From the NCBI GenBank assembly GCA_036374795.1, contig DASUTC010000137.1, forward strand, positions 1 through 35,068: a stretch of 35,068 bases of DNA, read 5' to 3'. The notes beneath the pieces are model-generated. The model was given only the letters and a program-made list of their open reading frames with translations, did not search any database and was not told the DNA's origin. Origin of the DNA: Herpetosiphonaceae bacterium. Its GTDB lineage: Bacteria; Chloroflexota; Chloroflexia; Chloroflexales; Kallotenuaceae. Of the stretch, positions 1 through 35,068 are shown one piece after another (position 1 is the first letter of the stretch; every line of letters begins with the position of its first letter). The position numbers and the translations under genes are program-made.

Positions 1-148
1 AGTTGTATCCACTGCATGCGGGTAAGCAACGCATCCGGTTGGAGGGGCTTGGTGATGCGGCTGCCGCTCCCGGTGATGTCCCCGGAAGGGCTGCGCGGCT
101 CGGTGGTCGCGCCCTGCATCGCCTTTGGCACGCATGACCGATCCTGCC

Positions 149-445
149 TTAGCGGTATGGGCGACGCGTCCGTGCCGCTGGGGCAAGCGTTGTTGGGATG
201 CCCTCGCCCCCCTCAGGCGGAAACATGAGTTGAAAGCTCCGGTGTAAAATATCGCGGATCATGCGATCTTCTGAGCGGGGGGCCGTCAAAATGACCCCAG
301 TGACCTGTGTCGTACCTGGCACGCGCCCTTCGACATCGGCGCGCGTCCACCATCCCCAGCGACGTATGACTGTCAAAATAGCATTTTCCTGGGAACCAAG
401 CCGGAGCTGAACCTCGGTTGCTGATGGGTAGCTCAATTGCGCCAT
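149..445 (-). CDS. Small protein of unknown function
   Basis: This is a 98-residue protein that I do not recognise. I chose the ATG at 445 because GAAGGAAG sits five bases upstream; a GTG two codons earlier (451) would overlap that ribosome binding site. The N-terminal half has a normal soluble composition, with several charged residues and a Trp-Trp pair, and the last 20 residues are rich in Arg, Ala and Pro. No signal peptide, membrane segment or known motif is visible. It is the last of four small minus-strand genes (1707 down to 149) that each carry their own good ribosome binding site, so it could be co-transcribed with the pentapeptide-repeat gene 79 bases upstream. Coding status rests on the start site and composition only. 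Confidence 0.5.
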   Translation of the reverse strand: MAQLSYPSATEVQLRLGSQENAILTVIRRWGWWTRADVEGRVPGTTQVTGVILTAPRSEDRMIRDILHRSFQLMFPPEGGEGIPTTLAPAARTRRPYR

Positions 446-524
446 AGACACTTCCTTCTACGAGTTCCTGGTGAAAGCGGTCGTGATCGCTCCGATCGTA
501 CCATGCGCACGGGACGCACACCGA

Positions 525-875
525 TCAGCGAACGGATTTGCTGATATCGGTGCCGTCCAGCTGGGTATCGACCAGGTAGGCGGCGCGCAGGTCGGCGCGC
601 TGCAGATTCACCCGCTGCATATTCGCCCAGCCCAGATTCGCGCCCTGGAGGTTCGCGCCCTGGAGGTCGGCCCCACAGAGATTCGCATGCGCCAGATTCG
701 CCCGGCACAACGTGGTCCAGCGCAGGTCGGCCCCACGCAGGTCGGCACCCCGGAGGTCAACGTCGGCCAGATTCAACTGCTGGAGATTGGCCGCGCAAAA
801 GTCTGGTGGCGTCCCCTGGCTGCGGGCGGTCGCGAGGATCTCAAGGACCTGCTCGCGGGTAAGATGTATCGACAT
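525..875 (-). CDS. Pentapeptide-repeat protein
   Basis: This 116-residue protein is made mostly of A(D/N)LXX pentapeptide repeats. From about residue 29 to 108 they run almost without interruption (for example ADLRG, ADLRW, ANLCG, ADLQG, ANLQG, ANLGW). Such repeats fold into a right-handed quadrilateral beta helix. The first 28 residues form a short helical-looking lead that starts MSIHLTREQVLEILA. The ATG at 875 is preceded by AAAGGA at a six-base distance; the longer frame reaching 920 has no comparable site. Pentapeptide proteins range from DNA mimics that protect gyrase to proteins of unknown role, and nothing here discriminates between them. It lies between the SpoVS-like gene and a small unknown gene on the same strand. 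Confidence 0.85.
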   Translation of the reverse strand: MSIHLTREQVLEILATARSQGTPPDFCAANLQQLNLADVDLRGADLRGADLRWTTLCRANLAHANLCGADLQGANLQGANLGWANMQRVNLQRADLRAAYLVDTQLDGTDISKSVR

Positions 876-999
876 ACAGCGTCCTTTATGCACGATGGTC
901 CACGCTGCCAGCAGACCCATCAGCAGGAATGATCATGAGGACCGCAGCGCAATGTGGCCTCGGCAGCACGCAATCCCCATCACGGTGTCGCTCCCCACG

Positions 1000-1404
1000 T
1001 TAGTCAGCAGAGCGCTCAATCACCAGCCGGAGCGCCGTCCGATCTTCGCCGTCGATCGTGACGTCGATGAAGAACGGGACACATCCGATCGTGACGTGGT
1101 CGTCGCGCAGGTAGGCGCTGGCGATCGCAATGGCCTTAATGGCCTGGTTGGTAGCACCCGCGCCAATCGACTGGACTTCGACGCTGGAGTGCTGCCGCAG
1201 CACGCCCGCGATCGCCCCGGCGACCGCGCTTGGGCGTGAATGGGCACTGACCTTAAGGATATCCGTGCTCTTCGGCAGGGCAGCAACGGGCGCAGCGCGC
1301 GGTCGAAGCGCCTGATCCGGTCGCGCATCGTCCAATGATACCCGCGCTGCATCGCCCCCGATCGCGAGGGCTTGTAGCGGATGAGACGGGTCGGGGATGG
1401 ACAT
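1000..1404 (-). CDS. SpoVS-family (stage V sporulation protein S-like) protein
   Basis: The protein has 134 residues. The last 86 match the SpoVS family: ILKVSAHSRPSAVAGAIAGV, then a VQSIGAGATNQAIKAIAIA segment and a closing IDVTIDGEDRTALRLVIE strand. SpoVS proteins are small Alba-like dimers; in Bacillus loss of SpoVS affects septation and coat assembly, and homologues occur widely in bacteria that do not make endospores. The usual length is about 86 residues, so this copy carries an extra N-terminal region of about 48 residues rich in Ala, Pro, Arg and Asp. The ATG at 1404 has GGAGG nine bases upstream, which supports the longer form. The longer overlapping frames reaching 1476 or 1517 have no supporting site. 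A nucleic-acid-binding role is inferred from the Alba-like fold. Confidence 0.88.
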   Translation of the reverse strand: MSIPDPSHPLQALAIGGDAARVSLDDARPDQALRPRAAPVAALPKSTDILKVSAHSRPSAVAGAIAGVLRQHSSVEVQSIGAGATNQAIKAIAIASAYLRDDHVTIGCVPFFIDVTIDGEDRTALRLVIERSAD

Positions 1405-1485
1405 AGTAAGGTACCTCCACTCGACGGATGCGCATGCCCTGCATGAAGCGACAGCCGCGTAGCCCTGTCTGGACAACGCATCGCC

Positions 1486-1707
1486 TCATGGGTTAGGCTG
1501 GACCCCAGGGATCGCATACGACCAGACGCCGTCGGGCATACCAGAGGGCTCGGGCGCCTGAACTACGCCGAAGCGCAGACAGTAGGCCGCATCAGCCGCC
1601 TCGCGCTCGCCAAGGAAGCGCCAGTGCGCCTCGTGGGGACGCATCGGCGATCCGGTCACACCGCTATGCTGCTCATAGACGGTGGTGTTTGGTTCAGGAT
1701 AGAGCAT
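1486..1707 (-). CDS. Small protein of unknown function
   Basis: This is a 73-residue protein that I do not recognise. The ATG at 1707 follows AAAGGA at a five-base distance, the same style of ribosome binding site used by the pentapeptide gene. An in-frame GTG at 1806 exists but has only a weak upstream site. The protein begins MLYPEPNTTVYEQHSG and has a central acidic and aromatic stretch (HWRFLGEREAADAAYCLRFG) that could be a short helix. The end is rich in Pro and Gly. No membrane segment or metal-binding motif is visible. It is the first gene of the minus-strand group of small genes and diverges from the XRE regulator at 1992. Confidence 0.5.
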   Translation of the reverse strand: MLYPEPNTTVYEQHSGVTGSPMRPHEAHWRFLGEREAADAAYCLRFGVVQAPEPSGMPDGVWSYAIPGVQPNP

Positions 1708-1877
1708 GCTGGTCCTTTCATCGATACTCGTTAACCCCTCCAGGACCAGCGACCGCGCCGCGGTCCGCCTGCCCTCGAACACCGATCGAATCACGATGTG
1801 CTCCACGCCTGCCCGTGAGACAGCAGCAGGAGATCGTGCCCTGGTTGTAGCGTGATGGAGGTTCAGCGGGATAGCTT

Positions 1878-1906
1878 AGTATAGCACACGTTCGATCATT
1901 TGTATA
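1878..1906 (-). promoter_or_regulatory. Candidate promoter for the minus-strand small-gene group
   Basis: On the minus strand a TATACA (1906-1901) and a TATACT (1883-1878) are separated by 17 bases, a normal spacing for a housekeeping sigma factor. The minus 35 box matches TTGACA at only four of six positions. The start would lie about 160 bases upstream of the ATG at 1707. This is inference from sequence alone. Confidence 0.35.
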
Positions 1907-1929
1907 GCCCTAGTTGCGTAGCGTAGTAC

Positions 1930-1959
1930 TTGACTTCAGCGACACCTCTGACGTATAGT
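1930..1959 (+). promoter_or_regulatory. Sigma-70-like promoter for the XRE regulator gene
   Basis: TTGACT (1930-1935) and TATAGT (1954-1959) are separated by 18 bases. Transcription would begin near 1966, giving a short leader that ends in GGAGGA (1983-1988) before the ATG at 1992. The site lies back to back with the candidate minus-strand promoter at 1878-1906, so the XRE protein could regulate both directions. Confidence 0.6.
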
Positions 1960-1991
1960 TAGGATGGGCACCACGATACACTGGAGGAACG

Positions 1992-2354
1992 ATGCCAATC
2001 AGGATGCGGATAGGGGAGCTTGCCCGCGCGCAAGGGCTTACGATCAAGGCGCTCGCTGAACGGGCTGGCGTCGCCTACAACACCGCGCACGCGCTCTATA
2101 CGAGCCGGGCCACACGTATCGATCTCGACACGTTGGACCGCATGTGTGACGCGCTGCATGTTCAGCCTGGTGATCTGTTCGTCCGGCATCTTGCGTCCGA
2201 GCACGCGCATCGCCAGCACGAACCAGGAACAGGGTATGGCGGCGATCCGGATCAGGGAGGCCATGCGGGCGATCGAAACGCGGCGCGACCGCAAGAAGCC
2301 ACGGATCACCGCACCCCCCAGCGCACGGAGAATCCCTTGATGGAGTACCGATGA
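1992..2354 (+). CDS. XRE-family (Cro/CI-type) helix-turn-helix regulator
   Basis: Residues 3 to 68 form a Cro/CI-type helix-turn-helix domain: an RIGELARAQGLTIKALAERA segment, a recognition-helix region with GVAYNTAHALY, and the conserved end DTLDRMCDALHVQPGDLF. Proteins of this type bind operator DNA as dimers. The remaining 50 residues are low in hydrophobics and rich in His, Gly, Asp and Arg, with no recognisable domain; stand-alone regulators of this kind often end soon after the PGDLF motif, so the tail is unusual. The start has GGAGGA three bases upstream and a good promoter at 1930. The stop codon overlaps the next ATG (ATGA at 2351-2354), so the two genes are translationally coupled. 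The regulator may act on the divergent group and on its own operon. Confidence 0.85.
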   Translation: MPIRMRIGELARAQGLTIKALAERAGVAYNTAHALYTSRATRIDLDTLDRMCDALHVQPGDLFVRHLASEHAHRQHEPGTGYGGDPDQGGHAGDRNAARPQEATDHRTPQRTENPLMEYR

Positions 2355-2785
2355 GCGACTACACGGCGACCGATTTTCAAACGGATATGCGCGGACCCGA
2401 TCCACGGATGATCGAGGTACGCTATCTCCAGGCACATCTTGAGCCGATCGATGCCCTGCTAGCGCAAAGCCAGCCATTGAGCGGGACGGTTCTGACGGAG
2501 CAGGGACCGATGGAGGTGCCCGAGGCGATCACGGCCTTTGATGTAGGAACCGTGGTCTATCGGTTTGGCACCTGGGTCGTCACTGGCAATGGCATTGCCT
2601 GCCTCGTGCATCACTACCCGCTCAGCGACGCGCGGCTTCGGGAACAGCAAGATTGGGTCAGCTACCTTGCCGAACAGGGTTGGGTAAACCTGTGGGATCT
2701 GCTGCGCGCCCTCACGGTCGCGCGACATATCCAGTCACACCGCGAGCAGAGCGGCCCGTACGGGGAAGGAACCCATCCATCCTAG
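2351..2785 (+). CDS. Protein of unknown function coupled to the XRE regulator
   Basis: This 144-residue protein is not a family I recognise. The start overlaps the stop of the XRE gene by four bases, with GGAG five bases upstream inside that gene. The middle contains alternating hydrophobic stretches that look like beta strands (TAFDVGTVVYRFGTWVVTGN, then GIACLVHHYPLS). A helical stretch rich in Trp and Leu follows near residues 100-130 (DWVSYLAEQGWVNLWDLLRA). It looks soluble, with no signal peptide or membrane helix. Because it is coupled to a small XRE regulator, it could be the effector or partner of that regulator. A toxin-antitoxin-like pair is possible but not supported by any motif. 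Confidence 0.65.
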   Translation: MSDYTATDFQTDMRGPDPRMIEVRYLQAHLEPIDALLAQSQPLSGTVLTEQGPMEVPEAITAFDVGTVVYRFGTWVVTGNGIACLVHHYPLSDARLREQQDWVSYLAEQGWVNLWDLLRALTVARHIQSHREQSGPYGEGTHPS

Positions 2786-3153
2786 GACGACCGCCGCACC
2801 CAGCCCCACAGTGCGTAGACCGTGTCACGGCGCGTTGTGGGATGCATCGTGTACACCGTCGCTCGTACAGCCTCATGCTCCGTCTACCACGGCGACATAG
2901 CATCCAGGATGACGAATCCACTCCACCAGATGGACACCTCTTGCTCATACCGATAATCAATACTTACCAACCTCACCACCCCTGTACATCGCAATCACCA
3001 TCGCCCGCGTGTTCACCGCTGCCTTTGTCCTGAACAGCACCAGCGCCGTAATTACCATCGAGCCTGCCCAGTCGGTCCCCACCCTGCGCGTGATCGCGGT
3101 GTCGAATGCATCATGGGGCGACGCGCGACCCTGGTCGGCTGTGCGAACTCTAT
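2786..3153 (+). other. Intergenic stretch, no gene supported
   Basis: These 368 bases separate the unknown gene ending at 2785 from the convergent stop of the large kinase at 3154. Overlapping open frames exist on both strands but none has a credible start site or protein-like composition. No clear terminator hairpin with a T run was seen. Confidence 0.5.
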
Positions 3154-6100
3154 CTAGGCGAGGCTGCATGGGATCTGGATCGTAAACGTCGTTCCTTCAT
3201 CCTCGACGGAGGCGACGGCAATCGTGCCACCATGCGCCAGCACAATCTGCTGACAAATATACAGCCCCAGGCCGAGGCCTTGTCCGGCGTAGCGGGAGTG
3301 GGACACTTGATAAAAGCGTGAAAACAGGTCCGCAAGGTGTTCCGTGGCAATGCCTGCGCCGTCATCCTGGACCACGAGCTCTGCCATGCCATCGACCCGC
3401 CTAAGCCGAACGTCGATGCGGGTACTCCCAGCGGCATGGGTGCTGGCATTGATGAACAGATTGAGCAACACTTGCTGGAGCCGCTGGGCATCGCCGCTGA
3501 TACATACCTGTTCATCGTCGGCATGCAGCGCGATCATGAGGCGCGGCAGCAAGATCCGCCCGATCTCCACCGTCTGCTGGACGAGGGTTTTCAGCTGCAC
3601 CGGCGCGACCTCCAGGCTGAACTTGCCACTGTGCAAGCGCGTGACATCCCGGAGATCATTGACCAGCCGTGTCATGCGATCGACCTCGGTTTGCAGGGCG
3701 GCGGCGTAGTGCAGCGGACGATCATGTCCGGGGTCCACGCTGAGATCTTTGATCAGCAGGTGGAGGTAGCCCTTGAGCACCGCCAGCGGAGCATGGAACT
3801 CATGGTTCGCCAGGGCCAGAAACTCTTCCTGCATGCGGCGTAGACTGCGCTCGGTGATATCGCGGATCACCACCACGCCCCACTGCTGGTCATCTGGACC
3901 ACGCACGGGCTGCCCGATCGCCTCGCACCAGCGGCGATGCCCATTCGCCATCGTGAAGGTAAACGTTATGGCGAAGGTTTCGCCCTGTGCTGCGCGCGCC
4001 TGCGGTGTTGCATCCGGGAGCAAGGGCTGGCCGGCTTCATCGGCGAGAATCACCGCTTTGTCGCTGAAGAGCTCCGTATAGGCGGCATTCGTTACCACCG
4101 CCTCGCCGTCCGCGGTCGTCACGAGGACCGCATCGGCCATACTTGCCAGGATCGCCGCCAGGTGCGCCCGCTCCCGCTCACTCTGCTGGTGCTGGCGCTC
4201 CAGCGAGACGGTGAGGTCGTGCAGCTCATCACCACGCGCTGCCAGGTCCGCATTCGAGGTATTCAGCTCCTCGATCGTCGCCTGGAGCTCTTCGTTGAGC
4301 GTTTCAAGCTCCTCATTGGTGGCCTGCATCTCCTCGTTGAGCGTTTCCACTTCCTCAAGCGCCGCTTGCGCATCCTCGTTGCTCAACAGCACCTCGTCAT
4401 GGATCGCGTGCATCTCAGCATGCATCCGTGCCAGATCCTCATTCGCGGTCAGCAATACCCGATTCGACGCGACGACATGCTCCATCTGCTGTGCGTGCCG
4501 GGCTGAGAGCTCCGTGATCTGCTGTGCGTGGCGCGCGGCAACCTCCTCGGCGGCCCGGCGCGCCTGCTCTTGCGCGGCATTGCTCTGCTGAAGCTCATCG
4601 TTGCGACGTGCCAGATCGGCGTTTGCCCGCTCAAGATCGGCAACCGTCTGCTCGAGCTGTGCCGCCAGCGCCGCCTGCCGAATCCGGGCCTGCTCAACCT
4701 CTTGTCGCGCCTGGACCGCCTCAGTGATATCCGTGACGAGGACCAGCGCCGACCGGGGTGCGCTCTCGTCGGCGGGCGCTTGCGCATAACACGCGATCTG
4801 GAGGAACTGCGGCTCCCCTGTTACCACCTGGGGAATCTCAACCTCGTCGAGGGTCGTTGCCACCGTATCACGCATCGCGCGGTCGATCGCGGCGCGGAGT
4901 GGATGGTGTGGAACGTGCTGCGCCAGATGAACGAAATCCTCGCCAATCGCCGAGGTGTGGATGCCCAGCAGGCGGCGAGCGGCGCTGTTGATCACCTGAA
5001 TATCATAGCGCTGGTCCACGACCACAACGCCGACCGGCAAGGTCAGGAGCAGGTTCTCCTGGGCCGCGCGCGAGTGGCGTAAGTCCTGCTGCGTCTGGAA
5101 CAGCTGCCGCGCCGTGCGCTGGCGCTGGTCTGTGCGCTGGGGTGTCAGGGCCGTGCCGCCGCTCGTCACGGGCGGATCGATGAGCTGTTCCCCGTGGCGG
5201 CGGTAGATCTTGTACTGCGGATGCTGGAGGGTAAAGAACTCGCTGAGCGGACTCACCGTCTCGGTCTTGCCCAGCACCAGATAGCCGCCCTCGCGCAGCG
5301 CGAAGGCAAAGAGCTGCAGCGCGCGCATCTGGAGCGTGGTGGTGAAGTAGATCAACACATTGCGGCACAGCACGAGATCGATCCGGGGAAACGGCGCGCG
5401 CTGACCGAGATCGTGCTCGCCGAAGACCACCAGACTCCGCACCTGCTTCTTGACCGCATAGCCGCCGCTACTGCGGCTGAAATACCGGTCGATCAGCTGG
5501 TCGGACAGTCCGGTCAGGGCAGCGGCTGGATATACGCCGCGCCGGGCGAAGGCGATCGCATCGGCGTCCAGGTCGGTGGCGAAGATCTTGATGCTGAACT
5601 GGCCCAGCTCCTCGCCCAACACCTCACACACCAGAATCGCCAGCGAATAGGCTTCTTCACCGGTTGCGCAGCCGGCGGACCAGATCCGCAGCTCATGGTT
5701 CCGGGCGCGGCTCGCGGTGACGAGGTTGGGCAGGATCTCCGTGCGCAAGAGGTCGAAGAAATCCCGATCGCGCATAAACTCAGTCACCTTGATCAGGAAG
5801 GTGCTGACCAGCCGCCCATACTCGTCGGGATAGTTGGCGAGATAGGCCGCGTAGCTCGCCAGATCGGCGCAGTTGGTCGCGACCAGACGACGCTGGAGCC
5901 GACGCTGAATGGTGGCGGCTTTATATGCACGGAAATCAATGCCGCTCCGCGCGCGCACCTGTTCCAGAAACGCCTGAAGCTCCGGCTCCTGCTCCGGGTG
6001 TGATGGTACCGCAATGTCGGTGAGGAGATCCTGTAGGATTTGCCCGATCCGGAGCAGGTCGGCAACAATGTCGACCGTCTGGGGCGCAAGCGACAGCGGC

Positions 6101-6585
6101 ATGCCGGGATACGCCGCGGTTGCCGGGTTTTGAATCACGACGGTGCCGCCCGCCTGCTTGACGGCCCGCGCACCGATCGCGCCATCCGAGCCGGTTCCGG
6201 TTAAGATGACCGCAATCAGCTGCTCACCAAAGATCTCGGCGGCACTCGAGAGCAACAAGTCCACCGAAGGCTTCGGGCGTTTTGGGCCATCGGGAAGCAC
6301 CGTCATATCATGATCGGTGATTTCCACATGCCGGTTCGCCGGCACGACGTAGATCGTCCCGGCGTGCAGCGGCGCATGATCCTGAACGGTGATCACCGGC
6401 AGCAGCGCGCGACGAGCAAGGATCGCGCCTAAATGGCTTGGGCGCGTTGGGTCGAGATGCTGTGCAATAACGATCGGAGCCGGAAACTCTGGGGGGAGTG
6501 TCGCTACCAGGGTCAAGAGCGCTTCAATGCCACCGGCGGACGCGCCCACGACGACGAGTTGAACCGGTGGCGCTGAGTCTGACAT
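3154..6585 (-). CDS. CheB-CheR-PAS-histidine kinase fusion protein
   Basis: This is a 1143-residue cytoplasmic signalling protein. Residues 8-190 are a CheB methylesterase domain with its catalytic residues in place (Ser16 in GASAGG, His43 in AQHLD, Asp134 in GTGSDGA). Residues 200-465 are a CheR methyltransferase with the SAM-binding WSAGCATGEEA at 302-312 and CRNVLIYF at 407-414. A PAS domain lies at about 510-615 and a long coiled coil at 625-800 carrying the LNEEMQATNEELETLNEEL signature of this fusion class. A second PAS lies at about 805-912. A HisKA domain has His928 in NHEFHAPL, and a HATPase_c domain covers 1020-1141 with N box LLNLFINAS, DDGAGI and GQGLGLGL. The CheB part lacks the usual receiver domain and no receiver is fused at the end, so a separate response regulator must take the phosphate. 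No chemotaxis receptor, CheA, CheW or flagellar gene is nearby, so a role outside chemotaxis is likely. Confidence 0.93.
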   Translation of the reverse strand: MSDSAPPVQLVVVGASAGGIEALLTLVATLPPEFPAPIVIAQHLDPTRPSHLGAILARRALLPVITVQDHAPLHAGTIYVVPANRHVEITDHDMTVLPDGPKRPKPSVDLLLSSAAEIFGEQLIAVILTGTGSDGAIGARAVKQAGGTVVIQNPATAAYPGMPLSLAPQTVDIVADLLRIGQILQDLLTDIAVPSHPEQEPELQAFLEQVRARSGIDFRAYKAATIQRRLQRRLVATNCADLASYAAYLANYPDEYGRLVSTFLIKVTEFMRDRDFFDLLRTEILPNLVTASRARNHELRIWSAGCATGEEAYSLAILVCEVLGEELGQFSIKIFATDLDADAIAFARRGVYPAAALTGLSDQLIDRYFSRSSGGYAVKKQVRSLVVFGEHDLGQRAPFPRIDLVLCRNVLIYFTTTLQMRALQLFAFALREGGYLVLGKTETVSPLSEFFTLQHPQYKIYRRHGEQLIDPPVTSGGTALTPQRTDQRQRTARQLFQTQQDLRHSRAAQENLLLTLPVGVVVVDQRYDIQVINSAARRLLGIHTSAIGEDFVHLAQHVPHHPLRAAIDRAMRDTVATTLDEVEIPQVVTGEPQFLQIACYAQAPADESAPRSALVLVTDITEAVQARQEVEQARIRQAALAAQLEQTVADLERANADLARRNDELQQSNAAQEQARRAAEEVAARHAQQITELSARHAQQMEHVVASNRVLLTANEDLARMHAEMHAIHDEVLLSNEDAQAALEEVETLNEEMQATNEELETLNEELQATIEELNTSNADLAARGDELHDLTVSLERQHQQSERERAHLAAILASMADAVLVTTADGEAVVTNAAYTELFSDKAVILADEAGQPLLPDATPQARAAQGETFAITFTFTMANGHRRWCEAIGQPVRGPDDQQWGVVVIRDITERSLRRMQEEFLALANHEFHAPLAVLKGYLHLLIKDLSVDPGHDRPLHYAAALQTEVDRMTRLVNDLRDVTRLHSGKFSLEVAPVQLKTLVQQTVEIGRILLPRLMIALHADDEQVCISGDAQRLQQVLLNLFINASTHAAGSTRIDVRLRRVDGMAELVVQDDGAGIATEHLADLFSRFYQVSHSRYAGQGLGLGLYICQQIVLAHGGTIAVASVEDEGTTFTIQIPCSLA

Positions 6586-6866
6586 GCGATACCTGCCCCT
6601 ACGAAGTCGCGGTGATCACGCATGCTGCTCCGTCGATCGAGAGCGCCAGACGCGCACCAGCGCCTGGCAGATGCCGCAGACGGAGCTGGCAGCACCGGTC
6701 GGCGACGAATGGTGTCCCGCCCGGTGCTCGGATGATGGTGTGTGAATCAGGCGCACGTCTATCATAACATACTCATCGCCATCCGCACGACCCAACTGCT
6801 GCATTCGCCCGACCATGCACCTCCGTGCCCTCGTGCGCGCTCAGGCGACTAAGCGGCGACCGCGGC

Positions 6867-6986
6867 TTATCGGAGATACAAGAACAGCGCGAGGACTCCC
6901 ACGACCACCAGTAACACCCCGATGATCATAACCCCCTGGGTGAGCTTGCGCTGCTTCAAGCGGGCGCGGCGTTGTCGCAGGTTCAT
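6867..6986 (-). CDS. Small single-pass membrane protein (39 residues)
   Basis: The ATG at 6986 is preceded by AAAGGAGAG at a seven-base distance, one of the strongest ribosome binding sites in the window. The peptide has a very basic N-terminal half (MNLRQRRARLKQRKL) followed by one membrane helix at about residues 17-38 (VMIIGVLLVVVGVLALFLYL) and ends in Arg. The positive-inside rule places the N-terminus in the cytoplasm. Such tiny membrane proteins are common and mostly uncharacterised. A longer frame reaching 7055 has no supporting site. A compact promoter-like element (TTGAC-N9-TATGAT) lies at 7055-7036, giving a leader of about 43 bases. It lies 281 bases upstream of the kinase start, on the same strand. 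Confidence 0.7.
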   Translation of the reverse strand: MNLRQRRARLKQRKLTQGVMIIGVLLVVVGVLALFLYLR

Positions 6987-7035
6987 GGGGTTTCTCTCCT
7001 TTCGTCCCCCTGAAAAGCACGGAGAAGCATGGAAG

Positions 7036-7055
7036 ATCATAGCATGGTGTGTCAA
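7036..7055 (-). promoter_or_regulatory. Compact promoter-like element, TTGAC-N9-TATGAT
   Basis: On the minus strand TTGAC (7055-7051) is followed after nine bases by TATGAT (7041-7036). It lies about 50 bases upstream of the ATG of the 39-residue membrane protein. It is a looser relative of the TTGAC-N8-TATACT elements on the plus strand. The function is inferred. Confidence 0.4.
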
Positions 7056-7250
7056 TCGCTCCTTATCGCACAGCTCACTGAGGAAGCTTACCGGGCAACA
7101 ATATGTTGATTTCCTTCGTGCGTTTGTCTTGTGATCCTATGATCACTCTCCTAAGACTGGTATCCGGCACATATGCCGGATGATCGTGGGTGCGCTCGGT
7201 CCGACGCTGCTGGCGTACGTTTGCGCGATCATGAGGTACAGGCCAGCAAG

Positions 7251-7430
7251 ATGTCGCCTTTTGGGACGCGCTACGTCGTCGATGGGCCACTCACCGCCCC
7301 GGATGGTCGACGACCGCACGCTTCCAGGCCGGTGGCATGGGTCGATGCAGGCGAGATCTTGCCGCTGCCTGACGGCCTGGATGAAGTCGTGCAACGGCAT
7401 CGTGCCGCCTTGACCCCCCCGGTATACTGA
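7251..7430 (+). CDS. Doubtful small frame, possible remnant of a DUF6883-like gene
   Basis: A 59-residue frame starts MSPFGTRYVVDGPLTAPDGR. From memory, this resembles the C-terminal strand region of DUF6883-type proteins, where a GxRYVVDxxLTxPxGR pattern is followed by a strand. The rest of such a protein is not seen upstream in any frame, and the only ribosome-binding-like sequence (GAGGT) is 13 bases before the ATG. The frame ends inside the TTGAC-N8-TATACT element at 7410-7428. I favour a decayed gene end over a working small gene. Confidence 0.3.
   Translation: MSPFGTRYVVDGPLTAPDGRRPHASRPVAWVDAGEILPLPDGLDEVVQRHRAALTPPVY
7410..7428 (+). promoter_or_regulatory. Compact element TTGAC-N8-TATACT ahead of the phosphorylase gene
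   Basis: TTGAC (7410-7414), eight bases (six C, two G) and TATACT (7423-7428). It is about 160 bases upstream of the glycogen phosphorylase start. The same arrangement recurs at 11736, 16019 and 16855. The spacing is far shorter than the usual 17 bases between promoter boxes, so TATACT may be the minus 10 box and TTGAC an extra conserved element or protein site. Confidence 0.5.
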
Positions 7431-7590
7431 TCCTACCAGTGCTGGCTCGGTGTCGCGCTGTCCCACGTCATCCTGCCAGTGGCCCGGTGTAGAGCGTCGT
7501 TGTGCGTGCCGTGGGGATGCCAATGGACCGCGCTGCCGGGCAACCGCCCTCCAGCCGACGCACTGGTTGCTACCACAGGAGGATGCCCTG

Positions 7591-10500
7591 ATGACTACGA
7601 CTGTCGATACGCTGCCTGACCTGACTGTCGAACGCTTTCAGCGTGACTTCCTCGACCATCTGCGCGCCGTGCGTGGCGTCGACCTCGACGCCGCCTCCCG
7701 CGTCGACTGCTACCATGCGCTGGCCCATACCCTCCGCCGCTCCATGTTGCCCCGCGCACTCGACACCCGCCGCACCCAGGTTCACGCCCACGCCAAATGG
7801 GTCTACTACCTCTCAGCCGAGTATCTGCTCGGTCGCCAACTGGCGAACAACCTGCTCAGCGCGGATCTGACCGCCATCGCCCGGCAGGCATTGACGGCAC
7901 TCGGCCTGAGCCTGGATGAGCTGGGCGACGTCGAGATCGAGCCGGGCCTGGGCAACGGCGGCCTTGGGCGACTCGCCGCCTGCTTTCTCGATGCGGCGGC
8001 GGCGCTCAAGTTGCCGATGGTGGGCTATGGCATCCGCTACGAGTACGGCATCTTCCGCCAGACGCTGGTCGATGGCTGGCAGGTGGAGCGTCCTGACGAA
8101 TGGATGCTGCTCGGCAATCCCTGGGAGCTGCCGCACCCCGAACTTGCCGTCACGGTGGGCTTCGGCGGGCACACCGAGGCGTTCACCGACGCCTATGGGC
8201 GGTACCGCGTGCGCTGGCGACCGGCGCGCACGGTCCTGGGCATTCCCTACTACTACCTCGTCCCTGGCTACCGCAGCGGCACGATCAACAGCTTGCGGTT
8301 GTGGAGCGCCCAGGCCACCGAAGCCTTCAACCTGGACATCTTCAATCGCGGTGACTATACCCGCGCCGTCCAGGACAAAACCCAATCCGAAACGATCTCC
8401 AAGGTGCTGTATCCAGTCGACGAGACGCCCCAGGGTCGACAGCTCCGCCTCGAACAGCAGTACTTCTTTGTGGCCTGTTCGCTACGAGACATACTCCGGC
8501 GATTGCCGGACGAGGTCGACCTGGACCGCCTGCCTGAGCAGGCCGTCATCCAGCTGAACGACACGCATCCGACGGTTGCCATCCCCGAAATGATGCGCCT
8601 GCTGGTCGACGAGTACCTGCTCCCCTGGGAGCGCGCCTGGGCGATCACCCAGCAGCTCTTCGCCTATACCTGCCATACCCTGCTGCCGGAGGCGCTGGAA
8701 ACCTGGCCGGTCAGCCTCTTCGAGCAACTGCTGCCGCGCCATCTGGAGATCATCTACGAGATCAACCGGCGCTTCCTCGACACGGTCCGGCGGCATGACC
8801 CCGGCGATGAGGACCGGGTGCGGCGCATGTCGCTCATCGAGGAGCAGCCAGAGCGCCGCGTGCGCATGGCGCATCTTGCCGCTGTCGGCAGCTTCAAGAT
8901 CAATGGTGTTGCTGCGTTGCACTCGACGCTGCTCCGCGACCGGGTGCTCACGGATTTCGCCGACCTCTGGCCCGACAAGTTCACCAATGTGACCAACGGC
9001 GTGACGCCGCGCCGCTTCGTGCACCTCGCCAACCCCGCGCTGTCGGACCTGATCACCGCGACGATTGGTGGTGCTTGGCTGACCGATCTCGATCAGCTGA
9101 AGCGGCTGGAACCCTCTGCTGAGGACGCCGGATTCCGGGCACGCTGGCGGGAGATCAAACAGCACAACAAGCAGGCGCTAGCCACGCTGATCGCGGAGAG
9201 CACCGGTGTTGGTGTCCGACCTGACGCGATGTTCGATATTATGGCGAAGCGGCTGCATGAATACAAGCGACAGCTGCTCAAGCTTCTGCACGTCATCACC
9301 CTGTACAATCGCATCAAGGCCGACCCGCACGAAGATCGTGTCCCGCGGGTCGTCTGCTTTGCGGCCAAGGCGGCACCGGGCTATCGGATGGCAAAGCTGA
9401 TCATCAAGCTGATTAACGACGTGGCACGGGTGGTCAACGCCGACCCGGACGTTGGCGATCGGTTGAAGGTGGTCTTCCTGCCCAACTTCAATGTTACCCT
9501 GGCGGAGCGCATCTACCCGGCCGCCGACCTGTCCGAGCAGATTTCGTTGGCCGGGAAAGAAGCGTCGGGCACCGGGAATATGAAATTCGCGCTCAACGGT
9601 GCTCTCACGATTGGCACGCTGGATGGGGCAAATGTCGAGATTCGGGATCTCGTTGGTGCCGACAACTTCTTCCTCTTCGGCCTCACCGAGGATCAGGCCA
9701 CGGCGACACGCGGCGGGGGCTATACTCCCCGCGCGTATGCCGCGCGCAATCCCATGCTCACGCAGGCGCTAGACCAGATTGCGGCAGGCGTGTTCTCACC
9801 GCAGGCGCCGGATCTGTTTCAGCCCATCGTCCAGCAGTTGCTGGATCGTGACGAGTTCTTGCTGCTGGCCGACTATGCCTCCTACGTCGAGCGCCAGGAT
9901 GAGGTGGACCAGGCCTACCGCGACGTGGAGCGGTGGACGCGCATGGCAATCCTGAACACCGCACGTTGCGGCTATTTCTCGTCCGACCGCAGCGTGCGCG
10001 AGTATGCCACCCGGATCTGGCAGGTGGTCCCGGTGGATGTGGCGGCAGGCGAGCGGTCGGGAGCGAGCCATCGGCGTGACGATGCACGACGCGCCGCGCA
10101 GGCGGCCGGCGCGAACCTCACCGACGCCGAATGGGAGTTGCTGAGTCGTGCACCGGTGGTCATCAGTCGCGTCATGGTCGCGGCGGTCAACAGCAGCGTG
10201 ATTGGGACGGTGCAGGAAGAAGGGGCGATGGTCCAGGTGCCAGGCGCGATCAGGCGCCGCTATGGGGCTAACCCGCTGATCCGAGCGGTGCTGGCGGAGA
10301 TGAAGGTGCGCCGTGGGCCGCGATTGGCGCCCAGCAGGACCCAGGACGGCGCGCCGACGAGGCAGCGCACGCCGAGCATCGCGGAGGCACAGGCACTCTG
10401 CATCCAGATCGCGGAGATCCTGGCGCAGAAGACGCCTGAGGCACAGGCGGCGGAGTTCAAGGAGTGGCTGCTGGAGACGGCTGCAACGGTCGCGAACGCG

Positions 10501-10602
10501 GCCTCGGAGGGTGGCATGATGGCACACGCCGACACGACGAGCAGTGATGGAACAACGCCGCTGCGGCAGGCCCTGCGGGAGGCGCTGCGGGTCGTGGCGT
10601 AG
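7591..10602 (+). CDS. glgP: Glycogen/alpha-glucan phosphorylase with an extra C-terminal domain
   Basis: This enzyme releases glucose 1-phosphate from the ends of glycogen or maltodextrin using pyridoxal phosphate (family GT35). The start at 7591 has AGGAGG eight bases upstream; the frame remains open to 7450 but without a start signal. The catalytic part covers residues 1-817 of 1003. It includes the glycine-rich EPGLGNGGLGRLAACF segment and the cofactor signature EASGTGNMKFALNGALTIG, in which Lys665 should bind pyridoxal phosphate. Usual bacterial phosphorylases end near residue 815-840. Here a linker (818-842) leads to about 160 extra residues. That part begins LTDAEWELLSRAP and contains a FKEWLLETAATVANAASEGG helix. 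From memory it resembles a small helical domain found alone in some bacteria. No other glycogen gene is next to it. Confidence 0.93.
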   Translation: MTTTVDTLPDLTVERFQRDFLDHLRAVRGVDLDAASRVDCYHALAHTLRRSMLPRALDTRRTQVHAHAKWVYYLSAEYLLGRQLANNLLSADLTAIARQALTALGLSLDELGDVEIEPGLGNGGLGRLAACFLDAAAALKLPMVGYGIRYEYGIFRQTLVDGWQVERPDEWMLLGNPWELPHPELAVTVGFGGHTEAFTDAYGRYRVRWRPARTVLGIPYYYLVPGYRSGTINSLRLWSAQATEAFNLDIFNRGDYTRAVQDKTQSETISKVLYPVDETPQGRQLRLEQQYFFVACSLRDILRRLPDEVDLDRLPEQAVIQLNDTHPTVAIPEMMRLLVDEYLLPWERAWAITQQLFAYTCHTLLPEALETWPVSLFEQLLPRHLEIIYEINRRFLDTVRRHDPGDEDRVRRMSLIEEQPERRVRMAHLAAVGSFKINGVAALHSTLLRDRVLTDFADLWPDKFTNVTNGVTPRRFVHLANPALSDLITATIGGAWLTDLDQLKRLEPSAEDAGFRARWREIKQHNKQALATLIAESTGVGVRPDAMFDIMAKRLHEYKRQLLKLLHVITLYNRIKADPHEDRVPRVVCFAAKAAPGYRMAKLIIKLINDVARVVNADPDVGDRLKVVFLPNFNVTLAERIYPAADLSEQISLAGKEASGTGNMKFALNGALTIGTLDGANVEIRDLVGADNFFLFGLTEDQATATRGGGYTPRAYAARNPMLTQALDQIAAGVFSPQAPDLFQPIVQQLLDRDEFLLLADYASYVERQDEVDQAYRDVERWTRMAILNTARCGYFSSDRSVREYATRIWQVVPVDVAAGERSGASHRRDDARRAAQAAGANLTDAEWELLSRAPVVISRVMVAAVNSSVIGTVQEEGAMVQVPGAIRRRYGANPLIRAVLAEMKVRRGPRLAPSRTQDGAPTRQRTPSIAEAQALCIQIAEILAQKTPEAQAAEFKEWLLETAATVANAASEGGMMAHADTTSSDGTTPLRQALREALRVVA

Positions 10603-10624
10603 ACGCCCGGTTGTGGTCGGCGTC
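10602..10624 (+). terminator. Weak hairpin at the end of the phosphorylase gene
   Basis: GACGCC (10602-10607) and GGCGTC (10619-10624) form a six-base stem starting at the last base of the stop codon. A second small hairpin lies at 10635-10648 (CGTGTG/CACACG). Neither has a T run, so any terminator role is uncertain. Confidence 0.25.
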
Positions 10625-10736
10625 GTGACGGTGGCGTGTGAGCACACGGCCAGGCTGCGCGGCATGGGTGCATGTGCCCCTAAACACCGCTCGCGGTATA
10701 TTTGTGACAGCGCGGCATGCGTGGCTTTCCAGATGA

Positions 10737-11013
10737 GGATCATGCGGCAGCATCACGGTCCAGGGAACGGTAGGGGACGCACAGGGCACGCCCAGCGAGC
10801 GAGCCGTGATTGATCCGGACTCGCTCGCACCGAGCGGCAGGCCCTTTGAAGCTGTCACCGTGGTAGCGGACGAACAGGGGCAGTACATCTGGCCCGTGCA
10901 GCTCGGACGCTATCGCCTCAGCGTGAGCGCCGTCGGGCATGAGCCCGCGACCCAGGAGGTGGTCGTCGCCCGGGGACAGCCGCGCCAGATCACGACGATG
11001 CTGCCTGCTAACA
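10737..11013 (+). pseudogene. Remnant of a carboxypeptidase-regulatory-like (beta-sandwich) domain
   Basis: The frame reads VQGTVGDAQGTPSERAV, then PFEAVTVVADEQGQY and GRYRLSVSAVGHEPATQEVV. This is the pattern of the carboxypeptidase regulatory-like fold, usually found in repeated copies in secreted or surface proteins. The frame is blocked by a TGA at 10734-10736 just before the domain, with no ATG and only a GTG (10806) in the middle of the first strand region. After ITTML near 11006 the frame runs on without protein character into the next gene. No signal peptide or partner domain is left. It is therefore best read as a broken fragment of a larger surface protein. Confidence 0.5.
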
Positions 11014-11062
11014 AGCATAGACACATCCCGGTTCCGCAGCGGAACGGCGTCGCCTGTCGTGC

Positions 11063-11091
11063 TTGCGGTGTGTCCCGTCGCCTGCTATCCT
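11063..11091 (+). promoter_or_regulatory. Sigma-70-like promoter of the NTF2-like gene
   Basis: TTGCGG (11063-11068) and TATCCT (11086-11091) are 17 bases apart. The expected start near 11098 gives a leader of about 27 bases that ends in GAGGAGG (11114-11120) before the ATG at 11125. Confidence 0.55.
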
Positions 11092-11124
11092 GCGGTTCGC
11101 ACCTGCACACCGCGAGGAGGAATT

Positions 11125-11601
11125 ATGCACCCGAATGCCCAAATCTTAACCACCCTGTACCAGGCATTCCAGCACAAAGACTATGCCACCATGACCGCGT
11201 GTTACCATCCGCAGGCCGTGTTTCGCGATGCGGTCTTTGACCTACGGGGCAGCCAGATCGGGGCGATGTGGCATATGTTCTGTCAGGCAGACGACCTGAC
11301 GATTGACGTGGGAAACATCACCGCCACCGATCACGACGGATGGGCACACTGGGAGGCATCCTATACGTTCTCCTTGACGGGCCGGAAGGTGCACAACCGT
11401 ATTCAGAGCCACATGGAGTTTGCCGATGGCACAATTCTGCGGCAGGATGACACGTTCAACTTTTGGCGGTGGAGCCGCCAAGCCTTTGGCTTGCGCGGCA
11501 TTGTCTTGGGATGGACGCCCGTCCTGCAAACGCGGGTGCAACAGGCCGCGCGCACGAGATTAGCGCGCTTTATGGCGGCGCACCCACAGTACCAGCAATA
11601 A
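11125..11601 (+). CDS. NTF2-like / SnoaL-like protein
   Basis: This is a 158-residue cytoplasmic protein. It begins HPNAQILTTLYQAFQHKDYA, followed by MTACYHPQAVFRDAVFDLRG. This is the standard opening of SnoaL-like members of the NTF2 superfamily: a helix, then a cone-shaped sheet around a pocket. Later strands are seen at WAHWEASYTFSLTGRKVHN and DGTILRQDDTFNFWRW. Members range from polyketide cyclases and isomerases to proteins of unknown role. The pocket residues here do not point to one reaction. The start has GAGGAGG four bases upstream and a promoter at 11063. The tail (residues 130-158) is basic and helical. It appears to be a single-gene unit. Confidence 0.82.
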   Translation: MHPNAQILTTLYQAFQHKDYATMTACYHPQAVFRDAVFDLRGSQIGAMWHMFCQADDLTIDVGNITATDHDGWAHWEASYTFSLTGRKVHNRIQSHMEFADGTILRQDDTFNFWRWSRQAFGLRGIVLGWTPVLQTRVQQAARTRLARFMAAHPQYQQ

Positions 11602-11735
11602 GCCTGTACGGGAGGGGTTTGATAGTTGTGTGGCTGGGGTGGGTGTGAGAATAATCATTATCGGCATTATCCTACATGCCCAACCCTTTGGCGATCAGTG
11701 GCAGCTATGATCTCTTGGATCTGGCATGCCTTGGC

Positions 11736-11754
11736 TTGACGGAAGGATTATACT
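11736..11754 (+). promoter_or_regulatory. Compact element TTGAC-N8-TATACT
   Basis: TTGAC (11736-11740), eight bases, TATACT (11749-11754). The next gene on this strand starts at 12020, about 265 bases downstream. The spacing and sequence are identical in pattern to the sites at 7410 and 16019. Confidence 0.45.
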
Positions 11755-11965
11755 GCATGGCATCTATACATAGTGAACGCACTGACACGTCGTAGCAGCC
11801 GGGGGATACGCAAGTCCGCGCATGCTCCAGCGATCGCCGTACACCGGGATCGGACGTGACACCCAGGAGCTTCACGAGTGTCTCGGCCACGCATACGTCG
11901 GCGAAGGCGGACCCAGCTTACGAAACCGGACTCGTTGCTGCACGAGAATTTCGTGGAAGTAGCTC

Positions 11966-11995
11966 TGGCCGCGCCGCTGAGCTTGATCGTTGGGC
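11966..11995 (+). other. attC-like 3' half site ending in GTTGGGC
   Basis: The bases GCCGCTGAGCTTGATC run directly into GTTGGGC (11989-11995). GTTGGGC is an exact match to the GTTRRRY core site of integron recombination sites. The preceding bases resemble the L' arm of known attC sites, which end GCGGCTTAACTCAAGCGTTAGAT in the aadA cassette. A matching 5' RYYYAAC within 150 bases was not found, so only a half site is claimed. It lies 25 bases upstream of the Imm-5-like gene. Confidence 0.35.
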
Positions 11996-12019
11996 AGATG
12001 CAACAGGAGGGGTGCATCC

Positions 12020-12535
12020 ATGATCCTCCCCAAAGACCGCGACCCCCGCTTCATCACCATCCGCCGTGGGGGGACGCTCACCGACTCCGACCATCGGCTC
12101 CTGGCGTTGTGGGCGGCTATGTGCGCAGAGCACGTGCTGCACCTCTTCGAGTCGGCGCAACCCTCGGACCCGCGGCCCCGCCAGGCGATCGAGCAGACTC
12201 GGGCCTGGGCGCGGGGCGAGATCACGATGTCTCAGGCCCGCGCGGCGGGTGGTCATGCCATGGCTGCGGCAAGAGCGCTGAGCGGAGCCGCTCGGCACGC
12301 CGCATATGCTGCCGGCCAGGCGGCAGTAGTGGCGCATGTCGCCGCACACGAGCTCGGTGCTGCGGCCTACGCGATCAAGGCCGCGCGTGCGGCCACCCCC
12401 GGATGCGCGGGTGAGAGCGCCGGCCGGCTCGAGTGCCGTTGGCAGCGCGAACAGCTCCCCGATGCGATTCGCGAACTCGTCCTGGAGGATCAGCGGTTGC
12501 GAAACGAGATCTGCTGGTCGGTGTTCGACTGCTGA
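12020..12535 (+). CDS. Imm-5-like putative immunity protein
   Basis: This 171-residue protein is mostly helical and Ala-rich. It opens with a SDHRLLALWAAMCAEHVLHL helix, then PRQAIEQTRAWARGEIT. Repeated AAARALSGAARHAAYAAGQA-type helices follow, then VVAHVAAHELGAAAYAIKAA. This layout matches a family usually annotated as putative immunity protein (Imm-5-like) from polymorphic toxin studies; its biochemical role is not known. The start at 12020 has AGGAGG nine bases upstream; a longer frame from 11990 lacks a site. No toxin gene is adjacent. The gene is flanked by an attC-like half site 25 bases upstream and a full attC-like palindrome 25 bases downstream, which is the layout of an integron cassette. 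Confidence 0.7.
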   Translation: MILPKDRDPRFITIRRGGTLTDSDHRLLALWAAMCAEHVLHLFESAQPSDPRPRQAIEQTRAWARGEITMSQARAAGGHAMAAARALSGAARHAAYAAGQAAVVAHVAAHELGAAAYAIKAARAATPGCAGESAGRLECRWQREQLPDAIRELVLEDQRLRNEICWSVFDC

Positions 12536-12559
12536 CGGGCGTGATGGCCTGTCTGCACG

Positions 12560-12646
12560 GCCCAACAAGCGCTTCGACCCGACGCCGCGCGCGTTGCGCT
12601 GTCGCCGGACGCGATTGAGCGCGGGTCGAAGCGCAACACGGTGGGC
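12560..12646 (+). repeat. attC-like imperfect palindrome, copy A (87 bp)
   Basis: It begins GCCCAAC (RYYYAAC type) and ends GGTGGGC, one base away from the GTTRRRY core. Inside, GCGCTTCGACCC (12569-12580) pairs perfectly with GGGTCGAAGCGC (12623-12634). The left side, AACAAGCGCTTCGACCCGAC, resembles the start of the aadA attC. A second copy of 88 bp lies at 15811-15898. It starts 25 bases after the stop of the Imm-5-like gene. A REP-like or miniature repeat is the main alternative. Confidence 0.45.
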
Positions 12647-12689
12647 GTGCTTTTACACCGATCCGCCCCGGCTATCTCTAATTGCAGAA

Positions 12690-12845
12690 CGAGCATGTTT
12701 CTGCATAGCCGTCCCGCGCCAGCTCTGGAGGACGCCCATGCCATACCACGCACCGGAGCGCGCCTTACCAGCCTTCACCACGTCATGCAGCGCTTCCATC
12801 GTCTCCTCATCTGTATTATTCAGCCCCTCATGAGGCCGCGTACTA
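12690..12845 (-). pseudogene. Fragment of an aldo/keto reductase gene
   Basis: On the minus strand the frame reads DEETMEALHDVVKAGKAR at 12811-12758. This is a near-exact copy of the conserved segment of aldo/keto reductases of the kind usually written ETMEALHDVVKAGKARYIGAS. The bases after KAR keep traces of the next segment but the frame no longer matches. Nothing of the N-terminal barrel or the catalytic Tyr/Lys region is present upstream. It is a short leftover of a deleted gene. Confidence 0.55.
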
Positions 12846-13973
12846 TCTGAGGTTCTGCACGTGTGCTGCTGATGGAGCCCTCCATATTTCTCAGTACCTT
12901 CATGCAGTGGCAGCACGGTGTTTGCCCCGCGCTTGTCGCGTGCTGCCGGACGGGCACGCCAGGTCCCGCCAGGATCGCACCACAGACACCATCCATGATG
13001 GGGAAGAATGTCTGTAGGCCCAGGAGGTGTTGTCAAGGGAGGCAGACGACACCCACGCTCAGCCCTGCTATTCTCATGGAACGGAGGACGGGCCGAACGG
13101 CCAAAATCGACGGTTTTCTAACGGAACGGTGGATGGCCTTTAAGCCTCTAGACAGCTCATGCTCCTGCAGCTATACTACACACGAACTCACGGCCTCCGT
13201 TCCACCTGTGTCCACGTCGCTGGTGCCGAACACCACGGGTTCAGCCAACAGCGATCGGCGGGTTGCGTCCATCGGCTCGCATCCCAGGCCGTCTCTCGAT
13301 TATGCACAAGGACGTGGGTCGGCGCTGACGAACGACTCAGAGCGGTAAAGGACGGACTGATTAAAGGCTGTCCACTGGACCAGGCTTCCCGCGTATCCCT
13401 CTGGACGTGCACTCCTGGGATCCTTCCTGCATGTCTTGGCATGCAGCAGGTCCTTCCCTGCCTCCAGTTCCAGAATCACGGGTCGTGCGGCAACGTCTGA
13501 CCGCACGAGGCGGACACGATCCCGCCTCGACGTGGTCAGGCTGCTCCCCGGAGGCAGCAAGCTAGTCGTCGTGAAACGATGGACGGTGGGAGGCACCGTC
13601 GGTCGCCGCGCCTGCGTTGGCTCGCATGCCGGATGGGGGGCTGCTTCCGGCGGGTGCCGTTCCCCGTGACACTCACGGCGAGGAAGCGCGATCCGCTGCT
13701 GCTTCGCTGGCGGCATCAGCGTCGTCAGCCCATCGGAGCCGTGCAACGGTTATGGATACCAGTCGCACGCTGGGTGTCGTCGTTGCCCGATTCCTTCCCC
13801 AGCGATTCGGCGTACACGTAGCGCGCCAGAGGCGCGGGCCTCGGACGTGTCTCTAGCGCGCTGGCGTACCAGAAAGGAGATCGCCCGTCAATCATCCCCG
13901 CTACGTGGTCTTGCCACGAGAGGACATTCCTGGCCGCTCACACATCCCCTTCACGCGAAGACATCGCCCCACG

Positions 13974-14004
13974 CCTGGGAGCCGGGAGTTGCCCGGCTCC
14001 CAGG
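13974..14004 (+). promoter_or_regulatory. Perfect hairpin in the leader of the delta-60 repeat gene
   Basis: CCTGGGAGCCGGG (13974-13986) pairs exactly with CCCGGCTCCCAGG (13992-14004) around a five-base loop. It ends about 8 bases before the ribosome binding site (AAGGAAG) of the gene at 14029. No T run follows, so a role in translation or mRNA stability is as likely as termination. Confidence 0.45.
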
Positions 14005-14028
14005 GGTTACGCAAGGAAGTTGGAACCC

Positions 14029-15195
14029 ATGGATCGCTGCATCAATCGTGGCCTGCTTGTTGTGATCATCGCCGCGTTGCTCATAAGTACCACCGGATCG
14101 CGAACCGTTCACGCGGCGGTGGTCGTGGTCGACCCCACCTTCAACCCCGGCTCCGGTGCGAATGACCGGGTGCTCGCGCTGGCGCTACAGCCAGACGGCA
14201 AGGTGCTGCTGGGAGGCATGTTCACCAGCGTTGGCGGCACCGCACGCACCCGCATCGCTCGCCTCAACGCCGACGGTACCCTCGATACGTCCTTCAACCC
14301 CGGCTCCGGCGCCAATAGCGCCGTGTGGGCGCTGGCGCTACAGCCAGACGGCAAGGTGCTGCTGGGGGGCGACTTCTGGGCCATCAATGGCACCGGGCGC
14401 AACGGCATCGCTCGCCTCAACGCCGACGGCACCCTCGATACGTCCTTCAACCCCAATCCCGGCGTAGATAGCTATGTGTATGCGCTGGCGCTGCAGCCGG
14501 ACGGCAAGGTGCTGCTGGGGGGCATGTTCACCAGCGTTGGCGGTACCGCACGCAACAGTATCGCCCGCCTCAACACCGACGGCACCCTTGACACGAGCTT
14601 CAACCCCGGCTCCGGCGTAGATAGCTATGTGCATGCGCTGGCGCTGCAGCCAGACGGCAAGGTGCTGCTGGGAGGCAGTTTCTCAAGCGTGGGCGGCACC
14701 GCGCGCACCCGCATCGCTCGCCTCAACGCCGACGGCTCGCTTGACACGTCCTTCAACCCCGGCGCGAATAGCACCGTGCGTACACTGGCGCTGCAGCCAG
14801 ACGGCAAGGTGCTGCTGGGGGGCGATTTCACGAGCGTGGGCGGCACCGCGCGCACCCGCATCGCCCGGCTCAACGCCGACGGCACCCTCGATACGTCCTT
14901 CAATCCCGGCACCGGCGCGAATAGCGCCGTGTATGCGCTAGCGCTGCAGCCAGACGGCAAGGTGCTGCTGGGGGGCATTTTTTCAATCGTTGGCGGCACC
15001 GCGCGCACCCGCATTGCCCGGCTCAACGCTAACGGCTCGCTTGACACGAGCTTCGACCCCGGCACCGGCGCGAATGGCACCGTGCATGCGCTGGCGCTGC
15101 AGCCAGACGGCAAGGTGCTGCTGGGGGGTGCTTTCTGGGCCATCAACGGCACCGCGCGCAGCCGCATTGCTCGGCTCGAAGCGGGCGCAGCATGA
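14029..15195 (+). CDS. Secreted delta-60 repeat protein, seven repeats
   Basis: The protein has 388 residues. Residues 1-29 form a signal peptide: basic start MDRCINR, hydrophobic GLLVVIIAALLIS, and cleavage expected after VHA. The rest, from about residue 38, is seven copies of a 51-residue unit of the delta-60 type. Each has ALALQPDGKVLLGG, a variable strand, and IARLNADGTLDTS followed by FNPGSGAN. Repeat 5 is two residues shorter and repeat 7 ends early at LEAGAA. Such repeats are predicted to make beta-propeller blades, so seven copies would close one seven-bladed propeller. The DNA repeats are very similar, which points to recent duplication. The ATG at 14029 has AAGGAAG ten bases upstream; a TTG at 14020 is too close to that site. 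No anchor or sorting signal is seen at the C-terminus. The role is unknown. Confidence 0.88.
   Translation: MDRCINRGLLVVIIAALLISTTGSRTVHAAVVVVDPTFNPGSGANDRVLALALQPDGKVLLGGMFTSVGGTARTRIARLNADGTLDTSFNPGSGANSAVWALALQPDGKVLLGGDFWAINGTGRNGIARLNADGTLDTSFNPNPGVDSYVYALALQPDGKVLLGGMFTSVGGTARNSIARLNTDGTLDTSFNPGSGVDSYVHALALQPDGKVLLGGSFSSVGGTARTRIARLNADGSLDTSFNPGANSTVRTLALQPDGKVLLGGDFTSVGGTARTRIARLNADGTLDTSFNPGTGANSAVYALALQPDGKVLLGGIFSIVGGTARTRIARLNANGSLDTSFDPGTGANGTVHALALQPDGKVLLGGAFWAINGTARSRIARLEAGAA
14140..15195 (+). repeat. Seven tandem DNA repeats of about 153 bp
   Basis: The coding repeats of the delta-60 protein are also conserved at DNA level. For example, CAGCCAGACGGCAAGGTGCT recurs in nearly every unit. 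Unit length is 153 bases except repeat 5 (147 bases) and the truncated last unit. Confidence 0.85.
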
Positions 15196-15207
15196 CCTGC
15201 CCGGGTC

Positions 15208-15240
15208 CGCGAGATCCTACAGAGCTTGTAGGATCTCGCG
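15208..15240 (+). terminator. Perfect 14-base hairpin after the delta-60 gene
   Basis: CGCGAGATCCTACA (15208-15221) pairs with TGTAGGATCTCGCG (15227-15240) around a five-base loop, 12 bases after the stop codon. A second weak hairpin (GGGC/GCCC, 15257-15270) runs into CTCTTTTT. Together they probably form the transcription end. Confidence 0.6.
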
Positions 15241-15350
15241 AACCTGGCGACTCAACGGGCGTTTCAGCCCTCTTTTTGTTCCAAGATTGAGACGGGATGC
15301 CCCAAAACGTGCGTACAGCATCCTGATTCTATCTCAAAGATTGAGCCCTC

Positions 15351-15626
15351 CTACCGCGCGCTCCACAACGATTGCGATTCTCCTCCTGCTCCTTCCCTCG
15401 TTCGCCTAGCAATAACATCATACTTGGCGAAGTAGTCGAGCAAGATCCGGTGGATGAAGATGTGACCGCCGACCTTAAGGATGCGCAGCAGGCGGCGGGT
15501 GTCGTGGCGTAGCCACGATTGCTGGTTGGACCAGGATCTGAGCAGGAGATCCTCTATTGAGACTGACAAGCGAGGCTGTTGACGGGGCAGTTCATATAAT
15601 GCAATAGTATACACACAATATTGCAT
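15351..15626 (-). CDS. Unrecognised minus-strand frame, possibly part of a decayed gene
   Basis: A 91-residue frame contains the protein-like stretch LLRILKVGGHIFIHRILLDY. I cannot place it in a family. The frame begins in an AT-rich patch without a ribosome binding site, and the last 25 residues look non-coding. It may be the end of an old mobile-element or enzyme gene. Confidence 0.25.
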   Translation of the reverse strand: MQYCVYTIALYELPRQQPRLSVSIEDLLLRSWSNQQSWLRHDTRRLLRILKVGGHIFIHRILLDYFAKYDVIARRTREGAGGESQSLWSAR

Positions 15627-15810
15627 ATCCCACTATTTCATTGTTGAGGTGACATAATCATCGCTTGTGTGACGCGCTTTGGAGATGGCCGTGGTGCGAA
15701 GCGAGGACATTTCTGCTCATCAGGCTCAAGGATGGAAATGCAGCAGCTAATGAACGTGCAGTACGTTTGCGGAAGGTGCCGCAAGAAGCCAGCGCGGTCA
15801 ATCAACGAAC

Positions 15811-15898
15811 GGCCAACCACCTGCTCCACCCGACCGCTTCCAGCAGCCCAATCGCGCCATTGTGGGCGGTGGGCGGCGGGTGAGCTATGACCTTGGGC
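15811..15898 (+). repeat. attC-like imperfect palindrome, copy B (88 bp)
   Basis: It begins GGCCAAC and ends CTTGGGC, each one base away from the integron core-site pattern. The left side AACCACCTGCTCCACCCGAC matches copy A (12560-12646) at 14 of 20 positions, and CTCCACCCG pairs imperfectly with CGGGTGAG. The total length differs from copy A by one base. Any cassette gene before it is not clear. Confidence 0.4.
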
Positions 15899-16018
15899 AT
15901 CATCCGTGGTGTGCAGCGATCCGCCTGCACATCCTCACGGCATGCAAGCACCCTCCGGGTGACTCTCCTGTTTCCCTGGATCGTCCCATTCCGCGCATCC
16001 ACCTTAACCACCGTGCGC

Positions 16019-16037
16019 TTGACTCCTGGGCTATACT
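16019..16037 (+). promoter_or_regulatory. Compact element TTGAC-N8-TATACT ahead of the glutaredoxin-like gene
   Basis: TTGAC (16019-16023), eight bases, TATACT (16032-16037). The next supported start on this strand is at 16214. A GGAGG lies at 16057-16061 but is not followed by ATG, GTG or TTG at a suitable distance. Confidence 0.5.
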
Positions 16038-16213
16038 AGACCACGTCGTCCGCTTGTGGAGGCTACCATCAACCAGCTCGTTGTGGACCGGATGGCCTGG
16101 CGAGATACGCGGGATGGTCAGCGGCATCACCTCATTCTTGTGCATGGCAGCGGACCGAGCGGCCTGGTGGTTGCCTTTGGACACTCGTTTGCACTGTGTG
16201 GAGCAGCACCATT

Positions 16214-16645
16214 ATGCACCAACCTGGCCTTACCGTCTATGGGCATCCGCGCTGCCCACAGGTCATCCCCGTTCGGCAGTTCCTAGATCGGGCTGCCGTC
16301 CCCTACACGTATATCAACATCCGGGACGATGCGGCGGCCCGGAGCCGGGTCATGGCGCTGAACGCGGGCAACAAAACGGTGCCGACCCTGGTATTTGCGG
16401 ATGGGACCATCCTCCGTGAGCCACATGTGTGGCAGGTGCACGCGCAGCTTGGAGCCGCTGGGGTGCATGTTCCGTCATTCGTGGCGTTTTCCATCCAGCA
16501 CTCGTTGATGATCGTCCTCGTGGCGTTCCTCCTGATGGGGATGGTGGCTGGGAAGGTGCTGGGATCGGCAGTTCTTGGCAGTGTGGTGGGCCTCATCGTC
16601 GGCCTGCTGGTCAACGCGAGGCGCATCCGGCGCGCTGGTTCCTGA
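16214..16645 (+). CDS. Glutaredoxin/mycoredoxin-like protein fused to a membrane anchor
   Basis: The protein has 143 residues. Residues 5-80 form a glutaredoxin-like thioredoxin fold. It opens with the strand LTVYGHPRCP and a RQFLDRAAVPYTYINI helix-strand, followed by the cis-proline segment TVPTLVFADGT (Pro57). The active site reads CPQV (Cys14 to Val17), so the second cysteine of the usual CxxC is missing. It may act as a one-thiol redox protein or be inactive. Residues 97-134 form two hydrophobic segments rich in Gly and Val, ending in a basic tail (NARRIRR). This suggests a membrane hairpin with the redox domain on the cytoplasmic side. The ATG at 16214 has GGAG ten bases upstream; a GTG at 16196 is also in frame but overlaps that site. 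No partner reductase is adjacent. Confidence 0.8.
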   Translation: MHQPGLTVYGHPRCPQVIPVRQFLDRAAVPYTYINIRDDAAARSRVMALNAGNKTVPTLVFADGTILREPHVWQVHAQLGAAGVHVPSFVAFSIQHSLMIVLVAFLLMGMVAGKVLGSAVLGSVVGLIVGLLVNARRIRRAGS

Positions 16646-17017
16646 CACCTGGGGAGGGATTCCCGGCAGCCCTGCGCCTACCACATCGTTTCAGGCGACG
16701 CTGCCCACAGCAGAATCTCTCCGCACGGTCCGCCATGAAAGCCTACCTGCCACCCGCGTCGGCTGCGTGCAACACGGAGTATTCGGCTGCGCGCCGGATA
16801 CTCCGTAATTCGCTGGGCAGCCCCCCTCCTCCGGCACGCGGCCTGGTTCGAGGGTTGACATGCGTGCGATACTCGCCCCATGCGGGAGCCGGGCGGAATG
16901 CGGCGCGCTGCGGAGGACGAGCACGCGGCGCATCAACCGCACGGCCCGTCATGCCGCGATCCGGACGGTGCGACCCGGCAAGCAGGCGCTTGTTACAGGC
17001 ACGACAGGAGGGAGCCT
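16646..17017 (+). other. Intergenic stretch with a hairpin and a compact element
   Basis: This stretch has an inverted repeat CGGAGTAT (16775-16782) / ATACTCCG (16798-16805), possibly the end signal of the glutaredoxin-like gene, and the TTGAC-N8-GATACT element at 16855-16873. Frames on both strands lack start sites and family resemblance. Confidence 0.4.
16855..16873 (+). promoter_or_regulatory. Compact element TTGAC-N8-GATACT ahead of the DUF1330 gene
   Basis: TTGAC (16855-16859), eight bases, GATACT (16868-16873). It differs from the other three plus-strand sites by one base in the second box. It lies about 145 bases upstream of the ATG at 17018. Confidence 0.4.
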
Positions 17018-17317
17018 ATGGCGGCCTATTGGTTCTTCGACATCCTGGAGATCATCGATCCTGCGGCGATGGAAGAATACCGCGCGCGCGTCGTCGCCAC
17101 GGTGACACAGTCTGGAGGCCGCTATCTCATCATCGGCGGTCCCGCCACCGTGGTCGAAGGGGATTGGCAGCCGGTGTTCCCGGTGCTGATCGAATTTCCG
17201 AGTCGGGAGCAGGCCCAGCGCTGGTATGACTCGACCGAGTACCGGGAGCTGAAGGCCTTGCGGCAGGCCGCTACGCGGGGGAACGTGGTGTTCCTGGAGG
17301 GCACCACGCTGGAGTAG
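17018..17317 (+). CDS. DUF1330 family protein
   Basis: This 99-residue protein matches DUF1330. It begins AAYWFFDILEIIDPAAMEEY, followed by RARVVATVTQSGGRYLIIGG, a VVEGDWQPVFPVLIEFPS strand pair, and the end EQAQRWYDSTEYRELKALRQ. Family members are small ferredoxin-like dimers of the dimeric alpha-beta barrel type with no settled function; several sit with metabolic enzymes. The start at 17018 has AGGAGGGAG a few bases upstream. It stands alone between non-coding stretches, which gives no functional hint. Confidence 0.85.
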   Translation: MAAYWFFDILEIIDPAAMEEYRARVVATVTQSGGRYLIIGGPATVVEGDWQPVFPVLIEFPSREQAQRWYDSTEYRELKALRQAATRGNVVFLEGTTLE

Positions 17318-17554
17318 TACACGGTCCGCTGCTGGCGATGCGCCGGTGCGTGCGGTCGGGGCACGACCAACGGGAACGCCACCACCGCAGGGTGCGGTGG
17401 CGGGAGCGGAGGTGTCAGCTCATGCGCCGTGCGGCGGTGCGGCATGCTGCGTCCGTGATGGCCCCACGTACCGACCAGACGGGTATCCAGCAGCGCGTGG
17501 ATGGGGCTGTCTGCTCATCTCAAGGGGAGCACGCAGCAAGGCCAGAGCCGTGCA

Positions 17555-17719
17555 TGGAGCACGCTCGATCGGCTCGATCAGGTCACGGACGCGCACGGCA
17601 ATGTGACCGGCATGACCTACGTCAGCCTGGGCCGCACGCTGACGATGAGCGACCCCGATATGAGGAATACCACGCCCTCGCCCTGGCGCTACACCTACGA
17701 CATGGCGGGTCAAAGGTAT
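17555..17719 (+). pseudogene. Fragment of an RHS/YD-repeat gene
   Basis: The frame reads STLDRLDQVTDAHGNVTGMT, followed by YVSLGRTLTMSDPDM and WRYTYDMAGQRY. These are typical YD repeats of RHS-type proteins (YDxLDRLxxVTDxxGN...YDxxG). Only about one and a half repeats remain. The flanking frame has no protein character, and there is no start, secretion signal or toxin domain. It is a small leftover of a large surface or toxin-delivery gene. Confidence 0.65.
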
Positions 17720-17992
17720 AATTGGGGCTGCCGCCCGACGCATAGGCGTAACAGTCAAAGAACCGGTAGGTACCGCTCGGATCATTACTTGATCGTCCAC
17801 CGGACGGGCAACCCGTCCCTGTGGATGTGGATGCAGGCAGCAACGCCGGTCGCCGTCGCAGCTTCGCATGTGCGGCCTGGGAGCTTCTCCCCCGTTGCAG
17901 TACACCACAGCTCGGCCACGGTGGGGGATCGGCCACCGATCCCAGACGCAATCCAAAAAGCGATATAGTTAAGGGGGTCGCCTGCCATGCCG

Positions 17993-18089
17993 GGCGGCGG
18001 CGATGCCGCCGCCGCGCGGGCCACGCCCGCTGCGGGGTGGTGCTGCCTGCGGCAGCGGCGATCCCTACCGACGCCTGGGGGGCGTCGGT
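17993..18089 (+). promoter_or_regulatory. Four tandem perfect hairpins in the leader of the NB-ARC gene
   Basis: Four exact stem-loops follow one another. The first is GGCGGCGGC/GCCGCCGCC (17993-18013, three-base loop). The second is GCGGGC/GCCCGC (18016-18030, three-base loop). The third is GCTGCC/GGCAGC (18042-18056, three-base loop). The fourth is ACCGACGCC/GGCGTCGGT (18067-18089, five-base loop). The last ends 38 bases before the ATG at 18128. There is no T run after any of them. A structured leader or small RNA is possible. A weak TATAGT at 17964-17969 lies just upstream. Confidence 0.55.
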
Positions 18090-18127
18090 CACGGTGTGTT
18101 AGATGGTTCGTTCGTGGAGGAACTGCC

Positions 18128-20626
18128 ATGCCAGAGCAGGTTGAGTCCGGTTCGTCGTTGGGGTCGTGGATTCGGCAGCGGCGCAAAGCGCTGGATCTGA
18201 CGCAGGCTGCCCTCGCTGGGTGCGTGGGCTGCGCGGACGTGACGATCCGCAAACTGGAGGCGGCGGTGACGCGGCCCTCGCGGCAGTTGGCCGCGCGCCT
18301 CGCCGCCTGCCTGGAGATTCCCCCCGACGAGCGGGCGGTGTTTCTGCAGGTGGCGCGGGGCGAGCGCCGCCCGGATCGCCTACCCCCCGCCGATCCACGG
18401 CCTCTCGCCAGGCCGCGTGCCAGCGTGGCGGGGCCGATCGCACCGCTGCCGCGCGATACGGTGCCGCCGCCTGCGCCGCTCCCGCCCGGCTCGCGGATGC
18501 CGCTCAGCCGCAATCCGCTGTTCGTCGGGCGGGACGCCGACCTCCGCCAGCTGGCCCAGGTCCTAACCGTGGGTGCAACTGCGGCAATTGGTCAGATCGA
18601 GATCGCCGCCGCGACGGGACTGGGGGGCATCGGCAAGACGCAGCTGGCCTGCGAGTTCGTCCATCGCTACGGGCAGTTCTTCGCGGGCGGCATCTTCTGG
18701 CTCAGCTTCGCCGATCCCGCTGCGGTTCCGGCGGAAGTCGCCGCCTGTGGCGGCGGCGCGGGCATGGCGCTCAGCCCGGAGTTTGACACGCTGCCGCTCG
18801 ATACGCAGGTGCAGCGGGTGCGTGCGGCCTGGAAGGAGCCGATCCCGCGCCTGCTGGTGTTTGATAACTGCGAGGATGAGGCGCTGCTGGACGAGTGGCG
18901 GCCCCCGCATGGCGGCTGCCGCGTGCTGATCACCAGCCGCCGCCGCCACTGGGACCTGGCACTGGGCGTGCAGCCGGTGGCGCTCGATGTGCTGCCCCGC
19001 GCCGATAGTCTGGTGCTGCTCCGCCAGTTCCGCCCCGATCTGCGGGAGCACGACGCCGACCTTGCTGCGATCGCCGAGACGCTGGGCGATCTGCCGCTGG
19101 CGCTTCATCTGGCCGGGAGTTTTCTCGCGAAATACCGGCATGCGGTTACGCCTGCCCAGTATCGTGCGCGCCTCCACACCCCAACGATCCTCGACGATCG
19201 CTCGCTGCGGGCAGCGGGCCTCTCGCCGACGCAGCATGTGCAGCATGTCACCCGCACCTTTGAGCAGAGCTTTGCGCGTCTGGACCCGGCTGATCCGACC
19301 GATGCGCTGGCACGCACGCTGCTTACCCATGCCGCCTGCTGCGCGCCCGGCGAGCCGCTGCCGCGCTGGTTCCTGCTCCACACGCTCGATCTGCCGGAGG
19401 CGGATGTGGAGGGCACCCTCCGTGCCGAAGATGCCGTGACGCGCGTCCTTGACCTGGGGCTACTCGACACGGACGCAGCGGGGAGCCTGCGCTTGCACCG
19501 GCTGGTGGCGGCCTTTGTCCGCACAGTTGCCAGGAGCGCGGCAGCACAGGCGGACGTGGAGGCGACGATGCTCCAGGTGGCCGATGCCTTGCACCAGGCG
19601 GGCGATCCCCGTCGGCTCCTGGCAGTCGAGGCGCACCTGCGCTTCATCACCGAGCATGCGCTGCCGCGCGCCGACGCGCGTGCCGCCGAGTTATCCAGGG
19701 CGCTGGGCATGCACGTTCAGATGCTCGGCGCGTATGCGGAGGCGCAGCGCTACTTTGAGCAGGCGCTTGGGATCCAAGAGCAGGTGCTTGAGATGGAGCA
19801 CCCTGACACTGCCCGCAGCCTGTATTATCTGGGCAGGCACGTTCAGATGCTCGGCGCGTACGTAGAAGCACGGCGCTACATGGAGCAGTCGCTCGTCATC
19901 GAGCGGGTATTGGAGCGGGAGCACCCCGACACCACACGGCGTCTCAATCCGCTCAGCGAGCGCCAGCAGGATCGCGGCGTGTATGTGCAGGCGCAGCATG
20001 CTATCGAGCGTGCGCTCGTCATCCAGGAGCGCGCGCTTGGGCCGGAGCACCCCGACACCGCCCGCAGCCTGCAAAGCCTGGGGGTGGTGCTGTGGCTCCA
20101 GGGGGCGTATACGGAAGCGCAGCGCTACTTTCAGCGGGCGCTCGTCATCCAGGAGCGCGTGCTTGGGCCGGAGCATCCTGTTACGGCAAGGTGCCTGAAT
20201 AGTTTGGGCGAGGTGCTGTACGCACAGGGGGCCTATGTGGAAGCGCAGCGCTACCATGAGCGTGCGCTGGCAATCCGTAAGCGGGTCCTTGGTGTGGAGC
20301 ACCCCGACACCGCCCGCAGCCTCCATGATCTGGGCGAGATCCAGTGGCATCAAGGCAACTATGCGGAGGCGCAGCGCTACCATGAGCGGGCGCTCGTCAT
20401 CCAGGAGCGTGTGCTTGGGACGGAGCACCCCGACACCGCCCGCAGCCTGCATAGTCTCGGCCTGGTCTTGCGTGATCAAGGCGACATGGTAGGCGCGCAG
20501 CACTACGTGGAGCGCGCCTTGATGATCTGTGCGCGGCGACTTGGTCCGAACCATCCTGAAACCCACAGCGCGCGCGCGACGCTTGCCACCTTCGCCATCC
20601 CCGAACCGGCCGATCGTCGAGACTGA
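18128..20626 (+). CDS. XRE-NB-ARC-TPR STAND ATPase (regulator or defence sensor)
   Basis: This is an 832-residue cytoplasmic protein. Residues 10-75 are an XRE helix-turn-helix (WIRQRRKALDLTQAALA, then VTIRKLEAA). A Pro- and Arg-rich linker follows to about 125. The NB-ARC ATPase has P-loop GLGGIGKTQ (164-172, Lys170), Walker B LLVFDNCED (242-250), sensor VLITSRRR (266-273) and the GDLPLALHLAG motif (320-330). From residue 532 to the end come seven kinesin-light-chain-type TPRs of 42 residues (pattern GAYxEAQRYxERAL...LGxEHPDTARSLxxLG); the second is one residue short. STAND proteins of this layout hold a nucleotide-bound off state and switch on after ligand binding to the repeats. They act as transcription regulators or phage sensors. 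The start has GGAGG seven bases upstream. The gene converges on the NRPS operon with 88 bases between stops. Confidence 0.9.
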   Translation: MPEQVESGSSLGSWIRQRRKALDLTQAALAGCVGCADVTIRKLEAAVTRPSRQLAARLAACLEIPPDERAVFLQVARGERRPDRLPPADPRPLARPRASVAGPIAPLPRDTVPPPAPLPPGSRMPLSRNPLFVGRDADLRQLAQVLTVGATAAIGQIEIAAATGLGGIGKTQLACEFVHRYGQFFAGGIFWLSFADPAAVPAEVAACGGGAGMALSPEFDTLPLDTQVQRVRAAWKEPIPRLLVFDNCEDEALLDEWRPPHGGCRVLITSRRRHWDLALGVQPVALDVLPRADSLVLLRQFRPDLREHDADLAAIAETLGDLPLALHLAGSFLAKYRHAVTPAQYRARLHTPTILDDRSLRAAGLSPTQHVQHVTRTFEQSFARLDPADPTDALARTLLTHAACCAPGEPLPRWFLLHTLDLPEADVEGTLRAEDAVTRVLDLGLLDTDAAGSLRLHRLVAAFVRTVARSAAAQADVEATMLQVADALHQAGDPRRLLAVEAHLRFITEHALPRADARAAELSRALGMHVQMLGAYAEAQRYFEQALGIQEQVLEMEHPDTARSLYYLGRHVQMLGAYVEARRYMEQSLVIERVLEREHPDTTRRLNPLSERQQDRGVYVQAQHAIERALVIQERALGPEHPDTARSLQSLGVVLWLQGAYTEAQRYFQRALVIQERVLGPEHPVTARCLNSLGEVLYAQGAYVEAQRYHERALAIRKRVLGVEHPDTARSLHDLGEIQWHQGNYAEAQRYHERALVIQERVLGTEHPDTARSLHSLGLVLRDQGDMVGAQHYVERALMICARRLGPNHPETHSARATLATFAIPEPADRRD
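19721..20560 (+). repeat. Tandem DNA repeats of about 126 bp coding for TPRs
   Basis: The TPR region is repeated at DNA level with a 126-base unit (42 codons). For example, GAGCACCCCGACACC recurs in most units. The high similarity between units indicates recent expansion or gene conversion. Confidence 0.75.
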
Positions 20627-20687
20627 GCGGCACGATACGTCGAAATCTGCATCGGTTGCGGACGTTGACCGCTCGTTGTCGACCCGC

Positions 20688-20710
20688 CGCGCCTGCGCAT
20701 CGTCGGCGCG
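20688..20710. terminator. Possible shared terminator between convergent genes
   Basis: CGCGCC (20688-20693) and GGCGCG (20705-20710) form a six-base stem between the convergent stops at 20626 and 20715. No T run is present on either side, so this is weak. Confidence 0.25.
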
Positions 20711-20714
20711 TAGA

Positions 20715-23700
20715 TCAGGACTTGCCCATCAGCGCGACCAGATCGGCAATCGTTGGACGCGCTACGAATGCCTGCACCGATAGTGTAATGCGGAAGACAC
20801 GGCGGAGCCTGGAGATGAGTCGCGCGGCAACGATCGAATCGCCCCCGAGATCAAAAAAGTCATCGAAGACGCCAACCTGGTTGAGGCTGAGAAACTCACA
20901 CCAGATACGAGCGAGCTGCTCCTCGATAGGCGTTCTGGGGAGCACAAACTCCACGTCCAGGTCAGGGCGATCGGGATCGGGCACCGGTAAGGCTTGACGA
21001 TCGATCTTGCCGTGTGGCGTGCGGGGCATGCGCTCCAGGAAGACAAGCGCCGCCGGGATCATCGACGCTGGCAGCCTGTCCTTCAAGAAGGAGCGGAGCT
21101 CGATACTGCTGAGGTCCAGGCCCTGATCTCCAGCGTCCCGGCGCGCTCTGGTGCTCGGTGCTCGGTGCTTCGTTCCTGGCTCTCTCACCACATACGCCAC
21201 CAGTCGCGTGTCGTCGCTCTCCGCCTGCCGCGCGACGACGGCAACCTCACGTACCCCGGGATGCCGGGCTAGCACCTCTGCCACCTCGCCGGGCTCGATG
21301 CGCTGCCCACGAATCTTGACCTGATCATCGATCCTTCCCAGGAACGCAAGCACGCCGTCGGGCAGATAGCGGGCAAGATCGCCCGTCCGGTAGAGCCGCG
21401 TGCCCGGTTTCCGACTGAACGGATGGGGCACGAAGCGCTCGGCGGTGAGGTCGGGCCGCCCGTGGTAGCCGCGCGCGAGCTGCACGCCGCCGATGTACAA
21501 TTCGCCATAGCCGCCTACGGGCACCGGGCGAAGATCACGATCGAGCAGGTAGATCTCCGTATTGGCTATGGGCCGCCCGATCGGCACGGTGGAGAGCCCG
21601 GTGTCACGCCCACAGGCCCAGGCGGTCACGTCGATGGCGGCCTCGGTCGGGCCGTAGAGGTTGTGCAGCTCGGCGTGCAGCTTGGTGAAGAAACGCTGTT
21701 GCAGCGCAAGCGGCAGGGGCTCGCCGCTACAGATCACGCGGCGCAGCGAGGTGCAGCGATCGAGATCAGGCTCGTCAAGCAAGACCTGCAACATCGAGGG
21801 CACGAAGTGCAGCGTCGTGATGCGCTCGCGGGTCATCAGCTCGACCAGATAGGCGGGGTCCTGGTGGCCGCCGGGTTTGGCGACGACGAGGGTGGCGCCA
21901 CTCAGCAGCGGCCAGAAGAACTCCCAGACCGAGACATCGAAGCTACACGGCGTCTTTTGCAGCACGCGGTCGGAGGCGTCGAGCCGGTAGGCGTCCTGCA
22001 TCCAGCAGAGCCGGTTGACGATCGCGCGGTGTGACATCTGGACGCCCTTGGGCCGTCCGGTCGAGCCGGAGGTGTACATGATGTAGGCGAGATTGTCGGG
22101 ATCGGCGCGGCAGATGACACTGGTTGTCGGCTGGGCCTCGATCTGCGGCCAGTCCACATCGAGGCACACGATGCGTGCCGTCGTCTCTGGCAGATGCGTG
22201 TGCCGCCGATCAGCGGTCAGCAGCACGGCGATGTGCGCATCCTCGGCCATGTCGGCCAGGCGATCGGGCGGATAGGCCGGATCGAGCGGCACGTAGGCGG
22301 CGCCCGCTTTCAGCACGCCCAGCAGGCCGATCAGCAGCTCAAGCGAGCGATCGAGACACAGCCCAACCCGCGACTCAGGCCGCACGCCTAGCGAACGCAG
22401 GTGATGCGCGAGCTGATTGGCGCGCCGATCCAGCTCGTGATAGGTCAGGCATTGCTCACCGAAGATGACCGCGGTGGCATCCGGCGTGCGCCGCGCCTGC
22501 TCGGCACAGAGCTGATGCAAACACTGATTGGCCGCAGCGGTGGCCTCAGGTGTATCACGAGCAACCAGGCGATCCTGGCGCTGCGCCTCGGGCACCAGGG
22601 GGACGCGCGACACATCGACGTCAGGATCATGGACCAGCCCTGCCAGCAGCGTTTGCAGGTAGGTCAGCCAGCGATGAATCGTCTGGGCGTCGAAGAGATC
22701 GGTGTTGTACTCGCATTGGAGGTCCAGGTGATCATCCGCTTCTATGACTTGCAGCGATAGATCGAAGCGGGCAGCGCCATGGACATGCGTGACCGGTTGG
22801 ACCCGTAGATTGTAGAGCTCAATGGCTCTGCCGCCGGTTTCCAGGTTAAAGACTGCCCGTATCCGCGCGCTGCGCCGATCATGCTGTCCGGTGCCGATCT
22901 GCGTGAGGAGCCTGCTGAATGGGCCGTGCTGGTTGTCGTACGCATCCAGCACGGTCCGTCGCACGCGGGAAAGATACGCACGACCGGGCAGCCCTGCTTC
23001 GATCGTGCTGCGGATCGGCAACAGATTGACACAATAGCCGGTGACATACGTATTGCGCATGCGCAGTTGTCCGGCTGCCGGAACGCCGACAATAAGATCG
23101 TGCTGTCCGCTCACGCGGTGGAGGACCAGGCTCCATGCGGCCAGGAGGATCATCAGGAGCGAGCAACCCTGCTGCTTCGCCGCCTCCTTGATCTGCCGAC
23201 TGAGCACGCGATCGATCGCGATCACGGTGCGCGCGCCATGAAAGGTCGGCAGCGATGGTCGCGGATGGTCGGTCGGCAGCTCCAAGATCGGGATCGTATC
23301 GGCGAAGCGTTGCAGCCAGTACACCTCCGCCTGTGCCACCTCGTGCCCGAGGCTTGACCGCCACTGCACGTAATCCCTAAATTGCAGCGGAGTCGGGAGC
23401 TCAGCGATCTGTCCCTGGCAGGCCGCCCAGTAGCAGGCGCTGATCTCGTTGAAGATGATCGCTCCCGACCAGCTATCCGTTATGATATGGTGCAGCGTCG
23501 TCAGCAGGAGGTGCTCATGCTCGTGCAGCTTCACCAGCAGAAATCGGCACAACGGTCCTGCTTCGAGATCAAACGGCTGGCGAGCATGTCGGTCGATCAG
23601 GGTCGTCGCCTGCTCCTCGCGCTGCCTGCGCTCAAGCATGGAAAGGTCAATCAGCGGCAGATCGACGCGCAGCACCGGCGCGACGCGCTGGTACGCTCCC

Positions 23701-26700
23701 TCGTGGCTCACGGTAGTGCGCAGCGATTCGTGACGATCGACAACCTGCTGGATCGCGGCCTGCATGGCCTTGACATCCAGGGGGCCGCTGAGCCGCAGGG
23801 CCAGCGGCTCGTTATAGACGCTCGCGTCGCTCCCCGCTATCTGCGCGGCGGCCCACAGCGCTTGCTGAGACTCCGTGAGCGGAAAGGTGAGCATCTCCGT
23901 GCTCGTATCAGCGCCGGTTGCGCCTGCTGCCTGAGGAGCCGATGCGCGGACCCGATGGGTCGGTCGGTCCTGGTCGTCCGGCTGGACCGCCGACGCCCGT
24001 CGAGCGGCCTCGGCTCTCAAGACGCTCAGGTGGCCGAGACTCTCCAGCACCAGCGACGAATCGATCCCGAAATCGATCAAGCAGGCGATCTCAGTGACAC
24101 CGCTTGCGGATAGTTGCTCGACAACCGGTAAGCAAGAGCGTACCGTTCCGATCAACGTTCCGCCTCGCGCAATCCGTAAGGCGGCCTGCTCCAGGAGATA
24201 GGCGTGCTCAACGTCGGGTATGCGCTCCATGTCGATCTGCCGCCCCTGGCCGCTTGCCCGATGGTTGAGTCCCAGCGAGGCGTTCAAGTAGCTGTAGAGC
24301 GGCTGGCGGGCCGTTTCGATCGCGGCTGCATGATCGTCGGCCAGGTACGTATGAATCAGGGCGGTGACGTGCCCGGATGCGGGATCGATGCCATGCCGCG
24401 CCAGCGATTGTCGGTACAGGCGGATGTTCTCGGCCAGGGCTTCGATCGATTGACCAATCAAATTGACCAGCACGCCTGCTCCAAGCGCTCCCGCTGTGAC
24501 GAAGGTTTCGGGCTGCGCACAGGCGAGCCAGATCGGAAGCTCAGCCTGCCACGGCATCGGGTAGAGTCTGGCCGCAAGGCGGCTTTGAGCGCCGCCCTGG
24601 ACCGCGATGCTTTCCCCACGCCAGAGCTGCCGCACGATCTCGATGCCCTCCAGCATCACGTCGCGGCGACGGTGATACTTCTCAGGCGCGAACACAAAGT
24701 CGTCGGGGTGCCAGCCAGGGGCAAACGCAATACCCACGCGGCCCTTCGAGATGTTATCTACGACCGACCACTCTTCGGCGACGCGGATTGGATGGTGCAG
24801 CGGCAGCGCGACGCTGCCCGCGCGAATGTGGATCCGCTCTGTGGCGCGTGCGAGGGCTGCCGCGATAACCGAAGGGTTCGGTGAAAACCCGCCAAATGAG
24901 TGGAAATGGCGCTCCGGTATCCACACCGCTGCAAAGCCGTGGTCGTCGGCGAAGTCGGCGCCCTGAAACAATAGATCGTACTTCTTCGGATCGAAGGCCG
25001 CCGGGTAGTTGCCAAAATAGTACAGGCTGAACTCCAGATCCCGGCAGCGCGTCTGTTCGGCTGCGGTTGCCGCTCCGGCACCGCTCCGGGCACGGACGCG
25101 CCGTGCTTCGGGCAGGGCGCTCAGGTGCGCACCCGAAACCGATCGGAGGGCGGCAGCGGGCATGGCGGCGTCATGACGGTCGATCGGGATGGATCGTTCT
25201 ACGCCCGCCCCGGCTTTGGGCGGTACCTCCGAGAGGAAACCACCACGGCGCAGATCGGCAATCGTATCCTTGACCGACCGGATCAGATGCTCACTCTCTG
25301 CATCGCTATGAGCCGTCGAAAGAAAGAAATTGCCGCCTTCCCAGGTATGAATGCCCTGGTGCGTCAGGTGATACCTGAACAGCTCCAGGTGGTGCGCCGC
25401 ATCGGGCATCGTGAAACGAAATACCGATCCAAAGTGGACCACGTGCAACGGGACGTGCTCGGCCTGAAAGAAGCGGTTCAGGGTCGCAACCAGCGCGGCT
25501 GTCCTGCGATTCAATGCTTCTTGGAGGGCCGGTCCCTGCGCTGTGATGTGCTTGAGGACCGCCAGGGCCGAGGCCATCGTCAGCGGATGCTTGAAGAAGG
25601 CGCCCGCAAACATTGTTTTTTCGGCCTGTGGATACGAGTCGTCTCCGTAGCTCCACATGCCGCCATCAACGGCATCCATGTAGGCCGCTTTACCTCCGAT
25701 CACGCCTATCGGCAGGCCGCCGCCGACGATCTTGCCATACGTGACGATATCCGCCCGGATGCCGAACCACGCCTGCGCCCCGCCGGGGTGAATCCGAAAT
25801 CCAGTCACCATCTCATCAAAGATCAGGGCGATCCCGGCCTGCTCGGTAAGCGCTCGGAGGGCACGAAGGAAGGCAGCAGGCTGGAGATCCAGGCGGCGGC
25901 TCTGAACCGGCTCGACCAACACCGCGGCAAGCTCGTGGGCATGGGCGCGAATCGTGTCGAGCGCATCAGGATGGTCATAGGGCAGGACCAGGAGGTCTTC
26001 GACGGCGTGGGGTGGTACTCCCGGCGCGCTGGGAATCGCTGGCAGGTGGCCGTCGGTCGTGGTCTGTCGGGCCAGAGTTCCATCCGCCCAGCCGTGGTAC
26101 GAGCCCGCGAAGCAGGCTACCTTCGTGCGCCTGGTAGCAGTGCGCGCAATCCGTAGCGCGCCCATCACCGCCTCGGTTCCCGAGTTGCAGAAGGCGACGC
26201 GCTCAGCGCCCGTCAGCGCCCGGATCAGATGCGCGACCTCACCGGCAAGCGGGCTCTGAGGACCCAGCGGCACGCCGCTGCGAAGCTGCTCTTCGAGCGC
26301 CGCGATAATAAAGGGCGGCGCATGTCCGAATAGGTGGACGCCGAAACCCATCGTAAAGTCCACATACTCGTTGCCGTCGACGTCCCAGAGGCGCGCGCCA
26401 GCCGAGCGCTCTCCCGTGATCGGATAGACAAGCTCTTTCCAGGCCAGACGAAAGGCCGCTGTCCAACGGCTATCAGCGAGCACGGGACGGTAGTGCTGGG
26501 CCAGGTCTTTCGAGCGCCGGGTGCGCCGGGTGTAGCGGGCAACGAAGTCTGCAAGGTAGCGCTGCTGCTGCTCGGTGAACTGGAGCCTGCTGTGAGGCAT
26601 TAGGGGCTGGTGCGGCACAAACGGCGCAGGCGCGGTGGTGCGGGAGCCGCTCTGCGGCGCTGCCGGGGGAGCAGGAGGTGCGCCAGATGGGAGCACCCGA

Positions 26701-29700
26701 TCGTGAGTCGCCTGGATGCCGGTGGTGTGCAGGTGCTTGAGCATGTCCAGCTGCTGCGCCATCAGGTGAAGCTGCTGGGAGATCACCCGCTCCAGGGCGC
26801 TGTCGGCATCGGGCGCTGCCGCGTGCAAGGCCGCGACAGCGCCGCCGACAGCCGCCTCATACGCGGGTGCCGGCTGCGGCGCGGTCGGTGGCGTGCTGTC
26901 TGAGCGCACCGCAGGCTGATCCTCCGGTCGTGGTACCATCTGATCGATGTAGTCGGCGACGCGATCGAGTGTAGGATAGTCTTCCAACAGTTGCGCTAGC
27001 GAGAGCCGGATGCCCCATGTATCATGGATCGCCTGATTGAGTTGAATGAGCAGCAGGGAGTCGACGCCCGCATCAAACCATGCCTGATGCATATCGAGCG
27101 CGTCGGGATCGACGCCTGTCAGACGGTTGATCACCATCCCAAGCGTTGCCAGGATGGCGGCGCGCCGTGTGGGGGCAGGCTGGGCTGTGCGCTGTACTGC
27201 GGACATCGAAGGCTGCCGATCAAGCACCGAAGGATGCCCGTGATGGGCGGCTGAAATCCAGTAGCGCTCTCGCTCGAACGGGTAGGTTGGGAGCGGAACT
27301 CGTCGATGGCCTGCTTCGGCGTGCAGACCCGTCCAGTTCACGGCGATTCCTGCAAGCCACAGCTGGCCGAGCGTCCGAAGGATGGCGGTAGTATCGGCGT
27401 GCTCTACGCCGGGCTTCCCGATCGACGTCAGCACGATCTGATCGTCCGATCTGGCTGGATGGCGTCTCGCCAGGCTGGCGAGCGTGTGCCCCGGACCAAC
27501 TTCCAGCAAGACCTGATGCTCCCGTTGGCAGAGCATCCTCATCCCCTCGGCACATCGCACCGTCTGGTGGAGATGCCTGGCCCAGTACGTGGGGTCCGTG
27601 GCCTCCGCTGCCGTGATCCAGGTGCCGGTGATGTTCGAGATGTACGGAATCTGAGGTGGATGCAGCGGTACCTGTCTCATCGTTGCCAGGAACGGCTCGA
27701 CCATAGGCTCCATCATCGATGAGTGAAACGCATGCGACACAGATACCGGCTGCGATTCGATCCCGCGCTCCTTGAGCTGCCGGGCCAGGGCCGTAACCGC
27801 ATCTTCTGATCCCGCAACCACACACGTCGTCGGCCCGTTCGTCGCCGCGAGCGAAAGATGCCGGCCATCCGACATGGACACGCGATGCAGCAGCGGTCGC
27901 ACCTCGGATTCGGCGAGGGGCAGCGCCAGCATGGCCCCACGCGGCAGATTCTGCATCAAGCACCCGCGCACTGCGACCAGCATCAGCGCATCTTCCAGCG
28001 AAAAGACGCCAGCGATACATGCGGCAACATACTCACCAAGGCTATGGCCGAGCATCGCCTGAGGCACAATCCCCCACGCTTGCCAGAGCTGTGCCAGCGC
28101 GTATTCCACCACAAAGAGCGCTGGCTGAGCAATCGAGGTTTGGCTGAGCTGTGCTGATGCCGCTGCGTGGGCAGCGGATGGGTAGAGAACGTCTCGCAGA
28201 TCCAGGCCAAGGTGTCGTTTGAGCAGCTCTGCACAACGATCGACGGAGCTACGGAAGATGGGCTCCGCTCGGTAGAGCTCTCGCATCATGGCAGGATAGT
28301 GCGCTCCCTGTCCCGGGAAGAGAAAGGCAACCGATCGTTGGCGCTCCTCGGCGATACGGCTCAAGAGCCGCTGCGGATCGCGACGTTGCAGCACCTCGAT
28401 CGCCTCTCGGGTATCGCGGCACACCAGCATCGTGCGATGGGAGAACGCCCTCCGACCGACCTGGAGCGTGGAGGCCACATCAGCCGGATCGATCTGAGGA
28501 TGCTGGGAGAGATACTCGGCGAGGTTGCGCACCGCGGCTTCGAGCGCCGTCGGTGTTTTCGCCGAAAGCGGTAACAGATGAGCCGCCCGCGATGTTGGAG
28601 GACGCTCGACGGCGGGCGCTTCTTCAAGGATAAGATGTGCGTTGGTGCCGCCTATCCCAAACGAGTTGATGCCGGCCCGGCGGGGATGCTCGCGGCGCGG
28701 CCATGCTGTGAGCGTCGTATTGACGTAGAAGAGGCCGTCGGCGAAATCTATCTGAGGATTAGGCTGCTCGAAGTTCAACGTCGCCGGAATGTGCCTGTGC
28801 TTAAGCGCCAACACGGTCTTGATCAGGCCCGCGATCCCCGCTGCGGCATCAAGATGGCCGATATTCGTTTTAACAGAACCGATCGCGCAAGCATGTCGTC
28901 TGGCGGTGCTGCGGCGAAATGCTTGATTGAGCGCTGCGACTTCGATCGGATCACCCAGGATCGTCCCGGTTCCGTGCGTCTCGATATAACCGATGGTTTC
29001 GGGGTCAACCCCGGCCAGCGAGATCGCCTCTGCGATCACCGCGGCTTGCCCATCCTGGCTGGGAGCGGTGAAGCCGACCTTGCGCGCGCCGTCATTATTA
29101 ATCGCCGAGCTTCTGATGATCGCGTGAATACAATCACCATCCGCGAGCGCATCTGCTAATCGCTTCAGCACCACGACGCCAACCCCGCTTCCAGCGATCG
29201 TGCCGGTCGCGCGCGCATCGAACGCCCGGCAATGGCCGTCGCGCGCATAGATGCTACCGGTTTGATACAGGTAGCCCGCTTGCTGGTTTGCCCGAACGGA
29301 GGCTGCTCCGGCGAGCATCAGGTCGCACTCAAAGTTGAGCAAGCTCTGACAGGCAAGGTGGATGGCGACGAGCGATGTCGAGCACGCACTCTGCACCGTG
29401 GTGCTTGGCCCTTTCAAGTTCAGTGCATACGCCAGGCGGGTGGCAAGAAAGTCTTTCTCGTTGCCAAGACCAATATGATACAGGCCAGGCGTGCGCACTA
29501 GCTCCGGATGTGAGAGAATATGATGCAGGTAGGTGTTGGGTCCGACACCTGCATACACACCGATCAGCCCTGCATAGGTTTCCGAGGTATACCCGGCATG
29601 GTCGAGCGCCGTATAGGCACACTCAAGGAAGAGGCGCTGCTGCGGGTCCATCAGCTCGGCGTCACGCCGATTGAACCCAAAGAATGCTGCGTCGAATCGG

Positions 29701-29936
29701 TCGATGTCGTCCAAGATCGCCGATGCTTTAACATAATCGGGGTTGCTGAGCAACCCCGGATCGACGCCGGTATCCAGCAGTTCACGGTCGGAGAAGAACG
29801 AAACCGACTCGATGCCGTTCTTCAGGTTGTCCCAGAACTGGTCAATATTCTTGGCTCCCGGAAACATACCGGCCATGCCAACAATGGCAATTCCCGGTAT
29901 CGACCCGACTGACTCACGCGATGTAGGAGCACTCAT
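20715..29936 (-). CDS. Hybrid PKS-NRPS: KS-AT-ACP-AMT-MOX-C-A(Ser)-PCP
   Basis: This is a 3073-residue megasynthase. KS 13-440 has Cys185, His321 and His361. AT 536-830 has GHSLGE (Ser632) and HAFH at 735-738, which indicates malonyl-CoA. ACP 925-1000 has Ser960. A class III aminotransferase (1120-1570) has pyridoxal Lys1402 in GKIVGGG and is of the mycosubtilin/iturin type that aminates beta-keto groups. A luciferase-like flavin monooxygenase (1634-1975) is of the kind that hydroxylates the alpha carbon in microginin-type lines. C 2015-2460 reads HHIITDS at 2149-2155, with Ser in place of the final Gly. A 2475-2990 has specificity residues DVWHISLIDK, which fit Ser. PCP 3005-3070 has Ser3034. 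No KR, DH, ER, TE or reductase domain is present. The start overlaps the upstream stop (ATGA) and has AAAGGA nearby. Confidence 0.93.
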   Translation of the reverse strand: MSAPTSRESVGSIPGIAIVGMAGMFPGAKNIDQFWDNLKNGIESVSFFSDRELLDTGVDPGLLSNPDYVKASAILDDIDRFDAAFFGFNRRDAELMDPQQRLFLECAYTALDHAGYTSETYAGLIGVYAGVGPNTYLHHILSHPELVRTPGLYHIGLGNEKDFLATRLAYALNLKGPSTTVQSACSTSLVAIHLACQSLLNFECDLMLAGAASVRANQQAGYLYQTGSIYARDGHCRAFDARATGTIAGSGVGVVVLKRLADALADGDCIHAIIRSSAINNDGARKVGFTAPSQDGQAAVIAEAISLAGVDPETIGYIETHGTGTILGDPIEVAALNQAFRRSTARRHACAIGSVKTNIGHLDAAAGIAGLIKTVLALKHRHIPATLNFEQPNPQIDFADGLFYVNTTLTAWPRREHPRRAGINSFGIGGTNAHLILEEAPAVERPPTSRAAHLLPLSAKTPTALEAAVRNLAEYLSQHPQIDPADVASTLQVGRRAFSHRTMLVCRDTREAIEVLQRRDPQRLLSRIAEERQRSVAFLFPGQGAHYPAMMRELYRAEPIFRSSVDRCAELLKRHLGLDLRDVLYPSAAHAAASAQLSQTSIAQPALFVVEYALAQLWQAWGIVPQAMLGHSLGEYVAACIAGVFSLEDALMLVAVRGCLMQNLPRGAMLALPLAESEVRPLLHRVSMSDGRHLSLAATNGPTTCVVAGSEDAVTALARQLKERGIESQPVSVSHAFHSSMMEPMVEPFLATMRQVPLHPPQIPYISNITGTWITAAEATDPTYWARHLHQTVRCAEGMRMLCQREHQVLLEVGPGHTLASLARRHPARSDDQIVLTSIGKPGVEHADTTAILRTLGQLWLAGIAVNWTGLHAEAGHRRVPLPTYPFERERYWISAAHHGHPSVLDRQPSMSAVQRTAQPAPTRRAAILATLGMVINRLTGVDPDALDMHQAWFDAGVDSLLLIQLNQAIHDTWGIRLSLAQLLEDYPTLDRVADYIDQMVPRPEDQPAVRSDSTPPTAPQPAPAYEAAVGGAVAALHAAAPDADSALERVISQQLHLMAQQLDMLKHLHTTGIQATHDRVLPSGAPPAPPAAPQSGSRTTAPAPFVPHQPLMPHSRLQFTEQQQRYLADFVARYTRRTRRSKDLAQHYRPVLADSRWTAAFRLAWKELVYPITGERSAGARLWDVDGNEYVDFTMGFGVHLFGHAPPFIIAALEEQLRSGVPLGPQSPLAGEVAHLIRALTGAERVAFCNSGTEAVMGALRIARTATRRTKVACFAGSYHGWADGTLARQTTTDGHLPAIPSAPGVPPHAVEDLLVLPYDHPDALDTIRAHAHELAAVLVEPVQSRRLDLQPAAFLRALRALTEQAGIALIFDEMVTGFRIHPGGAQAWFGIRADIVTYGKIVGGGLPIGVIGGKAAYMDAVDGGMWSYGDDSYPQAEKTMFAGAFFKHPLTMASALAVLKHITAQGPALQEALNRRTAALVATLNRFFQAEHVPLHVVHFGSVFRFTMPDAAHHLELFRYHLTHQGIHTWEGGNFFLSTAHSDAESEHLIRSVKDTIADLRRGGFLSEVPPKAGAGVERSIPIDRHDAAMPAAALRSVSGAHLSALPEARRVRARSGAGAATAAEQTRCRDLEFSLYYFGNYPAAFDPKKYDLLFQGADFADDHGFAAVWIPERHFHSFGGFSPNPSVIAAALARATERIHIRAGSVALPLHHPIRVAEEWSVVDNISKGRVGIAFAPGWHPDDFVFAPEKYHRRRDVMLEGIEIVRQLWRGESIAVQGGAQSRLAARLYPMPWQAELPIWLACAQPETFVTAGALGAGVLVNLIGQSIEALAENIRLYRQSLARHGIDPASGHVTALIHTYLADDHAAAIETARQPLYSYLNASLGLNHRASGQGRQIDMERIPDVEHAYLLEQAALRIARGGTLIGTVRSCLPVVEQLSASGVTEIACLIDFGIDSSLVLESLGHLSVLRAEAARRASAVQPDDQDRPTHRVRASAPQAAGATGADTSTEMLTFPLTESQQALWAAAQIAGSDASVYNEPLALRLSGPLDVKAMQAAIQQVVDRHESLRTTVSHEGAYQRVAPVLRVDLPLIDLSMLERRQREEQATTLIDRHARQPFDLEAGPLCRFLLVKLHEHEHLLLTTLHHIITDSWSGAIIFNEISACYWAACQGQIAELPTPLQFRDYVQWRSSLGHEVAQAEVYWLQRFADTIPILELPTDHPRPSLPTFHGARTVIAIDRVLSRQIKEAAKQQGCSLLMILLAAWSLVLHRVSGQHDLIVGVPAAGQLRMRNTYVTGYCVNLLPIRSTIEAGLPGRAYLSRVRRTVLDAYDNQHGPFSRLLTQIGTGQHDRRSARIRAVFNLETGGRAIELYNLRVQPVTHVHGAARFDLSLQVIEADDHLDLQCEYNTDLFDAQTIHRWLTYLQTLLAGLVHDPDVDVSRVPLVPEAQRQDRLVARDTPEATAAANQCLHQLCAEQARRTPDATAVIFGEQCLTYHELDRRANQLAHHLRSLGVRPESRVGLCLDRSLELLIGLLGVLKAGAAYVPLDPAYPPDRLADMAEDAHIAVLLTADRRHTHLPETTARIVCLDVDWPQIEAQPTTSVICRADPDNLAYIMYTSGSTGRPKGVQMSHRAIVNRLCWMQDAYRLDASDRVLQKTPCSFDVSVWEFFWPLLSGATLVVAKPGGHQDPAYLVELMTRERITTLHFVPSMLQVLLDEPDLDRCTSLRRVICSGEPLPLALQQRFFTKLHAELHNLYGPTEAAIDVTAWACGRDTGLSTVPIGRPIANTEIYLLDRDLRPVPVGGYGELYIGGVQLARGYHGRPDLTAERFVPHPFSRKPGTRLYRTGDLARYLPDGVLAFLGRIDDQVKIRGQRIEPGEVAEVLARHPGVREVAVVARQAESDDTRLVAYVVREPGTKHRAPSTRARRDAGDQGLDLSSIELRSFLKDRLPASMIPAALVFLERMPRTPHGKIDRQALPVPDPDRPDLDVEFVLPRTPIEEQLARIWCEFLSLNQVGVFDDFFDLGGDSIVAARLISRLRRVFRITLSVQAFVARPTIADLVALMGKS
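21150..21184 (-). repeat. Heptanucleotide repeat inside the Ser adenylation domain
   Basis: On the plus strand five heptamers follow one another: GGTGCTC twice, GGTGCTT, CGTTCCT and GGCTCTC. On the coding strand they read as a Pro/Thr/Arg-rich loop (EPGTKHRAPSTRARR) in the segment between LVAYVV and the LRSFLKDRLP segment. The loop is variable in adenylation domains, so the insertion is probably tolerated. Confidence 0.6.
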
Positions 29937-32900
29937 ACCTGGTCCTTTCGTCGTTTTTCCCGGCTATTAAGTGCCTCGATCCGCTGCCTGGTGCGCTGGT
30001 CGGGCTCGTAGCCATGCTCGGAGCTCTCTGGTGGAGCCTGGTCCTGCGAAAAATAGCGAGACAGCCCGCTGATCGTCGGGTGGCGGAACATCTCGACCAA
30101 TGAGATATGGTTGTTGAAGGTCTGGCATAGCTCGGTATGGATGTGGATAGCCAGCAATGAGCTTCCACCCAGGTCAAAGAAGTTGTCATGGATGCTTACC
30201 CGATCGAGGTGCAGCGCGCTGGTCCAGATCCGGGCGATCGTTTCCTCAACCTCGGTCCTCGGTGCAACAACATGCCGCTCCAGCACCAGTCGCTCCGGGC
30301 TACGTGCCAGCAGGTGCCCGCGGTCGACTTTTCCATGGAGTGTGAGCGGCAGCGTGTCGAGCGGCACCACGGAATCGGGGATCATGTATGCGGGCAAGCG
30401 CTCCCGCAGGAATGCCTGCAGCTCCGTGTGCCATATGCCACGTTGCACGGTTCGAGCTTCCCTGGTGCCGGACGCCCGCTCAGGCCCGTCACCACGCTGT
30501 TCTCCGACGACATACGCAACCAGCGTATCGCCACGGACGACGACCGCCGCCGCGCAGACGGCGGGATGCTGCTGAAGCATGGCCTCGATCTCGCCCGGCT
30601 CGATGCGGTAGCCGCGCAGCTTGACCTGCCGGTCGATCCGTCCGATGAAGTCGAGCGCGCCGTCCTCACGAAGACGGGCCAGATCGCCCGTCCGGTAGAG
30701 CCGCGCGCCCGGTGTTCGACCGAACGGATCGGGGATGAACGTGACGGCGGTCAGATCCACACGCCGGTCATAGCCGCGCGCCAGGCCCACCCCGCCGATA
30801 TAGACCTCGCCGATGACACTTACCGGCAGCGGCTGAAGATTCTTGTCAAGCACGTATACCTGCGCGTTGGCGATCGCATGACCAATCGGCGGCTGATCGG
30901 CGGAGGCGTGGCACGCGGCGATCGTCGCGCAGACCGACGCCTCGGTCGGGCCGTAGGCGTTGAAGAAGCACCGTCCAGGGGTTGCCCAGCGCTCGACGAC
31001 ATGCGCCGGGCACGTCTCGCCTGCCGCAATGACGGTGCGGAGCGCCGGGAAGTCGGCAGGTGAGAGCACCGCCAGCAGCGAGGGCGGCAGCGTGGCGATG
31101 CTGATCGCCTGCTCGCGCAGCAGATCCAGGGCGGCAACGCCTGACGACGGAGTATCGCGCGGACCCAGGCAGAGGGTAGCTCCTGCCAGGAGCGCCATCC
31201 AGATCTCGGAAACCGAGGCGTCGAAGCCGAGCGAGGCGAATTGCAGCACCCGGCTCTCGGACGTGACGCCAAAGGCGCGAATTTGTGCGGTCGCCAGGTT
31301 ACACAGCCCCCGGTGTGCAATCATCACGCCCTTGGGCTGTCCCGTCGAGCCCGACGTGTAGATGACGTATGCCAGATGATCGGGCTGCACCCCGCTAGTG
31401 AGGGTATCGCTACGCTCGCGCGCAATCGCCATCCAGTCCAGATCAAGCCGGACCACCGGCGCTGTGTGGCTGGGCAGACGTGCGACGAGGCGCTGCGTGG
31501 TGAGGAGCACGCATACCTGTGCCTCCTGCAAGATGGCGTGCAGACGCTCGGCGGGATAGGCCGGGTCGAGCGGCACGTAGCAGCCGCCCGCCTTCAGCAC
31601 GCCCAGCAGCCCCACGATCATCTCCGGCGAGCGATCGAGGCAGATGGCGACGCGCGCCTCGGCGCTGACGCCGCGTGCGCGGAGGTACCACGCCAGCTGG
31701 TTGGCCCGTCGGTTCAGCTCGCCATAGGTCATCTGTCCGTCACCGGCGATCAGTGCCGGCGCGTCGGGTGTCTGCTCCGCCTGCGCCGTGAACACATCGT
31801 GCATGCAGACGTGCCGCGGATACTCCGCCTGCGTCGCGTTCCACGCCACAAGCATCTGCTCGCGCTCCCGATCCGTCAGCAGCGGCACCTGGGCAAGCGG
31901 CTGATCGAGGTCGGTCAGCAGCGCATCGAGCACCACCTGGAGGTGGCCCAGCAGCCGTTGCGCCACCGCTGGCGTCACCCGATTCTGATCGAACGAGCAC
32001 TGGAGCGTGAGCTGCGCCGCTGGAATGACCAGCAGGCTCAGCGGATAATGCGCCTGCTGCACCACCGGCAGTTGCTCGACCTGCAGCGGAGCGACAGCCC
32101 TCAGTGCCTGGGACGCGGCGTGGAGCCCCACGAGCGGATAGTTCTCGAAGACAAACAGGCTCTCGAAGAGCGGCGTACCGGGGGGTATCGCGCTCCATGC
32201 CTGCACCTGCGGCAGCGCGCTGTACTCGTAGCGCCGCAGCTCCGCCTGCTCGCGCTGGAGCGTTGCCAGCCAGTGCCGCAGCGTCATCGTCGGCGGCAGG
32301 CGGACCCGGCGCGGCAAGGTGTTGATGAACATGCCGACCATCTGCTCCACGCCCGGCACATCCGCGGGCCGACCGGCGACCACCGTTCCAAACACGACAT
32401 CAGCGCTGCCGCTATAGCGGCTCAGCAGCAGCGCCCACGCCGCCTGCATCACTGTATTCAAGGTCAGGTGCTCCTGGCGGGCGAGCCGCTGCAGGGCCTG
32501 CGTGGTCGCCGACGGCATCTGCACCGTCCGCTCGGCGTAGGTGGGCGTGTGGCCGACGCCGACAGGCCGATCGATGCCCAGCGGCGTGGGCGCCGCGATC
32601 CCGGCCAAGGCCGTGCGCCAGTAGGCTTCGGCGGCGGACTGATCCTGCTCCTGAAGCCAGGCAAGGTAGTCTTCATAGGGCCGGGGACGGTCCAAGCGCG
32701 GTGGGTGCTCCTCGCAGGCAGCCGCGTAGCAGGTCAGCAGATCGCGGAGCACCAGCGGCAGGCTCCAGCCATCCAGGATCAGGTGATGATGAGTCCAGAC
32801 GCACTCCCAGGTCGTATCGTCGAGCCAAAACAGATGGACCCGGAGGAGGGGCGCGGATGTGAGATCAAAGCCAGCGGCGCGATCGGCAGCGCGCCAGGCA

Positions 32901-35068
32901 TCGAGCTGGCGCTGCTGCTCGTCTCCGGTCGCTGCGCGCCAGTCACGGATGGTAAAGGGGACGTCGAGCTGGCAGCGGACCACCTGATGCGGCGTGGCGA
33001 CGCGCCCCCAGAGGAAGGCCGTGCGCAAGATCGCATGGTGCGCGACGACCTGCTGCCAGGCACGCTGGAGTGCGGACACATCCAGCGTGCCTGTGAAGCG
33101 GAGGCCAACCTGCACGATATACGCACCGCTCTGCGGTGCGTAGAGCGCATGAAAGAGCAGACCCTGCTGGAGCGGCGTGAGCGGGTAGACACGTTCCACC
33201 TGCCGATCCGCTCCCACGACCTGGTCCAACTCGTGCTGTGTCAGCCGGGCCAGCGGGAAGTCCGAGGGCGTGTAGCCGCCCACATGCGGCTGTTGGCAGT
33301 GAGCGATCAATGCGCGCAGCGCCGAGACACAGGAATCCGCCAGGCCACGAATCGTCTCACGCCGGTGCGTATTAGCGCTGTAGAACCACAAGATCTGGAG
33401 CTGGCCGCCCGTTGTGCGCGCCACGACATCGAGCAGATGAGAGCGATGGGCTGCGGGACTCAGGGGCATGCCAGGCGACTCCGGCGCTAGCTGAAACAGC
33501 CCGTCGCCCGTGAGCACGTGATCGAGCTGGCCGAGATAGTTAAAGCTCAACTCAGCCTGGGGCGGCGCTGCCAGGGCAGTGTCACCGCGGAGATAGCGCA
33601 GCAGGCCATAGCCGAGGCCGTGCCGGGGGATCGCCCGCAGCTGCTCCTTGATGGTCTTGAGCGCCGGACCCGGCTCCATGCCGGGTTCGAGCTGCAAGCG
33701 CACCGGATAGAAGCTCGTCAACCAGCCGACCGTGCGCGACAGATCGACATCCTCGAACAGCTCATCGCGCCCGTGCCCTTCCAGCTCAATCAGCACGGTA
33801 TTCCGTGCCGTCCACCCCGTCAGCGCCTGGGCTAACGCCGTCAGCAGCACATCGTTAATCTGCGTGCGATAGGTGCGCGGCACCTGATGCAGCAGGGCGT
33901 GGGTTTCAGCCGCGCTCAGCGCAACGCTGAGATACTCACTGGCGGCGACGGTGTTCGGACCCAGGTCATGGTCACGCGGCAGGGCAGCCGCCTCTGCCCA
34001 CGCCGGATCGGTCCAGAAGGCCCGCTCGGCGCGTATGGCGTCGGTCTGGGCATAGGCCTGGAGGCGCCGCGCCCAGTGCTGGAATGAGGTAGTCTTGCGC
34101 GGCAGGCGCACGGCCTGACCCTGCGCCAGGTACAGGTACGCCGTCTGGAGATCGTCCAGCAGCACGCGCCAGGAGACACCATCGACCGCGAGATGATGGA
34201 TCACCAGCAGCAATCGCGCGCGCTGGGGAGGAGCGTACTGAGCATACACGAGGCGCAGGAGCGGACCGTTGACCAGATCGAGGCTCTGATGCGCGCGCTG
34301 CACCTCGGCTTGCAGCGCGCGCTGCTGCTCGTCGGCCGCCAGCTCGCACAGATCGAGCACCGTCAGGGGAGGGCTGACATCATCCACGATCATCTGCTGC
34401 CAGCCCTGGTCAAGGCGTGCATAGCGCAGCCGCAGCGCGTCGTGGTGCCGGAGCAGGCAGACGACCGCGTCGCGCAACGTGTCCACGGCGAGGGGTTGGG
34501 TGACGCTGAGCAGGATAGCCTCATTCCAGTGCTGTGGCGCGCGCTGCTGATCGAAGAAGCGGCGCTGGATGGGTGTGAGCGGCACATCGCCGACGACCAG
34601 CCCTTGCTCAGCCGTGACCGCCGTCGTAGTATTCGCCACCGTAGCCAGATCGGCGATCGTCGGGTGCTCGAAGAGCTGCCTGGGAGTCAGGTGCACGGCG
34701 GCCTGTCTGGCCCGCACGACGATCTGGAGGCTGAGGATCGAGTCGCCGCCGAGCGCGAAGAAGTTATCGTGGATGCCGACCTGGGGCAGCCCCAGCACCG
34801 CCGTCCAGATCGCGGCGAGCGTCTGCTCCACCGGGGTGCGCGGGGCAACAGGGGGATCAGGGGTGGGAATGGCTCCGGGTGCGGGCAGCGCGTCGCGATC
34901 GAGCTTGCCGTTGGGCGTCAGCGGCAGCGCTGGGAGCACCACAAACGCGCCCGGCACCATGTAGGCAGGTACGCGATCATGCAGGTACGTGCGCATGTCA
35001 GCGATCAGGGATCGGGGATCGGGGATCGGGGCAACCTCCCCTGATCCCCCAGCCCCGATCCCCGATCC
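29933..35068 (-). CDS. NRPS, 5' end outside window: (A)-PCP-E-C-A(Tyr-like)-PCP
   Basis: The frame stays open to the window edge, giving at least 1711 residues; the apparent ATG at 34996 lies inside an adenylation domain and is not the true start. Residue numbers below count from 34996. The end of an A domain covers 1-45. PCP 55-122 has Ser86 in LGGDSI. An epimerase 135-585 has HHLAVDG at 267-273 and VGWLTSFYPV. C 600-1050 opens YPLTPLQQGLLFH and has HHLILDG at 737-743, the style that accepts a D-residue. A 1063-1575 has code DASTIAAVCK, close to published Tyr and Phe codes. PCP 1580-1650 has Ser1613, followed by a charged tail (1650-1687) that may dock to the next protein. The order means an upstream D-amino acid is joined to Tyr (or Phe), then passed to the KS of the next gene. 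The stop overlaps that gene's ATG. Confidence 0.92.
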   Translation of the reverse strand, partial: GSGIGAGGSGEVAPIPDPRSLIADMRTYLHDRVPAYMVPGAFVVLPALPLTPNGKLDRDALPAPGAIPTPDPPVAPRTPVEQTLAAIWTAVLGLPQVGIHDNFFALGGDSILSLQIVVRARQAAVHLTPRQLFEHPTIADLATVANTTTAVTAEQGLVVGDVPLTPIQRRFFDQQRAPQHWNEAILLSVTQPLAVDTLRDAVVCLLRHHDALRLRYARLDQGWQQMIVDDVSPPLTVLDLCELAADEQQRALQAEVQRAHQSLDLVNGPLLRLVYAQYAPPQRARLLLVIHHLAVDGVSWRVLLDDLQTAYLYLAQGQAVRLPRKTTSFQHWARRLQAYAQTDAIRAERAFWTDPAWAEAAALPRDHDLGPNTVAASEYLSVALSAAETHALLHQVPRTYRTQINDVLLTALAQALTGWTARNTVLIELEGHGRDELFEDVDLSRTVGWLTSFYPVRLQLEPGMEPGPALKTIKEQLRAIPRHGLGYGLLRYLRGDTALAAPPQAELSFNYLGQLDHVLTGDGLFQLAPESPGMPLSPAAHRSHLLDVVARTTGGQLQILWFYSANTHRRETIRGLADSCVSALRALIAHCQQPHVGGYTPSDFPLARLTQHELDQVVGADRQVERVYPLTPLQQGLLFHALYAPQSGAYIVQVGLRFTGTLDVSALQRAWQQVVAHHAILRTAFLWGRVATPHQVVRCQLDVPFTIRDWRAATGDEQQRQLDAWRAADRAAGFDLTSAPLLRVHLFWLDDTTWECVWTHHHLILDGWSLPLVLRDLLTCYAAACEEHPPRLDRPRPYEDYLAWLQEQDQSAAEAYWRTALAGIAAPTPLGIDRPVGVGHTPTYAERTVQMPSATTQALQRLARQEHLTLNTVMQAAWALLLSRYSGSADVVFGTVVAGRPADVPGVEQMVGMFINTLPRRVRLPPTMTLRHWLATLQREQAELRRYEYSALPQVQAWSAIPPGTPLFESLFVFENYPLVGLHAASQALRAVAPLQVEQLPVVQQAHYPLSLLVIPAAQLTLQCSFDQNRVTPAVAQRLLGHLQVVLDALLTDLDQPLAQVPLLTDREREQMLVAWNATQAEYPRHVCMHDVFTAQAEQTPDAPALIAGDGQMTYGELNRRANQLAWYLRARGVSAEARVAICLDRSPEMIVGLLGVLKAGGCYVPLDPAYPAERLHAILQEAQVCVLLTTQRLVARLPSHTAPVVRLDLDWMAIARERSDTLTSGVQPDHLAYVIYTSGSTGQPKGVMIAHRGLCNLATAQIRAFGVTSESRVLQFASLGFDASVSEIWMALLAGATLCLGPRDTPSSGVAALDLLREQAISIATLPPSLLAVLSPADFPALRTVIAAGETCPAHVVERWATPGRCFFNAYGPTEASVCATIAACHASADQPPIGHAIANAQVYVLDKNLQPLPVSVIGEVYIGGVGLARGYDRRVDLTAVTFIPDPFGRTPGARLYRTGDLARLREDGALDFIGRIDRQVKLRGYRIEPGEIEAMLQQHPAVCAAAVVVRGDTLVAYVVGEQRGDGPERASGTREARTVQRGIWHTELQAFLRERLPAYMIPDSVVPLDTLPLTLHGKVDRGHLLARSPERLVLERHVVAPRTEVEETIARIWTSALHLDRVSIHDNFFDLGGSSLLAIHIHTELCQTFNNHISLVEMFRHPTISGLSRYFSQDQAPPESSEHGYEPDQRTRQRIEALNSREKRRKDQV
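35001..35068 (-). repeat. Palindromic heptanucleotide repeat inside an adenylation domain
   Basis: On the plus strand GATCAGG and three GATCGGG heptamers are followed, after a short centre, by inverted copies (TGATCCC, CGATCCC, CGATCC). The whole could fold into a long hairpin. It is read in frame on the minus strand as a Gly/Pro/Ser-rich stretch just before RTYLHDRVPAYMVP. It runs to the window edge, so its full length is unknown. Confidence 0.65.

Follow-up and report, generated by a model that had tools for sequence, protein, structure and literature searches.

We describe an internal NRPS-PKS module that, judging from its domains, would probably homologate and decorate a growing peptide. 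The PCP of one protein (P0002) would hand a peptidyl chain, with an L-Tyr-like residue at its end, to the KS of the next (P0001). The KS would condense this chain with one malonyl unit to give an ACP-bound gamma-amido-beta-keto chain. A built-in aminotransferase (AMT) would transaminate C3 and a built-in flavin monooxygenase (MOX) would hydroxylate C2; we assign no order to these steps. The positions are chosen because they are so assigned for puwainaphycin (PMC4219810) and for the floridanemamide/tychonamide family (PMC13252402). The modified unit, which the downstream C domain would join to a Ser-like residue, is predicted to be 3,4-diamino-2-hydroxy-5-(4-hydroxyphenyl)pentanoyl (residue C11H14N2O3, 222.1004 Da by hand calculation). 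Its gamma nitrogen would be acylated and its beta amine free, unless used later. Substrate, protein handover, stereochemistry, and the order and site of amination and hydroxylation are all putative.

Organisation of the assembly line

The window, meaning the whole 35,068-nucleotide stretch analysed, is one entire contig (C137) of a 7.75 Mb genome in 373 contigs. It carries two assembly-line genes, both on the minus strand; P0002 (35068-29933) is followed by P0001 (29936-20715). Stop and start overlap as ATGA (29933..29936, minus strand), with a GAAAGGA-like ribosome site upstream. The P0002 frame is still open where the contig stops (35068), so that this upstream NRPS is incomplete. What can be read directly from the sequence is the order of the domains, their intact motifs, the type of the KS, the Tyr-like code and the lack of a KR; any parts beyond the contig end and the last PCP are conjectural.

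All domains lie on the minus strand. P0002 begins with the C-terminal fragment of an A domain (34835..35068, open to the last base of the contig), the PCP of that preceding module (34631..34834; PF00550; GGDS) and an epimerization domain (33269..34603; PF00668, with the HHxxxDG motif as HHLAVDG and the TIGR01720 post-E segment). The Tyr-like module consists of a C domain (31841..33205, P0002 residues 625-1073; PF00668; HHHLILDGW), an A domain (30305..31798; TIGR01733, 457.6 bits) and a PCP (30023..30232; PF00550; GGSS). A basic C-terminal tail (DQRTRQRIEALNSREKRRKDQV; 29936..30022) completes the protein.

P0001 is one 3073-aa frame. Its KS (28617..29897; PF00109/PF02801) has intact CSTS, HGTG and NIGH motifs. 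The AT (27339..28331; PF00698) is malonyl-type by its GHSLGEY and SHAFHS motifs, read by eye, and the ACP (26922..27161; second PF00550 stretch) contains GVDSL. The AMT (25212..26501) is a class-III aminotransferase (PF00202, 2e-51; 543.6 bits to its nearest solved relative, the MycA AMT, 6kfm_A). The MOX (24012..25031) is an FMN-dependent luciferase-like monooxygenase of the MupA/Atu3671 type, scoring 459.6 bits against TIGR04020 (cut-off 244) and 433.9 bits against PuwE (6ket_A). A C domain (22557..23894; PF00668), an A domain (20982..22511; TIGR01733, 482 bits) and a terminal PCP (20724..20927; PF00550) complete the protein.

An earlier note on this DNA had proposed a Tyr-like module leading into KS-AT(malonyl)-ACP, with AMT and MOX in the same protein. 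The domain scans bear out this order and its strand. As the note also claimed, a ketoreductase is absent: the Pfam scan of P0001 has no KR, and the KR, DH, ER and TE families had no match in that scan of the assembly-line proteins. Of the two ends that it gave to the line, 23894 and 34996, the second is no gene start, the frame being open to 35068. The first marks the start of the downstream C domain; from there P0001 extends through C-A(Ser-like)-PCP as far as 20715, and these domains too are part of the assembly line. Nor does the line begin with the Tyr-like module, which comes after an A-domain fragment and a PCP-E.

After P0001 there is no TE and no further minus-strand gene; the frame stops a few residues past the last PCP. 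With its upstream part cut off and a TE lacking, the line allows only a partial check of colinearity. The genes past P0001 are an HTH-TPR gene on the opposite strand and those for a beta-propeller protein, a CheB/CheR/PAS kinase and a protein resembling glycogen phosphorylase. These neighbours are non-biosynthetic and unrelated to the line. For the 1050-aa glycogen phosphorylase-family protein (7450-10602, plus strand), a search of seven related genomes gave nothing at E <= 1e-100. When the last 169 bases of the window were compared with its own genome for the missing part of P0002, about 40 NRPS places (74-92%) and no exact overlap were found. Contamination was considered and rejected. The composition of the NRPS part agrees with that of other NRPS contigs of the genome (r 0.97) and the window therefore probably belongs to it.

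Predicted substrates of the A domains

A-domain codes were extracted by alignment to GrsA (1amu). The upstream code, DASTIAAVCK, differs at two residues from that of GrsA and at one from that of CepA, a Tyr domain with the code DASTVAAVCK (PMC11355689, Table 1). W239S in the GrsA Phe domain shifts preference toward Tyr (PMC11355689; PMC7242659). The code is thus best read as one for Tyr or a close aromatic acid, and the Tyr-like specificity claimed earlier is supported, 9 of 10 positions being shared with CepA. We found nothing relevant in the open literature for the exact code. A second A domain with the Tyr-like code DASTIAAVC, 67% identical to that of the window, occurs elsewhere in the genome (L134; G000:C192:33123-53122) on a contig that also bears a MOX-containing module. 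The downstream A domain has DVWHISLIDK, which we take to be a Ser code.

Integrity of the aminotransferase and monooxygenase

We aligned 97 AMTs and 30 MOXs. Every column conserved at 97% or above is kept by the window in both alignments, and changes at columns conserved at 90% or above are few. The PLP lysine column is invariant across the 97 AMT sequences. The class-III AMT and TIGR04020 MOX stand in tandem between the ACP and the next C domain. Such pairs give 3-amino-2-hydroxy units in puwainaphycin (PMC4219810) and in floridanemamide-type pathways (PMC13252402).

One of the two tailoring domains could instead be silent or act elsewhere. The unit would then be a 3,4-diamino acid that lacks the hydroxyl, or it would carry an alpha-hydroxyl and keep its beta-keto group; alternatively, MOX would oxidise another position, such as a nitrogen or a neighbouring residue. 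We consider this unlikely. NRPS-fed KS-AT-AMT modules without a MOX are common, which lends it some credit. So does the window's own genome, which also has TIGR04020 domains embedded in A domains, or placed behind a KS-AT-PCP that lacks an AMT, and thus uses the family at several sites. Against this, all highly conserved MOX and AMT columns are kept, and the AMT-MOX-C order is that of lines with 3-amino-2-hydroxy products. We thus prefer the reading in which AMT and MOX both modify the Tyr-malonate unit.

What feeds the KS

We annotated the domains of 80 loci from an AMT-MOX query, of own-genome and same-genus loci, and of further cyanobacterial, myxobacterial and proteobacterial loci. They were sampled by similarity to the window and are no census. 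Identity of the window KS to KSs that follow an amino-acid A-PCP averages 57% (best 66%), compared with 43.5% (best 45%) for KSs fed by fatty acyl-AMP ligases (FAALs). A quick tree of 88 KSs places the window in a 52-row clade (SH-aLRT 99, branch 0.43) holding 42 NRPS-fed rows and no FAAL-fed row. In an AU test on a smaller set, with an unrooted tree, constraining the window KS with the FAAL-fed rows was not rejected (p 0.35). We read this result as allowing no more than a position at the base of the NRPS-fed clade, where the test did not fix its exact place; the window KS is set apart from the FAAL-fed type by its identities and by the larger tree.

Tails that follow a PCP were compared, 26 of them followed by a KS (that of P0002 included) and 19 by a C domain. 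Mean net basic fraction is 0.21 for the 25 other KS-followed tails and -0.07 for the C-followed ones (Mann-Whitney p 2.7e-7). A basic tail after the PCP marks NRPS proteins that precede a KS, as in P0002. The P0002 tail is at the weak end, being more basic than just one of the 25 other KS-followed tails, and than 14 of the 19 C-followed ones. Immediately 5' of the KS is an amino-acid A-PCP, and malonyl AT, AMT and the lack of a KR complete the picture of an NRPS-fed KS-AT-ACP-AMT module. KS tree and identities, basic tail and ATGA overlap all uphold the claim that an NRPS feeds this KS. We saw no feeding of the kind found in microginin and puwainaphycin, by a fatty acid via FAAL/ACP or by a fatty-acyl PKS chain, within the limit set by the contig end. 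Among the proteins of the contig that we scanned, none matched a FAAL or a free ACP, the contig ending within the upstream protein.

The rest of P0001 has other relatives. KS and AT find their best matches in NRPS-fed lines; the AMT, the MOX and the C domain behind them match best to fatty-acyl lines like those of microginin and puwainaphycin. In the AMT tree the window falls with FAAL-fed AMTs, on the 38-row side of a split with SH-aLRT 99; most NRPS-fed AMTs are on the other, 22-row side, and the window is thus outside the NRPS-fed AMT lineage. The nine best matches of the downstream C domain all follow an AMT or AMT-MOX. This suggests that the C domain is adapted to a beta-amino acyl donor. 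By sequence similarity, then, the module is mosaic, its KS-AT being of the peptide-fed and its AMT-MOX-C of the microginin/puwainaphycin type. It probably arose by fusion of a peptide-fed KS-AT with an AMT-MOX-C cassette that came from a lipopeptide line. Because AMT, MOX and C are of lipopeptide type, their activity on a gamma-amido-beta-keto substrate is putative. Among 400 genomes of the phylum there is no close MOX orthologue.

This ancestry would also fit an assembly order that differs from gene order. P0001 would start the line, or take a fatty-acyl or polyketide chain made off the contig, and the product would be a lipopeptide-type beta-amino-alpha-hydroxy acid. The last gene is followed by no TE and the contig end hides the upstream part, as this explanation would allow. 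However, it sits poorly with a KS of NRPS-fed type that has no FAAL-fed KS in its clade, an overlapping gene pair in which NRPS precedes KS, a PCP tail of the KS-followed kind, and scanned contig proteins that gave no FAAL or free ACP match. We regard it as quite improbable. That the line is a decayed or truncated remnant with no product is more doubtful still, since, for all that a TE and a downstream gene are lacking and the genome is in 373 contigs, neither of the two long frames is interrupted, every domain retains intact catalytic motifs, and the 5' part is missing because the contig ends there.

Occurrence of peptide-fed AMT-MOX modules

We inspected 21 lines with a tandem AMT-MOX; in one, L252, the pair sits in overlapping frames. 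An acyl ligase precedes thirteen of the 21 (L047, L049-L051, L244-L249, L252, L259 and L261). The ligase was identified as a FAAL via NCBIfam in L047 and L245, and via its low identity (23-32%) to the amino-acid A domain in the rest; the KS tree also backs these assignments, L261 excepted. In L048 the loading region is non-amino-acid and, by eye, methyltransferase/GNAT-like. L133, in the window's own genome (G000:C191:2203-13530), has KS-AT-ACP-AMT-MOX-C-A after a PKS ACP of the same protein, also by eye. Four lines (L052, L243, L250 and L251) are left without an assigned feed. Only two of the 21 follow an amino-acid A-PCP, namely the window and L053. The earlier note had given known lines with this pair a fatty acyl substrate; in agreement, the inspected lines and the starters listed in PMC13252402 place it mostly behind fatty-acyl or other non-amino-acid starters.

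L053 (also L255) comes from a lichen MAG (CAHJWO010000115) and is the one further line with A-PCP then KS-AT-ACP-AMT-MOX that the search proposed earlier turned up. Like the window it is amino-acid-primed. Unlike in the window, where the module is internal, its A-PCP is an initiation module (code DVQFSVQVIK) adjoining housekeeping genes. Its AMT belongs to the NRPS-fed AMT clade, unlike that of the window, and its contig ends inside the MOX. A close relationship was considered and rejected: the two MOXs are 71% identical, yet other AMT-linked MOXs mostly reach 66-73% over the same stretch. Because its AMT and KS sit elsewhere in the trees, L053 is a parallel case and no orthologue.

NRPS-fed KS-AT-(ACP)-AMT modules without a MOX were found 25 times in the sample, in cyanobacteria, Bacteroidota, Acidobacteriota, Verrucomicrobiota, Pseudomonadota and others. 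The notion that amino-acid loading of such an aminotransferase is unusual is therefore not supported. Lines of Nevskia, Aquabacterium, Spirosoma, Nostoc and others lead, as in the window, from amino-acid A-PCP to KS-AT-ACP-AMT without a KR; unlike the window they have no MOX, and most of their AMTs are in another clade. Hence, the vicinal diamine, which the earlier note had singled out, is expected in these lines too and is not unique to the window. The rare part is its hydroxylated version. On these comparisons the novelty is narrowed to an NRPS-fed KS-AT-AMT combined with a MOX, with predicted chemistry.

Comparison with known systems

Microginin MicD has the same order, KS-AT-ACP-AMT-MOX-C-A-PCP, and the same predicted 3-amino-2-hydroxy outcome. 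Identity to microginin-type lines (L047, L049) is up to 60% for the AMT and about 54% for the MOX. The difference is in the feed. Microginin begins with the FAAL MicA and the ACP MicB, which feed the KS at the start of the line, whereas the window has an NRPS-type KS, internal and behind Tyr. In microginin, a fatty acyl-AMP ligase loads octanoate as the chain (PMC12250027). PuwE of puwainaphycin shares the AMT-MOX-C arrangement and has the nearest solved MOX (6ket, 434 bits); it is a PKS module-AMT-MOX-NRPS module protein whose substrate is a fatty-acyl/polyketide chain (PMC4219810). In the iturin family (MycA, ItuA and BamA) the AMT is homologous to that of the window (MycA 6kfm, 544 bits), but these proteins are FAAL-primed, lack a MOX and have a KS distant from that of the window.

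Tychonamide, floridanemamide and nostophycin also have AMT-OX modules in hybrid peptide lines, like the window, and there AMT plus MOX give 3-amino-2-hydroxy residues. A 2026 preprint groups the starters of 3-amino-2-hydroxy residues as alpha-keto acid, aromatic acid and fatty acyl, and does not describe aminoacyl or peptidyl feed of AMT-OX modules (PMC13252402). The window falls outside these three groups because its module is internal and peptide-fed. We incline, by a small measure, to the view that this is a fourth way of feeding, in which a growing peptide and not a starter acid enters an AMT-MOX module in mid-line and a statine-like vicinal diamine arises through the mosaic. The amino acid formed by the line may be previously undescribed. 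For 3,4-diamino-2-hydroxy acids, the 5-aryl-pentanoyl product and NRPS-PKS vicinal diamines we found nothing in the open literature, a search that left subscription journals largely outside.

Alpha-hydroxy-beta,gamma-diamino acids resemble the transition-state mimics of statine- and bestatin-type protease inhibitors. If our reading is correct, there is a natural route to such residues inside a peptide. AMT-MOX cassettes would not be bound to fatty or starter acids and could be placed behind a peptide, and the KS-AT/AMT-MOX-C mosaic would be a natural junction for engineers to copy.

Related lines in the wider sample

Predicted beta,gamma-diamino acid lines, in which an NRPS leads to KS-AT-AMT, are present in many phyla. 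Amino-acid-primed A-PCP-KS-AT-ACP-AMT lines (L098, L107, L108, L112, L113, L118, L122-L126 and others) are predicted to give such products; many then carry modules with the Gly-like code DILQLGMIWK. We recognise no known product of an NRPS-fed KS-AT-AMT line. Between PCP and KS, some AMT lines from Verrucomicrobiota and Bacteroidota (L081:1-1545 and L115:3746-15436) have about 350 aa that include APPRSGTSLLRVML and are sulfotransferase-like by eye.

TIGR04020 MOXs also occur inside A domains (C-A-MOX-A-PCP), several per genome. In the window's own genome these are L127, L128, L130 and L134, on contigs C256, C319, C170 and C192, and in the same-genus genome G001 they include L135 and L136. L131 (C96) and L138 (G001:C50) have KS-AT-PCP-MOX without an aminotransferase; in the KS tree, both fall together with the window. 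Within its 7.75 Mb, the window's genome (G000) has 248 condensation-domain candidates, of which 111 were scored. G001 is similarly rich, while G002 and G003, of the same genus, have only five P0002 matches each. NRPS load differs greatly within one genus.
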